Positions 1 through 64,000 of a stretch of DNA of 64,000 nucleotides are shown here, in pieces. Under the pieces are notes generated by a model. It saw nothing but the letters and a program-made list of their open reading frames with translations, did no database searches and had not been told where the DNA came from. The number at the start of each line of letters is the position of its first letter. Position 1 is the stretch's first letter. Origin of the DNA: Spirochaetia bacterium (lineage in GTDB: Bacteria > Spirochaetota > Spirochaetia > Treponematales > Breznakiellaceae); assembly GCA_025997595.1 (NCBI GenBank), contig BNUU01000006.1, positions 1 through 64,000 of the forward strand, read 5' to 3'. Position numbers and translations under genes: made by a program.

Positions 1-402
1 GATTTTCAGGCGGCCGCCGCTTTTCAGACGGCCCTTGAACGGGTGGGTAATATCGCTTCCGACGGCAGGCCCATCCTGGGCATAGATTCCCATGATCTCC
101 TTTCCCTGCTCCTTGAAACCGATGAACTTAAGGGCAGCGCCAGTGATATTCACTTCAAGCTTGAGGAACTTATTGCCTCCGGCAAGCCCATGCCCCGGTT
201 TTACCAAACCTGCGGGACCGATGACTTTCTCTACGAAATCAACGTCGCCTTCCGGGATCGCTTTAAGGACCGGATCGATCTGACCTATCATGAAGAACCG
301 GGGATCCACGAGTGGGGTTATTGGGATCGAAACATCCAGCGGATCATCAACTGGCTGCCCATCACCGCCAACAGTGATGCTGCGAAAAAGGAGGCAAAAT
401 AA
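1..402 (+). pseudogene. Chimeric fragment: PHP-nuclease segment fused in frame to an esterase C-terminus
   Basis: The frame is open from base 1, so the gene continues upstream of the window. Bases 1-127 are identical to 2294-2420 inside the EndoQ/UvrD gene and are read in the same frame. From base 128 the protein becomes the C-terminal third of an EstA/FrmB-type esterase, homologous to the next gene: it has the DDFLYE segment around the acid residue and GIHEWGYWD around the catalytic His. The nucleophile GxSxG part is absent, so esterase activity is not expected. The stop codon TAA touches the ATG of the next gene. The simplest reading is the scar of a tandem duplication whose junction lies at 127/128; an assembly join is possible. 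An internal GTG at 43 could start a 119-residue product, but I regard it as non-functional. Confidence 0.7.
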
Positions 403-1251
403 ATGGCATTGATGGAAGCGGGTTTCTTTTCCCAAACCCTGGGCCTCAACTGTCAGGCCAATGTGATTATCCCCCAGAGCAGTTCGGGAGGGGAACCTCG
501 GCCTTCGGCCTCGGCTGCAAATTCAGGTATCGGCGTGAAGGGCAGCAGCAAACAAAAAACTTATCCGGTACTCTGGCTGCTCCACGGTGCAAGCGATGAC
601 CATACGATCTGGCTGCGCAGAACTTCTATTGAACGCTATGTGTCGCACCTGGGTATTGCGGTGGTAATGCCTGCAGCCCATTTAAGCGGTTATGTCAACA
701 TGGCCCACGGTCAAAAATACGCAGACTTTTTTACTGACGAACTGCCCAAGATCATGCAGGATTTCTTTCCCCTTTCCGCCAAGCGTGAGGATAATTACGT
801 TGCGGGCTTGAGTATGGGCGGCGCCGGGGCCCTGTCCCTTGGACTGGGCAGGCCCGATGTATTTTCCGCCATCGGCTGCTTTTCTGCGGGGAACCTCAAC
901 ATCCGCCGGAACAACCCGGCGGCGAATAAAAGAAAGTCCGGCAAGGCATGCCGTGATCTGGCGGTTTATGGCGTAGAAGACCGGACAAAACTTTTGGGCA
1001 ACAGTGAATATGACTGCTTTGCCAAGGCCGAGGCCGCTATCACCGCAGGTAAAAAACTTCCCCGGATATTCCACTGCATCGGCAGGGAGGACTTCCTCTA
1101 CGATAATGCAAAAAAGACCGAAGCATGGTTCAAGGATCATCCCCAATTCGATTATACCTTCCACGAAGCCCCGGGCGCGCATACCTGGGAATTCTGGGAT
1201 GAGTGGGTGCAGAAATTTTTGAAATGGCTGCTGCCGAAGTGTGATTCCTGA
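403..1251 (+). CDS. EstA/FrmB-like esterase (alpha/beta hydrolase, esterase D family)
   Basis: A 282-residue cytoplasmic serine hydrolase of the tributyrin esterase / S-formylglutathione hydrolase-like family, which cleaves short acyl esters. Visible parts are LWLLHGASDD (oxyanion-side strand and loop), the nucleophile elbow GLSMGG near residue 137, the acid region GREDFLYD and the His in GAHTWEFWD near the C-terminus, so the triad looks complete. No signal peptide is seen. Residues about 25-46 are an extra Ser/Pro/Ala-rich stretch encoded by a GGCCTTCGGCC palindrome, which looks like an in-frame micro-insertion. The ATG directly follows the upstream TAA, and the stop TGA overlaps the next ATG by one base, so the genes are translationally coupled. 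The substrate cannot be read from sequence. Confidence 0.85.
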   Translation: MALMEAGFFSQTLGLNCQANVIIPQSSSGGEPRPSASAANSGIGVKGSSKQKTYPVLWLLHGASDDHTIWLRRTSIERYVSHLGIAVVMPAAHLSGYVNMAHGQKYADFFTDELPKIMQDFFPLSAKREDNYVAGLSMGGAGALSLGLGRPDVFSAIGCFSAGNLNIRRNNPAANKRKSGKACRDLAVYGVEDRTKLLGNSEYDCFAKAEAAITAGKKLPRIFHCIGREDFLYDNAKKTEAWFKDHPQFDYTFHEAPGAHTWEFWDEWVQKFLKWLLPKCDS

Positions 1252-1889
1252 TGAAAATGCTGTTTACCCTGCTGTTTGCTGCAATCGCCCTTACCCATCT
1301 TATCTCCCTTTGTTTTGATCATCCACGGTTGCAAAACGTGACAAAGGTGTGTCTCCTCCCCCTGCTGCTTGTGGCGTATCTATTGTCCGCAGAATCACTA
1401 AGGCTTATCATTATTTTGGCGATGGCCTTCGGATGGGGCGGCGATATTCTGCTTATTAAAATCAACAACAAAACATTCTTCCAATTAGGGCTGGGATGTT
1501 TCTTGCTGGGACATATTTGTTACATCCTTTCCTTGTTGATGTTTACCCCCACAGTCCATTTCACGGTTCTGGTGATTTCCTGCATTGCGGCGATTCCGGC
1601 GGGGGTCATCTTCTTAAAAATAGTTCATCCCGATAAGGCAATGATGATTCCGGTTATAGCCTATTCCGTTATTCTTGGATCAATGGTTCTCTGCGCCCTT
1701 CAATTTCTGCTCAATCAAGGGGGCATTATCGGAGCGGCCGTTTTTGCCGGGAGCCTTTGTTTTATGGTGTCAGATTCATTACTGGCCTACTTTACCTTTC
1801 AAAAAATTCCCAAATACGGGAATATCCTGGTAATGTTTCCCTACATCCTCGCGCAGGCAGGGCTCGTTCTGGGCCTTGCATATATGTAA
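1251..1889 (+). CDS. YhhN/TMEM86-family integral membrane protein
   Basis: A 212-residue protein made almost entirely of hydrophobic helices, about eight segments. It has the family-type polar motifs: GWGGDILL near residue 61, FLLGHICYI near residue 80 and MVSDSLLA near residue 175. YhhN relatives in animals (TMEM86) are lysoplasmalogenases that hydrolyse the vinyl ether of lysoplasmalogens; bacterial members are mostly uncharacterised, so a lipid-hydrolase role is only an inference. The ATG overlaps the TGA of the esterase by one base, and its own TAA overlaps the ATG of the nuclease/helicase by one base, which places all three in one operon. Confidence 0.8.
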   Translation: MKMLFTLLFAAIALTHLISLCFDHPRLQNVTKVCLLPLLLVAYLLSAESLRLIIILAMAFGWGGDILLIKINNKTFFQLGLGCFLLGHICYILSLLMFTPTVHFTVLVISCIAAIPAGVIFLKIVHPDKAMMIPVIAYSVILGSMVLCALQFLLNQGGIIGAAVFAGSLCFMVSDSLLAYFTFQKIPKYGNILVMFPYILAQAGLVLGLAYM

Positions 1890-4800
1890 TGCGTATCATT
1901 GCCGACCTCCACATCCATTCCCGTTACTCGCGGGCAACCAGCCCCAAACTTACCCCGCCGTATCTGGATCGCTGGGCCCGGATCAAGGGCATAAATCTTG
2001 TGGGAACCGGTGACTGCACCCATCCCCGCTGGCTTACGGAGCTGCGGGAAAATCTTGATGACGCCGAAGAAGGTTTCTATACACTAAAAGAAAAAGTCCG
2101 CAGTAATTTTGACGCCGGTCCCGCACTGACAGAGGCAATCCCCAAACCGGGGAGCGCAGCATTGCTGCATCAGGAAACAGTATTACTGCACCCATCTGAC
2201 AGCCTCCCCCATTTCGTCCTGACCGGAGAAATCAGCACGATCTACAAACGGGGAGACAAGACACGCAAGGTGCATCATCTGATCATTCTGCCTGATTTTC
2301 AGGCGGCCGCCGCTTTTCAGACGGCCCTTGAACGGGTGGGTAATATCGCTTCCGACGGCAGGCCCATCCTGGGCATAGATTCCCATGATCTCCTTTCCCT
2401 GCTCCTTGAAACCGATGAACGCTCCGTCCTTATCCCCGCCCATATCTGGACCCCCTGGTTTTCCGCGTTGGGGGCCAGGTCGGGTTTTAATTCTATCGAA
2501 GAATGTTATCGTGATCTCAGCCCCTTCATTCCTGCCATTGAGACCGGCCTCTCCTCCAATCCGCCGATGAACTGGGCGGTCTCCGGCCTGGATCGTTTTT
2601 CCGTCATTTCCAATTCCGACGCCCATTCCCCGGAAAAGCTTGGCAGGGAAGCAACACTGCTCGAAATGGATCTTTCCTATTCTTCATTCAGAAGGGCTTT
2701 GAAAACAGGTATTCTTTCTACCATCGAATTTTTCCCGCAGGAAGGAAAATATCATTATGATGGTCACCGCAAATGCGGTATATTTCTCAGCCCCGAAGAA
2801 ACAGCGGCTATGCCAAAAAATTCCGCCGGTGATTTCGACGGCCTCTGCCCGGTCTGCGGTAAGCCCCTTACCCGCGGTGTCATGGGCCGGGTACTGGAAC
2901 TGGCGGACCGGCCGGTAAATGAAACAGAATTGTGTCCCGCCGAATGCGCCGAAACCAACAGACGGCCCTACCATTCACTTATTCCCCTGCGGGAAATATT
3001 GGGGGAGCTCCTGGGGACCGGTGCTGCTTCCAAAAAAGTTGACGCCGCCTACGGTAATCTTATTGAAAAAACCGGAAGTGAATTTTCCATCCTCATGAAC
3101 ATGAGCGCCGGTGAAATAGAAAAACTAAAAACTCCCGCTGTTTCCGGCGAACTTCTTGCAGAGGCCATCGGCAGAATGCGGACCGGTGAAGTGAGTATCA
3201 GCGCGGGCTATGACGGTGAATATGGGGTAATCCGGGTCTTCCCCGCCGGCAAGGCGCCTGCGGATAAAAATGAAGGGGCGCTCTTCGAAAACATACCCGC
3301 AGCCAGCAAAGATCTTTTCAGGCAGGTTTCCCCTGATACCCAAAAAGAGAAGCCGGTTCAAAAAAAGCAGAGCAGAAAACCGCAGGAGGAACCGGCGGCA
3401 AAGACAAATACGTCTGATGCTGCGGCTGCCCACGGCCCAACAACTTTTGTCCCCGACCCGGATCAGGAAAAGGCCCTGTCCCACGAGGGCCGCAGCGCCA
3501 TTATCATTGCGGGTCCCGGCACCGGCAAAACTGCGCTTCTCGCCTCCAGGATCAGCGCCCTCATTAATAAGGGAACCGCGCCCTCATCGATCCTGGCCTT
3601 AAGTTTTACCGTGAAGGCCGCAGCGGAACTGCGGAACCGGATCGCCGGAATGGAAACGACGGCACAGAACAGTACCGGTGTCCCAACTACTGCAACCTTT
3701 CACTCATTGTGCTGTTCGATCTTACGGGAACAAAAATCAAACCCCGGTATGCCCGATGATTTCAGAATTATTGGCGAGGCGGAAAGGGATCAGATACTTC
3801 GGGAAATTTGTTCTGCGGAAAATAACGGTGTTGCAAGAAAGGTAAGGCCTCAGGGCCTGGGAAAATATATTGAAGAGCGGAAACGGTTTCTTCTTCTGCC
3901 GGGGGAAACTATGCCGAAATTCGGCGGACCCGCAGGTTTTCTGTCATCCCTTGCGGCTGAAATGGGTTTGAGCAGGATCGATCCCGAAATGGAAATCCTC
4001 TACGGACAATACCGGAACCGTCTCCGCGAATCAGGCATGCTGGATTTTGACGATCTTCTTTCGGGTACCGTGCGGCTCCTGGCAGGGCGTGATGAAATCC
4101 TTAAATCTTACCGGGAACGGTTCCGCTTCATTTTTGTAGATGAATACCAGGACATCAATTTTGCACAGTACGCCCTGATCCGGCTGCTTGTGCCGGAAAA
4201 CGCCGGGCCTGATGCGGCGGACTCCCCTGCCCTCTGGGTTATCGGCGATCCCAATCAGGCCATCTATGGGTTCCGGGGTTCGGACAAGCGCTTCATCGAC
4301 CGGTTCCAGCAGGACTATCCCGAGTCCCGGCGCTTTGAACTTACCCGCAGTTTCCGCTGCGCCGCTCCCATTATCAATGCTGCGGGACGGCTTACGGGGA
4401 CCAGCCTGCGGGGAGAAGAAAAATCCGTGGACCTTTTCCGTTCAGAATATCCAACGGAAAAATCGGAAGCCGAAGGTATCGCCCGCCGCATCGCCGCCCT
4501 TGTCGGGGGGACTTCATTCTTTGCCATTGACAGTAATGCTGCGGGAAACGACGCCGGGACCACAGCGCCGGAGGACTGTGCAATTCTTATCCGCGCCGGA
4601 GCCATGGCGGAGCCCCTTATCAAGGCGTTAAAAGATCACGGCATCCCCTTTGACCTTACCGGAGAAGAACCCTGGTGGGACGGGGAACCGGTAAAACCTC
4701 TGATAGATTTACTGCGGGAGAAACAGAATTTTTCTTCTTCACCGGCGGCTGAAATAAAAAATGCCTGGGAATTACTGGGTAAAAAGAAGGAAATGCCCGA

Positions 4801-5236
4801 TCCGGTAAAGCGGCTCATCGGCCTTGCGGAAATGTTTAAAGACATTCCCGCCCTTATTGATACCCTGTCCTACAGTGACGCCGAGGGCCTGCCGGTAATA
4901 AACAGGAGCGGAGTCAGAGTTATGACCATCCACGCTTCCAAGGGCCTGGAATTTGATCATGTCTTTGTTGCGGGACTTGAAGAGGGAATGCTCCCATTCA
5001 CCCTCTACGATGAATCCGTTTCCAATGCCCGCATTGAAGAAGAACGGCGTATCCTCTATGTGGCCATGACACGGGCGCGAAAAGGGCTGAACCTTTCCTG
5101 GGCGCAGTCCCGGAATTTTCGGGGCAGAATTTTATCAGGCGGCCCCAGCCGGTTTCTGGGGGAACTGGAAAAAATCATTCCCCTTCTGCGGGATTGCCTG
5201 CCGGCAAAGAAGGACCCCCAGATGAGACTGTTTTAG
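1889..5236 (+). CDS. EndoQ-like PHP endonuclease fused to UvrD/Rep-type helicase
   Basis: A protein of 1115 residues if started at the ATG that overlaps the previous stop by one base (TAATG). This start gives the typical PHP opening IADLHIHSRYS. Residues 1 to about 400 resemble the EndoQ family (TIGR00375 type): DLHIHS, NSDAHS metal ligands, a zinc-binding CPVCGKPLTRG with a later CPAEC, and YHSLIPLREI. EndoQ enzymes nick 5' of deaminated bases. After an Ala/Lys-rich linker (residues about 480-520), residues 525-1115 are an SF1A helicase: Walker A AGPGTGKTALLAS, FVDEYQDIN, GDPNQAIYGFRGSD, TIHASKGLEF and VAMTRAR. The fusion couples damage nicking to unwinding, probably in repair; this is inference. 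AIDSNAAGNDAG near residue 880 looks like an inserted low-complexity stretch. A segment of this gene is duplicated at base 1. Confidence 0.88.
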   Translation: MRIIADLHIHSRYSRATSPKLTPPYLDRWARIKGINLVGTGDCTHPRWLTELRENLDDAEEGFYTLKEKVRSNFDAGPALTEAIPKPGSAALLHQETVLLHPSDSLPHFVLTGEISTIYKRGDKTRKVHHLIILPDFQAAAAFQTALERVGNIASDGRPILGIDSHDLLSLLLETDERSVLIPAHIWTPWFSALGARSGFNSIEECYRDLSPFIPAIETGLSSNPPMNWAVSGLDRFSVISNSDAHSPEKLGREATLLEMDLSYSSFRRALKTGILSTIEFFPQEGKYHYDGHRKCGIFLSPEETAAMPKNSAGDFDGLCPVCGKPLTRGVMGRVLELADRPVNETELCPAECAETNRRPYHSLIPLREILGELLGTGAASKKVDAAYGNLIEKTGSEFSILMNMSAGEIEKLKTPAVSGELLAEAIGRMRTGEVSISAGYDGEYGVIRVFPAGKAPADKNEGALFENIPAASKDLFRQVSPDTQKEKPVQKKQSRKPQEEPAAKTNTSDAAAAHGPTTFVPDPDQEKALSHEGRSAIIIAGPGTGKTALLASRISALINKGTAPSSILALSFTVKAAAELRNRIAGMETTAQNSTGVPTTATFHSLCCSILREQKSNPGMPDDFRIIGEAERDQILREICSAENNGVARKVRPQGLGKYIEERKRFLLLPGETMPKFGGPAGFLSSLAAEMGLSRIDPEMEILYGQYRNRLRESGMLDFDDLLSGTVRLLAGRDEILKSYRERFRFIFVDEYQDINFAQYALIRLLVPENAGPDAADSPALWVIGDPNQAIYGFRGSDKRFIDRFQQDYPESRRFELTRSFRCAAPIINAAGRLTGTSLRGEEKSVDLFRSEYPTEKSEAEGIARRIAALVGGTSFFAIDSNAAGNDAGTTAPEDCAILIRAGAMAEPLIKALKDHGIPFDLTGEEPWWDGEPVKPLIDLLREKQNFSSSPAAEIKNAWELLGKKKEMPDPVKRLIGLAEMFKDIPALIDTLSYSDAEGLPVINRSGVRVMTIHASKGLEFDHVFVAGLEEGMLPFTLYDESVSNARIEEERRILYVAMTRARKGLNLSWAQSRNFRGRILSGGPSRFLGELEKIIPLLRDCLPAKKDPQMRLF

Positions 5237-5248
5237 TAGAGTTGTTAT

Positions 5249-6136
5249 CTAAAAACCTTTGCTGCTTAGATCTTTTATAATGTTTGTATAAATCAGAGGG
5301 ATATCTATCCCTGATATTTTTCTTTTCTTGATATCAACAATTTCATTGTGGGATATTCTGCCGCTGATTTCAAAACAATCGGTACCCCACCGGACGGACT
5401 GTTCGCTTACGATGCCGTCATTTTTTCCGCTTACATGTTTTATATAGAGAAACGTATAAAAATACCCGGGATCATCAAAGGCGTTTCTCATTGTCGAATA
5501 GTAAGTCTGATAGAAAACCCTTTCATCCGGCTGAACAAGCGCGTTAAACTCACCCATGTTTTCGCTTGTCAGTTGATATATCACATCATATATATCCTGT
5601 TCCTTCTTCCCATATAATCTGCTGTATTTTTTCAATAGGCCTTTCCCAAATCCCGGACGGGCAGCATGTTTTTTATACAACAAATCCGCAAATTCCCAGC
5701 CATGATGGGGAGTTGAAATCATCGTCAAACTCGCTACCTTGTCCCCCAAATTATATCTCCAGATAAGATAACGCGCATCAAGCCCGCCCTTGGAATGGCC
5801 GATTATATTTACCTTTTCCTTATTCGTTTTCAGAAGTATTTCTTCTATTGCGCTTTTTAATATTGCCGCGTTTGATTCATAGGAGCCCATTCCTTCGGTA
5901 TTGCCAAAGTACAGATCCACACCATCCTCCCGGAGCGCATCGGGAATTCTGCCCCAATTATCGGTATCCTCCTCTTTGTCATGGGCAACCAGCCCGTGCA
6001 CCAATACTACCGGGTATTTTAGCCGAAAATTTTCAATCTCCGTTTCCTGATAATCTTTTACGGGATTAACCGATACACAACCTGAGAAAAAAGATATTAT
6101 TAAAACTGTTACGAGGGCCCTCAATACACTAATCAA
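5249..6136 (-). CDS. Lipoprotein lipase/esterase, alpha/beta hydrolase
   Basis: A 295-residue exported lipase-like protein. The N-terminus is a hydrophobic helix followed by FFSGC, a lipobox, so it should be lipid-anchored. Mature-part motifs are YPVVLVHGLVAHD (oxyanion loop) and the nucleophile elbow GHSKGG near residue 116, followed by LDARYL, as in triacylglycerol lipases and PGAP1-like proteins. An acid and a His (GRISHNE region) are present. The best start is a TTG inside the last codons of the upstream NYN gene, giving an 8-bp overlap; no better ATG gives a signal peptide. A weak ribosome site suggests coupling to the upstream gene. The substrate is unknown. Confidence 0.78.
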   Translation of the reverse strand: MISVLRALVTVLIISFFSGCVSVNPVKDYQETEIENFRLKYPVVLVHGLVAHDKEEDTDNWGRIPDALREDGVDLYFGNTEGMGSYESNAAILKSAIEEILLKTNKEKVNIIGHSKGGLDARYLIWRYNLGDKVASLTMISTPHHGWEFADLLYKKHAARPGFGKGLLKKYSRLYGKKEQDIYDVIYQLTSENMGEFNALVQPDERVFYQTYYSTMRNAFDDPGYFYTFLYIKHVSGKNDGIVSEQSVRWGTDCFEISGRISHNEIVDIKKRKISGIDIPLIYTNIIKDLSSKGF

Positions 6137-7094
6137 TTATGGTGACTTTAATGGCGCGATAACGGGGCGATTCATCCCGTTTGGTGCGTTCGGCGTCTTC
6201 TTCCCGGAGGTATTTTACCGGCATGCCCGGTTCGAGTTCATCAAAATCCCTGTTGGTAAGAGTACTGTAGTGGAAAAAAACATTATTCACGGATTCGTCC
6301 TTGATAAAGCCAAAACCATCCTTCACGCTGATTATCACCGATTCCAATTCCTGATCTTTAATATTTATGCTCGGCTCTTTGGACTCAACGATGAGTCCAA
6401 TGGGTTCAACGTCCAACAATGAGGGCTGGTAGATATACGGCCGTTCCGTAACAAAGAGGTCCCGGATGATGTCGCTATCCGGCTGTTTTTCGATCCGGTC
6501 ATGCATTGATACGGGGTATAAAACTTCTTCCAATAATTGGCGGGAAGTTCTGGTTTCGGCGGTGACACCGTTTTCGTTGTTGTAGGAAAAATCCCAGCTG
6601 ATGAGCATGACCTGGGTTCCCAGGGTATTAAGTTTGCGGACCAGAGGGACATAATCGCCGTCCCCGGCGACCAGGACCAGGATATCAAATTTCTTGTATA
6701 TCGCAAGCTCATAGGCTTCCAGGGCAAGCCATACATCGATGCCCTTTTCCTGCATGGAATTGTTTTCGTTGTTGTACTTCAGGGGCAGGTAATGGGTTAC
6801 GATATTTTCACGCATAAGGATATCTTCAAATACCCGTTCGCTCTGGACCTTTTCCCCCAATTCCCGGGCCGATGAGCGGCCTTTAAAATAATGGGCGTCG
6901 ATTATCTGGCAGAGCCGTATATCGTTTAACCCGGTGTTTCTTACGATTTCCTGACGGATAAAATTGTGAAGCCCATTAATACTGATACGGGCCTTTTTTT
7001 CATGTTCGTATTTGTAATAATTACTTACTTTGTAAAAGTAGTATCCGTCATAAAATATGCCTATTCTGATGATTTCTTTCAGGTTATTGTTCAT
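6129..7094 (-). CDS. NYN (PIN-like) domain protein with C-terminal cold-shock-like domain
   Basis: A 321-residue protein. Residues about 8-190 form a NYN/LabA-type PIN-like nuclease domain: IFYDGYYFY supplies the first acidic residue, KGIDVWLALEAYEL the second and LVAGDGDYVPLVRKL the third cluster. The C-terminal 70 residues (VISVKDGFGFIKDE, VFFHYSTL) look like a cold-shock/S1-like OB fold that binds single-stranded nucleic acid. Together this suggests an RNA-directed nuclease or RNA-binding regulator in the cytoplasm. GGAAG lies 8 nt before the ATG. It sits between the cyclase-like gene (5 bp upstream) and the lipase (8-bp overlap), so these look co-transcribed with the purine genes. The RNA target is unknown. 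Confidence 0.8.
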   Translation of the reverse strand: MNNNLKEIIRIGIFYDGYYFYKVSNYYKYEHEKKARISINGLHNFIRQEIVRNTGLNDIRLCQIIDAHYFKGRSSARELGEKVQSERVFEDILMRENIVTHYLPLKYNNENNSMQEKGIDVWLALEAYELAIYKKFDILVLVAGDGDYVPLVRKLNTLGTQVMLISWDFSYNNENGVTAETRTSRQLLEEVLYPVSMHDRIEKQPDSDIIRDLFVTERPYIYQPSLLDVEPIGLIVESKEPSINIKDQELESVIISVKDGFGFIKDESVNNVFFHYSTLTNRDFDELEPGMPVKYLREEDAERTKRDESPRYRAIKVTIID

Positions 7095-7099
7095 TTAAT

Positions 7100-7771
7100 T
7101 TACTTCCTGTTATACATGTATACCTTGACCCGATCCTCATCCTGTAAGCCCTTGAGGTGTTCCAGGTGATGGTGCAGTCTTGGCGTGATACTTTCGGTGA
7201 AGGGGATCAGGCCGGTGAGGGTAAGTTTTTTGTTGAGTATGAGCTGATCTTTTTCAGCCAGGGTCTGGAGACGGCAGGCAAGGTTGATGCCGTAGCCCAC
7301 ATAGTCCCGGTATTTGAGACCCGAGGCTTCGGCGGATATTTCGTACTTGAAGACCTTTTCCATAACCAGCGCACCGGCAAGGCTGATATGCGGGGACGGC
7401 AAAAAAAGCTCTTCGTTTACAAAATCAAGGAATTCGTTAAACACCATCATGGCATCGTCCACATGATCCTGCGAGGCGGTATCCCAGACAACAAGGGCGC
7501 CGTCACCGAGGAGTTTGTAATAGGAACAGCTAAACCCGAATTGATTTATGCAAGACAGAATGTTTGAGGAAAATTCCTTGAGCAGTTTAAAAACCGTATT
7601 CTCATCATTAGAGCAGAGGAACTCGCTGAAATTCCGTATGTCGATACAGAGGATCAGGGCTTCATCCCTGACTTCCCCCGTATAGACACCGTCAAAAACA
7701 TCTACGGGCATTTTTTTAAGCGCCCGCAATGAGGAGGAATCCAAAAAAACCGATGTGCCTTTATTTTCCAT
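7100..7771 (-). CDS. Class III nucleotide-cyclase-like domain protein
   Basis: A 223-residue protein consisting of little more than one adenylate/guanylate cyclase catalytic fold. CIDIRNFSEF carries the first metal-binding Asp and YYKLLGDGALVVW carries the second Asp with the usual G-D-G turn. GYGINLACRLQTLA corresponds to the helix that normally supplies the transition-state Asn/Arg pair, and N and R are visible there. I see no membrane segment or sensor domain. A GGGAG site precedes the ATG by 7 nt; a TTG six codons earlier lies inside guaA and is less likely. The gene begins 4 bp after guaA, so cyclase expression may follow GTP synthesis. Activity and substrate (ATP or GTP) are not proven. 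Confidence 0.72.
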   Translation of the reverse strand: MENKGTSVFLDSSSLRALKKMPVDVFDGVYTGEVRDEALILCIDIRNFSEFLCSNDENTVFKLLKEFSSNILSCINQFGFSCSYYKLLGDGALVVWDTASQDHVDDAMMVFNEFLDFVNEELFLPSPHISLAGALVMEKVFKYEISAEASGLKYRDYVGYGINLACRLQTLAEKDQLILNKKLTLTGLIPFTESITPRLHHHLEHLKGLQDEDRVKVYMYNRK

Positions 7772-7775
7772 TTTG

Positions 7776-9470
7776 CTACTCCCACTCAATCGTAGCCGGC
7801 GGCTTGCTTGAGATATCGTAGGTGACCCGTCCTATATCTTTCACCGTATTCGTGATCCGTGTGGATATTTCCAGGAGGTCCTTTGTAGGGAAAGGATAGA
7901 CATCGGCGGTCATGCCGTCGGCGCTGACGATGGCACGAAGCGCGAGGACCCAGCCGTACTTGCGGACATCTCCGGCGACTCCCACGGAACGGATGGGGAG
8001 GAGCACTGCGAAGGCCTGCCAGATTTCATCGTAGAGGCTGACATCCTGCTTATAACTTCCCTCCCGGGCGATAGACGGGGCGCGGCGCCTTTTCAGTTCT
8101 TCTATAAAAACAGCGTCGGCGTCACGGAGGATGTCGCACTTTTCTTTTGTTACTTCGCCGATGATGCGGACCGCGAGGCCGGGACCGGGGAAGGGATGGC
8201 GGCGGACCACCTCTTCATCCACACCGATGATACGGCCCAGGCGGCGCACTTCATCCTTGTAGAGTTTGTCCAGCGGTTCGATGATGCGGCCCAGTTTTCG
8301 TTTGGCGTCCACCAGGGGGCTTCCCACATTGTGGTGGCTTTTGATCAGGTGCGCTTTTTTGCCCACCCCTTTGCCGCTTTCAATTAGGTCTGTGTAGAGG
8401 GTGCCCTGGGCAAGGAAACAGGAATCCGGAAGGCCGAGGCGGGCCACTTCCCGCTCCTGTATGGTAATGAAAAGATCGCCGATGGCCCTGCGCTTGGCCT
8501 CCGGTTCCTCAAGGCCCTTGAGGGCCTCAAGAAATTCTTCTTCGCACTGAATGATGTGAAGGTGCCTGGCGCCGAGTTTTTCCAGGGCGGCCTTTACGGT
8601 TTTGGTTTCGTCCTTCCGCATGAGCCCGGTGTCCATGTACATCAAATGCACCTGATCGCTTTTCAGGGTTTTTAACAGGAGCGCCCCGGCCACCGTGGAA
8701 TCAACGCCACCTGAGATCAGCAGCAGTACCGGGTTATCCCCTACCCGCTTTGCGAGGGATGCACGGACCTCCTCCACGTACTGCTCCATGGTCCACCCGG
8801 CTGCTGCGCCGCAGACGCCGAACACAAAGGCTGAGAGAATCTTGGTCCCCCCTTCGCAGTGGGTTACTTCCGGGTGAAACTGAAGGCCGAAGTAAGGCTT
8901 GGTATCGTGGATCACCACCGCGGGATATCCGGTGTCGCTGATCCCGTATTCGCGGAAACCGTCCGCAAGTGTCGTAAGGGTGTCGCCGTGGCTCATCCAG
9001 GCGGTAAACGATGGGGCAAAACCGGCAAGGAATAGCGCAACCAAATTACTATTCACAGTATTACTGTTTTTAACATCACTGTTCGTAGTGTTACTGTCAT
9101 CAGCATTACTGTTTTTGTTATTAATCTTTACACCGATCCTGCCGTATTCCCGTTTCGGCAATGGCTCCACCTTGCCGCCCTGATCGTGGTTCATGCGCTG
9201 GAGGCCGTAGCAGATCCCCAGCAGGGGGAGGCCGCAGGTGTAGATCTTCTGATCGGGAACGGCCCCTTCTTTGGTGTAGACCGATTCGGGGGAACCGGAA
9301 AGGATGATACCGCGAACTTTGTCGGGGCCCTTACCATTGCTGTTGAGAATTTCATCGGTAAGGGGGGTGTCGCCGGGGATGACTTCAGAGTAGACACCCA
9401 TGTCCCGGACGCGGCGGCCGATGAGCTGGGTGGTCTGGCTGCCGAAGTCCAGGACGATTATTTTATCCAT
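7776..9470 (-). CDS. guaA: GMP synthase (glutamine-hydrolysing)
   Basis: Converts XMP, ATP and glutamine to GMP in the cytoplasm. The 564-residue protein has the class I glutaminase domain first, with nucleophile Cys87 in GICYGL and His199/Glu201 in HPEVTH. The PP-loop ATP site SGGVDS is at 253-258, followed by the dimerisation domain ending in KPPATIEWE. Residues about 118-143 are an Asn/Ser/Asp-rich insert encoded by imperfect 12-base units; I do not know it from other GuaA proteins, and it adds length to the usual 510-525 residues. The ATG overlaps the purA stop by one base and the cyclase gene follows 4 bp downstream, so the order is purA-guaA-cyclase. Confidence 0.97.
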   Translation of the reverse strand: MDKIIVLDFGSQTTQLIGRRVRDMGVYSEVIPGDTPLTDEILNSNGKGPDKVRGIILSGSPESVYTKEGAVPDQKIYTCGLPLLGICYGLQRMNHDQGGKVEPLPKREYGRIGVKINNKNSNADDSNTTNSDVKNSNTVNSNLVALFLAGFAPSFTAWMSHGDTLTTLADGFREYGISDTGYPAVVIHDTKPYFGLQFHPEVTHCEGGTKILSAFVFGVCGAAAGWTMEQYVEEVRASLAKRVGDNPVLLLISGGVDSTVAGALLLKTLKSDQVHLMYMDTGLMRKDETKTVKAALEKLGARHLHIIQCEEEFLEALKGLEEPEAKRRAIGDLFITIQEREVARLGLPDSCFLAQGTLYTDLIESGKGVGKKAHLIKSHHNVGSPLVDAKRKLGRIIEPLDKLYKDEVRRLGRIIGVDEEVVRRHPFPGPGLAVRIIGEVTKEKCDILRDADAVFIEELKRRRAPSIAREGSYKQDVSLYDEIWQAFAVLLPIRSVGVAGDVRKYGWVLALRAIVSADGMTADVYPFPTKDLLEISTRITNTVKDIGRVTYDISSKPPATIEWE

Positions 9471-10696
9471 TACTTTGTCCAGGGGCTTTTGCGAATAATA
9501 GTTGCCTTGCGGTCATAACCCACGGAAACAATGTCGATGGGGGTCTCGCAGAACCGCTCAATAAACTCGATGTACTCCATGGCCTCCACGGGAAATTCTT
9601 CGTAGGTGAGGGCGTTTGCCAAAGATTTTTTCCAGCCGGGGAAGGAGCGCAGCACCGGCTCGGCGTTGTTGAGGTCTTCGATGGAGGCGGGGAAGTTTTC
9701 CACGATTTTGCCGCCGATGCGATAGGCGATGCAGGCCTTGATGTCCGCCAAGGTGTCGTAAACGTCAAGGTGGGTCATCACCAGTGAATCAATGGAGTTG
9801 GTGAGGCAGGCGTAGCGGAGGGAAACCAGGTCCAGGTAGCCGCAGCGCCGGGGCCGCCCGGTGGTGACCCCGTATTCACGGCCGGTGTCCCGCACAAAAT
9901 GGCAGAGCTCGTCCTCGGAATCGGGATCAAACTCACTGGGCAGGGGACCGTTTCCCACCCGGGTGGAATAGGCCTTGAAGACCCCCAAAACTTTGTCGAT
10001 GGCCCGGGGGCCGATACAGCCGCCCACCGCCGCCCCGGCGGCGCAGGACATGCCGCTTGAAACATAGGGGTAGGTCCCCAGGTCAAGATCGAGGAGGGTC
10101 CCCTGTGCGCCCTCAAAAAGGACCTGGTAGTTTTTACGGTGCATCAAATAAGAAGAAAGGTCGATGGACATGGCCTGCAGTTTTTCAATATAGGGTTCAA
10201 GGAAGTCCCGGTCACCCTTGTCAAGTTCGGCGAGTTTTTCCTTCCAGGAAAGGTCCGCGATGCGGATGCCGTCCCGGTCGCTTTTCATGGAATAGGTGAT
10301 CCCGATACCCCGGCCCGTGGTGCCGATGGGCTTCTTCCGGGCGGCGTCCCGGTCCTTGTCAATCTGGATGTACCGGGGCAGCACGATGTGGGCCCGGTCA
10401 GAAATAAAGACCCGCCCGTCCGTATCGATCCCCCGCTCATTCAGCATGGCGATTTCCTGAAAAAGGGCCACGGGGTCGATCACCATGCCGGCCCCCAGGA
10501 TCACGATCTTGTCGGAATAAAAGACCCCCGAAGGAATCAGGTGCAGGGCGTACTGTTCACCGCCAATCACGATGGTGTGTCCCGCATTGGCGCCCCCGGC
10601 ATAACGGACGATTATCTGGGCCTCATTGGCCAGATAATCAACGATCTTTCCCTTCCCCTCATCACCCCATTGGGCGCCGATTACGACTACTTTCAT
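9470..10696 (-). CDS. purA: Adenylosuccinate synthase
   Basis: Joins IMP and aspartate using GTP to make adenylosuccinate, the first AMP-specific step. The 408-residue protein opens with VVVIGAQWGDEGKGKIVD, the GTP P-loop-like signature with the catalytic Asp. It also has NAGHT (catalytic His), GTTGRGIG and RVGNGPLPSE; the family signature around the IMP site is intact. It is slightly shorter than the usual 425-430 residues. An AGGT-type ribosome site precedes the ATG. The gene lies 17 bp after guaB and overlaps guaA by one base, so the branch to AMP and the branch to GMP are co-expressed. Confidence 0.97.
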   Translation of the reverse strand: MKVVVIGAQWGDEGKGKIVDYLANEAQIIVRYAGGANAGHTIVIGGEQYALHLIPSGVFYSDKIVILGAGMVIDPVALFQEIAMLNERGIDTDGRVFISDRAHIVLPRYIQIDKDRDAARKKPIGTTGRGIGITYSMKSDRDGIRIADLSWKEKLAELDKGDRDFLEPYIEKLQAMSIDLSSYLMHRKNYQVLFEGAQGTLLDLDLGTYPYVSSGMSCAAGAAVGGCIGPRAIDKVLGVFKAYSTRVGNGPLPSEFDPDSEDELCHFVRDTGREYGVTTGRPRRCGYLDLVSLRYACLTNSIDSLVMTHLDVYDTLADIKACIAYRIGGKIVENFPASIEDLNNAEPVLRSFPGWKKSLANALTYEEFPVEAMEYIEFIERFCETPIDIVSVGYDRKATIIRKSPWTK

Positions 10697-10713
10697 CCGA
10701 TACCTGCCTTTGC

Positions 10714-12150
10714 TTAGGACCTGGAATAGTTGGGCGCCTCCTGGGTGATGGACACATCATGGGCATGACTTTCCTTAAGGCCCGCTGCAGTTATCTTACA
10801 GAAATTCCGGTACTTCTTCAACTCGTCTATGGTCCTGCAGCCGCAATAGCCCATGCCCTTCCGCAGCCCCGAAACAAGCTGATTCAGGTATTCCCGCAGT
10901 TCCCCCTTGTAGGGCACCCGGCCTTCGATACCCTCGGGCACCGGGGTTTCGTCCTTGGACATCTGGTAGCGATCCCCGCTGCCATCGGCGATGGCGCCTA
11001 TGCTCCCCATGCCCCGGTATTCCTTGTAGATCCGGCCGTCGAAAATAATTTCACTCCCCGGCGCCTCCTTGAGTCCGGCGAACAAATTTCCGATCATCAC
11101 CGTGCTGGCCCCCGCGCCGATGGCCTTGGTCACATCTCCGGAAAACTTGATCCCCCCGTCGGCGATGACGGGGATACCCGATTTGGCGGCTTCCTCGGCG
11201 CAATCCCACACTGCGGAAAACTGGGGCACCCCGACCCCCGCCACGATCCGGGTGGTACAGATTGATCCCGGCCCAATGCCAACCTTGACCGCATCGGCCC
11301 CGGCATCGATGAGCCTGCGGGTTCCCTCTTTGGAAGCCACGTTCCCGCCGATAACGGGGACATTGAATTTCGACTTGATCCCCCGCACCGCATCCATCAC
11401 ATTTTTTGAATCACCATGGGCGGTGTCCAGGACCACAAAATCGATCTTCGCATTTTGAAGAAGGGGCATACGTACCGGATAATCCTGGGGAGAAACCGCC
11501 GCTCCAACAATAAGCCGGCCCTGTTTGTCCGTGGCGGCCTGGGGGAAGCTGGCATGTTTTTCCATATCCTTTACGGTGATAAGCCCCGTGAGGCGGCCGT
11601 TGCCGTCCACCACGGGAAGCTTTTCGATCCGGTGCCTGCCGAATTTTTCACGGGCACTGGAAACCGATGGGGTCCCCTGCTCGGTCACGGGATCTTTGGT
11701 CATTACATCCCGCACAGCGATGCTATCATCCTGACAGAACTTCAGATCCCGGCTGGTGATGATCCCCACCAAGATTCCATCCTTGTTCAACACCGGCATC
11801 CCCGAAAAATTGTAACGATCCCGAAGGTTCTTCACGTCCCTTACCAAAGCGTCATCTGTCACGGTGATCGGAGAATCAATAATCCAGTTGAGGTAGCGTT
11901 TCACATTTCCTGCCTGCCGCGCCTGCTCCTCGGGACTGAGGTTCCGGTGGATCACCCCCGCGCCCCCTTCCAGCGCAATGGCGATGGCAAGTTTTTCCTC
12001 GGTAACCGTATCCATGGCTGCGGAAATAATCGGCACATTCAGGTACACCCCGGTGCAGAGCATTGTTTTAACATCGCACTCCCTGGGGAGGATGTCAGAA
12101 TAACCCGGCAGTAAAAGCACGTCATCGTAAGATAAAGCTTCGGTAAACAT
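10714..12150 (-). CDS. guaB: IMP dehydrogenase
   Basis: Oxidises IMP to XMP with NAD, the committing step to GMP. The 478-residue protein has a TIM barrel split by two CBS domains (about 92-202) and the active-site loop GPGSICTTR with the nucleophile Cys298. DGGIKFSGD and YRGMGS bind phosphate, as in the family. The ATG is preceded by AAGGAG seven bases upstream. It is the first of three closely spaced genes (guaB-purA-guaA). The 125 bp between purB and guaB holds a hairpin-forming repeat (12192-12263), so guaB probably has its own control; I saw no convincing purine riboswitch there. Confidence 0.97.
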
Positions 12151-12191
12151 ATTATAACTCCTTCTAATTACTAATAATTAAGATTAATATT

Positions 12192-12263
12192 AACCACAGA
12201 GGGCACAGAGGAAGATTAAAAATTCTCTGTGTCCTCTGTGCCTCCTCTGCGTTCTCTGTGGTT
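12192..12263. repeat. Palindromic ACCACAGAGG-type intergenic repeat
   Basis: The element has perfect 10-bp ends, AACCACAGAG at 12192-12201 and CTCTGTGGTT at 12254-12263. Internally it has several direct copies of CACAGAGG/CCTCTGTG, so the whole 72 bp can fold into a long imperfect hairpin. It lies between the end of purB and the start of guaB. From memory, repeats built from this motif recur in several bacterial genomes; their function is unclear. It may act as a transcript end or spacer here. Confidence 0.75.
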
Positions 12264-12275
12264 GATCTTCTCTCT

Positions 12276-13754
12276 TCATTTCTTCTGCATTAAGACCCGG
12301 TATTTTACAGCAAGGGCCTTCGCCTTCTTTACCGCAAGCCCGTTGTACTGTTCCGGTTTTTCAAACCATGAAAGGGCATCCGTAGCATTACTAACCAGTC
12401 CCAGTTCCGCCATCTTTTTTCCGATGCGGGAAAGGACTTCACTTTCGGCGGAAAGGGCCGCAGCAAAACTGAGGTTTTCTTTTTCAGCTTTCAGCGTAAT
12501 CTTTCTGATTACCTCGTGGGCATCGGAGACGCCGCTTTCCGCCAGCAGTATATATGCGGGCTCCGCCAATACACCGCCGCTGATGCCGCCGGAACTTCCG
12601 GCGGAGCTCCCCCCGGATGCGTCACCCCGCAGATTTTTCAGGAGCCGCTCACGATCCGCGCCGAGTCCTTCGATGACCCCGGACATACGGCTTATGGCAA
12701 GGCAGAAACCGGCCACATAGTCGGCGATGAAACGCTGGCTTGCGGAATTGGAAAGGTCCCGCTGGTGTTCGCTTATCTGGTCCATGAAGAAAGTCGTCAC
12801 CCGGGGCATGAATGCCTTCCAGAGGCTTTTGACGTGCTCCGAATTCCAGGGGTTTCGTTTTTGGGGCATGGTGGATGAGCCCACCTGATCCGCCGCGAAG
12901 CCTTCCCGCAGTTCCCCGATTTCACTGCGCTGCAAATTGCGGAGGTCGTCGGCAAGGTTGGCGATGATCCCAAAGGCCACGTTGAATTCCAACAGCAACC
13001 GCAGAAGGTATTCAGGCTCCACCAGTTGGGTGGAATGTTCCGAGGGCTCAAGGCCCAATTCGGCAAGGTAGAGCCGTTCCAGTTCTTCCGGGTCCTTGAC
13101 GATCATGCTGGTGGCGTTGTAGGCCCCTACCGCCCCGGCGAGCTTTCCCTTGAGCTCTGCCACAAGGCGCTCGATCTCCAGGATCGACTTCCCCAGCCGG
13201 GAAACGTATTCCGCAATGGCAAAGCCCACGGTGATGGGCACCGCATGCTGGCCGTGGGTGCGGCCCACCTGCGGAGTGGCCGCCTCTTTTTCGGCAAAGT
13301 TGCAGAGGAGGATTTCCAGCTTTTTGAGATGGGGCAATACCACTTCACGGGTCACCCCCCGGATGCGGTACGAAAGGCTGGTATCCAGAATGTCCACGCT
13401 GGTTGCCCCCAGGTGCACCAGGGGGGCGGTTTCCACGGGGACCTTCCGTTTGATCACATTCACCAGTGCCCGGATATTGTGCCGGGTCTTTTCTTCCTCC
13501 GCGTAAACCTCCGCCGGATCAACCGCAGCAACGGCTTTTTCAAGCTCCGCCTTGAGGGCCGGTGTCAACGTACCCCGGACACTGAGGTGGGCGATCATCA
13601 GGGCGATCTCCGCCCTGACACAGGCCGCCACCGAGGCTTCCTCGGAGATCCAGGGAACCAGGGAATCAAAGAGGGCTTCTTCAGAAATTGAATACCGGTG
13701 ATCGATGGGGGAGATATTGCGGAAAATGTTACGAGACGCTATTGAGGCTTCCAT
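12276..13754 (-). CDS. purB: Adenylosuccinate lyase
   Basis: Cleaves adenylosuccinate to AMP and SAICAR to AICAR, serving both salvage and de novo purine synthesis. The 492-residue protein (from the ATG) has the superfamily signature SSTMPQKRNPWNSEH, GRTHGQHAVPITVG with the catalytic His, and LGATSVDILDT. It belongs to the fumarase/aspartase fold and should be a tetramer. Residues about 380-396 are an extra Gly/Ser stretch (GGSSAGSSGG) encoded by the palindrome CCGCCGGAA-c-TTCCGGCGG at 12586-12604, probably an in-frame micro-insertion in a loop. A GTG five codons upstream is possible, but I chose the ATG because a promoter-like sequence ends just before it. Confidence 0.95.
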   Translation of the reverse strand: MEASIASRNIFRNISPIDHRYSISEEALFDSLVPWISEEASVAACVRAEIALMIAHLSVRGTLTPALKAELEKAVAAVDPAEVYAEEEKTRHNIRALVNVIKRKVPVETAPLVHLGATSVDILDTSLSYRIRGVTREVVLPHLKKLEILLCNFAEKEAATPQVGRTHGQHAVPITVGFAIAEYVSRLGKSILEIERLVAELKGKLAGAVGAYNATSMIVKDPEELERLYLAELGLEPSEHSTQLVEPEYLLRLLLEFNVAFGIIANLADDLRNLQRSEIGELREGFAADQVGSSTMPQKRNPWNSEHVKSLWKAFMPRVTTFFMDQISEHQRDLSNSASQRFIADYVAGFCLAISRMSGVIEGLGADRERLLKNLRGDASGGSSAGSSGGISGGVLAEPAYILLAESGVSDAHEVIRKITLKAEKENLSFAAALSAESEVLSRIGKKMAELGLVSNATDALSWFEKPEQYNGLAVKKAKALAVKYRVLMQKK

Positions 13755-13759
13755 GTTCA

Positions 13760-13789
13760 ATACTGACACAAAGGCCGGCTAAATGTCAA
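13760..13789 (-). promoter_or_regulatory. Candidate purB promoter, very short leader
   Basis: TTGACA at 13784-13789 and CAGTAT at 13760-13765 are 18 bp apart. The likely start falls within a few bases of the purB ATG at 13754, and no ribosome-binding site is visible, so the mRNA may be leaderless. The minus-10 box is weak (3 of 6). Confidence 0.4.
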
Positions 13790-13796
13790 GCTCTTA

Positions 13797-14444
13797 TCAT
13801 TCCACCGGCGTTTTAAAAAGCGCAGTGAAAAGCTTGTCCCGGTTGATGTGGTACACGTAACGGAGGTGACATCCCAAATGGCCCGCGTCCATGCACCCTG
13901 GCCCCCATCGGCCAGTGATGGGTGTTGCCCCCAGCCAGATAATTACGATACGATCTTTTATTTCAGGCTTTATGAGCAGCGCCGACGCAACATTGGTGAT
14001 GGTACCGATGGCGATCACATAGAGGGGGTTATCTTCAGAATAATGCATAGCCAGTCCCGCAAGGTTCCGGGCCGCAGAGGAATCCGCCGTTTCTGTCTCC
14101 GATGACAGGAATGCTGTTGAACCTTTTTTCACCAGCGATTTAAGATCGTCCCGCTTTAAGAGTAGACTTGTTCAATAACTGAAGTTATTGAACAACTTTA
14201 GTGAAAGGGCCCGGATAATTTCTTCATAGCTTTTCTCCATACCATCACCGGGGTCGGATGATTTCTTGTTGAAAAAAGGCGCGGTATGAATTGCCTTTAG
14301 CCTGAGCTTCCCGCCGGATTTGACAAGAAAAGACAAGGCGGATTGATCATCAATCTCGTTGTAGGTATCCGTGTCCAACACCACATCAACCACACCGGCG
14401 GGTTTGCGGAGCCACTGCAATAAACCTTCATTACCCTGCTCCAT
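13797..14444 (-). pseudogene. Nucleoside hydrolase, disrupted
   Basis: The N-terminal piece (14172-14444) has VDVVLDTDTYNEIDDQSAL, the Asp-rich calcium and ribose site of inosine-uridine nucleoside hydrolases. It then runs into an in-frame TGA inside a small hairpin repeat (14165-14199). Downstream in the same frame the protein resumes as KRDDLKSLVKKGSTAFL and continues through YVIAIGTITNVASALL. It next jumps from WLGAT directly to a normal-looking family C-terminus (RYVYHINRDKLFTALF), so roughly 130 central residues are missing. Two lesions, one insertion and one deletion, make this a clear pseudogene. The intact homologue at 30870-31790 is only about 30-45% similar by eye, so this is not a recent copy of it. 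Confidence 0.85.
14165..14199. repeat. Small hairpin repeat (GACTTGTTC family) inserted in a gene
   Basis: A 13-bp perfect stem, TTGTTCAATAACT at 14168-14180 and AGTTATTGAACAA at 14183-14195, with a 2-base loop. GACTTGTTC lies at one edge. The same terminal motif occurs in hairpins at 40664, 44381, 44485 and 61551. The flanking CTA on both sides (reverse strand) could be a short target duplication. Confidence 0.75.
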
Positions 14445-14535
14445 TTTGATTCTCCCTATCTTATACTATCACATTGAAGAATAAAATTCTTTGCCGCAGT
14501 CTGTACTGATGCAAAAGCAAAACCTGGTATTCTGT

Positions 14536-14569
14536 AAAAGGCAAATTGTCTAATTTGGTTTTGCCTTTT
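14536..14569 (-). terminator. Possible terminator downstream of the CRISPR array
   Basis: AAAAGGCAAA (14536-14545) pairs with TTTGCCTTTT (14560-14569) across a 14-base loop. On the minus strand the right arm ends in TTTT, about 110 bp past the last repeat in the direction of array transcription. The stem is GC-poor. The rest of 14445-14678 shows no gene. Confidence 0.3.
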
Positions 14570-14678
14570 CGACAGACTTCTTGGTTTGGTCAAACATCTT
14601 AGTCAAACAAAGCCGCTTCCCAGATTTATTCCAAGAAATTATATAATCCACACTTGCGGATTCCAAGTCAGGTAAACT

Positions 14679-20390
<5,712 letters not shown>

Positions 20391-20606
20391 TTACATAACA
20401 CTATATCCTTATCATACAACAAGTTAAAGCCCCATATTTGCGAACACCTGTATAATAGGTGTAAAAATACTCAAATTTCCCTTCTCTAACTTGTCAAAGA
20501 CCTATCCCGTAAGGAGTTACAGTTTCCGCGAACCTGCCGGGGTATTCTGTGCCATTAGGGTTCGCAAAAATAGAAGACAGCCTGCAAAAGGCTGAAATGA
20601 GAGGAT
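20391..20606 (-). promoter_or_regulatory. CRISPR leader
   Basis: A 216-bp AT-rich stretch without genes between the cas2 stop and the first repeat. It contains the dyad ACACCT-N7-AGGTGT at 20444-20462 and a second pair GCGAACC (20528-20534) / GGTTCGC (20559-20565). A TTGACA on the minus strand near 20490 is 34 bp from a TATTAT, too far for one promoter, so the array promoter is not resolved. The dyads are candidates for integration-host or adaptation-complex binding or for an end to the cas2 transcript. Confidence 0.75.
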
Positions 20607-20897
20607 TTAGACGATTAATGGACTATCCACATCATAGGAAGGTTTTGCTCCCACGTGCTCTACCCGCCGTTTATAGTTAGCGCCAAGGTAATAATAGCGC
20701 AAACTATCTTTTTTATCATCTATGATCTTTTCAAGGATGTTTTTGAGCTGCACCCACTGAGCCGGATCGATGACGCATTCAAACACCGAATGCTGGACCC
20801 TCTGGCCATAGTTTGTACAGGCCTTTGCCACCTTTCGGAGTCGACCCGGGCCGCCGGGGCTGGTTACCATCACATCGTAGCTCACCAGAACCATCAT
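20607..20897 (-). CDS. cas2: CRISPR-associated endoribonuclease/adaptation protein Cas2
   Basis: A 96-residue protein, the usual size, that dimerises and bridges Cas1 dimers for spacer integration. MMVLVSYDVMVTS carries the ferredoxin-fold first strand with the conserved Asp; SVFECVIDPAQW and YYYLGANYKRRVEH are typical I-C Cas2. The reading frame is open further upstream, but GGAGGTGAGG sits 2-7 bases before the ATG at 20897, which fixes the start. It begins 4 bp after cas1 ends and is the last cas gene before the leader. Confidence 0.96.
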   Translation of the reverse strand: MMVLVSYDVMVTSPGGPGRLRKVAKACTNYGQRVQHSVFECVIDPAQWVQLKNILEKIIDDKKDSLRYYYLGANYKRRVEHVGAKPSYDVDSPLIV

Positions 20898-20901
20898 AGC
20901 C

Positions 20902-21933
20902 TCACCTCCAGAAGAACGGTGGATATCCGTCAATATCACCACGGATATGACGGGCCAGCAAATTTGCCTGAATAAAAAAAAGCAGCCCAATGGGAACCGT
21001 TTCCTCAATATATGGATGAGTCACCTCATCCTGTTTGCGGTTCTGATATTCGGTGAGTACCGTTTTCCGAGTGGCATCATCCATAATTACCGCGCCGCTT
21101 GCTGCTTTGGTGAATCCACTCTTGCCGATTTGACGCCGGTTGATAAGGGAAAGGACAAGCCGATCCGCAATAACCGGACGAAACTCCTCCATGATATCAA
21201 GAGCCAATCCCGGCCGACCGGGCCGGTCCCGGTGAAGGAATCCCACCGCAGGATCAAGGCCGACCGTTTCCAGAGCGGAACGTACATCATGGGCAAGCAG
21301 GGTATAAATAAATGAAAGCAGGGCATTTACCTCGTCCAGGGGCGGCCGCCGGTTACGTTCGGTAAAAACAAAATCGGTTTTCTGTTCAATTATCAAATGA
21401 TTGAATACTTTAAAATATTCCGCCGCCGCCTGTCCCTCAAAACCACGAACCTCATCGGTGCTCTCAGCCTTTGGAATCCGATCCATAATCCGGTCAATCG
21501 CCGTAGAAGCAGCCTTCAATGCTGTTGCATCAACCTTGGCGGCATGATCCCGAATCGTCCGATTCATAACAATCCGGCAGTTTGCCAATTTCCCGCTCAC
21601 TACTTGTGCTGCAATCCGCCGGGTCGCCTCTTCATCATCAGCCATCCGGTACTGACGCCGTCGCAAAAGGACATTCCCGCTCACCGGTCCCCGTACCGAT
21701 GCAAGAAATCGGCCGTGTTCACTTAAAAAAGACACCGCCACATCCCGCTCGGCACAGAATCCAAGCAGAAAGGGTGAACACAGCACATTGCCGAAACATA
21801 CAATACCGCCGATGGTATGAATGGGAATCTGCAACACCTTCTGCTTATCTTTCTCAATCACCACGGTTTCCCCTTCCTGATGAAGATACGCCCCCTGGGA
21901 ACTTACATAAAGGGTATTAAGCAGCTTTCGCAT
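20902..21933 (-). CDS. cas1: CRISPR-associated integrase Cas1 (I-C type)
   Basis: A 343-residue integrase that inserts spacers at the leader end. I chose MRKLLNTLYV, preceded by GGGAG 10 bases upstream, over an ATG six codons earlier because it matches I-C family starts. The metal site is Glu166 (RGFEGQAAAEYF), His234 (VGFLHRDRPGRPGLAL) and Asp246 (ALDIMEEFRP), all intact. The N-terminal beta domain spans about 1-85 and the helical catalytic domain the rest. It lies 33 bp after cas4 and 4 bp before cas2, so the adaptation module appears complete. Confidence 0.97.
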   Translation of the reverse strand: MRKLLNTLYVSSQGAYLHQEGETVVIEKDKQKVLQIPIHTIGGIVCFGNVLCSPFLLGFCAERDVAVSFLSEHGRFLASVRGPVSGNVLLRRRQYRMADDEEATRRIAAQVVSGKLANCRIVMNRTIRDHAAKVDATALKAASTAIDRIMDRIPKAESTDEVRGFEGQAAAEYFKVFNHLIIEQKTDFVFTERNRRPPLDEVNALLSFIYTLLAHDVRSALETVGLDPAVGFLHRDRPGRPGLALDIMEEFRPVIADRLVLSLINRRQIGKSGFTKAASGAVIMDDATRKTVLTEYQNRKQDEVTHPYIEETVPIGLLFFIQANLLARHIRGDIDGYPPFFWR

Positions 21934-21966
21934 TTCCGTTTCTCCCATCATACAAAAACGTAAATT

Positions 21967-22659
21967 TTATGATTCGTTTTTCTCGGCGGCACAGGTTTGT
22001 TTTACCAACCGCAGCTGGTTTTTGATAAAAGCATCAACCCTTTTGCTTTCTGCCCCGGTACTCCTAGGCATACAAATATCAGCAAGGGAACACCGGTCGC
22101 ATTTCCGTTTATCATAATCAGCCGCCGGTGTTATACCGGCTTCTTCAATCGTTCTAATACGGTTGATCAAATCACAGGTTTTTTTCCGCAGCTCCGCATC
22201 CAGAATCACATCGCTTCGTCGGTGTTCCTGAAGATAATACAACTGCCCGGTTTCAATCACCATGCCGCGAACTTCAGTTCGAAACATCTCCTCCAGGCAC
22301 AGGGCCTGAGCGCAGATCTGCACCCGATCCACATCGTTCTCTTTTTCCCGGCCCCGTTTAAATTCAACCGGAGACACCCGCTTTACACCGCCGTCATCAG
22401 AGAGCCATAGTTCTACCAGATCGCATTTTCCGATAAGCCCCAGCTCCAGTGACCGCACCGCCATATCGTATTCCTGCCGGAACAGGCGGCGGGATTCATG
22501 ATGTTCCACATGAACCCGTTCGTGCAGTACCTTTCCTTCGGCGGTAAACTGATTTTCGGCCCATATCTGTTCCAAATGAATCAGCGCATACTGCCGTTCA
22601 CAGAACAGGACATGCTGCAATGCGGAAATCGGGATCAGGTCGTCTTCGGAGAAGGGCAT
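21967..22659 (-). CDS. cas4: CRISPR-associated exonuclease Cas4
   Basis: A 230-residue RecB-like nuclease that trims pre-spacers and sets PAM-correct insertion in I-C systems. The four Fe-S cysteines are visible: Cys20 in HVLFCERQY and Cys187, Cys190 and Cys196 in KCDRCSLADIC. The nuclease core shows Asp80 (IGKCDLVE) and Glu99-x-Lys101 (PVEFKRG). The ATG is 2 bp after the stop of the DUF1016 gene, so the two are tightly coupled. Confidence 0.96.
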   Translation of the reverse strand: MPFSEDDLIPISALQHVLFCERQYALIHLEQIWAENQFTAEGKVLHERVHVEHHESRRLFRQEYDMAVRSLELGLIGKCDLVELWLSDDGGVKRVSPVEFKRGREKENDVDRVQICAQALCLEEMFRTEVRGMVIETGQLYYLQEHRRSDVILDAELRKKTCDLINRIRTIEEAGITPAADYDKRKCDRCSLADICMPRSTGAESKRVDAFIKNQLRLVKQTCAAEKNES

Positions 22660-22661
22660 AA

Positions 22662-23654
22662 CTACAATTCCTGTTCCGCAAGCTGGGTCAATTCGCGCAA
22701 TTTTTGCTGCAACAATTTTTTATCGGGCAATTTCGCCGTGTATTCGGCAACCAGCACCGGCGAAAGGCTGCGGCTCATTGTGAATTCAACTATTTCATCG
22801 TCCTTATCCGCGCACAAAATGATACCAACGCTCGGGTTTTCGTGCTCCTTCCTGTATTCGCGATCAAGCGCTTCAAGATAAAAATTCATCTTACCCACAT
22901 ATTCCGGCTTAAAGGCGCCGATTTTCAACTCGAACGCGACCAAACACTGTAAATCACGATGATAAAAAAGCAGGTCGATATAGAAATCCCCGCCGCCGAC
23001 TTGCACCCGGTATTCCTCACCAATAAAGGTAAACCCCCGTCCAATTTCAAGCAAAAAATCTTTTAGATTTTGTGTAATCCCTTTTCTAAAGTCCGTTTCC
23101 GAATATTGACGCGGCAAATTGAGAAAATCAAGCACATAGTTATCCAGAAATTGTTCTTTGACATATTTTTCAACCGGGACCGGGGCAAGCGCTGTCGCCG
23201 ATAGCATCGCACGCTCATAGTAGCTACTTTCAAGCTGACGATCCAATTCACGGGTACTATAGTGTTCTTTTATGCACAGATTTATATAGAAATGCCGTTC
23301 CTCAGGCGTTTTCGCCCGCGCCAAAATTTTGAGGTGATTTGTCCAGCTCAATTGTGTCAGCAGTGATGACACAATCTCATCGTCCTTGTAGGTTTCATAA
23401 AACTGCCGCATCCGGTACAACCCGCGGCGGGTAAAACCCTTCAAATCCGGGTATTGCGCCGCAATAAAGCGGGCAATTTCATCGACATACGCGTCCCCAT
23501 AGCCATGCGCGGCGCTTTCCCTGCTGATATACTCGCCTACATGGTAGTAGAGCATAATCAGCTCCTCGTTCACCTTGCGGAGCGCGTTTTGCCGTGCGTC
23601 CTCAATAAGGCGGATGAGGTCGGGGAAGGTAGCGGTGGGGGGTGGATTAGTCAT
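22662..23654 (-). CDS. DUF1016/YhcG-type PDDEXK nuclease inside the cas operon
   Basis: A 330-residue protein in two parts. Residues 10-145 are a helical, HTH-like DUF1016 N-domain (DLIRLIEDARQNALRKVNEE, YPDLKGFTRRGLYRMRQFY, LSWTNHLKIL). Residues 165-320 are a PDDEXK nuclease fold with Asp227 in YIDLLFYH and Glu242-x-Lys244 in AFELKIG, followed by Tyr/Asn-rich helix KMNFYLEALD. All three catalytic residues are present. YhcG-family proteins are not standard Cas proteins; they are widespread and often near restriction or mobile genes. Here the gene starts 13 bp after cas7 and ends 2 bp before cas4, so it is part of the operon. A TTG nine codons upstream, overlapping cas7, is an alternative start. 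Its role in immunity is unknown. Confidence 0.88.
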   Translation of the reverse strand: MTNPPPTATFPDLIRLIEDARQNALRKVNEELIMLYYHVGEYISRESAAHGYGDAYVDEIARFIAAQYPDLKGFTRRGLYRMRQFYETYKDDEIVSSLLTQLSWTNHLKILARAKTPEERHFYINLCIKEHYSTRELDRQLESSYYERAMLSATALAPVPVEKYVKEQFLDNYVLDFLNLPRQYSETDFRKGITQNLKDFLLEIGRGFTFIGEEYRVQVGGGDFYIDLLFYHRDLQCLVAFELKIGAFKPEYVGKMNFYLEALDREYRKEHENPSVGIILCADKDDEIVEFTMSRSLSPVLVAEYTAKLPDKKLLQQKLRELTQLAEQEL

Positions 23655-23667
23655 TTTACTTTGCAAC

Positions 23668-24546
23668 TCATGTGGAAACAACCGTTTTAAATTCCCTGAG
23701 TTCTTTCCCGTCTAAACTTATCGTATAGGCTGAAAAATCTCTGGCCGGTAGTTCCTTGTCATTATCCCTTCGTATTACCGTTACCCGGTCAAACAATTCC
23801 TGAGCGGGCTTATTTCCCATAAAAGAAGCATGCTCAAATATGATAAGCCGTTGTGCGCTCATCAGTCCCCGAGCAGCAGAACGATCATGCTCAAACATAT
23901 TCTGTAAGGCTTCCCAAAAGAGAGTCAAGTCCTCCTCTGAAAATCCCGTCTGATTTGCCAAGGGCGCGGAAATAAAACCATAGGTACGGTAAAGCCCGTA
24001 GGGAATGGTAAACTTGCGTCCCATGGTACGGTTATCCCCGCCCTGTTTCTCAGCTTCCTTTTCCGTAGTAACTGCCATACGAGTAATACTATGTTCAGAA
24101 GAAATTACCGGATCAATTGAGCGGGCAAAAGTAAGCTGTATTGGTCCCCGGACCTGTCCACAATTAACCCCGGTAGACATGACCGCGCCAAATGTTCTGA
24201 CATCATAAAAATTTTGACACATCCATTTTCGGGCATCTTCAGTCTTATCTCCGCCCTTCCGCTTGCCTTCATCTCCGCTTAAATCAATACCCAACGCCTT
24301 ATAAGCCCGCTCATGCTGATTATTAAGCACCGCCTTCTCTTTTACATAAATCTCATAAGGGGGCTGTTCATCCTTTACCAAGCCGACATAGTTACGAACC
24401 TTTCGTTTTAAACAAACGTCCGTTACCAGGCCATTTCCGGTTTCCGCATCCACCCGGGGAAGATTACCCGCATCGGGGTCTCCATTGGGGTTTCCGTCTT
24501 TGACATCAAAGAGGTAAATAAAATCATAACGCTTTTTCAGTTCCAT
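23668..24546 (-). CDS. cas7: Cascade backbone protein Cas7 (Csd2, I-C)
   Basis: A 292-residue RRM-like backbone subunit that coats the crRNA. The family opening [22 protein letters not shown], read in parts, and the [15 protein letters not shown] segment are typical Csd2. [17 protein letters not shown] matches the conserved core. AAGGAG lies upstream of the ATG. It starts 17 bp after cas8c ends. The bases flipped every sixth crRNA position by Cas7 thumbs matter for the mini-CRISPR described at 27099. Confidence 0.96.
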
Positions 24547-24563
24547 AGTCTGCTCCTTAAAAA

Positions 24564-26291
24564 TTAATTTCTTTCTTCATTCTTTGCAGTAAAGAAATCC
24601 TGCCGCTGATGATAATAACCAATGGCGAATTTTCCCTGTTCGTGTAAATTCAGATGAGAAGGAAAATCATTGTAATGTCCCATGATTTCACTGATGATTT
24701 TCTCCAAATTAACACCCCGGCCCTTGTTTTCCAACTTTGCGATATGATGATTTTTAAGCCGCAACAATGTCGGAAATACCGTTACCGGTGCACCACAGGC
24801 AGCCCCATAATACCTTTCACGAATTGTTGCGTTAAGTCCCGGATTTGCTTCCTCCTGAATTTTTTCAAGGACCGCAAACAGACGTCCAAGCTGATAACCA
24901 ATTGAAGATTGCTCCGTATCAAGCGCCACTTTTATCTCCTCCTTTTTATAGTACCGGTTTAAATATGCCTTAATCAAAGCCGCCCGGACCGGTTTTACCC
25001 GATTTTCCGTATCGCTTCGTATTCGCCGTAATACTGCCTGCAATAATGTTGCCGGATAAGGCGTCCCGTCAATAATGGAACACATAAAGTCCCCCGCGAT
25101 ATTGGGAGGAATATTCTCACTCTTATCCTGAACTGCCGTATTTACCAGGAGCCGCCATAGTGAGTAATATTCCGGTTCATTTTTAGGCTTAACGATTTTA
25201 AGATCCTCAAAATGCTGACGGATATGATCGGCAAATTCGCCGACTGTTCCCTGCCGCCAAAACCGAATGGAAATCCGCGCTGCGTTTGGTGCAAGGCCGA
25301 GAATATAAAATTTCTCTTTCCCGGCATCTTCAATATACGTCCCTGTCCATAGAGAATCTATCAAATTTTTGACTCGCTCCGTCCCCGCATCAGGATCATC
25401 CTTTGCCGGTTCCGAAAAAATATACGCAAAATCTTCCTCGAATTGTGTTTTATTTGCAGACCAAAAAACCGTTGAGGCGTCTCCAATTTGTATACGCTGC
25501 CTGGAATCCCGGCTCAAAAGAGTATTGAGGGCAGTGGTATAGGCAAACATGGCGGCCTCACCCACCGGCGCATTCTTGCCCTGTTCTTTGCCGAATGAAC
25601 GAAAGGCATCTTTATTAAAAGAAACGATATTTGCCCCGGAAGATTGGGCGCCCCATACTCCTTTTATGGATGTATGTAAGGTACTTATCTGATCCTTTTC
25701 GCCGGTAATAAGACAGATACTATCATATTTTTTAGAACTATCCTTTCCGGCCAAAGCATTCTTAATTTCTTCGGTCTCACAATAGAGTTCATACTCACCA
25801 TCAAAACGGAAACTGATATTGGGGTTTGTCCGGTAAATATCTTCCCATTGAGGGATCTTTTCTAACTCTGCACGCTCGACAGCAGATAAAAAAGCCAGGA
25901 GCGCTTTTTTTCTTGGGGTATTGGGCAATTCATTCTGAATGCGTTCAATAAAGGCTTTTTTCTGATCCGGAAGCCGCGACAGTTTTCGCTTCTTGTCTTC
26001 TTCTTTCAAACCTTCAACATCCAAGATTCCGAATACATACCCGGCAACATCCCAAAGCAAATTCGCTGCAACTCCAGATGTTTTTTTAACGCCCTGCGGA
26101 ACCAGAAAGGCCCTTCCCCTCTTTTTAATTCCCTCTCCTTCACGGGTATCTTCAATTTGCAGCAGGGAGCCTTTTTCATTCAAAACAACAACAAAGGATA
26201 TCTCCTTTACTTCCCAGCCATCGGGAGCAATCCCGCTCGCCGGGTCCGCCGCTTTTCTGTCGTAGTATCCCTTTAGAGCCTGTAATATCAT
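24564..26291 (-). CDS. cas8c: Cascade large subunit Cas8c (Csd1, I-C)
   Basis: A 575-residue protein of normal family length that recognises the PAM and recruits Cas3. Typical Csd1 segments are [25 protein letters not shown], read in parts near residues 75-105, [15 protein letters not shown], and [12 protein letters not shown]. The C-terminal part, from about 440 onwards, holds the region that in I-C also yields Cas11 by internal translation. I could not identify the internal start with confidence. The ATG overlaps the cas5c stop by 4 bp (ATGA). Confidence 0.96.
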
Positions 26292-27019
26292 GACCTGACC
26301 TCCAGGGACCGCCGGTCAGTATTGACCACATTATTTTTCAGCCGCGCCCGGAAAAATTCAGGTTTAGGATTGGCAGGATCATCATAGTTCATATCATAAA
26401 GCATCCAGCCCAGGTCACTATCCTCATTGATCTTTTCTGTTATCGGTGAATGCTCTTCAACCAGACGAAAATCACAGGCAAACTCCCGGCATCCCAGGTA
26501 AGGACGATGGAAACACTGTCCCTTCTTTGCCCGGCGCTCAAACATGGCCGCATATTTTGCCTCGGTCTCGTCTGATCGGACATGAGTTACCTGTTCTTCA
26601 TTATCCGCCCAGTATTCACCGTATCTATGAAAATTTGCCTTTCTTTTTTCGGGAGGAATGAACTCAAACCATCCATATATACGATACCGGACGTCCCGAA
26701 GAAAAAGTCCAGCCCGCTGTTGCCGTTGTTCTTCAATAAAAAAGCCTGTTGGACTACCATCTTTACCATCAAGCTGCGCCTGTGTCGGCTCACCCGCAAT
26801 CCTTCCCACCTCATTACGCCGGACGCTTATCCAACGGATCGGATTCAATACCTCAATTTTGGTTATATGCCAGAAAATCGCCGGCTTCCACAAAATTGCG
26901 TCAAAAATCGCACGGGCTGCGGAGGGGGTCATAATGTCATAGCTGACTCGCTCTACCTTCATCTCCGGACGAGTAAATGAAGCATAATCTCCCCATATTT
27001 CAAGACACCAATCTTTCAT
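26288..27019 (-). CDS. cas5c: Cas5c (Cas5d), crRNA-processing Cascade subunit
   Basis: A 243-residue RAMP protein. In I-C systems, which lack Cas6, Cas5 cuts the repeat and stays on the 5' handle. The start MKDWCLEIWGDYASFTRPEMKVER, read in parts, and YDIMTPSAARAIFDAILWKP are diagnostic of the family. The C-terminal half has GREFACDFRLVEE-like beta segments. AGAGG lies 7 bases before the ATG. It is the first gene of the seven-gene cas operon, behind a strong promoter at 27053-27081. No cas6 is seen in the window, as expected. Confidence 0.95.
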   Translation of the reverse strand: MKDWCLEIWGDYASFTRPEMKVERVSYDIMTPSAARAIFDAILWKPAIFWHITKIEVLNPIRWISVRRNEVGRIAGEPTQAQLDGKDGSPTGFFIEEQRQQRAGLFLRDVRYRIYGWFEFIPPEKRKANFHRYGEYWADNEEQVTHVRSDETEAKYAAMFERRAKKGQCFHRPYLGCREFACDFRLVEEHSPITEKINEDSDLGWMLYDMNYDDPANPKPEFFRARLKNNVVNTDRRSLEVRS

Positions 27020-27033
27020 CTTTTTCCTCTACT

Positions 27034-27053
27034 TACATTCTAACATAACTAAA
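27034..27053 (-). promoter_or_regulatory. Probable target site of the intergenic mini-CRISPR guide
   Basis: On the minus strand, TTT (27053-27051) is followed by AGTTATGTTAGAATGTA (27050-27034). The guide at 27159-27143 reads AGTTAAGTGAGAATGTA: 15 of 17 match, with mismatches at 6 and 9. The site starts at the last bases of the minus-10 box and covers the expected transcription start. TTT is not the canonical I-C TTC PAM, so binding strength is uncertain. Confidence 0.7.
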
Positions 27054-27081
27054 GTATATCATGTTCTTTGAAAACTGTCAA
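27053..27081 (-). promoter_or_regulatory. Strong sigma-70-type promoter of the cas5c-cas2 operon
   Basis: On the minus strand TTGACA (27076-27081) is a perfect minus-35 box. A 17-bp spacer leads to TATACT (27053-27058), five of six at minus-10. The expected start is near 27046, leaving a short leader with AGAGG before cas5c. Confidence 0.85.
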
Positions 27082-27098
27082 GTACTTTTATGAAAAAA

Positions 27099-27191
27099 GT
27101 AAAAAATCCACGCGCCCAAAAGGGCGCGACTAAGCAAAAAACTACATTCTCACTTAACTGTTTCAATCCACAACTTCTTCCAAAGTATGAC
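27099..27191 (-). ncRNA. Mini-CRISPR encoding a CreR-like cas-regulating guide RNA
   Basis: Read on the minus strand. Repeat 1 (27160-27191, 32 nt) begins GTC, as the array repeat does, and ends with the same 12 bases GTGGATTGAAAC. Its middle has diverged but can still fold (CATACTT with AAGTTG, one bulge), including a G-C to A-T covariation. The 29-nt spacer is 27131-27159. Repeat 2 (27099-27130, 32 nt) starts GTCGCGCCC, has a perfect CGCGCCC-TTTT-GGGCGCG stem with a covarying pair, keeps GTGGATT and then runs into T6, so it may also terminate transcription. Repeat 1 begins one base after the cas3 stop. A TATAGT at 27197-27202 would start RNA at the first base of repeat 1; read-through from cas3 is the other option. 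The spacer matches the cas5c promoter. Function as autorepressor is inference from layout and known CreR RNAs. Confidence 0.75.
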
Positions 27192-27192
27192 G

Positions 27193-29421
27193 TCAGACTA
27201 TAAAATTTTCTGGATCATTCGGCATTTCATCAATAAACAGACCTATCTCTTTATCGTATTCCACGGTAGTGGTCAGCGCGAATACTCCGGGAAAAATCTC
27301 TTCCAATGAACCGCGCTTTTGCATTGTGTCAAACTGATTCACATATATAGTTATAGTGTATCTTTGCAATTTACGTAACAGTTTTTTCGCAGATATCAAA
27401 TTTTTTTTCAAAAGCCGGATGTACAGCTCTCCTTTTTTATACGGTACCACAACCGTCCGTTGGTTTTTATCATCAATGAGCTTAAACAATTCGGCGGCGC
27501 TCCTAAACTGGATTCCAAGACCGGGGGTCGGCTTTAATAAATTGATGATTCCCTTAGCATCCAAAGAATTAGCCTTCCAGTATAGTTCGGTAAAATAGGG
27601 CGTAAAGACACGCTGATCAATAGGATTTTCCAGGCCCTGTTTACACATCCGCTCTGCCGTTTCCGCCGCTTTTCTGAGTGTTCCGGCGGGGGCTCTGCGG
27701 GGCGCATTGAAGACTACCACCTTACCAAGCTTCCCCTCGGCATTGAGTTTCCCTTCCCGGTTGCACCTTCCTGCGGCCTGCGCGACGGAATCCAGCCCTG
27801 CCATGGCCCGGTATACAACCGGAAAATCAATATCAACCCCCGCCTCAACCAACTGGGTACTGATAACCCGAACAGATTCTCCCCTATGCAATTTATCTTT
27901 AATCTCGGCGATCGCGTCACTGCGGTGCTGGGCGCACATAAGCGCAGAAAGATGATATGTCCCTTTGGGCATTAGGGCATGAAGCTCCCGGCAGCTTTTC
28001 CGATCAGATACTATACAAAGCACCTGATCAACATCCGATAAATCGGCGGCTAAATCATGCCATTCCACCGGATCGGAATTTTTTTTTGGAAGGAATACTT
28101 CAACCCGGTTTAGATTTTTATACAAATCCGGAACATCCTGAATAATTTCCCTGACCGAACCTTTCGGTAAACCGGGGAATTGGGGGAAATTTTTCTGCGC
28201 TTCAAAAACAGGCTGCGTTGCGGTACAGATAACAAAACTTACCCGGTAATGTTCTGTCAAAAGTCTCATGGCTTCCAAAATGGGCGATAAGAACTCAATG
28301 GGAACCAGTTGTGCTTCATCAAGAATTATCACACTATCCGCGATGTTATGAAGCTTCCTGCATCGGCTGGTTTTTGCGGCGAAAAGGGATTCAAAAAACT
28401 GAACTGCGGTAGTTATAATTATCGGCGCATCCCAATTTTCTGTTGCAAGCCGGGACCGCGGGGTAGAATCTTCCTCATCAAGACTTGCATGGTGTTCAAC
28501 GATCTCGCCGTCACCAAAAACATTCCGGAATACATCAGCATTCTGTTCTATAATGCTTGTATAGGGGATAACATAAATTATTCGCTTCTTGTTATATTTT
28601 TCCGCATGCCTTAAAGCAAAAGCCATACTGGAGAGGGTCTTCCCACCACCGGTTGGAACGGTTAATGAGAAAAATCCCGGAACCATCTCCGCCGCTATCC
28701 GGCAATCCATCAGAACCTGTTGACGGGCTTTATATACAGTATCATCGGCTGTTTTGGAGGATCGTTTTGTTTTGGTCTCCATATAAGAAGTAAAGCGTTG
28801 CTGTAATTCAACCATAGAAAGATACCCTTTGCGTTTCTTATTCTTTTCCGAGTCCATATATTCTTCCGTATTTAAACGATCCGCATCAACAAGACAAGAA
28901 AAAAGCATTCGTATCCAAAGCGATATATCAAGTCCATTTGGATTAAATTGCCATGAAAAGCCTTTGGGACATAGCGGAGGAAGCAGGTTTTTGAATTTAT
29001 CGGCTACATTCTCAGTTTTTACCTTCTGTAATCTAAATTCCAGGGCGCCAGGAGAACCACTCCAGTCAGGCAAACCTGCATGATGACCGGCTATACAGTA
29101 TGACAGGAATCGGCCCATTCCCTTACCAAATATTTCCTCCATCAGTTTTGCAGCGGGACCGGAATGTTCCAATTTTCCTTGGGATGTTACAGAAGAGGCA
29201 TCCTCATCATAGCCGCTGTTATTCAGTATATACTTTTGCCATTCAGATGTACCCTTGCCGCAATCATGCCCCATACCAAGGGCATACGCCCATTCTGACG
29301 AATCAAAGCTTTTTGCAAACTCTTTCGCTAATTCTGCGGTCCCCCGCAAATGCGATTCCAGAGACTGAGGCGTCGCCCATTCACCATTACCCAATTCCCG
29401 TACATGCGCGATATATTCCAT
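27193..29421 (-). CDS. cas3: CRISPR-associated helicase-nuclease Cas3 (I-C)
   Basis: A 742-residue protein with the HD nuclease first: His24, and His52-Asp53 in GMGHDCGKG with Lys56. The SF2 helicase follows: TVPTGGGKTLSS near residue 255, ILDEAQLVP near 365, VICTATQP and a later QLVEAGVDIDFP and QAAGRCNREG. It degrades DNA marked by Cascade. AGGGTGAGGG precedes the ATG. The gene starts 3 bp after the MATE gene and is separated from cas5c by a promoter and the mini-CRISPR, so it is transcribed apart from the rest of the cas genes. A TACAAT near 29450 within the end of the MATE gene could be a local minus-10 box with a poor minus-35. Confidence 0.97.
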   Translation of the reverse strand: MEYIAHVRELGNGEWATPQSLESHLRGTAELAKEFAKSFDSSEWAYALGMGHDCGKGTSEWQKYILNNSGYDEDASSVTSQGKLEHSGPAAKLMEEIFGKGMGRFLSYCIAGHHAGLPDWSGSPGALEFRLQKVKTENVADKFKNLLPPLCPKGFSWQFNPNGLDISLWIRMLFSCLVDADRLNTEEYMDSEKNKKRKGYLSMVELQQRFTSYMETKTKRSSKTADDTVYKARQQVLMDCRIAAEMVPGFFSLTVPTGGGKTLSSMAFALRHAEKYNKKRIIYVIPYTSIIEQNADVFRNVFGDGEIVEHHASLDEEDSTPRSRLATENWDAPIIITTAVQFFESLFAAKTSRCRKLHNIADSVIILDEAQLVPIEFLSPILEAMRLLTEHYRVSFVICTATQPVFEAQKNFPQFPGLPKGSVREIIQDVPDLYKNLNRVEVFLPKKNSDPVEWHDLAADLSDVDQVLCIVSDRKSCRELHALMPKGTYHLSALMCAQHRSDAIAEIKDKLHRGESVRVISTQLVEAGVDIDFPVVYRAMAGLDSVAQAAGRCNREGKLNAEGKLGKVVVFNAPRRAPAGTLRKAAETAERMCKQGLENPIDQRVFTPYFTELYWKANSLDAKGIINLLKPTPGLGIQFRSAAELFKLIDDKNQRTVVVPYKKGELYIRLLKKNLISAKKLLRKLQRYTITIYVNQFDTMQKRGSLEEIFPGVFALTTTVEYDKEIGLFIDEMPNDPENFIV

Positions 29422-29424
29422 CCC

Positions 29425-30870
29425 TCACCCTTTGATCACCGTCTTCCACTTCCCCGAATTGTAGCGCACAAGCACTAAAAGTGATCGGAGCAGCTGATCG
29501 AGGATGAGTGCGATCCATGCGCCCCACAGGCTCCAATTAAGGACCATCACCGTAATGCCCGCAATGCCGGGGCGTACCAAAAGGACGGTAATAAAGGTGA
29601 TCGCAGCAATACTGCGGGTGTCCCCCGCGCCCCGCAGGGCGCCGGCAAGGATGAACTGTGAGGACTGGAAGGGCAGCATGATGGCGACCATGCGCAGAAT
29701 ACGGGAGCCCGTTTCGATGATCTGCAAACTTTCAGGATCGCGTCCCACATAGAGGGCCATGATCTGGCGGCCGAGGAAAACAAAAATCAGGGCCAAAACA
29801 ACGGAGACCGCCAGCCCGATGCGGCGGGTGCGGCTGGTGTACTGCTCGGCCATGTCGGGCCGGCGTTTCCCCAGGCTCTGGCCGGTCAGGGCGGTGGCGG
29901 ATACCGCAAAGGCCTGGCCTATCATAAAGGACATGGCCTGAATGTTCATGCAGGCCATATGGGTAGCGTAAAGCATGGTCCCCAGGGAAGTTACGATCTT
30001 GGTATAGCTTATCATCCCCGTCCGCATGATGGCCTGCTCGGCCAGGGCAGGAAGGCCGATGCGGAAAATTGAATTGATGGTTTCCCGGTTGGGCCTGAAG
30101 CTGTCGGTGAACCTCAGCCTGATATAGTTTCTGCCCTTCAAAAGGGTAATCATGGCAAGGGCGAGGGCCACAAACTGCCCGATGATGGTCGCCACCGATG
30201 CGCCCATCACTTCCCAGCGGGGAAAACCGAAATTGCCGTAAATCAAAAGGTAATTGAAGATCACGTTAACTATATTGGCAACGATGTTGTAGACCATGGA
30301 GGTGCGGGAATTCCCCACACCCCTCAAAGTCGCCGTGGCGGTACTGGTCAGGGAAACGCTTAAGAGGCCGATACACTGCCATTGAAAATAAACGGTTCCC
30401 CCCGCAAGGGAAGCGGCATCGGGGGCGCCCATGAAGCGGATAAGGTCTTCGGCAAAAATATAACCCGCCACGGAACTTGCAATGCCAAGGATAAAATTGA
30501 GGAGTAGGGCCTGGCGCAGAACCATGTTTGCCTTTTCAGGATTCCCGGCGCCCCGGTAGCGGGCAACCATGGCGGTGGCCCCCACGTTCATGGCCATGAA
30601 AAGTATCATCACCAAAAATTTCGGCTGAGTCGCAAGCCCCACGGAAGTCAGCGCCCAGGGCCCCAGCTGGCCCACCATCATGAGGTCCACCATGGACGCC
30701 AGCTGGACAAGAACCATCTCCCCCATGGAAGGGAAGGCGATCTTTACCACATCGCGGTAGAGCATTTTTGAGGTGATGCCCTCGGGAAGGGCGCGGCCAT
30801 CGGACCGGACAGGTCCCGCTTCCACCCGGTCAAGGGCGGTCTCCCAGTTGGGACCTTTTTTTCCGTCCAT
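29425..30870 (-). CDS. MATE-family multidrug/Na+-coupled exporter
   Basis: A 481-residue membrane protein with about twelve hydrophobic segments in two homologous halves. Family features are KIAFPSMGEMVLVQLASMVDLMMVGQLG, read in parts near residue 45, LRGVGNSRTSMVYN in the first half and LRGAGDTRSIAAITF in the second. Substrate is unknown; such pumps export cationic compounds. I chose the ATG that overlaps the nucleoside hydrolase stop by one base (TAATG) rather than a GTG three codons upstream. It is third in the YhcH-hydrolase-MATE string and ends 3 bp before cas3. Confidence 0.92.
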   Translation of the reverse strand: MDGKKGPNWETALDRVEAGPVRSDGRALPEGITSKMLYRDVVKIAFPSMGEMVLVQLASMVDLMMVGQLGPWALTSVGLATQPKFLVMILFMAMNVGATAMVARYRGAGNPEKANMVLRQALLLNFILGIASSVAGYIFAEDLIRFMGAPDAASLAGGTVYFQWQCIGLLSVSLTSTATATLRGVGNSRTSMVYNIVANIVNVIFNYLLIYGNFGFPRWEVMGASVATIIGQFVALALAMITLLKGRNYIRLRFTDSFRPNRETINSIFRIGLPALAEQAIMRTGMISYTKIVTSLGTMLYATHMACMNIQAMSFMIGQAFAVSATALTGQSLGKRRPDMAEQYTSRTRRIGLAVSVVLALIFVFLGRQIMALYVGRDPESLQIIETGSRILRMVAIMLPFQSSQFILAGALRGAGDTRSIAAITFITVLLVRPGIAGITVMVLNWSLWGAWIALILDQLLRSLLVLVRYNSGKWKTVIKG

Positions 30871-31790
30871 TAGGGGCACCGCTTCAACGCTGAAAGCAGC
30901 CAGTCCCTGAACACCGCTCCGTTAATATCCACACACACCTTTGCGTTGGGCCTTTGTTTGAGATAGCCCTTCAGATCCACCACGGTTGTTCCCGCAGTCA
31001 GTGTTCCTGTGGTTTCCACCGCCACATAGGTCTCGGCGACTTCAAACATTTCCGGCCGCAGAAGATACGCGACGGCGCAGCTGTCATACATTTTAAGGCC
31101 CCTGTTGATATCACCGCTGCGGTAATGCTGCAGCAGTGCGTAGATCATTTCGCCGGTGCGGCCCATGGACTTAATCCTCGCCGCATCCTCCGGGTGCACC
31201 AGCGCCCTCCGGCCCACATCCAAAGGCGCCATCACAAGCGGCAGACCGCTCTCGAACACTATCCGCGCGGCCTCGGGATCACAGGCCATATTGAACTCCG
31301 ACATCACCCCCTTGTTACCCCGGGTAACGCTGCCGCCCATGAGGACAACCGCTTCAATCTTTTCCTTTACACCGGGGTACATCCGCAGAAGCAATGCAAT
31401 GTTGGTAAGGGGGCCGATGGGGACCAGGGTGATTTTTTCCGCGCTTTCATTAAGGGTTTTATAAATGGCGTTGACCGCGTGTTCCGTTAAAAGATTGCTC
31501 CGGTCCGGGTCCGGAAAATTGTAGCCGTCCATGCCGCTTGCGCCGTGGACATCCTCCGCATTCGTGGGGGCCGCCAGCAGGGGCCGGTCTGCGCCGCGGG
31601 CCACCGGGACAGCCTTGCCCCAAAAAGTCAGAAGTTTAAGGGCGTTATTGGTGGTCTTCTCCAGGCCGACATTCCCGGCAACGGTGCTTATCAGGCGGAT
31701 ATCCAGCTCCTCCGAAAAGAGGGCAATAGCGAGGGCTATGGCATCGTCAATCCCCGGATCAGTATCGATGATGATCGGCCGTTTTTTCAT
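30870..31790 (-). CDS. Inosine-uridine-type nucleoside hydrolase
   Basis: A 306-residue enzyme that splits ribonucleosides to base and ribose. IIIDTDPGIDDAIALAIAL is the hallmark Asp cluster for calcium and ribose. LVPIGPLTNIALLLRMYP and MGGSVTRGNKGVMSEFNMACDPEAA, read in parts, complete the family core. It looks intact, unlike the remnant at 13797. The ATG overlaps the YhcH stop by 4 bp. Which nucleosides it takes cannot be read. The neighbouring kinase at 37942 could use the ribose, which is inference. Confidence 0.93.
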   Translation of the reverse strand: MKKRPIIIDTDPGIDDAIALAIALFSEELDIRLISTVAGNVGLEKTTNNALKLLTFWGKAVPVARGADRPLLAAPTNAEDVHGASGMDGYNFPDPDRSNLLTEHAVNAIYKTLNESAEKITLVPIGPLTNIALLLRMYPGVKEKIEAVVLMGGSVTRGNKGVMSEFNMACDPEAARIVFESGLPLVMAPLDVGRRALVHPEDAARIKSMGRTGEMIYALLQHYRSGDINRGLKMYDSCAVAYLLRPEMFEVAETYVAVETTGTLTAGTTVVDLKGYLKQRPNAKVCVDINGAVFRDWLLSALKRCP

Positions 31791-32281
31791 GTCAGGGCGA
31801 CTTTAATTACCAGCTTACCGACCTGCGAAGGCTGTCCCGAAACAGCAAGGCTGGGTTTATGGGCGTCCTCCGGGAAAAGGATCGCCGCCGTCGGCCCTTT
31901 CAAAATAATCTGATGAACCGGCGCAGGGCTGCCTTCAAGAGGGGAACCTTCGGTTGAGGCCTCAAGAAAATCTATGTCCTTTTCAGGCGAATAGGGAACC
32001 GTTACTTTCAAAGCTTCCCGGTTACACACCAGGATCATTTCAGCGCCCTGTATAAGCATCTGAATATCCCCATACCGGCGATGGCTTTCATATTGGGCTT
32101 CCCCGGGCAGTTTGGTCTTATAGCTTGAACGAAGGGCATAGACCTTTGCCCCGTCTATTTCGAATTTCCCTTCCGGCAGATCCTTCCAGCTTTCCCCTTT
32201 CAGCCAGGCCAGGGCCTTTTCCCAGTTGGGGTTCATGAATTTTTCGGGAACAATCAAATCTTTATAAGAAGCGCAAACCAT
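31787..32281 (-). CDS. YhcH/YjgK/YiaL-family sugar-binding cupin protein
   Basis: A 164-residue protein of the YhcH family (beta-galactosidase beta subunit EbgC-like; some members are sialic-acid anomerases). ESHRRYGDIQMLIQGAE carries the conserved His and the metal/cupin strand, and FPEDAHKPSL the second His. Residues about 127-135 (EGSPLEGSP) include a palindrome-encoded extra stretch (AACCTTCGGTT). GAGGG precedes the ATG at 32281. It is the first gene behind a minus-strand promoter and lies back to back with the GntR gene, which suggests both sides answer to one sugar signal. Confidence 0.85.
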   Translation of the reverse strand: MVCASYKDLIVPEKFMNPNWEKALAWLKGESWKDLPEGKFEIDGAKVYALRSSYKTKLPGEAQYESHRRYGDIQMLIQGAEMILVCNREALKVTVPYSPEKDIDFLEASTEGSPLEGSPAPVHQIILKGPTAAILFPEDAHKPSLAVSGQPSQVGKLVIKVALT

Positions 32282-32312
32282 CTTTCCCTCTTTTTTACGG
32301 TATTTGATTGAT

Positions 32313-32341
32313 ATCCTAGCGCATCCTTTGTTTCCTGACAA
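32313..32341 (-). promoter_or_regulatory. Promoter of the YhcH-nucleoside hydrolase-MATE(-cas3) unit
   Basis: On the minus strand TTGTCA (32336-32341) and TAGGAT (32313-32318) are 17 bp apart, 5 of 6 and 4 of 6 matches. Confidence 0.55.
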
Positions 32342-32394
32342 GGATCAAAAAGATTCCGCAAATTTTTCTTGACAGGCGGGAAAAACCATGTGAT

Positions 32395-32413
32395 CCTATA
32401 CCTGTATGATAGG
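32395..32413. promoter_or_regulatory. Probable GntR operator
   Basis: The imperfect palindrome CCTATACCTGTATGATAGG has the core ATAC-CT-GTAT and outer CCT/AGG arms. It lies 21 bp after a TTGACA (32369-32374) and 33 bp before the GntR ATG, the usual position for FadR-type autoregulation. Confidence 0.55.
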
Positions 32414-32445
32414 TGGACAGTTGTTATGGCTGGCAAGAGGTTTTA

Positions 32446-33213
32446 ATGGACAAAATTGATTATACGGTGACTAAAACAAATCTCTATGAGCAGATTGCAG
32501 ACAGCCTGGAACGGGCCATCATGCGCTCCGAGTCAAAATTTGGGACCATAACCGGGCCGCAAAGCAGCGTCGAACCTTCGGTTCGCGGTTCTCCTCTTGC
32601 AAAACTGCCCTCCGAGCAGGAGCTTTCCAAACGTTTTAATGTCTCAAGGACCGTCATACGGGAAGCTCTCAAGGTGTTAAAGGAACGGGGGCTCATCCAG
32701 AGCCGTAATGGGGAAGGTTCCTACATTTCCAGGCCGAGTGCGGATACCATTTCCAGCGCTGTGAACCGTATTGTTCAGATGGATAATATCAGCAACGATA
32801 ATCTCCACAGCATGCGGCTTATTCTGGAAACCGCCGGCGCCCGACTTGCGGCGATTCAGGCAAAGCCGGTTGACCTTGAACATCTTGAATACATTCTGGA
32901 GAAAATGGCCGACGAAAATTTGCCCCTCGACGAACGCATCAATCTTGACGCGGAATTTCATATCACCATCGCCCGTGCAAGCGGAAATGAATTGGTCGGA
33001 ATGTTTGTCGATGTCATGACCATGCTGCTCAATGAATATATGGCCAAGGGGGTATTCGGTCTGCTGGGGATTAAGAAAACCTGCGTCCAGCACCGCCATA
33101 TTCTGGAAGCGATCCGGGGCGGGGATCCTGATCGGGCGGAGGCGGCCATTCGCGGTCATCTCAACGCGTCCAGGGAAAACGTGGTCAAATATGAACAAGC
33201 CGGGGTTTTGTAA
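32446..33213 (+). CDS. GntR-family regulator, FadR/FCD subfamily
   Basis: A 255-residue DNA-binding regulator. The winged HTH (LPSEQELSKRFNVSRTVIREALKVLKERGLI, read in parts) is at about 50-80. The FCD ligand domain (100-245) has the metal-type residues in DAEFHITIARAS and HRHILEAIRGGDPDRAEAAIRGHL. An extra stretch of about 23 residues before LPSEQ is encoded by the palindrome CGAACC-TTC-GGTTCG (32571-32585), so it looks inserted. AGAGG precedes the chosen ATG; an ATG 11 codons upstream lies in the operator and is less likely. It should control the TRAP cluster and the divergent unit in response to a sugar acid. Confidence 0.92.
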   Translation: MDKIDYTVTKTNLYEQIADSLERAIMRSESKFGTITGPQSSVEPSVRGSPLAKLPSEQELSKRFNVSRTVIREALKVLKERGLIQSRNGEGSYISRPSADTISSAVNRIVQMDNISNDNLHSMRLILETAGARLAAIQAKPVDLEHLEYILEKMADENLPLDERINLDAEFHITIARASGNELVGMFVDVMTMLLNEYMAKGVFGLLGIKKTCVQHRHILEAIRGGDPDRAEAAIRGHLNASRENVVKYEQAGVL

Positions 33214-33270
33214 ATTGGTATCCACGGCGCGTAAACGCCGGTAAAATATTTTATCTTTATGGAGGAGTTT

Positions 33271-34290
33271 ATGAAGAAAATTATCGTTGGAGTGGCGTTG
33301 TTTGCCGCTGCGGGTCTGCTCTTTGCGGGCGGAAAAAGTGATTCCCAGGGTTCTGCATCCCAAACGGCGAAACCGGTTGAACTTGTCTACAGTATGACTG
33401 CGGTTCCCACCGATGCCCATGCGGGGGCCATGATGGTATTCAAAGAAACCGTAGAACGGGTTTCCGGCGGGAACATCAAGGTACTCACCTATGATTCGGC
33501 TTCCCTGTTTAAACAGGAACAGGAAGTTTCGGCAGTAAAATCAGGCCAGGCGGATATTTCCGCAGTGGCGGCGTCCTGGCTTACCGACGGGTCCCCCTGG
33601 ATATCCATGTTCACCGCCGGTTATATCTTCCAGAGCTACGATCACATGACCAAGGTATTGAATGGCGATATCGGAAAACAAGCCTTTGAACGGATCGCAA
33701 AAGAGCAGGGAGTCAGGCCCCTGGGCGCAGAGTATCTGGGGACCCGGCAGATCAACCTGGTGGAAGACCGGGCCATTAAGACCCCGGCGGATCTTCGGGG
33801 CGTAAACCTGCGCATGCCCAATTCTGACTCATGGATTTTCCTTGGTAAATCAATGGGCGCCAATCCTACGCCTATTTCTTTCTCCGAACTTTACATGGCC
33901 CTCCAGACCAAAACCGTTGACGGGCAGGAAAACCCCCTGCCCACTGACAAGAATGCAAAGTTCTACGAAGTAACCAAGTCTATTACCATCACCAACCACC
34001 TGGTAGACAGCGTGTGGCCCGCCATTAATGAAGCAAAGTGGCAGTCCCTTACTGCCCAGCAGAAAGAATGGGTCCTGGAAGGGGTTCGGGCGGGGATCAA
34101 GTACTGCGACGAAACCAACCTCAAGGCCGAAGCGGAACTGATACAGTTCTTCAAGGATGCGGGGCTTAAGGTCTACGAAGCGGACCTTAATGCCTTTGCC
34201 ACCCATGTGCTGGATCAGTACCTCAAATCGGATTTTGCCAAGACCTGGGATATGGACGTATACAAGAAAGTCGTAGACGCGGCGAAGTAA
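33271..34290 (+). CDS. dctP: TRAP transporter substrate-binding protein, DctP family
   Basis: A 339-residue periplasmic receptor with a signal peptide ending around LLFAGG. The DctP/SiaP core has GVNLRMPNSDSWIFLGKSMGANPTPISFSELYMALQTKTVDGQENP, read in parts. The Arg in NLRMP is the carboxylate-binding residue of the family, so the ligand is an acid. GGAGG lies before the ATG at 33271. It is the first transport gene after gntR. A hairpin (34311-34338) after its stop may protect its mRNA and give more receptor than membrane subunits. Confidence 0.93.
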   Translation: MKKIIVGVALFAAAGLLFAGGKSDSQGSASQTAKPVELVYSMTAVPTDAHAGAMMVFKETVERVSGGNIKVLTYDSASLFKQEQEVSAVKSGQADISAVAASWLTDGSPWISMFTAGYIFQSYDHMTKVLNGDIGKQAFERIAKEQGVRPLGAEYLGTRQINLVEDRAIKTPADLRGVNLRMPNSDSWIFLGKSMGANPTPISFSELYMALQTKTVDGQENPLPTDKNAKFYEVTKSITITNHLVDSVWPAINEAKWQSLTAQQKEWVLEGVRAGIKYCDETNLKAEAELIQFFKDAGLKVYEADLNAFATHVLDQYLKSDFAKTWDMDVYKKVVDAAK

Positions 34291-34310
34291 ATTGTCCTTT
34301 TAATCCTAAT

Positions 34311-34338
34311 CGGGGACGCTGAAAACTCATCGTCCCCG
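34311..34338 (+). promoter_or_regulatory. Intercistronic hairpin between dctP and dctQ
   Basis: CGGGGACG (34311-34318) pairs with CGTCCCCG (34331-34338) over a 12-base loop, followed by a T-rich but interrupted tract. It could be a partial terminator or an mRNA 3'-end protector. Confidence 0.6.
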
Positions 34339-34373
34339 GTTTAAGGTTTGTTGTTTTCTTATAGGGAGAATCC

Positions 34374-34940
34374 ATGAAAAGAATTCTGTTGTTTATCAGG
34401 GATATTATTGAAATTTATACCCCGGTTGTTTCATTTGTTGTTATGTTTTTAACTTTTATCCTGCAGGTATTTTCACGGTATGTTCTCCGCAACCCCATAG
34501 TCTGGTCCATGGAAATTATTGTTATCGGCTTCGTTTGGACCGTAATCTTCGGCGCCTGCTATACCATGCGGCGGAGATCCCATGTAAAATTCACCATGAT
34601 CTATGACCGTCTCTCTCCCCGCCCGGCGGCGCTTATCCGGATGCTGGGGAATTTAATTATAGCAGGAACCTTCCTGAGTCTTGTTTATGCGTCTTATAAA
34701 TATTCCTTCTTTATCGGATTTCAAAAGACCGCTGTTTTCAGAGTATCCTATACCCTGGTTTTTCTGCCCTTTGTATATTTTCTCTTATCCATTACCGGAT
34801 ATACCATCATGGAAATAATAGAAGATATCAAAATAATTAAGGGGACGCTCCCCGACAGTGTGGATCACAAAACAGCGATGACTGCCGCCGTACAGGCGGA
34901 TTCTTCAGATCAAAGTTCCCCCCGGGAGGTGCAAAAATGA
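34374..34940 (+). CDS. dctQ: TRAP transporter small membrane subunit, DctQ family
   Basis: A 188-residue protein with four hydrophobic helices. VFSRYVLRNPIVWSMEI is the family motif after helix 1, and FGACYTMRRRSHVKFTM follows helix 2. A GGGAG site precedes the ATG. Its last codons overlap dctM by 4 bp. It pairs with DctM to form the membrane part of a sodium-coupled acid importer. The charged C-terminal tail of about 30 residues is variable in the family. Confidence 0.92.
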   Translation: MKRILLFIRDIIEIYTPVVSFVVMFLTFILQVFSRYVLRNPIVWSMEIIVIGFVWTVIFGACYTMRRRSHVKFTMIYDRLSPRPAALIRMLGNLIIAGTFLSLVYASYKYSFFIGFQKTAVFRVSYTLVFLPFVYFLLSITGYTIMEIIEDIKIIKGTLPDSVDHKTAMTAAVQADSSDQSSPREVQK

Positions 34941-36226
34941 GTTTAGCCCTGATAGTATGTCTGGCGATCTTTGTGCTGATCTTTATTTTAAGAATGCCCA
35001 TCGCCCTGGGAATGATCTCCGCAGCAACCGCATACCTGCTTATAAAAGGTGCGGACCTGAGCCTGGTGACGAACCAGATAATAAATACCTACTATACCAA
35101 TTATGTGATCATCGCGGTGCCCCTCTTCATCTTTACCGCCAATGTGATGAACACCGGAAAAGTTACCGACATGATCTACTCCTTTGCCCACGCCCTCTGC
35201 GGCAGGATGCGGGGAGCCCTGGGTCATGTCAACATCCTGGGCTCCCTCATTTTTGCGGGGATGACCGGTTCCGCCATTGCCGACGCCGCCGGGCTCGGCA
35301 AAATCGAGATCGAAGCCATGACCGATGCGGGATATGAACCGGCCTTTGCCTGCTCCCTTACTTCATCGTCGGCGACCCTGGGACCAACCTTTCCCCCCAG
35401 TATCCCCCTGGTCATCTACGCCATGCTTTCGGGGACTTCCGTGGGCGCCCTGTTCCTTGGGGGAATGATCCCCGCCATAGTCCTGTCCATCGCGCTGATG
35501 ATCTATGTGGCGATTATTGCCAAAAAACGAAATTATCCCCGGGGAGAAAAAATTCAAATCCGGACTTTTCTGGCGTCAACCTTTAAATCCCTGCCTGCCC
35601 TTTTAACCCCGGTAATACTTCTTGTGGGAATTTATACCGGCGTCATGACCCCCACCGAAGCCGGGGCCGTCGCGGGATTTTACGCGGTGCTGATTTCGGT
35701 TATCGCCTACCATGGCTTTGGCCCCAAGGACTTCTTCAAGGTGGTGATAGATTCCATCAAAGATATAGGCGCCACCAGTATCATGATCGGAGCCGCGGCG
35801 ATTATTTCTTATATCGTTGCCCGTGAGCAGGTTGCGTCGAATCTGGGCGCCTGGATCATCTCCATCTCGGAAAGTAAATACTTCTTCCTCTTCCTGACCA
35901 ATGTGGTGATCCTTGTCCTGGGTATGTTTATTGATACTTCCACCATCCAGTTGATTTTTATTCCCATCCTGATTCCGGTGGCCAAAGCCATGGGCATAGA
36001 CCTGATCCATTTCGGCGTGGTGGTTACCTTTAACATGATGATCGGCCTCTGCACGCCCCCCTTCGGGATGCTGCTCTTTATTACCTCCGGCATTTCCGGG
36101 ACGCCCCTCAAGGATATCATCCGGGAAATTATGCCCCAGCTGGTGGTCATGCTCATTGTTTTAATTATTTTAACCTATCTGCCCCAAACAGTATTATTTA
36201 TTCCGAAATTATTAGGCATGATGTAA
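34937..36226 (+). CDS. dctM: TRAP transporter large membrane subunit, DctM family
   Basis: A 429-residue protein with about twelve hydrophobic segments that carries the sodium and substrate path. Family motifs include IAVPLFIFTANVMNTGKV, GSLIFAGMTGSAIADAAGLGKIE, read in parts, SSSATLGPTFPPSIPLVIY and GVYTGVMTPTEAGAVAGFY-like sequence. FGVVVTFNMMIGLCTPPFG near the end is also typical. The start overlaps dctQ (ATGA). It is the third component of one complete TRAP system. Confidence 0.94.
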   Translation: MSLALIVCLAIFVLIFILRMPIALGMISAATAYLLIKGADLSLVTNQIINTYYTNYVIIAVPLFIFTANVMNTGKVTDMIYSFAHALCGRMRGALGHVNILGSLIFAGMTGSAIADAAGLGKIEIEAMTDAGYEPAFACSLTSSSATLGPTFPPSIPLVIYAMLSGTSVGALFLGGMIPAIVLSIALMIYVAIIAKKRNYPRGEKIQIRTFLASTFKSLPALLTPVILLVGIYTGVMTPTEAGAVAGFYAVLISVIAYHGFGPKDFFKVVIDSIKDIGATSIMIGAAAIISYIVAREQVASNLGAWIISISESKYFFLFLTNVVILVLGMFIDTSTIQLIFIPILIPVAKAMGIDLIHFGVVVTFNMMIGLCTPPFGMLLFITSGISGTPLKDIIREIMPQLVVMLIVLIILTYLPQTVLFIPKLLGMM

Positions 36227-36237
36227 GGAGTGTCAAA

Positions 36238-37155
36238 ATGGCAAAAGATTTTTCAGGCTGCTGGCCTACGATGATCACCCCCTTTACCGATGACAACAAA
36301 ATCGATTTTAAGGCGGTGAAGGGTTTAACCGAATGGTATATTGCGAAGGGCTGCGACGGCATCTTTGCGGTATGCCAGTCCAGCGAAATGTTTTTTCTGT
36401 CAGAGCAGGAAAAGATCGATCTCGCCAAAGCGGTAAAGGACGCCGCCGCCGGGAAGGTCAAGGTGATCGCATCGGGACATACCGCCGACGATAAGTCGAA
36501 ACAGATTGAGGAGCTGGGGCGCATGGCGGAAACCGGCGTTGACGCGGTGGTCCTGGTGAGTAACCGTTTCGCAAAACAGGATGAAGGGGAAGAGGTATTT
36601 GAAAAAAACTTTAACGATATTCTGCGGCAGCTTCCCAATGTTACCTTCGGTCTGTATGAATGTCCCTATCCGTACCTCAGACTTTTAACGACACCTTTCC
36701 TCTCTGACTGTGCAAAAACAGGAAAACTGGTTTTCCTCAAGGACGTAAGCTGCGCCAATGCAATACAGGAAGAACGTATCGCCGCAGTTGCCGGGACAAA
36801 GATATCATTGTTCAACGCCAATACCGCAACCCTGCTTGATTCTTTGATCGCCGGTTATGACGGGTTTAACGGGGTCATGGCCAACTTCCATATTGATATC
36901 TACAAATGGATGTACACCCATTTTAAGGCCGAGCCGGAACTTGCCCGGGAAGTCAGCGATTTCCTCACCGTTGCGGCGGTCAGCGAAGCCCGGGCCTATC
37001 CGGTCAATGCCAAGTATCATCAGAATACTGCGGATGTACCCATGAGCCTGCATACCCGCAGCAAAGATAAGGGCATACTGAACGAGAATGCCCGCCGCGA
37101 AATTGACAGCCTTATCCGCATGGAAAAGGCAATGAGGAAAAAATTGGGATTATGA
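36238..37155 (+). CDS. DapA/NanA-family aldolase (dihydrodipicolinate synthase superfamily)
   Basis: A 305-residue TIM-barrel class I lyase. The Schiff-base Lys is in LVFLKDVSC near residue 162 and the catalytic Tyr in FGLYECPYPY near 138. The phosphate/carboxylate loop that is GTTGE in DapA is here VCQSSEMF, so lysine synthesis is unlikely. A pyruvate-releasing sugar-acid or sialic-acid-like lyase fits better with the TRAP and YhcH genes, as an inference. GGAG precedes the ATG by 8 bases, and the stop overlaps the next ATG by 4 bp. Confidence 0.88.
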   Translation: MAKDFSGCWPTMITPFTDDNKIDFKAVKGLTEWYIAKGCDGIFAVCQSSEMFFLSEQEKIDLAKAVKDAAAGKVKVIASGHTADDKSKQIEELGRMAETGVDAVVLVSNRFAKQDEGEEVFEKNFNDILRQLPNVTFGLYECPYPYLRLLTTPFLSDCAKTGKLVFLKDVSCANAIQEERIAAVAGTKISLFNANTATLLDSLIAGYDGFNGVMANFHIDIYKWMYTHFKAEPELAREVSDFLTVAAVSEARAYPVNAKYHQNTADVPMSLHTRSKDKGILNENARREIDSLIRMEKAMRKKLGL

Positions 37156-37934
37156 AAAACTACGGCAGCGAATGGAAACGCAGGTTACGGGCCGGAGAAT
37201 TCCTTCATGGGGGACATATATTCCTTCCCAATCCTGCCATGGCCGAGGCCATGATCTGTTTCGGTTATGAATATCTCTGGATCGATGGGGAACACGGAAG
37301 CTTCGATAAAGAACAAATTCTTGCCCATATCACCGCAGTAAACGGCGCCGGAGCGGGAGCCTTTGTGCGGGTAACTTCGGGGGACCCTGGGGTGATCAAA
37401 CCGGTGCTTGAAATGGGTCCCGACGGCATTATCATACCCATGGTAAACAGCGCCGCGGAAGCGGAAAAGATCATCTCGGCCTGTACCTATCCGCCCAGGG
37501 GTACGAGAGGTTTCGGTCCCCGCCGGGCAAACCGCTACGGGGTCATAAGCGACCGGGAATATCTTGATACCATTGACGATGCATTGGTTAAAATCATCCA
37601 GATAGAACACAAGGACGCTGCGGATCATATCGATGAGATCCTGGAGGTAAAGGGAATAGACGGGGTGGTAATCGGCCCCTATGATCTTTCGGGCTCCATG
37701 GATCTTTTGGGACAACTGCAGCATCCCGACGTTCAGGCCAAATGTGAAAAAGTCGTCACCCGCTGTAAAGCCCACAAAATACCCTGCGGGCCTTCCATAG
37801 GGCCGGCAAACCAGGAGTATATTCAGTATTGGCTCGATCTAAAAACAGAATTCCTGTTTTGCGGCGATGATCTTACTTTTGTCAAAATGGGAACCGAGTC
37901 CGCCATTACGAAAATTAAGGGGTTAAGAAAATAA
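37152..37934 (+). CDS. HpcH/HpaI-family class II aldolase
   Basis: A 260-residue metal-dependent aldolase of the 2-keto-3-deoxy-glucarate/HpaI group, which splits 2-keto acids to pyruvate plus an aldehyde. WIDGEHGSFDKEQI carries the catalytic His, GPDGIIIPMVNSAAEAEKI the metal-binding Glu region and YPPRGTRGFGPRRANRYG the conserved Arg/Gly loop. IEHKDAADHIDEIL and DGVVIGPYDLSGSMDL are typical. It overlaps the lyase gene by 4 bp. Having two aldolase types side by side suggests two cleavage steps or two substrates. Confidence 0.92.
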   Translation: MKNYGSEWKRRLRAGEFLHGGHIFLPNPAMAEAMICFGYEYLWIDGEHGSFDKEQILAHITAVNGAGAGAFVRVTSGDPGVIKPVLEMGPDGIIIPMVNSAAEAEKIISACTYPPRGTRGFGPRRANRYGVISDREYLDTIDDALVKIIQIEHKDAADHIDEILEVKGIDGVVIGPYDLSGSMDLLGQLQHPDVQAKCEKVVTRCKAHKIPCGPSIGPANQEYIQYWLDLKTEFLFCGDDLTFVKMGTESAITKIKGLRK

Positions 37935-37941
37935 GGGAATT

Positions 37942-38826
37942 ATGAAGATTCTTGTGTTCGGTTCTTTAAACATCGATCTGATTTTTTCTGTTGATCATAT
38001 CGTGCGTCCCGGTGAAACCATCAGCTCAAGCGCACTGGAAAGGAGCGCCGGGGGCAAGGGGGCCAACCAGGCGGCAAGCCTTGCAAAGGCAGGGATGGAT
38101 GTGTACATGGCGGGGAAGATCGGCAGCGATGGAAAATTTCTCCTGGAGCTTTTGGAATCCTATGGGGTACATACGGATCATGTCGCCCAATACGAGGGGG
38201 CCACCGGGCAGGCTTTGATTCAGCTTGATAAAAATCGGCAGAACGCCATTGTACTTTTTTCCGGGGGGAACGCCCGTATCACGGATGACGAAATAAACGG
38301 CGCCCTGTCACAATTTGGTTCCGGTGATATCGTAGTGTTACAAAACGAAATAAACCGCACCGCAGAGGTTATGCGGTGTGCAAAAAAACGGGGCCTCAAA
38401 ATTTACCTGAACCCATCGCCATACGATGAAGGAATCGCCAAACTGCCCCTGAATTTGGCGGACGCCTTTTTTGTCAACGAAATTGAGGGAGCCGCCCTGG
38501 CGGATCTGCCGCCGGAAACAGCCTTTCCCACAATCCGGGAAAGGCTGGTCAAAAAATTCCCCCATGTTGAAATTATCTTAACAGCAGGGAAGGACGGCGC
38601 TTTTTACGGTTTCAACGCAGTACGGGAAAAGGGAAACATCATCGACCTGCCCGTTGCGGACACCACCGCCGCAGGGGATACCTTTACCGGTTACTTCATC
38701 GCCGCCCGTGCCCGGGACTTACCCATACAGGAAGCGCTGACAATCGCCTGCAAAGCCGCTTCCATCGCGGTCTCCCGGAAGGGGGCCATGGCGTCCATTC
38801 CATTCGCAGAAGAAGTATTCGATTAA
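37942..38826 (+). CDS. PfkB-family sugar kinase (ribokinase-like)
   Basis: A 294-residue kinase. The N-terminal signature GGKGANQAASLAKAG and the C-terminal DTTAAGDTFTGYF with the catalytic Asp are both complete. GSLNIDLIF opens the fold. Ribokinase is the closest type by eye (IDLPVADTTAAGD), but 2-keto-3-deoxygluconate and related kinases share the motifs. It could phosphorylate ribose from the nucleoside hydrolase or a sugar acid from this cluster. GGGAAT lies 5 bases before the ATG, 7 bp after the aldolase. Confidence 0.9.
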   Translation: MKILVFGSLNIDLIFSVDHIVRPGETISSSALERSAGGKGANQAASLAKAGMDVYMAGKIGSDGKFLLELLESYGVHTDHVAQYEGATGQALIQLDKNRQNAIVLFSGGNARITDDEINGALSQFGSGDIVVLQNEINRTAEVMRCAKKRGLKIYLNPSPYDEGIAKLPLNLADAFFVNEIEGAALADLPPETAFPTIRERLVKKFPHVEIILTAGKDGAFYGFNAVREKGNIIDLPVADTTAAGDTFTGYFIAARARDLPIQEALTIACKAASIAVSRKGAMASIPFAEEVFD

Positions 38827-38910
38827 AGAGTCAGATGGCACTGCGGGGGTTATACAAATCCTGCTTTATGTTTATAATACAAAATATCGTTTTATTTTTT
38901 AGGAGGAACT

Positions 38911-40635
38911 ATGTTCAGAAAAGGTGTAGTTTTTACAGTTACTATGTCTCTACTTCTTGGTTTGGTTTTAGCCTGCGGATCTACCGGATCCGCCAAGGCT
39001 AATATGACGCCCGGTACGTATGTTACGGAAGCGCGGGGGTATGTGAATCAAATCAAAGTTGAAACCGTGGTAAGTTCTTCAAAGATCCTTTCGGTAAAGA
39101 TCCTGGAGCATAACGAAACTAACGGGATCGGCTCCTTTGCGATAGCCTGGCTTCCGGATCGTATAGTCCAGGCACAATCGGTGGGGATCGATGGTGTCAG
39201 CGGCGCGTCCTTCTCCAGCCGCGCCATACTTGGCTCTGTTACCGAAGCCCTGAAACAGGCAAACGCCGATATAGGCAAATTTACCACGCCCCCTCCCACG
39301 CCTAAGGCGAAAGACCAGGAGCTGTCTGCGGATATTGTCATCGTCGGCGCAGGCGGAGCGGGTTTATCCGCCGGGATTGAAGCGAGGAACAAGGGAAAGA
39401 GTACTATCATTATTGAAAAGATGGATATTCCCGGGGGAAACACTATCCGTTCTTCCGGTGGATTTAATGTGGCGGGAAGTCCCGAACAGATCGCCGCCAA
39501 TAAAGGCCGTACCAGCGTCGAAAAATTTATTGAATTTACCATGGAGGGCGGCCACAACATTAATAACCGCGAATTGGTCACTTTTATGATAAAGAATTCC
39601 GCCGGTGTGGTGGATTGGCTCAAGGGTCAGGGTATGGATCCTGTGATTGGTGAGACTTATACCGGTTATAACGTACCCGGTGAAGCCAAAGGACTTATCC
39701 TGAGTTTGCTCGCCCGCTATGAATCCCTGGGCGGAAACATTATGTACGGTGTTCGGGGTACCGATATTATTGTTGATCAGGGCAGGGCCACCGGTATTAT
39801 TGCTACGGATAAACTGGGGGCTAAGGTTACCATCCGTGCCAAGGCCGTCATTCTTGCCTCCGGCGGTTTTGGGGGTGATTTGGAAATGTGCGCCCGCCTG
39901 GACCCCAGGTTAAAGGGATTTGTTACGGACAACAGCCTGGGCGCCACCGGGGATGGTATCAAGATGGCTGAAGCCATTGGAGCCGCCACCGTAGATATGG
40001 AACAAATCCAGAGTCATCCCACCATCCACCAGGCAAGCTCCACCATGTTGACCGAAGGTATCCGCAATTCCGGCGGCATTCTCCTTAATACCGCAGGAAA
40101 ACGTTTTACCGATGAAAACAATTACCGGGATGTAGTTTCCGCTGCTATTCTGAAACAGGATAAGGCCACAGCCGTTATTCTGTACAACAAGGAACTGATG
40201 GACAACAACGCCAATGTGCTGGGTTATTACCGACAGGGCCTGGTGACCCAGTACGAAACCCTGGACGATGTGGCAAAGTATATGAATGTGGACCCTGCAG
40301 TTTTAAAACAGACCGTGGATACCTGGAACGGTTATGTGGCTAACAAGAATGATCCTGAATTCCACAGCCAATTCTCCTGGATTCGCAATCTGAGTAAGGG
40401 CCCCTACTACGCCCTGTGGGTCGCACCCGGGATTCATCACACCATGGGGGGTGTAAAGATCAATGTGGACACCGAAGTAATTTCCACCTCGGGATCAAAG
40501 ATTCCCGGACTTTTTGCCGCCGGTGAAGTTACCGGAGGCGTACATGGCGGGAACCGCGTCGGAGGAAATGCCATCCTGGACATTCTCCTCTATGGACGGG
40601 TCGCCGGTGATAATGCTGCGGCGTATATCAAATAA
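38911..40635 (+). CDS. Exported flavinylated fumarate-reductase-like flavoprotein (FMN-bind plus FAD domain)
   Basis: A 574-residue protein. LGLVLACGS is a lipobox, so it is a lipoprotein outside the inner membrane. Residues about 30-125 are an FMN-bind domain with GVSGASFSS, the covalent FMN attachment motif used by ApbE (Ser replaces the more common Thr). Residues 140-570 are the FAD-dependent reductase: DIVIVGAGGAGLSAGIEA, GNTIRSSGG, QSHPTIHQ, and GEVTGGVHGGNRVGGNAI with the active-site Arg. Relatives reduce fumarate, urocanate or other unsaturated acids as respiratory acceptors. AGGAGG precedes the ATG. Its place after a sugar-acid cluster suggests use of an acid imported by the TRAP system; the substrate is not identified. 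Confidence 0.9.
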   Translation: MFRKGVVFTVTMSLLLGLVLACGSTGSAKANMTPGTYVTEARGYVNQIKVETVVSSSKILSVKILEHNETNGIGSFAIAWLPDRIVQAQSVGIDGVSGASFSSRAILGSVTEALKQANADIGKFTTPPPTPKAKDQELSADIVIVGAGGAGLSAGIEARNKGKSTIIIEKMDIPGGNTIRSSGGFNVAGSPEQIAANKGRTSVEKFIEFTMEGGHNINNRELVTFMIKNSAGVVDWLKGQGMDPVIGETYTGYNVPGEAKGLILSLLARYESLGGNIMYGVRGTDIIVDQGRATGIIATDKLGAKVTIRAKAVILASGGFGGDLEMCARLDPRLKGFVTDNSLGATGDGIKMAEAIGAATVDMEQIQSHPTIHQASSTMLTEGIRNSGGILLNTAGKRFTDENNYRDVVSAAILKQDKATAVILYNKELMDNNANVLGYYRQGLVTQYETLDDVAKYMNVDPAVLKQTVDTWNGYVANKNDPEFHSQFSWIRNLSKGPYYALWVAPGIHHTMGGVKINVDTEVISTSGSKIPGLFAAGEVTGGVHGGNRVGGNAILDILLYGRVAGDNAAAYIK

Positions 40636-40663
40636 ATTTTCACTTGCCTAAAAAAGCGGCCCG

Positions 40664-40699
40664 GACTTGTTCGGCAACTAACCGTTTGCCGAACAAGTC
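40664..40699 (-). repeat. Hairpin repeat (GACTTGTTC family) between convergent genes
   Basis: GACTTGTTCGGCAA (40664-40677) and TTGCCGAACAAGTC (40686-40699) form a perfect 14-bp stem with an 8-base loop. On the minus strand a CCGC-TTTTTT follows about 10 bases later, so it can end transcription of the HAD gene. Confidence 0.8.
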
Positions 40700-40701
40700 T
40701 A

Positions 40702-41550
40702 TTAAAGAAAGGTTTCTTCCAGAAAGGCCGCAACCCCGTCTTCCGTATTGGGGCCAATGATGAGGTCCGCCTCGGCCTTCACCGAGTCCTTGGCGTTGGC
40801 GGGGGCAATGGCAAAGCCCGTTGCGCCGAACATGGGGAGGTCGTTTTCTTCGTCCCCAAAGGCTATCACCTGAGCCGGCTCCAGGCCACGGCGCTGCAGG
40901 GCAATTTTGAGTCCCTCACCCTTGGAAGCATTGGGATTCATGATTTCCAGAAAGGTCCGCAGGGTTCGGGCTATGTAAAGACTTTTTCCAAAACGTTCTT
41001 CAATTTTTGGCCGTATCGCGTCCTGCACTTCGGGCTCCGCCAGGAACATGCTCTTGATACAACCGGTGAGCCCCGGTGCGGCCAGGGCCTGCTTCAGGTC
41101 CCCGATTTCGGCCTGTATTCCCGTATGCTTAAAGTACATCTCGGTTTCAGCGGACTGCCGTTCCGCGATCAGACGCTGCCGGGGGATTGCGGTGGTTCCC
41201 GGCAGAAAGACCTGGTAATAAACTCCGGTACTGCGGGAAAGGTCAATGCAGAAATTCACCGCCTCCAAATCCAGCAGGGTTGCGCTGAGGATTTTACCGC
41301 CGGGCATGTCCGCCACCACCGCGCCGTTAAAGTACACCATGGGCCCCTCGGCCCCCAGGGGGATGCGGAACCGTTCTCCCGCTTCAACGGCCCGCCCGGT
41401 AGCAATGATGACGGCCAGGCCCTTTTCCCGGCAGGCATTGATCGCCCGGATAGTACGCTCCGTTAAGACCGCGCCGGGCGCAAGGACGGTCCCATCAAGA
41501 TCAATGGCAAGGGCTTTTATAGCAGATGGATCAAATGTTCGCTTTTGCAT
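40702..41550 (-). CDS. HAD-superfamily Cof-type phosphatase
   Basis: A 282-residue HAD hydrolase of class IIB. Motif I AIDLDGTVL has the nucleophile Asp; here the family DxD is D-L-D. Motif II is IIATGRAVEAG, motif III Lys is in NASKGEGLKIAL and motif IV is AFGDEENDLPMF. These enzymes dephosphorylate sugar phosphates, flavin or pyridoxal phosphate with low specificity. The start ATG has no strong ribosome site. It ends 2 bp from the hairpin repeat that probably terminates it. Confidence 0.9.
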   Translation of the reverse strand: MQKRTFDPSAIKALAIDLDGTVLAPGAVLTERTIRAINACREKGLAVIIATGRAVEAGERFRIPLGAEGPMVYFNGAVVADMPGGKILSATLLDLEAVNFCIDLSRSTGVYYQVFLPGTTAIPRQRLIAERQSAETEMYFKHTGIQAEIGDLKQALAAPGLTGCIKSMFLAEPEVQDAIRPKIEERFGKSLYIARTLRTFLEIMNPNASKGEGLKIALQRRGLEPAQVIAFGDEENDLPMFGATGFAIAPANAKDSVKAEADLIIGPNTEDGVAAFLEETFL

Positions 41551-41604
41551 GAGAAGATTGTACCTTTTTCCCCGCCCTGTTTACAAGCTGATAATGCATC
41601 GAAT

Positions 41605-43251
41605 CTACATATTCAGTTCCCGCTTCCCCGTCACTTTAAAGAAGATCAAAAGGGAAATAACGGTTATCAGCGAAAGGATTGATGAAAGAGCGGCGGCGGT
41701 TCCGTAGTTGCCCCGGAGCACTTCGGTATAAATCGCAATCGTCATGGTGCGGGTCGCGGTGGTATACAAAAGGATCGACGTGCTCAGCTCCGTCAGTATG
41801 GATACCCAGCTGAGTATGGCCCCGGAGAACACGCCGGGGAGCATCGCAGGAACGGTGATCCGGGTAAAGGTTTTGAATTTGGAAGCCCCCAGGCTGATGG
41901 CCGCCTCTTCCGTACTGACACTAATCTGATGCAGGATGGCGCTGCTGGAACGGATGGTATAGGGAAGGCGGCGGATCGTAAAGGCCAGGACCAAAATAAA
42001 CGCAGTGCCGCTTAAATACATGGGCTGCTTGTTAAAGGTCATCAGCAGGGCGATACCAAGAATTGAACCGGGCACGATATAGGGGAACATCGTTGCAATA
42101 TCAAGAATATTGGTCAGGGCGCTGGGCCTGCGGACCGTAACATAGGCCACCAGTGACGCAATGACCACGATGATTGCGAGGGCCGAAAGGGCCAGCACAA
42201 AGGTATTGGTGATGGCGTCCCCGATTTTTGAAAAGGCCGTAATATAACTGTCAAGGGAATAACCGGGGACAAACATCTTTCCCCTGGTTTTAAGAAAAGA
42301 AGTATAGGCCACATAGGCCTGGGGCATAATGGCCAGGATTACATAGATATATATAAACGCATGGGCCAGAATATTCCGCAGCCCCTTTTCTTTTTTCGGC
42401 TGAATGGGCCGCAGGGATGTGGTGGTATAGGATTTTTTTTCCGCAACAAATTTCTGCACCAAAAATATGGAAGTGGCGAATACCACGACCATAATACTGA
42501 TCGCCGCAGCAAAACTGTCGTCGTCCCCCATCTCACTGATAAACTCATTAAAGATGAGCACCGGGATCGTGCGGTAGCCCTCCCCTATCAGCATGGGGGT
42601 GCCGAAATCCGCCAGGGCGCGCATAAACACCAACAGGCTCCCCGCAAGAATCGTAGGCAGGATAAGGGGGGCGGTGATCCGGATCATTTTTTTTACCCCC
42701 GTGCAGTTCATACTTTCGGAGGCTTCGATTAAAGAACTGTCCACGGTCTTAAGGGCCCCGGAAACATACATAAAAATAAGCGGGGTAAGCTGCAGGGTCA
42801 GCACCAGCAGTATTCCGTTAAAGCCGTAAATGTCCGGCGTGGCAATGCCGAAAACATCCCGGAAAAAAACCGTGATGACCCCGCTTCTGCCCAAAAGCAA
42901 TATCCAGGAATAGGCGCCGATAAAGGGCGCGCTGGTGGAGGATATCAATATAAGGATCTGAATGGCCGCGGCAAAACGTATCTTGACGGTGTTCATCACA
43001 TAGGCAAGGGGAACCGCCAGTACAACGGTTAAAAGGGTAACACTAAAGGTAACCCTCAGGCTGTTTACAATCGTTCCGTAATAATATTTTGATGAAAAAA
43101 ACTTTTGAAAAGATGCAAGGGAAAAACCCTCAGGGCCGATCAGGCTTTTCGCAAACAGGGTGATCAGGGGATACAAAAGAAACACAATATAGATTAAAAA
43201 TACTGCGCCGGTGATTACGGTCCAGGCGTCTTTTTTGCGGGGCTCGTTCAT
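41605..43251 (-). CDS. ABC transporter permease, iron(III)-type, two fused domains
   Basis: A 548-residue protein with about twelve hydrophobic helices in two permease halves, as in FbpB/AfuB-type systems. Each half has an EAA loop: LIEASESMNCTGVKKMIRITAPLILP (read in parts) near residue 190, and TEEAAISLGASKFKTFTRITVPAMLPG (read in parts) near 450. The start overlaps the ATPase stop by 4 bp. With the ATPase and receptor it makes a complete importer. Ferric iron is the most common substrate of this permease type; putrescine or phosphonate relatives cannot be excluded. Confidence 0.9.
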   Translation of the reverse strand: MNEPRKKDAWTVITGAVFLIYIVFLLYPLITLFAKSLIGPEGFSLASFQKFFSSKYYYGTIVNSLRVTFSVTLLTVVLAVPLAYVMNTVKIRFAAAIQILILISSTSAPFIGAYSWILLLGRSGVITVFFRDVFGIATPDIYGFNGILLVLTLQLTPLIFMYVSGALKTVDSSLIEASESMNCTGVKKMIRITAPLILPTILAGSLLVFMRALADFGTPMLIGEGYRTIPVLIFNEFISEMGDDDSFAAAISIMVVVFATSIFLVQKFVAEKKSYTTTSLRPIQPKKEKGLRNILAHAFIYIYVILAIMPQAYVAYTSFLKTRGKMFVPGYSLDSYITAFSKIGDAITNTFVLALSALAIIVVIASLVAYVTVRRPSALTNILDIATMFPYIVPGSILGIALLMTFNKQPMYLSGTAFILVLAFTIRRLPYTIRSSSAILHQISVSTEEAAISLGASKFKTFTRITVPAMLPGVFSGAILSWVSILTELSTSILLYTTATRTMTIAIYTEVLRGNYGTAAALSSILSLITVISLLIFFKVTGKRELNM

Positions 43252-44348
43252 TTGTTTCCGCCCGCAGTTAAGTTACGCTCGCCGCCTGCATCAAATATAT
43301 TGATCCTGTCCCGGTGTATTTTAAGAAAAACATCTTCACCGTTTTTATAGATTTTTTCCGATGCGGATTGTTCAACAATTTCAACATGCTGCCCGCTTTC
43401 CAGGGCAATAAAGTAATGGGTATTCAGGCCAAGGAACATGGCGTTAAGGATCTTCCCCTTGAGTCCGCTGTCAGCCTTCCCTTCGGCGATGTAGAATTCT
43501 TCGGGACGTACCGACACTTTGACCGGCGCTTCTCCGTCCCCTCCGGCAAGGGGGCTCTCAAAATCTTCGGCGTAGCTTCCGATGGACAGCCGCGCCGCGT
43601 TCCCCTTCCGTTTAAGGGTTCCCTCCAGCACATTGGTATGCCCGATAAAGGTTGCCACAAAAAGATTTGCGGGGCGGCGGTAAATTTCACGGGGGCTCCC
43701 GATATGCTGGATAACACCCCTGTTCATAATGGCGATCCGGTCGGAAACCGCCATGGCCTCCTCCTGATCATGGGTAACATAAATCGTAGTAATTTGAATG
43801 GCGTTCTGTATTTCCTTAATGGCGTTCCGCATATCCACCCGCAGTTTGGCGTCCAGGTTGGAGAGGGGCTCGTCCATGAGAAGCACGTCAGGCTCAATGA
43901 CAATGGCCCGCGCAAGGGCGACCCGCTGCTGCTGTCCCCCGGAAAGGCTTTCGGGCATGCGGTCCCTGTATTCTGTAATTTTTACGGTATCAAGTATTTT
44001 TTCAACACGCTTTTCAATTTCATCCTTGGGGATAGCGCGGTTGGTAAGGCCGAAGGCGACATTTTGTTTTACATTCATGTGGGGAAAGATGGCGTAGTTC
44101 TGAAAGACCATGCCGATGTTCCGCTTTCCCGGCGACAAATTGTTTATTACCTTATCGTTAAAACTGATGGTCCCCGCTTCTATGGAGTTGAATCCCGCAA
44201 CCATCCGCAGTAAGGTTGTTTTGCCGCACCCCGAAGGCCCCAGAAGGGTAAAGAATTCTCCCTCTTTTACTTCCAGGGAAAGATCCGGAATAACCGTTGT
44301 TTCCCCGTATTTTTTTGTCACATTCTGAAACTGAATTTTTACGCTCAT
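43248..44348 (-). CDS. ABC transporter ATP-binding protein, FbpC/PotA-like
   Basis: A 366-residue ATPase. Walker A is GPSGCGKTTLL at about residue 38, the Q-loop MVFQNYAIFPHM, the signature LSGGQQQRVALARA at 136, Walker B VLLMDEPLSNLD and the switch His in YVTHDQEEAM. A C-terminal TOBE-type regulatory domain (about 240-350) follows. It overlaps the permease by 4 bp. Between it and the receptor gene lie 242 bp filled with three hairpin repeats, so receptor and ATPase may be expressed at different levels. Confidence 0.95.
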   Translation of the reverse strand: MSVKIQFQNVTKKYGETTVIPDLSLEVKEGEFFTLLGPSGCGKTTLLRMVAGFNSIEAGTISFNDKVINNLSPGKRNIGMVFQNYAIFPHMNVKQNVAFGLTNRAIPKDEIEKRVEKILDTVKITEYRDRMPESLSGGQQQRVALARAIVIEPDVLLMDEPLSNLDAKLRVDMRNAIKEIQNAIQITTIYVTHDQEEAMAVSDRIAIMNRGVIQHIGSPREIYRRPANLFVATFIGHTNVLEGTLKRKGNAARLSIGSYAEDFESPLAGGDGEAPVKVSVRPEEFYIAEGKADSGLKGKILNAMFLGLNTHYFIALESGQHVEIVEQSASEKIYKNGEDVFLKIHRDRINIFDAGGERNLTAGGNK

Positions 44349-44380
44349 GGGGAGAACCTCCGCACCGTTAAATTAAAATA

Positions 44381-44416
44381 GACTTGTTCGACAAAGGGTT
44401 AGTTGCCGAACAAGTC
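44381..44416. repeat. Hairpin repeat (GACTTGTTC family), copy A
   Basis: GACTTGTTCGACAA (44381-44394) and TTGCCGAACAAGTC (44403-44416) pair with one mismatch over an 8-base loop. It is nearly the same as the copy at 40664. It lies just upstream of the ATPase start in the transcript. Confidence 0.8.
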
Positions 44417-44484
44417 CAATGCCGGACCGATTTTTTCGGCCCGGTATCAGGAAGCGCCTGAGCGCCCTTCAAAAACGTTTATTG

Positions 44485-44521
44485 GACTTGTTCAACAACC
44501 CGGTTGGTTGTTGAACAAGTC
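44485..44521. repeat. Hairpin repeat (GACTTGTTC family), copy B
   Basis: GACTTGTTCAACAACC (44485-44500) and GGTTGTTGAACAAGTC (44506-44521) form a perfect 16-bp stem with loop CGGTT. Confidence 0.82.
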
Positions 44522-44559
44522 TTGCAAAATACTCCGCATTTTGCCGTCTTTAAGCGGTT

Positions 44560-44589
44560 GTTGTTCAGAAACTTCAGTTTCTGAACAAC
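44560..44589. repeat. Hairpin repeat, related copy C at the end of the receptor gene
   Basis: GTTGTTCAGAAACT (44560-44573) and AGTTTCTGAACAAC (44576-44589) form a 14-bp stem with a 2-base loop. The interior resembles the copy in the disrupted hydrolase (14165). It abuts the stop codon of the receptor gene at 44591 and may end most of its transcripts. Confidence 0.75.
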
Positions 44590-44590
44590 T

Positions 44591-45628
44591 CTATTGAACC
44601 GAAGTAAGTATGGTCCGGTAACGCTCAATGATTTCGCTGCGGTGGGCGGTAACATAGGCGCCGTCTTCAACGAGAAGTTTTATATCCTTCATGGGGACCA
44701 TGTGGGTACCTGTCACCGCGTCTGAACGCACCGGCCTTGCGGTCAGTTCGTTGCCGTAGACAGCCTGCGCCTCCGGGCTGAGGATAAAATCAATAAACTT
44801 CTTGGCGTTGTCAAGATTTTTTGCGCCCTTCACAATCGCCGTGGCGGCTCCCAAAAATACCGCGCCTTCCCTGGGGTATACGACCTTTACCGGAGCGCCG
44901 TCCCGCACATAACTGACCGAAGGATCTTCGTAAGTTAAAGCAACCGCATATTCGCCCTGGGCAGCGCCGCGGTGTACCGCGGAGGAACTCTGTGCGATCT
45001 TGCCGTCAAGATTGATAAGCAGGCTTTTCACATAATCCCAGCCCCTGGCCGAGGTGTAGTCCCCGCCTACCGCAAGGAGTATGTTGGTGAGCTGCGCAAA
45101 GGCGGAACTGGAACTGGTGGGGTCACCCATGATGAGCTTGCCCTTGAGGGCGGGGTTAAGCAGATCGGCGTAACTTTCAACGGTGATGCCCCTGGCTACA
45201 TTGGTGTTCACCAGAAGATTACTGCCGTCCAGACAATAGAGGGTAAGTTTTCCGCCGATGTTCTGGTATTGCTGTATAACGTCCCCATTATACTTTGATA
45301 CATATGGTTCAAAAAGATCGATCTGGGCGCTGAGGACCGCATTGCCGCCGCCCCACATAACATCCGCATAGGGGCTGTTTTTTTCCGATTCAACCCTCTT
45401 GAGTAATTCGCCGGTTCCCGCAGAGATGATCTCAACCTTGATGCCCGTCTGCGATTCAAACAGGGGGATAATTTTGGTCACCATATCCTCGGTATTGGGT
45501 GAATAGATGACGAGCTTTCCCGCATCCGCGCTTCCGGCCGGGGCGGCCTTTTGCTGGCCACCCGTTGCGAAGGCAGAGGAAACTGCAAGGATTCCAATCA
45601 GTAAACCAATTAACGCCTTTCTTTGCAT
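44591..45628 (-). CDS. ABC transporter substrate-binding protein, iron(III)-type
   Basis: A 345-residue exported receptor with signal peptide ending near AFATGG. The mature part starts LVIYSPNTEDMVTKIIPLFESQTGIKVE, read in parts, typical of the AfuA/FbpA cluster, and contains WGGGNAVLSAQ, GDPTSSSSAFAQL and LTYEDPSVSYV. The Tyr pairs that bind iron in FbpA are not obvious, so the ligand may be a metal chelate or a small organic ion. AAGGAG lies 7 bases before the ATG. An extended minus-10, TGTTATAAT (TATAAT at 45662-45667), lies upstream; no good minus-35 is seen. Confidence 0.9.
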   Translation of the reverse strand: MQRKALIGLLIGILAVSSAFATGGQQKAAPAGSADAGKLVIYSPNTEDMVTKIIPLFESQTGIKVEIISAGTGELLKRVESEKNSPYADVMWGGGNAVLSAQIDLFEPYVSKYNGDVIQQYQNIGGKLTLYCLDGSNLLVNTNVARGITVESYADLLNPALKGKLIMGDPTSSSSAFAQLTNILLAVGGDYTSARGWDYVKSLLINLDGKIAQSSSAVHRGAAQGEYAVALTYEDPSVSYVRDGAPVKVVYPREGAVFLGAATAIVKGAKNLDNAKKFIDFILSPEAQAVYGNELTARPVRSDAVTGTHMVPMKDIKLLVEDGAYVTAHRSEIIERYRTILTSVQ

Positions 45629-45679
45629 TTTTTTCTCCTTGAAAAATAAAACATATTTTACATTATAACATAAATATTA

Positions 45680-46441
45680 TTATCCTGCTAGTTTTCCCGG
45701 ATCAGCCAGCGTAATGAGCCGCCGGGCGGCAATCAAAGCCGGATTAAGCAGGGGCAGGGGGAAATCGGCCTTTTTTTCTACCGCCAGGGGCAGCTCGGTA
45801 CAGCCGAGTACAACCGCCTCTGCGCCCCGGCCGGCCAGGGTGAGGATGGCCTTGGACAAGGTCTCCTTCGCCCTTGGGCTTACCGGCGAAGAATGGGCCT
45901 TGATGCCGTATTCTTTATTATAGATGAGATCATGAACCGCTTCCTGTTCTTCGTTATCGGGTTCCAGCAGGGTAATGCCCTCCGCAGCCTTAAAGTATTC
46001 CCGGTACACGCCGCTGACGTGGGTTCCCCTGGTGGCCAAAAGTCCGATGCGGGTAAAGCCAAGCGCCTCCCTTACATAGGAGGCGCAGGTCTCAAGCATA
46101 TTAACGATGGTGAGCCCCGGAAGCTTCTCCGCAACCATGGCGCTGTAGGGCCCAAAGATGGGAGCCGCGTGGGCGGTATTGCAGGCAACGGTGACGAAAC
46201 GGGCCCCCGCATCGTACAGCATCTTTGCACAGGCAAACATACCGTAGGCGGGATTGTCCTTTTCGTCATGCTTGTTCAACAAAAAATCGGTCCGGTCGGG
46301 GATCAGGGAGGGGCAGGATATCAACACCGTGTTCAGATGCTCCTGATCGGTCACCGCGCGGGTATTGTCAAAAATGTTTCTGACAAAATCCAAACCCGCG
46401 TAGGGACCCACCCCCCCAATCACCCCGATCACAGGCTTCAC
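45680..46441 (-). CDS. Aspartate/glutamate racemase family protein
   Basis: A 253-residue cofactor-independent racemase. The two catalytic cysteines are in TVACNTAHAA and VLGCTELPLAV. The opening is VIGVIGGVGPYAGLDFV. I chose the GTG that overlaps the DAACS gene stop (GTGA) with GGAG upstream; an earlier GTG would overlap by 28 bp. Coupling to a glutamate/aspartate carrier suggests it interconverts imported D- and L-aspartate (or glutamate) for catabolism or for wall synthesis. Confidence 0.9.
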   Translation of the reverse strand: MKPVIGVIGGVGPYAGLDFVRNIFDNTRAVTDQEHLNTVLISCPSLIPDRTDFLLNKHDEKDNPAYGMFACAKMLYDAGARFVTVACNTAHAAPIFGPYSAMVAEKLPGLTIVNMLETCASYVREALGFTRIGLLATRGTHVSGVYREYFKAAEGITLLEPDNEEQEAVHDLIYNKEYGIKAHSSPVSPRAKETLSKAILTLAGRGAEAVVLGCTELPLAVEKKADFPLPLLNPALIAARRLITLADPGKLAG

Positions 46442-47754
46442 GCGCTTTTCTTCTCCTTCTCCCACTTGGACATGTCCATAAGGCCCATTTTTTTGGAAAC
46501 GCAGGCAGTACAGGCAAGGTCACCCGATACGTTAAGCGCCGTCCGGCCCATGTCGAGGATCGCGTCAATACCCAGAATCATGGCATAAGCGCCCGCAACC
46601 AGAGAACCGGCAGTAACCGGCAGACCTACTGCGTCCAGCACCATGAGGAGCATGATGGCCCCCGCGCCGGGAACGCCCGCCGTGCCGATTGAGGCAAGGG
46701 TTGCGGTCAGTACGATAACCCCCATCTCCTGAAGACTAAACGTCCCCCTTCCTACCGAAAGGGCGATGAAGGTGGCGCAAACCCCCTGATAAATGGCGGT
46801 TCCGTCCATGTTGATGGTTGCGCCCAGGGGCAGGGAGAAGGAATACACTTCCTTGGAAACGCCGAGATTGGCAGCCGACTTCATGGTGACGGGCAGGGTT
46901 CCGTTGGAACTCCTGGTGACAAAGGCGGTAATAAAGGGGTCCTTGGCATCCCTTAAATACCGGCCAAGGGGCAGCCTGCCGTAGAACTTGACCAGAGCGA
47001 AGTATACAAAAAAGACATGGATGGCATAGCCGGAGAAACAGGCCGCCGTTACAATCCCCAGAGACCCGATGACCTTGGGGCCGTTGTCGGCAAAAACCAC
47101 CGAAACCAGGGCCAGGACGCCGATGGGGGCGTACTCCATAATCCACTTGATGACCATGGTAATGACTTCCGCAACCCCTTCCCAGAAGGAAAACACGACT
47201 TCCCCGGCATGTTTGAGCCGCGGATCGTCGGAACCTTTGGCATAGGAAATTCCCAGGCCGAACACCAGGGCGAAGAAGATCACCGCCAAGACGTTTTCGC
47301 TCACAATGGCCGAGGCAACGCTGGTGGGGACAATGTTCAATATAATGTCGCTTGGTGCAAGCGTCGGGGCTACCCTTGCTGCCGCCGCACTTGCCAATTC
47401 GTTGATTTGGTTTAGTTCCGCCGAAGGACGGAAAATTGTGCCCATGAGCAGCCCGATAACCACCGCAAACGCAGAAGTAGCAAGGTAGAAAACAATAACC
47501 CGCACCCCTACCTTTCCAAGGCTCGCGGGGCTGACCGAAGACGCGCCCACAATAAGGGTGGACAGGATGATGGGCATCATGATCATCTTGAGCAGCCGCA
47601 CAAAGATGTCCCCAAAGGGTTTAATCCAGAGGATCTTCTCCCTGAAAACCAGCCCCAGGACGATACCAAGCGCCAATCCGATAAGGATACGGTACAACAG
47701 GTTGAAGTTGAAATACCAACCCAACAAACCGCCTTTCTTTTTCTGTTCGCTCAT
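46438..47754 (-). CDS. Dicarboxylate/amino acid:cation symporter (DAACS), GltP/GltT-like
   Basis: A 438-residue sodium- or proton-coupled carrier. About eight helices and the two hairpins are visible: the serine-rich RSSNGTLPVTM (HP1), the NMDGTAIYQGV motif in TM7 with its sodium-binding Asn, GTAGVPGAGAIM (HP2) and the Asp/Arg pattern DAILDMGRTALNVSGD in TM8. The Asp and Asn in TM8 favour acidic amino acids. GGAGG precedes the ATG. A promoter lies at 47796-47824 on the minus strand. Confidence 0.95.
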   Translation of the reverse strand: MSEQKKKGGLLGWYFNFNLLYRILIGLALGIVLGLVFREKILWIKPFGDIFVRLLKMIMMPIILSTLIVGASSVSPASLGKVGVRVIVFYLATSAFAVVIGLLMGTIFRPSAELNQINELASAAAARVAPTLAPSDIILNIVPTSVASAIVSENVLAVIFFALVFGLGISYAKGSDDPRLKHAGEVVFSFWEGVAEVITMVIKWIMEYAPIGVLALVSVVFADNGPKVIGSLGIVTAACFSGYAIHVFFVYFALVKFYGRLPLGRYLRDAKDPFITAFVTRSSNGTLPVTMKSAANLGVSKEVYSFSLPLGATINMDGTAIYQGVCATFIALSVGRGTFSLQEMGVIVLTATLASIGTAGVPGAGAIMLLMVLDAVGLPVTAGSLVAGAYAMILGIDAILDMGRTALNVSGDLACTACVSKKMGLMDMSKWEKEKKSA

Positions 47755-47795
47755 AATTCACTCCTCCTAAACCTTGACTTTAGATGTTAAATTTT

Positions 47796-47824
47796 ATTGT
47801 AAGACCAAACCGAAAAAAAGTAAA
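47796..47824 (-). promoter_or_regulatory. Promoter of the DAACS-racemase operon
   Basis: On the minus strand TTTACT (47819-47824) and TACAAT (47796-47801) are 17 bp apart. Confidence 0.5.
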
Positions 47825-47860
47825 ATAAATTCGATAAAAAGACAGGAAAAACACGAAAAT

Positions 47861-47889
47861 TTGACAGAGTTACCGGAGTCGCGTAAAAT
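47861..47889 (+). promoter_or_regulatory. Promoter of the asparaginase operon
   Basis: TTGACA (47861-47866) and TAAAAT (47884-47889) are 17 bp apart; AAGGAG and the asparaginase ATG follow within 18 bp. Confidence 0.75.
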
Positions 47890-47906
47890 TTTGTAAGGAG
47901 TATAAA

Positions 47907-48905
47907 ATGGCAGTAACAAAGGAACATGAAGGAAGGGTCATCGTTTTTACCACCGGTGGGACAATCGCCATGGCAAACGACAGCGAAAAGGGGGGATCGG
48001 TTCCCGTGGTTACCGGTCAGGATCTGATAAGATCCGTACCGCCCCTGGCTGCGGTCTGTGATGTGGAGGTGCGGGAATTCGCCAATATTCCAAGCGGGCA
48101 CATGACCTTTGAACTGATGAAAAAGCTGGGGGATCAGATTGATGAGGCCCTGGAAGCGGAGGATGTATTGGGCGCGGTGGTAACCCACGGCACCGACACC
48201 CTGGAAGAAACCGCCTATTTTCTGGACCTTTACCTGAAAACCAAAAAACCGGTCTGCTGCACCGCCGCCATGCGGAACGCCGAGGAAGTAAGCGCCGACG
48301 GCCCCATCAATATCCTTTCTGCGGTACGCACCGCCTCGGCGGACGAAGCAACGGACATGGGCGTATTTGTGGTATTAAACGAACAAATACAGGCCGCGCG
48401 GGAGGTGACCAAGACCCATTCCGGTAATGTGGCCACCTTCGACTCGCCATTTTGGGGGCCCCTGGGCTATGTGGACGAGGACCGGATCATTTTCAGGCGC
48501 GTCAACCTGAAGCCCCTGAAAATACATCCCCCCCGGATCGAGAACGATATTCACCTGATAAAAACCCACACCGGCATTGATGATTTTTTCTTTAACTGCC
48601 TGATCCAAAAAAAGGCAAAGGGGATTGTGGTGGAAGGATTGGGCCGGGGCAATGTTCCGCCCAAAGCCATGGAGGGCATCAAAAATGCGGTAAAGGCCGG
48701 AATACCCGTCGTCATAGCGACCCGCTGCCTCGGCGGACGGGTGGCGCCGGTCTATGCCTATGAAGGCGGGATCGTTCAGGTACTGGCCGCGGGGGCAGTC
48801 TCCGCAGGGGAACTGAACGGCCAAAAGGCCCGGATCAAACTGGGGCTCGTGCTGGGCCTGAACCCAACGCCAAAAGATATTTCTGTCTATTTTGACAATC
48901 CATGA
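47907..48905 (+). CDS. L-asparaginase
   Basis: A 332-residue type I/II asparaginase that deamidates asparagine to aspartate and ammonia. The two catalytic Thr motifs are intact: FTTGGTIAMA near residue 12 and VVTHGTDTLEETAYF near 92. There is no signal peptide, so it should be cytoplasmic. AAGGAG lies 7 bases before the ATG. Divergent from the DAACS-racemase unit, it feeds aspartate into the same pool. It overlaps the next gene by 4 bp. Confidence 0.95.
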   Translation: MAVTKEHEGRVIVFTTGGTIAMANDSEKGGSVPVVTGQDLIRSVPPLAAVCDVEVREFANIPSGHMTFELMKKLGDQIDEALEAEDVLGAVVTHGTDTLEETAYFLDLYLKTKKPVCCTAAMRNAEEVSADGPINILSAVRTASADEATDMGVFVVLNEQIQAAREVTKTHSGNVATFDSPFWGPLGYVDEDRIIFRRVNLKPLKIHPPRIENDIHLIKTHTGIDDFFFNCLIQKKAKGIVVEGLGRGNVPPKAMEGIKNAVKAGIPVVIATRCLGGRVAPVYAYEGGIVQVLAAGAVSAGELNGQKARIKLGLVLGLNPTPKDISVYFDNP

Positions 48906-50143
48906 CTATTCGTCCAAGTAACGCAAAAAAGGGGATCATGGCCATAGCGGGCCATGCGGGGAGCGGTCACTGCCATAGCCACAGCCAGTATTTGCAGGAT
49001 GATTCCGGCGGGCTTGCCGCAGTGTTGGCCCTGTTTCAGGAAGCGGCAAATATTTCCCTGACCATCAAGGAAATTCAGGTGACCCCCGGTATTGCCGGTT
49101 CCATACGGGTGGAAACCATGTCCGGCGGCGTCGGGGTCTGCGCTCCCCGGCGGGGCATAACCCTGCAGGAAGCGCGGCTTGCCAAGGGTCTTGAGGGCCG
49201 GGATGCAATCCGTACCCAGGCCCTGGTCATGGAAGCTTTCGGACGGGTTTACGGGCAGGGGGTACATGAAACTCCGGTTGCCCTGCAAACAGCCATAGCT
49301 AACGCGGCGATGGACAGTTTTTGCAAAAATTTTCCGGAACAATTCATCGGTGCAGAAGAAAACACCCCCCACGGCCATGGGCGGATAGCCGGAACCGTGC
49401 TTGATTTTGACGGCGCCCCTGTTTCAGTCCTGGCCACCGTCAATGGCACGGACAACGGAACCGGGCCGGTAGAGGATCTGGAAGGAAACGTCTTTGGGGG
49501 CTCAAAAAAAATCCCCATGCGGGCCCTTGGGATGGATACGCTTCCCACTATAGTAATCGAAGGCAAGGTTTATTCCCCCGGCTTTTCCGATTCCGCAGAG
49601 GCCCCCTATTTCCTGGTCCGCGCCGATCCCCGTGATGATAATCCTGTGGTGGGCAATGCCCTTATCCTGGCGGGGAAGGCCCTGGGGTATCCCATCCGCC
49701 TTCGGGATGACGTTTTACGGCGCATCCCCGGTGCACTGGAAAAAAGTACCCGGGCCCTGGGAGACGCCATTATCGCCGGGGGAACGGAACTGAAACAGGC
49801 CCGTTTTTCCCACGAAAAAGTTGCGGCCCTGGCCAAACTTGCCGCCCTGATCAGCGAGGACGGGGCGGGGATCAGCTTCATGTCCGACAGGCTGCATGAA
49901 ATTGTCGGCGGCGTGGGGCTCATGCCCGGTACCGCGGCGGTACTCAGCCTCATTGTTCCCAAGGCATACCGTGACCGCTATGTATTCCCCGCCCTGACGG
50001 AAGATGATCTGCCGCGTTATGTAAATATCATCAAGACCGCAGTCAGGGAACTGCGTCCCCTGCTGCCCGAAGCTGAAGCCCACCTTAAGGCCCACGCATG
50101 GCAGGGCGATCTCGACAGCCTGCTCAGTATCAGCAATACCTAA
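48902..50143 (+). CDS. Conserved-looking protein of unknown function, coupled to asparaginase
   Basis: I do not recognise this 413-residue protein. It has no signal peptide or membrane helix. Near the N-terminus is a histidine-rich segment GHAGSGHCHSHSQ (residues 17-29) followed by DDSGG, which looks like a metal or active site. Later conserved-looking, loop-like parts are ENTPHGHGRIAGTV (about 158-171), NGTDNGTGPVEDLEGN and GGVGLMPGTAAVLSL. High Gly/His content at turns suggests an enzyme rather than a structural protein. Its ATG overlaps the asparaginase stop (ATGA) and it lies among amino-acid and peptide catabolism genes, so a role in that catabolism is a guess from context. Confidence 0.75.
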   Translation: MTIRPSNAKKGIMAIAGHAGSGHCHSHSQYLQDDSGGLAAVLALFQEAANISLTIKEIQVTPGIAGSIRVETMSGGVGVCAPRRGITLQEARLAKGLEGRDAIRTQALVMEAFGRVYGQGVHETPVALQTAIANAAMDSFCKNFPEQFIGAEENTPHGHGRIAGTVLDFDGAPVSVLATVNGTDNGTGPVEDLEGNVFGGSKKIPMRALGMDTLPTIVIEGKVYSPGFSDSAEAPYFLVRADPRDDNPVVGNALILAGKALGYPIRLRDDVLRRIPGALEKSTRALGDAIIAGGTELKQARFSHEKVAALAKLAALISEDGAGISFMSDRLHEIVGGVGLMPGTAAVLSLIVPKAYRDRYVFPALTEDDLPRYVNIIKTAVRELRPLLPEAEAHLKAHAWQGDLDSLLSISNT

Positions 50144-50148
50144 AAAAG

Positions 50149-50186
50149 GGGAGTTTCTTCAAAACATCAGTTTTGAAGAAACTCCC
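50149..50186 (-). terminator. Terminator between convergent genes
   Basis: GGGAGTTTCTTCAAAAC (50149-50165) and GTTTTGAAGAAACTCCC (50170-50186) form a perfect 17-bp stem with loop ATCA. On the minus strand it is followed by C and TTTTTT, a rho-independent end for the DAACS gene. It may serve both strands. Confidence 0.85.
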
Positions 50187-50213
50187 TGCCTGTTTCAGAA
50201 AGACGCCTCAGAC

Positions 50214-51476
50214 TTAGGTTATTGCGCCCTTCTTTGCGTTGAAGGTTTCCCTGTCCAGGTCACCCAACACGGCGGCGGTGGTTACCATACCAACGGTGTC
50301 ACCGGTGATGTTCAACATGGTATTGGGCATATCGATCAAACGATAAATACCGGCAATCCAGGGTACGATGGTCAGGGGCAGCCCCATGGTCTGCATCATA
50401 ATTGCGGACATCATAATACCGCCGCCGGGAACACCGGCCACACCCGCAGCCATGATAACCCCCAGCAGGATGATAACCACTAACTGACCGGCCCCCAGGT
50501 GAATACCGAATAACTGGGCTGCAAAAATAGCGTAGATGGGCATTTCCGCACAGCAGGCCTGCATGTTGATCGTCGCAGCAGGGGGCGCCAGAAGGTCCAC
50601 GGTTTCGTTGGGAACACCGGCCCGTTCCTTGGTGCACTTCATGGTTAAGGGCAGGGTAGCGCTGGAACTACAGGTGGAAAAGGCCAGTAACATGGCGGGA
50701 TAAATGTTCTGGTAATGCTTTAGCGGGTTTACCTTGGCGATAAACTTGAGGAGCAGGGGGAAGACCACAATCAGCAGCGTGGCATAGGAGGCATACTGGG
50801 TGAGCAGCATCTTGCCAAGACCCACCAATACTTCCTGTCCCAGGGTACCGGTTACATCCGCCATAAGACAAAAAACGCCGAGGGGGGCAAAGCCCATGAC
50901 AATCTCGACGATCCGGATCATCACCGTATTACCGCCGACGAAAAATTTGACCAGCCCTTCCTTGGCTTTGACCGTATCGTGAAGCAGGGCGATGGCGATA
51001 CCCATGAAAAGGGCAAAAACAATTACCTGCAGGATGTTAAACTGGGCAAAGGAGGCTCCCACATTGTCGGGGACCCAACGGACCAGACTCTCAATAATAC
51101 TGACCCCCGCTGTGGAGTACTCCCCTCCCCCGGATAAATCTATCCCAATCCCGGGCTTAATAATATACGCCCAGGCAATACCGCAAAGAGCGGCCAGGAC
51201 GGAAGCCATGGCCCAGAAAGCCACAAAGGTTCCCCCAATTTTTCGAAGACTCCGCAGGTCGGCGACACCGGACACCCCGGAAACAATGGAAAAGAAGATA
51301 AGCGGAAGGATCGTCATCTTCAAAAGACGGATAAAGACCTCACCAATAGGGCCCGTTACCTGCCCCCATGCAGCCTGGCTGCCCTTAAAAATAAACCCAA
51401 GACCGGCGCCAAGCACCATGGCCAACAATATCTTTGTTGCCAATCCAATTTTTATTTTCTTTTTTGCATCTGACAT
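50214..51476 (-). CDS. Second DAACS-family dicarboxylate/amino acid symporter
   Basis: A 420-residue paralogue of the carrier at 46438 with clear differences. HP1 reads STCSSSATLPLTM, TM7 has PPAATINMQACC instead of the usual NMDGT, and HP2 is GVAGVPGGGIMM. TM8 has RLIDMPNTMLNITGD, keeping Asp and Asn at the substrate site. The loss of the NMDGT Asp suggests altered ion coupling or another substrate such as a neutral amino acid (SstT-like). GGAGG precedes the ATG. An AGGTCGA/TCGACCT hairpin (51496-51515) lies between it and gdhA, with which it is probably co-transcribed. Confidence 0.93.
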   Translation of the reverse strand: MSDAKKKIKIGLATKILLAMVLGAGLGFIFKGSQAAWGQVTGPIGEVFIRLLKMTILPLIFFSIVSGVSGVADLRSLRKIGGTFVAFWAMASVLAALCGIAWAYIIKPGIGIDLSGGGEYSTAGVSIIESLVRWVPDNVGASFAQFNILQVIVFALFMGIAIALLHDTVKAKEGLVKFFVGGNTVMIRIVEIVMGFAPLGVFCLMADVTGTLGQEVLVGLGKMLLTQYASYATLLIVVFPLLLKFIAKVNPLKHYQNIYPAMLLAFSTCSSSATLPLTMKCTKERAGVPNETVDLLAPPAATINMQACCAEMPIYAIFAAQLFGIHLGAGQLVVIILLGVIMAAGVAGVPGGGIMMSAIMMQTMGLPLTIVPWIAGIYRLIDMPNTMLNITGDTVGMVTTAAVLGDLDRETFNAKKGAIT

Positions 51477-51495
51477 AGAAACCTCCAGAATTTTT

Positions 51496-51515
51496 AGGTC
51501 GAATTACATCGACCT
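51496..51515 (-). promoter_or_regulatory. Intercistronic dyad between gdhA and the DAACS gene
   Basis: AGGTCGA (51496-51502) and TCGACCT (51509-51515) flank a 6-base loop. No T-run follows on the minus strand, so it is an operator or leader hairpin rather than a terminator. Confidence 0.45.
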
Positions 51516-51549
51516 CATGACAATATCTTCGTTTAATCCGTACTACCCG

Positions 51550-52803
51550 TCAAGGGAATACTCCACGGGCCTTCTTCGCCCTGACCAGCTTGGAAATAGC
51601 CACCATATAGGCGGCAATGCGGAAGGATACGGATTTTTCGTTCACGATTGCCTCCACATCTTTGAAGCTGCGGACCATGATCTTTTCCAGGGTCGCGTTG
51701 ATCTGCTCTTCTTCCCAGGTAAGTTCCTGAATGTTCTGAACCCACTCGAAGTAGGAAACCACCACGCCCCCGGCGTTTGCCAGAATGTCGGGAATACTCG
51801 GGATGCCCCGTTTTGCCAAAATCTCATCGGCTTCCACCGTGACAGGCCCGTTGGCGCCTTCCACAACCAGTTTTGCCTTTACGGCCCCGGCATTTTCCGC
51901 GGTAAGCTGGTTTTGAAGGGCGCAGGGGACAAGAACGTCACATTCGCAGGCTAAAAGTTCCGCATTGGTGATCTTTTTTACGCCCGGCGCAGTATAGCCC
52001 TCCAGGGATTGTTTGTGGCCGGCAAGATAGGTCAGTATGGCCGGAATATCAAGGCCATCGGGGTTGTAGCACCCCCCATTCACATCGCTCACCCCCACTA
52101 TTTTATGTCCCATCTCGTGGAGCAGTTTTGCGCTGATGCTGCCCACGTTGCCCATGCCCTGTATGGCGATTTTTACCTTGCCGTCCATCTTAAAGTGCCT
52201 CAGCGCCTCACGGGTGACGAAACTTACCCCGCGGCCGGTTGCTTCGGGGCGGCCCAGGGAACCGCCGATATCCACGGACTTCCCGGTAACAACCCCGGGA
52301 ATGGCATAGCCGTGGAGCATACTGTAGGTGTCCATGATCCAGCCCATGATCTCCGCATTGGTGTTCACGTCCGGGGCGGGGATGTCCTTTTCCGGGCCGA
52401 TAATGGGCATAATCGCCGTGGTAAAGCGCCGGGTCATCCGTTCCAGTTCACCCCTGGAGAGTTTTGCGGGATCAACCTTTACCGCGCCCTTGGCGCCGCC
52501 GTAGGGAATATTCACCACCGCGCACTTAAAGGTCATCCAGGCGGCCAGGGCCTTTACTTCATCAATATCAACATGGGGATGGTAGCGGATACCGCCCTTA
52601 CAGGGACCACGGGAACTGGAATGCTGCACCCGGTAGCCCTCAAACACCTGCAGTTCGCCGTTATCCATCTTAACGGGAATGGATACCTTGAGCTCACGTT
52701 CCGGATACTTGAGCGCCTCATAGTCCTTTCTTTCCAGCCCCAGTTTCTGGGCTGCCGATTCCAACACCGACAACATGTTGTCATAGGGATTGTAATTAGC
52801 CAT
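51550..52803 (-). CDS. gdhA: Glutamate dehydrogenase
   Basis: A 417-residue hexameric-type enzyme that interconverts glutamate and 2-oxoglutarate plus ammonia. GGIRYHPHVDIDEVKALA and MTFKCAVVNIPYGGAKGAVKVDP, read in parts, hold the substrate Lys residues and glycine loop. The Rossmann motif IQGMGNVGSISAKL binds the cofactor and is followed by SDVNGG. This length suits the NAD-linked catabolic class. GGAGGAG precedes the ATG. It lies 77 bp after the aminotransferase with a hairpin between, and before a DAACS carrier: uptake, transamination and oxidative deamination in one string. Confidence 0.96.
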   Translation of the reverse strand: MANYNPYDNMLSVLESAAQKLGLERKDYEALKYPERELKVSIPVKMDNGELQVFEGYRVQHSSSRGPCKGGIRYHPHVDIDEVKALAAWMTFKCAVVNIPYGGAKGAVKVDPAKLSRGELERMTRRFTTAIMPIIGPEKDIPAPDVNTNAEIMGWIMDTYSMLHGYAIPGVVTGKSVDIGGSLGRPEATGRGVSFVTREALRHFKMDGKVKIAIQGMGNVGSISAKLLHEMGHKIVGVSDVNGGCYNPDGLDIPAILTYLAGHKQSLEGYTAPGVKKITNAELLACECDVLVPCALQNQLTAENAGAVKAKLVVEGANGPVTVEADEILAKRGIPSIPDILANAGGVVVSYFEWVQNIQELTWEEEQINATLEKIMVRSFKDVEAIVNEKSVSFRIAAYMVAISKLVRAKKARGVFP

Positions 52804-52833
52804 ACCTTACTCCTCCAATAATGATGATAAAAA

Positions 52834-52859
52834 TACGGGTTTTCAAAAGAAAACCCGTA
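52834..52859 (-). terminator. Terminator or attenuator between aminotransferase and gdhA
   Basis: TACGGGTTTTC (52834-52844) and GAAAACCCGTA (52849-52859) form a perfect 11-bp stem with loop AAAA. On the minus strand TTTTTATC follows. It should stop most read-through from the aminotransferase into gdhA; TTGAAA and CATTAT flanking its 3' side could be a gdhA promoter. Confidence 0.8.
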
Positions 52860-52879
52860 ATAGTAAACCGTGTATTGTT

Positions 52880-54169
52880 TTACATCTCCGCCGCTGTTTT
52901 GTAGATAGTACCGAATATTTCCGGAATCTGCACCTCCTCCAGGGGAGAAAAGGCCACCCTGAATATTCCCGATCCCAAGGCTATGGTTCCTATGGCGCAA
53001 TCCGTAAGGAGCCGTTTCCGCAGGGCCTCCGCGTCTATGCCCTTGCAGCGGAAACTCATGAAGTAGCCTGAGTTAAAGGGCATGGGGATCAGTTTGGGGT
53101 GATCCGGGTTCTTCTTGAGAAAATCCTTAACCGCCCGGTAACGTCCCCGGAGCAGCTCAAAGTTGGCCTTTTTCTCACCGGCGGAGCGGGGATCGGAAAG
53201 GGATTTGATGAGCAGGTACTGGGCCGGGGTATTGGAGCAGGACACGGATGAACGGATGGTCCCCATGAGTTTTTTACCCAGAGCGTCATAGTGTTCCGGC
53301 TTTAAACCGGGGCAGCCGAAGGTGACAAAGGCAGTCCGCAGCCCCCAGGCAAAATCTTCCTTGGTGGGGCCGTCGATCTTGATCGCCAGAACCCGCTCGT
53401 GGAGGACCGAAAGCCGGCCAAAGAGGGATTCCCTGTAGATATCGTCCTCAAAGAAAAGCCCGAAATAGGCGTCGTCGCAGATCACCAGCACATCCGCGCC
53501 CCCTTCGGCAGCCTCCCGGATGAGGTTCACCAGTGCCTCTGCTTCGGCCTTGGTGGGGGAATAGCCTGCGGGGTTGTTGGGGAAGTTGAGGATGATCCGC
53601 ACGGACCCGGTCTTGGCTTCCTCCCGCACCGCCTTGCCGATGGCGTCAATGTCCAGCCCCGGACCGTTTCCCAGGAAGGGAACCAGCCGGATTTTGGCGT
53701 CCCGGCGGTCCTCAAAGATAAGGCTGTAATTGTCCCAGCAGGGATCGCTGGCAATAAGGGTGGCGCCGGGGCCGAAAAAAAGATCCGCCGTGTAGGATAT
53801 CCCGGCGGAAAGTCCGGGAACCACCGCCGGCAGGCTTATACTGTCCGGCTTTATGGAAGGATTTTTTTGGGCTATCGCCTCTTTCCATGCCTTGCGGACT
53901 TCCTCAACCCCCGCGGTGGGGGCATAGGTAACCGCCTCCTTTGCGCTCAGGGTAGGCATACCCTCCGCAATGGCCGACAGGATCAGCGGCTCCCCATTAT
54001 GAAAGGCCATGCCGATGGTGCCGTTTTTGGCCGGGGCAAACTTCTTGGCCTCCGCGCCCTGTGCAATAATCCCCTTGGGAAAATAAAGGCGGCGGCCAAG
54101 ATCCGACAGGAGCCGTCCGACAACGGTTCCATCCAGCGCGGTATTAAGTTCATTCGCCAATGTATTCAT
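52880..54169 (-). CDS. PLP-dependent class I aminotransferase
   Basis: A 429-residue aminotransferase of fold type I. LNFPNNPAGYSPT carries the Asn that holds the PLP ring, VICDDAYFGLF the Asp and Tyr, and AIKIDGPTKEDFAWGLRTAF the Schiff-base Lys with its Arg/Gly loop. GIFRVAFSPLEE near the end supplies the carboxylate-binding Arg. It resembles aspartate/alanine-type enzymes, but the amino donor is not fixed by sequence. It sits upstream of gdhA, which would recycle the glutamate. A promoter at 54177-54205 ends just before its ATG. Confidence 0.92.
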   Translation of the reverse strand: MNTLANELNTALDGTVVGRLLSDLGRRLYFPKGIIAQGAEAKKFAPAKNGTIGMAFHNGEPLILSAIAEGMPTLSAKEAVTYAPTAGVEEVRKAWKEAIAQKNPSIKPDSISLPAVVPGLSAGISYTADLFFGPGATLIASDPCWDNYSLIFEDRRDAKIRLVPFLGNGPGLDIDAIGKAVREEAKTGSVRIILNFPNNPAGYSPTKAEAEALVNLIREAAEGGADVLVICDDAYFGLFFEDDIYRESLFGRLSVLHERVLAIKIDGPTKEDFAWGLRTAFVTFGCPGLKPEHYDALGKKLMGTIRSSVSCSNTPAQYLLIKSLSDPRSAGEKKANFELLRGRYRAVKDFLKKNPDHPKLIPMPFNSGYFMSFRCKGIDAEALRKRLLTDCAIGTIALGSGIFRVAFSPLEEVQIPEIFGTIYKTAAEM

Positions 54170-54176
54170 GTTTTTA

Positions 54177-54205
54177 ATACTAAGGCCGGATATGGGCTAA
54201 GTCAA
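54177..54205 (-). promoter_or_regulatory. Aminotransferase promoter with almost no leader
   Basis: On the minus strand TTGACT (54200-54205) and TAGTAT (54177-54182) are 17 bp apart. The ATG begins 8 bases after the minus-10 box, with no ribosome-binding site, which predicts a leaderless mRNA. Confidence 0.65.
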
Positions 54206-54216
54206 GAAAAATAGCG

Positions 54217-55674
54217 CTATTTTTCTTTATTCTCCAGTGTCGTTACCAGCAAATTCCAGGTGTTAATGAACGATGCGATTTCGACCCGTTCATTACTGGT
54301 ATGGGCTTCAAGGATGGTGGGGCCAAAGGAAACCATATCCAGGTCCGGTTTTTTCAAGGTCATAAGGGCGCATTCCAGACCGCCGTGTATGGACGCCGCC
54401 TCAGGCGCTTTGCCGGTGAGCTTTAAATAGGCCTTTGTACAAAGCTCCCGTAAAGCGGAATCTTTACGGAATTCCCAGGCGGGATAGCTGCTCGGTACGT
54501 TTATGGCTGCCCCCAGTGTTTCTCCAAAATATTGTATCCGGGAAAGGATGTCGTCCATTTTTGAATTAGTATTACTGCGGAGAAAAAGCGAAAGCACGGC
54601 CCTTTCGCCCTTCATTTCCAGTGCGCCCAAATTGCAAGATACGTCCAACACATCCTTCATATATTGGCTAAAGCCCAATACGCCGTTGGGCAGCAGGAAA
54701 ATAGCGGCCAGCAAATGACGCAGGGTTTGTATTGAAAGAACCTGCCCGCCCCCGGGGGAAGATTTTTGGAGGGTCAAACTCAAACCAGGCTCGGACATGC
54801 GATACTCTGCCGAAAAAATTTCGTTGATACGGGCCGTCTCCAAAATCATTTTTTCCGCATCCGCCTCTTTAAGCCAAAGCAGGGCGGAAGCGTCATGGGG
54901 GATCACGTTCATCTTGCCGCCGCAAAATAAATCGCCCACCGGCAGTTCGGTTTTTTTACCCAGCAGATCAATGGCCCGCGCTAAAAGAACGATGGCGTTT
55001 GCCCGGTTCCGGTTTATGTCTATGCCGGAATGGCCTCCGGCAAGCCCCTGTATGCGCAGGGTATAGGGGCTTCTGTCCGCAGATGCCGGAACATAGGTCA
55101 CCGGCAGTTCCACAAAAATCCGCGTTCCCCCGGCGCAGCTGGTAAACAGTTTCCCCTCTTCGTCGGCGTCGAGGTTGATCATCCGCGTCCCTTCAAGATC
55201 GGATGCATCCAGGGCCGACATACCCTTCATGCCGACTTCTTCGTTGGTGGTAATTACCGCTTCTATGGGGGGATGGGGTATTTTGGCATCATCCAGAATC
55301 GCCAAAATATAGGACATACCCACCGCATTATCAGCGCCAAGGGTGGTCCGGTCGGCGGTGATATACCCATCTTCTTCCCGCGGGGAAATCGGATCATGGA
55401 GAAAGTCATGTTTACAGTCCGCGGTTTTTTCACAGACCATATCCATGTGGGCCTGCAGGATAAGCGGCGGCTCCCCCGCATAACCGGGGGACGCATTTTT
55501 TTTAATAACAATATTCAGGGCCTTATCCTGCCTGCACACAAGGCCACGCTCCGCAGCAAAGCGGACAAGATAATCGCTGATCCCTTTCTCATTGCCGCTT
55601 TCCCGGGGAATGGCGCAGATTTGCTGAAAAAAATCATAGAAGCGGAACCCGGTTAAATCTGCCAATGTAGACAT
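54217..55674 (-). CDS. pepD: Aminoacyl-histidine dipeptidase (PepD, M20 family)
   Basis: A 485-residue cytosolic zinc dipeptidase. Metal ligands are visible in LQAHMDMVCEK (His and catalytic Asp), LGADNAVGMSYI (bridging Asp), TTNEEVGMKGMSALD (catalytic Glu and Glu ligand) and IHGGLECAL. The lid domain (about 200-390) is present. I chose the ATG with GGAGG eight bases upstream; the five extra codons before it, from a GTG, fall in that ribosome site. It lies 17 bp after the OPT carrier, consistent with hydrolysis of imported di- or tripeptides. Confidence 0.95.
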   Translation of the reverse strand: MSTLADLTGFRFYDFFQQICAIPRESGNEKGISDYLVRFAAERGLVCRQDKALNIVIKKNASPGYAGEPPLILQAHMDMVCEKTADCKHDFLHDPISPREEDGYITADRTTLGADNAVGMSYILAILDDAKIPHPPIEAVITTNEEVGMKGMSALDASDLEGTRMINLDADEEGKLFTSCAGGTRIFVELPVTYVPASADRSPYTLRIQGLAGGHSGIDINRNRANAIVLLARAIDLLGKKTELPVGDLFCGGKMNVIPHDASALLWLKEADAEKMILETARINEIFSAEYRMSEPGLSLTLQKSSPGGGQVLSIQTLRHLLAAIFLLPNGVLGFSQYMKDVLDVSCNLGALEMKGERAVLSLFLRSNTNSKMDDILSRIQYFGETLGAAINVPSSYPAWEFRKDSALRELCTKAYLKLTGKAPEAASIHGGLECALMTLKKPDLDMVSFGPTILEAHTSNERVEIASFINTWNLLVTTLENKEK

Positions 55675-55691
55675 GATAATTGCCTCCACTA

Positions 55692-57359
55692 TCAGAATAT
55701 CCGCTTCTTTATCGTACGGATAGTACCATTCATAAAACTGAATACCGATGATCCGACAATGAACCCTGCGGCGGAAATAGCAAGGGTGTTCTCGATTTTC
55801 TCACCGAAGACCTTCTTAAGAATTACCCGCGCCACAATGGCTGTCAATGCTGCGATACCGCCGAAGGGACTTCCGATCAATAAACCGGTGGCGAAGAGGA
55901 CGCCGATTTGTCGCTTTGTGCCGCCAATGGCCTGTATAATACCGCCGACTACCGCGAAGATAAGCAGGTTCTTAAGAATTTCAGGGGAAGTCCCGGCCTG
56001 AATGGTAGCGGCAAATACTTTTGCTGCGGGCGGGATAAGCCCCTCGTTAAAATACCGCTGGTAGGATAAAATCGCCACGATGATGCCAATCACTACGCCC
56101 AAAAATTCCGCGTGGAATTGCTGCCTTCTCCCCTCAAGCTCAAAGACTTTATTTGAGCCCCGCCTGCGCAGGATCCATCCGGTTTTCAGATCATAACCCA
56201 TATCGGCAAATGCGGGACCGGTACAAACCTTATACCCAACCAGGAGCGCCAGTGCTACCGGCGGGAAGCGAAGCAGCATACCCAGAACCAGGAAAATCAG
56301 GGATGTTGCCATGGCGGGAAACCAGCCCGCGTGCATTGCCGCTGTTCCGATCAACAGTTCTGCTATAACCGAAGTAAGTCCGGTGAATAAAATCCATAAA
56401 ATAAACATGGGGATACTCATGGATGAATATACACCGGCTACAATGGCCATGATGATCGCCCCGGCGAGAAAAAGAACGGCCCCCCTCTGCAATGCCACTC
56501 CTGTTTCTTTGGAGCTTTTGGTTGGAACATAGACTTCCTTATCGGCGGTCTGTTCACCGGCGTCTTCTTTCTTGCTTTTCTTTATGAGCAAAATGCCAAG
56601 CTGGATCAGGGCAACAATACCTGCGCCGATCATGATGCCGTGGGGAACATAGAGATCTCCTATTTTGAATCCGAATATTTTTGTGGAATATCCGGCGATG
56701 AGCAAGCCGATACCAAACATCAAAAGCGCCCAGATATTGCCGATCCAACATACGCCGAAAATATCCATGGGGATTCTAAAGTACTGTCCCACGGCTCCGG
56801 CCACAGAGGTCACCACCAACAGCAGGGATCGCTTTCCGCGGCGCGCCACAGAAATGATGGTCTCGGCGGTGGCGATACCGGCCGGCCATGTGCCGCTGGC
56901 AGGAAAAGCGGGGGTGTCAAATAACCAGTACATGACCGCAATGTCTATGATAACGCCGATTGAGCAGCCGATTATCATGGGGAGGATCAGATCCTTTTCT
57001 CCCAAAAACCAAATCGTTCCCAGGGCCAGCATAAAAACATTGCCCGCCGTAAAGGTAGAAGCGGAGATGGAGGTCTCTACCAGGTTTTGCCGGTGTATGT
57101 TCTGAAAATGATTAAACGCCTTGATGGGAATTAAACCGATCATCACCGCAATCAGGGCGCCGATGATGGATGTATTGGCGGAAATACCAAGGTTAACCAT
57201 GAGCTCCATACCGATAATGGCCCCAAGAATGCCCGTAATCAGTATAACAAAAAGCGTGCCCACCTCTTTCAATGTTTGAGGATGGGGTTTTGCACATTGT
57301 TCCTTTAGGAATTCATCAACCTCCGCATCTCCACCCTTGAATTGATTCTCCTGTGACAT
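55692..57359 (-). CDS. OPT-family oligopeptide transporter
   Basis: A 555-residue carrier with about fourteen hydrophobic segments. OPT-like features are HRQNLVETSISASTFTAGNVFML, read in parts near residue 90, DTPAFPASGTWPAGIATAETI, read in parts near 150, and RFPPVALALLVGYK, followed by loops rich in Gly. OPT proteins import peptides or metal chelates with protons. The ATG at 57359 has GGGGGA seven bases upstream; an ATG six codons earlier overlaps that site. The gene lies between the M29-like peptidase and pepD, which supports peptides as cargo. Confidence 0.85.
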   Translation of the reverse strand: MSQENQFKGGDAEVDEFLKEQCAKPHPQTLKEVGTLFVILITGILGAIIGMELMVNLGISANTSIIGALIAVMIGLIPIKAFNHFQNIHRQNLVETSISASTFTAGNVFMLALGTIWFLGEKDLILPMIIGCSIGVIIDIAVMYWLFDTPAFPASGTWPAGIATAETIISVARRGKRSLLLVVTSVAGAVGQYFRIPMDIFGVCWIGNIWALLMFGIGLLIAGYSTKIFGFKIGDLYVPHGIMIGAGIVALIQLGILLIKKSKKEDAGEQTADKEVYVPTKSSKETGVALQRGAVLFLAGAIIMAIVAGVYSSMSIPMFILWILFTGLTSVIAELLIGTAAMHAGWFPAMATSLIFLVLGMLLRFPPVALALLVGYKVCTGPAFADMGYDLKTGWILRRRGSNKVFELEGRRQQFHAEFLGVVIGIIVAILSYQRYFNEGLIPPAAKVFAATIQAGTSPEILKNLLIFAVVGGIIQAIGGTKRQIGVLFATGLLIGSPFGGIAALTAIVARVILKKVFGEKIENTLAISAAGFIVGSSVFSFMNGTIRTIKKRIF

Positions 57360-57415
57360 TTTAATATCCCCCTTCATTTATTTATTTCCCTCAAAAAAGA
57401 GAAAAATATAAAACT

Positions 57416-58480
57416 CTAATAACCGGATACACCCAGCTTTTTGCACAAACTCCGGGCTGTTTCATCCATATAAACGCCGTCCTGTTCAAACACTTTTCCG
57501 TCAAGAATGATGCTTGGCCGCAGCACCGTTCCATCGGTGTGGGAAGCCGCTGTCCAGAATGCGCCCATGATCGCCTTGCCCTGACTGCCGATGCCGAATT
57601 CCATGCAGCCGAATACCCGTTCGTCCTCTACAATGCGTCCGGTAATGGCGCGCACCCCCGGATTAAAGCCCAGGGAATAGTGGGCCAGGCGGTACATGTT
57701 TTCGTCACCGAATCCGTCGATCCATGCGCGGAACACCGCCGCATCCGCTCCGCCGGAAATATCCTTTACCCGGCCTTCCTTAAACTCAAGCTTGACGGGG
57801 GCTTTTAATTTGCCGATTTCCAAAGGGGGCCACAGGGCTCCGTCAAATACCAAGGTTCCTTCGATGGTTTCTTCCACGGGACACCAGCTTATCTGTCCGC
57901 CCAGCATGATGGGATATCCCTTGCGGGTAGCCTTTTGTCCCGAGTGGCGTACTTTCCTTCCCCGGTTGTACGCCTTAAGCTTGGTACCATTTTGCGCAGT
58001 AACAATAACCTCATCCGCTTTTTCAAGGGTATCTTTCATATATTCGCCAAGCTCGATCATGGCGTCGTAATCCACGCGGGAAACGGTTTTTACAATCATC
58101 TCCACATCCATGCCGGTCAAACAGATATAGCGTGTTCCAAAGTCCATGGAATCGCGGAACGCCTTTGAGTGCATGATGTAGGAATATGCCAGCTCGATCC
58201 AAACATCCGCTTTTCCCACCGCCGCCCCAATCGGGGCAGGGGGTTCCATACATGCGTTCGGCGCGGTGGCATAGTTGATGACGGTGGGTATACCCCCAAT
58301 CGCGTAAACCGCCTGGGAGACCGCGTCAACCACCCGGCGGTCCGACGAAGTATCCCCGGTGATGACAACATTTTCTCCGGGCTTCACCAGCATAACGTCC
58401 TTGACCAGTGTCATGGCCCCCTTCATCAATTCCAGATACAAGTACTCATCTCTTGTCTCAACGCCCAAATTCAGTTCCAT
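57416..58480 (-). CDS. M29-like aminopeptidase (AmpS/AmpT-type)
   Basis: A 354-residue protein that looks like the leucyl-aminopeptidase/thermophilic M29 superfamily, which also includes a ring-cleaving dioxygenase branch. Likely metal residues are in CPVEETIEGTLVFDGALWP (Glu), EDERVFGCMEFGIG (Glu) and AASHTDG (His and Asp), in the family order. VKPGENVVITGDTSSD opens the N-domain. GGAGG precedes the ATG. It is second in the operon after the gate-domain gene and before the OPT carrier, which favours a peptidase role over the dioxygenase one. Confidence 0.82.
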   Translation of the reverse strand: MELNLGVETRDEYLYLELMKGAMTLVKDVMLVKPGENVVITGDTSSDRRVVDAVSQAVYAIGGIPTVINYATAPNACMEPPAPIGAAVGKADVWIELAYSYIMHSKAFRDSMDFGTRYICLTGMDVEMIVKTVSRVDYDAMIELGEYMKDTLEKADEVIVTAQNGTKLKAYNRGRKVRHSGQKATRKGYPIMLGGQISWCPVEETIEGTLVFDGALWPPLEIGKLKAPVKLEFKEGRVKDISGGADAAVFRAWIDGFGDENMYRLAHYSLGFNPGVRAITGRIVEDERVFGCMEFGIGSQGKAIMGAFWTAASHTDGTVLRPSIILDGKVFEQDGVYMDETARSLCKKLGVSGY

Positions 58481-58504
58481 GATCCCAATCCTCCGTTTTA
58501 TTTT

Positions 58505-59701
58505 TTAGCCTGCGGCCAGGGTGAACAAACGAAACATAAAGTTTGCCGAAATTCCCGCAGCGAGTCCCCCGATGGTATGTGAAAAAATGGCCTTCCCCGT
58601 AAGCCGGCGGTAACCGAGGGCCTCCATCATGGCCACATGGGTGCTCAGATATCCGCTCCAGCACATGCACATTGCGGTGAATACCGCCACATCCCCCGCA
58701 TGGGCCGCGCCTGTGGCGAGCAGTTTTGGTATCAATGTCATTGCCGCCCCGGCTGCGCCAAGGGCCGTAATGGGCACCGCAAGGCATTGGGGGTCCTGAA
58801 AACCAAAGAGGGGCTTAATGATAAACTGAATCTTTCCCCCCAGCATGGGCAGTAATCCTATTCCCTCATAGGCGCCGCCGGTATACCCTCCTGAGGGAGC
58901 GCCGTTGGTAAGCAATAACACAAAGGTGCAAATGATCAATACGCCGGGAATAATCGTCATTCCCATGGTAACGCCGGACTTGCCCCCATCAAGGGCGGCT
59001 TCCAAAAAACGGGAAGCCGCAGATCCATGCCTCACCCTGCGCATATCCGTAAGGGGTTCTGCGAACCCTTGTTCTGTAAACCCCTGTCCTTCAGTTTGAT
59101 GATCATCCTGTCTGCCAATGGCTTTTTTCGTAAAGACCAGCATAATCCTTGTACTGACAATGCTTCCTATTACGGCGCCAAGATTGCCGATCAAAGCGGC
59201 CAAAAACAAATTTTCTCCCGCCGGCGCGGAGATGCTTATGACGAATGTGGTTACAATCAGTCCCATGCCAAAGGCGGTACCAAGATTGGTAAGCGCCGGA
59301 ACCTGGTATGGGGCAAAATATTTTCTGAAATTTTTACTTTCCGCCAGGGTAAGAATGGCCGGATTATCCGAAAGATAGGTACTGACAATTCCCAGGGCGC
59401 TCGCGCCGGGCAGCCCGTAGATCGGCTTGATTAAGGGCGACAGGACCTTGTGTATCAACGCAACGACGCCGAATTCCGAGAGCAGTTCCGAGAGCGCGCC
59501 CATGATAACGGCAATTGCCATTATGTAAAAAACGGTTGACATCAAAATATCGTAGGCGGTTTTTATCAGCGTATTGATCAGGTTTGTGCCGCCCATCCTC
59601 ATTCCCAGAAGAATAAAAAGGGCGGCCAAGCTCCCGAGAAACACGAAGCTTTCCGGACTAACGGAGCGTTTATATAAAACCGATTCTTCTTTTGCGTTCA
59701 A
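58505..59701 (-). CDS. Nucleoside-recognition/gate-domain membrane protein (CD0519/CD1768-like)
   Basis: A 398-residue protein with about nine to ten hydrophobic helices. GALSELLSEFGVVALIHKVLSPLIKPIYGLPGASALGIVSTYLSDNPAILTLA (read in parts, residues 68-120) and the second half with PMLGGKIQFIIKPLFGFQDP form the paired gate repeats. Function is not known; such proteins may be carriers. Residues 195-225 are a charged loop. The start is a TTG with GGGG eight bases upstream; no in-frame ATG fits better. It heads the peptide operon and is divergent from the LysR gene. Confidence 0.78.
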   Translation of the reverse strand: MNAKEESVLYKRSVSPESFVFLGSLAALFILLGMRMGGTNLINTLIKTAYDILMSTVFYIMAIAVIMGALSELLSEFGVVALIHKVLSPLIKPIYGLPGASALGIVSTYLSDNPAILTLAESKNFRKYFAPYQVPALTNLGTAFGMGLIVTTFVISISAPAGENLFLAALIGNLGAVIGSIVSTRIMLVFTKKAIGRQDDHQTEGQGFTEQGFAEPLTDMRRVRHGSAASRFLEAALDGGKSGVTMGMTIIPGVLIICTFVLLLTNGAPSGGYTGGAYEGIGLLPMLGGKIQFIIKPLFGFQDPQCLAVPITALGAAGAAMTLIPKLLATGAAHAGDVAVFTAMCMCWSGYLSTHVAMMEALGYRRLTGKAIFSHTIGGLAAGISANFMFRLFTLAAG

Positions 59702-59755
59702 ACAATCATCCCCATAAATGACACTTTCAAAAATTCAATATATCGGGTAACATTC

Positions 59756-59785
59756 TTGATAAGATTATATGGGGGATCTTATAAT
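59756..59785 (+). promoter_or_regulatory. lysR promoter
   Basis: TTGATA (59756-59761) and TATAAT (59780-59785) are 18 bp apart, a strong match. Confidence 0.7.
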
Positions 59786-59800
59786 ACTGCTAATCAATAG

Positions 59801-59820
59801 TTTTTATCGATTGATAAAAA
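59801..59820. promoter_or_regulatory. Candidate LysR binding dyad
   Basis: TTTTTATC (59801-59808) and GATAAAAA (59813-59820) are perfect 8-bp arms around GATT, placed between the divergent genes and just after the lysR start site, fitting autoregulation. Confidence 0.5.
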
Positions 59821-59850
59821 ACATTGATATACATGGAAGGGGGAGAACTG

Positions 59851-60789
59851 ATGAATTTACAACAATTGCAATACTTTAAAACAGTTGCGGAAATTGGTCA
59901 TGTCACTGAATCCTCTGAAATATTGCATATATCGCAGCCCGCAATAAGCATGGCAATATCGAATTTGGAAGCGGAACTTGAGGTTCCTTTGTTCAAAAAA
60001 GGCGGACACCGGTTACAACTAACCCCCTATGGCAAAATATTACTTGAGCATGTGTCGGTTGTCATTCAGGAAATAAATACTGCGGTGACCGAAATCAATA
60101 ATCTTGCATTGTCTGAAAAACAGGTCCTGCGCATTGCCTCTACCTACTCCTTAAGCAGTTCCTTGCTGCCCTCTGTCATTCAGCCATTTATTGAAGAAAA
60201 TCCAAGCACCATTATCCAAATTAAACAGGGGCCCAATCTGGAACTGTTAAAAGGTATTGCCAATGAGGAATATGATTTTATTTTTGGACGCATTTTACCG
60301 AACCAGGAAATATCAAAATATATTCAGCATTTATCACTGTACACCGAGGAGTTAGCAATACTACTCAACAGCAACCACCCCCTGGCCGATAAGGATGAAC
60401 TTGAACTGGGAGATTTAAAAAACGAGGATTTTATTTTTTTTCACGAGTCCACCGGTTTTCATCTTTTGGTAATGAATTTATTCCAGGCGGCGGGCTATAA
60501 GCCGAATATCCGGTATCAAGTTTACGATAACGCGTCCTGTGCAAACATGGTTGCCGCAAATCTGGGGGTAGCGCTGGTCGGCCCCACGCCCGGCTATGAT
60601 CATAACCGGGTACGCCAAATCAAATTGAAACCCTCAAAGGAAAACCAGACCAGCATTTTTCTGCTCTGGAATTCAAAACACGAATGGGAACCATCGGGCT
60701 TGCGTGCAAAATTTTTTAAACATATTCAGAAGTTATACGAAATTGGGAATGTCCCGAATTTTTTTCAAAAAAGTGCAAAAAACACTTGA
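59851..60789 (+). CDS. LysR-family transcriptional regulator
   Basis: A 312-residue regulator. The N-terminal winged HTH MNLQQLQYFKTVAEIGHVTESSEILHISQPAISMAI (read in parts) is followed by the ligand domain from about residue 90. I chose the ATG with GGGGGAG upstream over one nine codons earlier. Divergent from the gate-M29-OPT-PepD operon, it probably controls peptide use and itself. The ligand is unknown. Confidence 0.93.
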   Translation: MNLQQLQYFKTVAEIGHVTESSEILHISQPAISMAISNLEAELEVPLFKKGGHRLQLTPYGKILLEHVSVVIQEINTAVTEINNLALSEKQVLRIASTYSLSSSLLPSVIQPFIEENPSTIIQIKQGPNLELLKGIANEEYDFIFGRILPNQEISKYIQHLSLYTEELAILLNSNHPLADKDELELGDLKNEDFIFFHESTGFHLLVMNLFQAAGYKPNIRYQVYDNASCANMVAANLGVALVGPTPGYDHNRVRQIKLKPSKENQTSIFLLWNSKHEWEPSGLRAKFFKHIQKLYEIGNVPNFFQKSAKNT

Positions 60790-60834
60790 CCTGGAGCGAA
60801 CCCCGGACTATATATTATGAATATGGAGGTTTAC

Positions 60835-61497
60835 ATGGTTAAACAACGTTCTTTCACAATAGTGAAGGGTTTTATGATAGCGGCGGTATTGATGTTTTTC
60901 GTATGTCTAACGGTGTCTGCACAGGGGCAGAACACCGCAAGAAAAATCCTTATCGTGTATTTTAGCAATCCTGAAAACACGGACGGTACAGACGCGGTTT
61001 CAGGCGCGAGCGTCCAAATCGTCAGCGGCAGGAAAGTTGGGAATGTACAAATGGTTGCCGAGATAATCCAACGGACAACTGGCGGGGATTTATTCCCGAT
61101 TCAAACGCAAAGCCCCTATCCCAAAACGCACAAGGAGTTACTTGATTATGTCAAACAGGAACAGGAAACCAACACCCGCCCTGTTCTTTCAACACAGGTC
61201 AGAAACATGGCGGAGTATGATACTATTTTCTTAGGCTACCCAATATGGTGGTATACGTTGCCTTTAGCGGTGTCAAGTTTTTTGGAAGAATACAACCTTT
61301 CAGGGAAAACAATCATTCCTTTTTGTGTTCACGGCGGCAGCGGATGGGCCAACACCATTGAAATAATTACAAAATTGGAGCCGCAGGCAACGATAAAAGA
61401 CGGATTTACTGTTTCAAGAAACACCGTTGCAAGATCAGAACGGGACGTAAGCGCCTGGCTTCGCAGACTTGGAATGGTGAGGCAGGGGAAACAATGA
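60835..61497 (+). CDS. Exported flavodoxin-like protein
   Basis: A 220-residue protein with an N-terminal hydrophobic segment ending near VSAQG, a signal peptide or anchor. The flavodoxin fold follows: KILIVYFSNPENTDG (phosphate loop, here longer than usual), TIFLGYPIWWYTLPLAV (isoalloxazine loop) and IPFCVHGGSGWANT. Residues DGTDAVSGASVQIVSGRKVGN form the extra loop of the Flavodoxin_4 type. It may carry FMN for electron transfer outside the membrane. GGAGG precedes the ATG at 60835. The stop overlaps the start of a truncated MerR gene by 4 bp. Confidence 0.88.
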   Translation: MVKQRSFTIVKGFMIAAVLMFFVCLTVSAQGQNTARKILIVYFSNPENTDGTDAVSGASVQIVSGRKVGNVQMVAEIIQRTTGGDLFPIQTQSPYPKTHKELLDYVKQEQETNTRPVLSTQVRNMAEYDTIFLGYPIWWYTLPLAVSSFLEEYNLSGKTIIPFCVHGGSGWANTIEIITKLEPQATIKDGFTVSRNTVARSERDVSAWLRRLGMVRQGKQ

Positions 61498-61646
61498 CCA
61501 TTGCAGAGGTCGGCAAAAAATATGACCTTTCCGTTGATACACTACGATATTATGGACTTGTTTGGCAACCAACCGGGGTGTCGATCAAGTCCATAACCAT
61601 ATTGGACCACTTACAACATAACACCAAAAAATCCCTTTTAATATAG
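61494..61646 (+). pseudogene. MerR-family regulator, truncated by a hairpin repeat
   Basis: The first 20 codons read MTIAEVGKKYDLSVDTLRYY, the HTH start of MerR proteins. At RYY the hairpin repeat (61551-61595) begins; codons then read GLVWQPTGVSIKS and an unrelated tail to a TAG at 61646. The rest of the HTH, the coiled coil and the effector domain are absent, so it is not a working regulator. The start overlaps the flavodoxin stop (ATGA), showing it was once coupled to that gene and probably controlled it. Confidence 0.8.
61551..61595. repeat. Hairpin repeat (GACTTGTTC family) truncating a MerR gene
   Basis: TATGGACTTG (61551-61560) and CAAGTCCATA (61586-61595) are perfect inverted ends of a 45-bp element with an imperfect GGCAACC/GGGTGTC interior. 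It supplies the end of the MerR remnant on one strand and the last codons of the opposite gene. Confidence 0.75.
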
Positions 61647-62178
61647 TCACATATTGAATATTATTAATTTCGTATTTTACCGTAAATTCAGTTTCATATT
61701 CTGTATCTTTTAATTTGCTAATACCAAATAAACTATCAAACAAATGTTCCGGCGCAAAATCATCAACGACTATTTCATACCATATATAATTTTTCCCATC
61801 TTTAGTAGTGCTTTTTCTATAATTTAATTTTTCATTTTCATAATTTTGTTCGTGAGAATATTTTAATCCTTTGTTTTCAAATTTACATTTATCAATACTT
61901 ATATTTGATATATTTTCTGCTGTTTCAAATGCAATGTAAAACCGAGCGCCTCGATGTGGCTTTTGACCGTTAATTACTGATTTGAACACTATGCTGTTAC
62001 AATCATAATGAAATTGTATCCCGTTTTCTTCATATACAATTTCTCTTTGTTCTTTGCCCAAGATAGCATTGTAATTTTCAGGTACTTTCGCCGTATAGTA
62101 AATCGCCGTTTGGCTAAATATTTGACTGCCGGCAATGAGTATCACAACAATAATGGTTATCACTAAAAATTTCTTCAT
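61585..62178 (-). CDS. Small exported protein of unknown function, AT-rich
   Basis: I do not recognise this 197-residue protein. Residues 1-22 are a signal peptide or membrane anchor (LVITIIVVILIAG, then QIFSQTA). The remainder is rich in Asn, Lys, Tyr and Glu with alternating beta-like stretches (FTVKYEINNIQYVTI). The base composition is clearly more AT-rich than the flanking genes, a sign of transfer. Its last codons lie in the hairpin repeat and its TGA is provided by it, so the natural C-terminus may be lost. No ribosome site stands out in front of the ATG. Confidence 0.6.
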   Translation of the reverse strand: MKKFLVITIIVVILIAGSQIFSQTAIYYTAKVPENYNAILGKEQREIVYEENGIQFHYDCNSIVFKSVINGQKPHRGARFYIAFETAENISNISIDKCKFENKGLKYSHEQNYENEKLNYRKSTTKDGKNYIWYEIVVDDFAPEHLFDSLFGISKLKDTEYETEFTVKYEINNIQYVTILKGIFWCYVVSGPIWLWT

Positions 62179-62264
62179 ATTATATTCCCAAATATGTTAG
62201 GACAAATGGCATATAATATACAGTTTACGTTATACGCAAACAAATTTACCACCTGATCTCCATT

Positions 62265-63716
62265 CTACAAAGTTCTGATAATCGCCTCCGCTGCGGCCCG
62301 TCCTTCGGCAATGGCGCGGACCACCAGGCTTGCGCCGGTCTTGGCGTCCCCGGCGGCCCAGACCTTGGGGTTCGAGGTATGGAAACTTCCCCGTGTGCGG
62401 ATATTGCCCCGCTCGTCGGTTACGAGCCCCAGATCCTCCACAACGCCCTGCTGCACCACATGGGTAAAGCCCATGGCCAGCAGCACCAGATCCGCGCCGA
62501 TCTCAAAGTCGGAACCCGCAATCTCGCTCATGTTCCAGCGGCCGTCCTGATTAACCCAATCCACTTTGCAGGCATGGATCGAATCTACTTTGCCGTCCCT
62601 TCCGTTAAAGGCCTTGGTGTTCACCGACCAGAACCGCTCCCCCCCTTCCAGATGGGAACTGGATGTCTTGAGCACCTTGGGCCAGAGGGGCCAGGGCTCC
62701 TCGTCGGGCCGGTGTTCCGGGGGGCAGGGCAGCACCTCGATTTGGGTGACATGCTTGGCCCCCTGACGGTTGGCGGTTCCCACGCAGTCAGAACCGGTGT
62801 CCCCCCCGCCGATAACCACCACCCGCTTGCCCCAGGCGGTGATGGGCTCAAGCCCCTCGTTGTCCTCGCCGCCCAAACTGCGGTTCTGCAGGGCAAGGAA
62901 ATCCAGGGCCTGCACGATGCCGGCGTTCTCCCGGCCCGGCGCTTTAAGATCCCGGGCCTCCCGCGCGCCGATGGTAAGGAGGACCAGATCGTTGGAAGAT
63001 TCCAGTTCTTTTGGATCGATAAATTCCCCGTCTTTCCCCAGGGTGCCGAATCCGTATTGGGCGGAGCCGACACGGGTATTGGTCTTAAAGATCACCCCTT
63101 CGGCTTCCATGATCTTGACCCGCCTGTCGATAAAACTCTTGTCCAGTTTGAAGTCCGGGATGCCGTAGCGGAGGTAGCCGCCCACTTTCCGGTCCCCCTC
63201 GTAGACGGTGACGGTGAAGCCCTCCCGGTTCAGGTACCAGGCCGCCGAAAGTCCCGCAGGGCCCGCTCCAACTACAGCGACTTTCTTGCCGTTCCGGTGC
63301 TTGGGGGGCCGGGGGACCACGACCCCCAGGCTAAAGGCCTTCTCGATCACCGCAAGCTCATTCTGCCGGATCGTGACCGGTTCGTCGGTGGCCCCCAGCA
63401 CGCAGGAGGCCTCGCAGAGGGCGGGGCAGACCCGGCCGGTAAATTCCGGAAAGGGGTTGGTATCCTGCAGGGCGGCCCATGCGCCGACCCAGTCGTTGCG
63501 GTAGAGTCGATCCTGCCATTCGGGCATCGTATTGCTAATCGGACAGGCCCAATGGCAGAAGGGCACCCCGCAGTCCATGCAGCGGCTGGCCTGGAGCCGC
63601 CTGTCCTCATCGGGAAGCTGAACCTCAACCTCGCTGTAATCGTTGATCCGTTCCTCAACGGGCCTATAGCCCGCGCTTTTCCGCTGTACCTTTAAAAATC
63701 CCTTTGGGTCGCCCAT
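62265..63716 (-). CDS. gltD: Glutamate synthase small subunit
   Basis: A 483-residue iron-sulfur flavoprotein that passes electrons from NAD(P)H to GltB. Cys-rich N-terminus: RCMDCGVPFCHWACPISN and GRVCPALCEASCVLG give the 4Fe-4S ligands. FAD site VAVVGAGPAGLSAAWYL near residue 147 and NAD(P)H site VVVIGGGDTGSDCVGTA near 294 are complete. The C-terminus has VWAAGDAKTGASLVVRAIAEGR. The ATG overlaps the gltB stop by one base, so the pair is an operon that makes glutamate from glutamine and 2-oxoglutarate. Confidence 0.97.
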   Translation of the reverse strand: MGDPKGFLKVQRKSAGYRPVEERINDYSEVEVQLPDEDRRLQASRCMDCGVPFCHWACPISNTMPEWQDRLYRNDWVGAWAALQDTNPFPEFTGRVCPALCEASCVLGATDEPVTIRQNELAVIEKAFSLGVVVPRPPKHRNGKKVAVVGAGPAGLSAAWYLNREGFTVTVYEGDRKVGGYLRYGIPDFKLDKSFIDRRVKIMEAEGVIFKTNTRVGSAQYGFGTLGKDGEFIDPKELESSNDLVLLTIGAREARDLKAPGRENAGIVQALDFLALQNRSLGGEDNEGLEPITAWGKRVVVIGGGDTGSDCVGTANRQGAKHVTQIEVLPCPPEHRPDEEPWPLWPKVLKTSSSHLEGGERFWSVNTKAFNGRDGKVDSIHACKVDWVNQDGRWNMSEIAGSDFEIGADLVLLAMGFTHVVQQGVVEDLGLVTDERGNIRTRGSFHTSNPKVWAAGDAKTGASLVVRAIAEGRAAAEAIIRTL

Positions 63717-64000
63717 TAATATACTCCAATCGAAAGGTCTTCACGCCGGCGGATCTCGTAGATCTTCTGGTCCAGTTCCGCCAGTTTGGCCATGTCCAGG
63801 GCCATTTTGTATTCCACCGGCAGCACCTTGATGAACTTGGGCCTGTTTTCCGGCCATGCGTCCAGAATGGCCTTGGCATAGGCCGAACCGGTCCAGTAGA
63901 TGTGCTTGCGGATCATATCCTTGACGAAGTTTTCATCGGCGTCATTGTCGAGGCCGGAAAGTTCCACCATCCCCCGGTTGAGGAAGTATTCGAAGTTACC
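63716..64000 (-). CDS. gltB: Glutamate synthase large subunit, C-terminal end (partial)
   Basis: The frame stays open to the right edge, so only the last 94 codons are in the window. The visible part NFEYFLNRGMVELSGLDNDADENFVKDMIRKHIYWTGSAYAKAIL, read in parts, matches the end of the beta-helix and the C-terminal tail of GltB, where the large subunit finishes after the alpha-subunit-like GXGXG domain. The call is supported by its overlap with gltD (TAATG). Confidence 0.88.
   Translation of the reverse strand, partial: GNFEYFLNRGMVELSGLDNDADENFVKDMIRKHIYWTGSAYAKAILDAWPENRPKFIKVLPVEYKMALDMAKLAELDQKIYEIRRREDLSIGVY

What the first reader, a model, noticed from the sequence alone, without database searches (positions are those of the whole stretch)
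27099..27191. A mini-CRISPR between cas3 and cas5c that looks like a self-repressing guide RNA (CreR-like) in a type I-C system
Two diverged 32-nt repeats (27160-27191 and 27099-27130) flank a 29-nt spacer. Both start GTC and keep GTGGATT at the position where Cas5c leaves the 5' handle. Repeat 1 keeps the exact 12-base end GTGGATTGAAAC. Both keep a hairpin by paired changes, not by sequence identity, which points to selection on RNA structure. The unit lies in the one gap of the cas operon, beside the promoter it appears to match. Established knowledge: some type I and V systems carry Cas-regulating RNAs with degenerate repeats that use Cascade to repress cas genes, and CreTA guards use the same idea. 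I do not know of a described case in a spirochete I-C system.
Basis: partly seen in the sequence, partly recalled or inferred. Interest (0 to 1): 0.95.

Follow-up and report, generated by a model that had tools for sequence, protein, structure and literature searches.

The report
RNA guide that silences its CRISPR
Between two CRISPR genes of a probable spirochete lies a worn-down repeat-spacer-repeat whose spacer matches the start of the neighbouring cas promoter; it is predicted to make a small RNA that would steer the CRISPR complex onto that promoter and turn its own genes down, and about ten other type I-C loci carry a comparable guide-target pair beside their cas genes.

Summary
A degenerate repeat (27191-27160, minus strand) starts one base after the cas3 stop; a 29-nt spacer and a second degenerate repeat, whose tail has become terminator-like, follow. 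The decisive point: spacer bases 1-17 match 15/17 the start region of the cas5c promoter (27050-27034), two bases after the -10 box. It is the only site in the assembly with 2 or fewer mismatches, and the match falls to chance after base 17. Another Treponema (L005) has the same build, the same 29-nt length and a different spacer that matches its own cas5c promoter, 5 kb away. A scan of 141 fetched type I-C loci (a few fetched twice), together with L005, gives about ten further pairs; their mismatches pile up at bases 6 and 12, which Cascade does not pair (recalled), and their PAMs are TTC or TTT. This is the CreR kind (crRNA-like guides that autorepress cas genes), which a review lists for I-B, I-E and V-A. 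I read it as a type I-C variant with a repeat-terminator fusion. No RNA or expression data exist; the two closest relatives lack the unit, and their cas3-cas5c gap is too short for the promoter as well. Two primary papers could not be checked.

The parts
27160..27191 (-). degenerate first repeat (psiR1); last 12 bases GTGGATTGAAAC identical to the array repeat; predicted Cas5c cut before TGGATTGAAAC
27131..27159 (-). 29-nt spacer (guide); bases 1-17 match the cas5c promoter start region 15/17 (mismatches 6 and 9), bases beyond 17 at chance
27099..27130 (-). degenerate second repeat (psiR2) fused with a terminator-like element: GTC, stem CGCGCCC/GGGCGCG, then TGGATTTTTT in place of TGGATTGAAAC
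27053..27081 (-). cas5c promoter-like site TTGACA-17-TATACT with TG before the -10 box, 11 of 12 consensus bases
27034..27050 (-). guide target (protospacer head) AGTTATGTTAGAATGTA, PAM TTT at 27053-27051, begins two bases after the -10 box
27193..29421 (-). cas3 (HD + helicase); its mRNA may carry the guide unit as 3' UTR (inferred: the nearest promoter-like site upstream of the unit is a 9/12 match at 27606-27579; the scan found about as many sites as expected by chance)
26288..27019 (-). cas5c, type I-C (TIGR01876), first gene behind the targeted promoter
24564..26291 (-). cas8c/csd1
23668..24546 (-). cas7/csd2
20607..22659 (-). cas4, cas1c, cas2
14745..20390 (-). CRISPR array, 85 identical repeats GTCGCACCCTGCGCGGGTGCGTGGATTGAAAC, 84 spacers of 33-36 nt

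Best explanation
This is most likely a CreR-type mini-CRISPR of a type I-C system: it is predicted to yield a crRNA-like guide that would load into Cascade, bind the start region of the cas5c promoter through its first 17 bases and repress the Cascade and adaptation genes behind it. Inferred steps: (1) the unit is transcribed, perhaps as the 3' end of the cas3 mRNA, and psiR2 ends that transcript as a terminator; (2) Cas5c cuts at psiR1 and leaves the normal 5' handle; (3) the complex assembles on a 29-nt guide, shorter than the 33-36 nt of array spacers; (4) it binds DNA starting two bases behind the -10 box, in competition with RNA polymerase; (5) pairing stops after base 17, and the PAM is TTT instead of TTC, so Cas3 cleavage is not triggered; (6) when array crRNAs are abundant or Cascade is blocked by an anti-CRISPR, the guide loses Cascade and the operon is derepressed. 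Shown by sequence: anatomy, guide-target match, its stop at base 17, the terminator-like psiR2, and recurrence in other loci. Steps 1-6 themselves are not shown.
For: Only GTGGATTGAAAC outside the array in the assembly. Guide-target 15/17, the only site with 2 or fewer mismatches, 0 of 5000 shuffles. Same build in Treponema L005: psiR1 67 bases behind the cas3 stop, a different 29-nt spacer, psiR2 GTC-hairpin-GTGGATTTTTA, and 14/17 match to its own cas5c promoter start with TTT PAM although about 5 kb and three other genes lie between (9 of 5000 shuffles as good). Clostridial pair L053/L054: base 10 is A in both guide and target of L053 and G in both of L054. Scan of 141 loci, 338 solitary handles: 13 of 38 pairs within 600 nt have a TTC or TTT PAM against 4 of 186 farther pairs, Fisher 2e-8; with three doubtful rows and one of the L053/L054 pair counted as non-TTY, 9 of 38, Fisher 2e-5. 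Among the 13 rows 14 of 32 mismatches fall on bases 6 and 12 (binomial 6e-6); in a curated set of 10 (doubtful rows and L054 out, L005 in) 13 of 25 (1e-6); 182 control rows are flat, 33-49 per position. Beyond base 17 the 11 listed pairs match at 47 of 209 positions, as by chance.
Against: Closest cas5c relatives L001, L002 and also L090 have a cas3-cas5c gap of 30-35 bases without the unit. No transcript data. The spacer can fold on itself (10 pairs, -6.1 kcal/mol, 21 of 200 shuffles as good), which could hide the guide. The psiR1 hairpin is weak, so Cas5c cutting is uncertain. No convincing promoter for the unit was found. PAM is TTT; a review gives NTTC for type I-C of B. halodurans (PMC6546366, passages seen). 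The TTY definition was noticed before the test; the 40 loci fetched later gave only L140 and L166 as new convincing pairs. Three of the 13 near-TTY rows (L019, L124, L151) look spurious, L045 is weak, L053 and L054 are close relatives and not independent. For L053 35 of 5000 shuffled 17-mers reach its score. In L042, L053, L054 and L128 the target lies upstream of the -35 box that I read by eye, so repression there is less obvious.
Confidence: 0.86

Rival explanations
1. Antitoxin half of a CreTA-like addiction pair: the guide represses a toxic RNA or peptide rather than the cas genes themselves.
For: Same repeat degeneration pattern as CreTA (psiR1 keeps the handle, psiR2 loses it and keeps more of the rest; PMC9458426, abstract and two sections read). 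A 5-codon ORF ATGTTAGAATGTAAGTAG overlaps the target (sequence), and L005 and L003 also have tiny ORFs there (sequence).
Against: The promoter drives cas5c; only about 30 bases lie between the target start and the cas5c ATG, so there is little room for a separate toxin unit. In L099 and L102 the matched promoter, read by eye, is that of cas3.
Confidence: 0.04
2. Decayed remnant of a CRISPR array plus an ordinary terminator and promoter; no guide function.
For: Repeats are degenerate; the closest relatives lack the unit; L003 shows what looks like a deletion scar behind cas3.
Against: Guide-target match is the only one of its quality in the assembly, pairs with the same register and PAM occur in other loci, mismatches sit at 6 and 12, base 10 covaries in L053/L054; the best array spacer reaches only 12/17.
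Confidence: 0.07
3. Local duplication of promoter sequence that acts as a decoy or as an RNA element, without Cascade.
For: Guide and target start 109 bases apart in the same orientation.
Against: In L005 they lie 5 kb apart; in several loci the guide lies on the strand opposite to cas; duplicated blocks would not begin at a repeat handle nor concentrate mismatches at bases 6 and 12.
Confidence: 0.03

Closest known systems
CreR, cas-regulating RNAs (types I-B, I-E, V-A as listed in PMC13131331, passages seen; type I and V-A in review PMC12737573, passages seen)
   Same: crRNA-like RNA tied to the cas locus; limited complementarity to the cas promoter; autorepression through the effector (predicted here)
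   Different: type I-C with Cas5c as processing enzyme; psiR2 fused with a terminator-like element; unit sits directly behind cas3; no expression evidence here
CreA of CreTA (haloarchaeal I-B; PMC9458426, abstract and two sections read)
   Same: psiR1 keeps the Cas5-binding handle, psiR2 is degraded there and conserved more elsewhere; psiR1 more diverged overall
   Different: target is a cas promoter, no toxin found; a strong hairpin is kept in psiR2, while no conserved hairpin is reported for the haloarchaeal repeats
crRNA-like elements and mini-arrays of Shmakov et al. 2023 (title seen in a reference list; content recalled, paper not held)
   Same: standalone repeats and mini-arrays partly complementary to cas promoters, mostly type I (recalled)
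   Different: whether I-C cases with terminator-fused repeats are listed there could not be checked
Racr, solitary repeats of mobile elements (PMC10651486, passages seen)
   Same: crRNA-like RNA from an ectopic repeat, tested also against I-C
   Different: inhibitor encoded by viruses and plasmids; here the unit is part of the cas locus and its spacer matches a cas promoter

Membership tests
CreR | ectopic degenerate repeat(s) next to cas genes | tested here: met
CreR | 5' handle bound by Cas5 kept in psiR1 | tested here: met
CreR | spacer with limited complementarity to the promoter of the own cas operon | tested here: met
   15/17 at the head, 3/19 beyond
CreR | PAM recognised by the own effector | tested here: inconclusive
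   TTT here; TTC or TTT in the 11 listed pairs, which were picked partly on it; one 20-base partial match of an array spacer in a viral contig has TTC
CreR | pairing follows Cascade register (every sixth base free) | tested here: met
   across loci; in the window itself the mismatches are 6 and 9
CreR | guide RNA is made and bound by the effector | not testable with these tools
   no RNA data
CreR | effector-dependent repression relieved by crRNAs or Acr | not testable with these tools
   needs a reporter assay
CreTA | target promoter drives a toxin | tested here: not met
   the promoter stands before cas5c with about 30 bases between
Racr | carried by a phage or plasmid, acts as repeat mimic | tested here: not met
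   lies between cas3 and cas5c and has a promoter-matching spacer

The most novel reading that the evidence does not exclude
Type I-C systems of more than one phylum carry self-repressing guides built to one rule: three 5-bp segments (bases 1-5, 7-11, 13-17) and then a stop. In Treponema the second repeat has been rebuilt into the terminator of the cas3 mRNA, so that Cas5c carves the guide out of the cas3 3' UTR, and the guide plus the promoter it controls come and go as one regulatory cassette.
Probability: 0.5. Interest if true: 0.72.

Novelty: new variant of a known kind. Interest (0 to 1): 0.62.

Why it matters
It would extend RNA-guided cas autorepression to one of the commonest type I subtypes and to spirochetes, with a testable length rule (17 bases bind, no cleavage) read from natural guides. 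The repeat-terminator fusion and the joint presence or absence of guide and promoter would show how a CRISPR repeat is turned into a regulator. Natural short guides that repress without cutting would also be useful patterns for type I-C gene silencing.

Tried and rejected
A handle scan upstream of cas5c in 59 of the 60 loci first suggested that nothing was conserved; it looked only at 400 bases and at one criterion. A blastn search of the interval in 195 family genomes matched the own genome and five others, the five only through promoter-like sequence. Reading the PAM from viral matches of five array spacers gave one partial hit. A scan with locus-specific handles was swamped by array repeats and its output was cut; one search replaced it. 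One search leaves out handles with more than four matching places on a strand (array-derived); that drop was not counted. Decoy handles (101 loci): 1 of 79 near pairs had a TTY PAM against 9 of 10 for the real handle, but nearly all decoy near pairs come from array periodicity, so this control is weak. Rows judged unconvincing among the 13 near-TTY rows: L019, L124 (low complexity), L151 (array end). L005 is a 'far' row and was added by hand because of its anatomy. L003, L004 and L008 are unclear as presence or absence cases: L003 shows a scar-like sequence, L004 and L008 have no cas3 beside cas5c. A paper on a type I-C system that affects other genes (PMC10949514, passages) does not use the words spacer or crRNA and, in the passages seen, does not bear on cas promoters.

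Full report
What is there. The window carries a type I-C system on the minus strand: cas3, cas5c, cas8c, cas7, an extra 339-aa gene, cas4, cas1c, cas2 and an array of 85 identical repeats. The only sizeable gap lies between cas3 (stop 27195-27193) and cas5c (start 27019). Reading down the minus strand it holds: psiR1 27191-27160, a 29-nt spacer 27159-27131, psiR2 27130-27099, a promoter-like site TTGACA-17-TATACT (27081-27053) and the cas5c leader. psiR1 keeps the whole 12-base end GTGGATTGAAAC; outside the array this 12-mer occurs nowhere else in the assembly. psiR2 keeps GTC, a 7-bp stem and GTGGATT, but its tail is T-rich, so that it scores as an intrinsic terminator.

The match that carries the argument. 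Spacer bases 1-17 (AGTTAAGTGAGAATGTA) match AGTTATGTTAGAATGTA at 27050-27034, directly behind the -10 box, with mismatches at 6 and 9 and TTT as PAM. The next best places in the window have 13/17; in the assembly no other site has 2 or fewer mismatches and two have 3. None of 5000 shuffled 17-mers reaches 15 in the interval, and the 84 array spacers reach at most 12. From base 18 on the match is 3 of 19.

Relatives. Of 60 cas5c loci from named genomes, the two closest (94 and 92%) have a cas3-cas5c gap of about 35 bases without the unit. Treponema L005 (74%) has the same architecture: psiR1, a different 29-nt spacer and a terminator-like psiR2 behind cas3, while its cas5c stands 5 kb away behind three genes on the other strand; the spacer matches the start of that distant cas5c promoter (read by eye) 14/17, again with TTT PAM, mismatches at 2, 6 and 9. 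L003, close to L005, shows only a scar-like GTGGATTTTTAT behind cas3. L099 and L102, genomes of the same order, carry the guide in front of cas3 and match 15/17 with mismatches exactly at 6 and 12. In L101, whose cas3 is 90-92% identical to that of L102, the stretch with guide and promoter is missing (by eye). Elsewhere: L053 and L054 (Clostridia; related to each other), L042, L166 and L140; L128 (same class as the window) and L045 (weak) complete the list of 11 pairs with the window. In L053/L054 guide and target share the same change at base 10. Shuffle counts for the pairs tested: window 0, L005 9, L053 35, L054 1, L042 1 of 5000 each.

Controls. In a scan that counts all 17 positions, 141 loci gave 338 solitary handles and 224 guide-target rows with 13 or more matches, array-like handles left out; 13 of 38 rows within 600 bases and 4 of 186 farther rows have a TTC or TTT PAM (Fisher 2e-8). 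If three doubtful rows and one of the L053/L054 pair are counted as failures, 9 of 38 remain (Fisher 2e-5). Mismatches of the 13 near rows: position 6 eight times, 12 six times, 17 six times, 16 three times, 14 twice, every other position at most once; in 182 far rows without such a PAM each position has 33-49. With seven decoy handles 1 of 79 near rows had a TTY PAM, with the real handle 9 of 10; most decoy rows come from array periodicity. The PAM pattern was first seen, so the 40 loci fetched later are the only fresh sample; they gave L140 and L166. Bases 6 and 12 were set aside beforehand because Cascade is known not to pair every sixth base (recalled; not in the passages of PMC7684278 that I saw).

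Mechanism. I take the unit for a guide that represses the Cascade operon through Cascade itself. Its transcription is open: the nearest promoter-like site upstream on the minus strand is a 9/12 match that ends 388 bases before psiR1, and the scan found about as many sites as expected (6 against 4.9), so read-through from cas3 is my guess; psiR2 would end that transcript and insulate Pcas5c. Binding behind the -10 box would compete with RNA polymerase. Pairing limited to three 5-bp segments, a 29-nt guide and a TTT PAM would all favour binding without cleavage. None of this has been measured. Weak points are the self-folding spacer and the weak psiR1 hairpin.

Known or new. Two reviews describe CreR as autorepression of cas genes; one lists types I-B, I-E and V-A with partial promoter complementarity (PMC13131331, passages), the other type I and V-A (PMC12737573, passages). 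The pattern 'psiR1 keeps the Cas5 handle, psiR2 loses it' is described for CreTA (PMC9458426). The listings (titles and abstract starts) showed no I-C CreR, but the primary CreR paper was not found there and Shmakov et al. 2023 is not held, so an earlier listing of I-C units is possible. I file it as a new variant of a known kind.

Noticed in passing
L100 about 9635-9603, minus strand: A repeat-like hairpin ending GCGGGTTGAAAC lies at or just before the start of cas3; no matching target was found in the locus. It might let Cas5c act on cas3 mRNA.
   Followed up: partly
L025:7524-7555: A perfect CRISPR repeat lies inside the 3' part of cas3, about 457 bases before cas5c.
   Followed up: no
window 27046-27029, minus strand: A 5-codon ORF (ATG TTA GAA TGT AAG TAG) overlaps the guide target in the cas5c leader; L005 and L003 also have tiny ORFs at this place.
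   Followed up: no
window 27131-27171, minus strand: The spacer can fold into a 10-pair hairpin that would cover much of the guide.
   Followed up: partly
window 22662-23681, minus strand: A 339-aa gene without NCBIfam match stands between cas7 and cas4; by recall it resembles DUF1016 nucleases.
   Followed up: no
window 18753-18984: The array holds duplicated spacer blocks, for instance an identical 99-base block at 18753 and 18886.
   Followed up: no
L102 against L101, upstream of cas3: Guide and cas promoter are present in one and missing in the other of two close relatives, as in the window against L001/L002.
   Followed up: partly
L008:7590-7860: A long run of imperfect CTCACTGAGTTTTAG repeats stands before cas5c.
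   Followed up: no
L172:1016-1035: A viral contig matches 20 bases of an array spacer behind TTC, consistent with a TTC PAM.
   Followed up: partly
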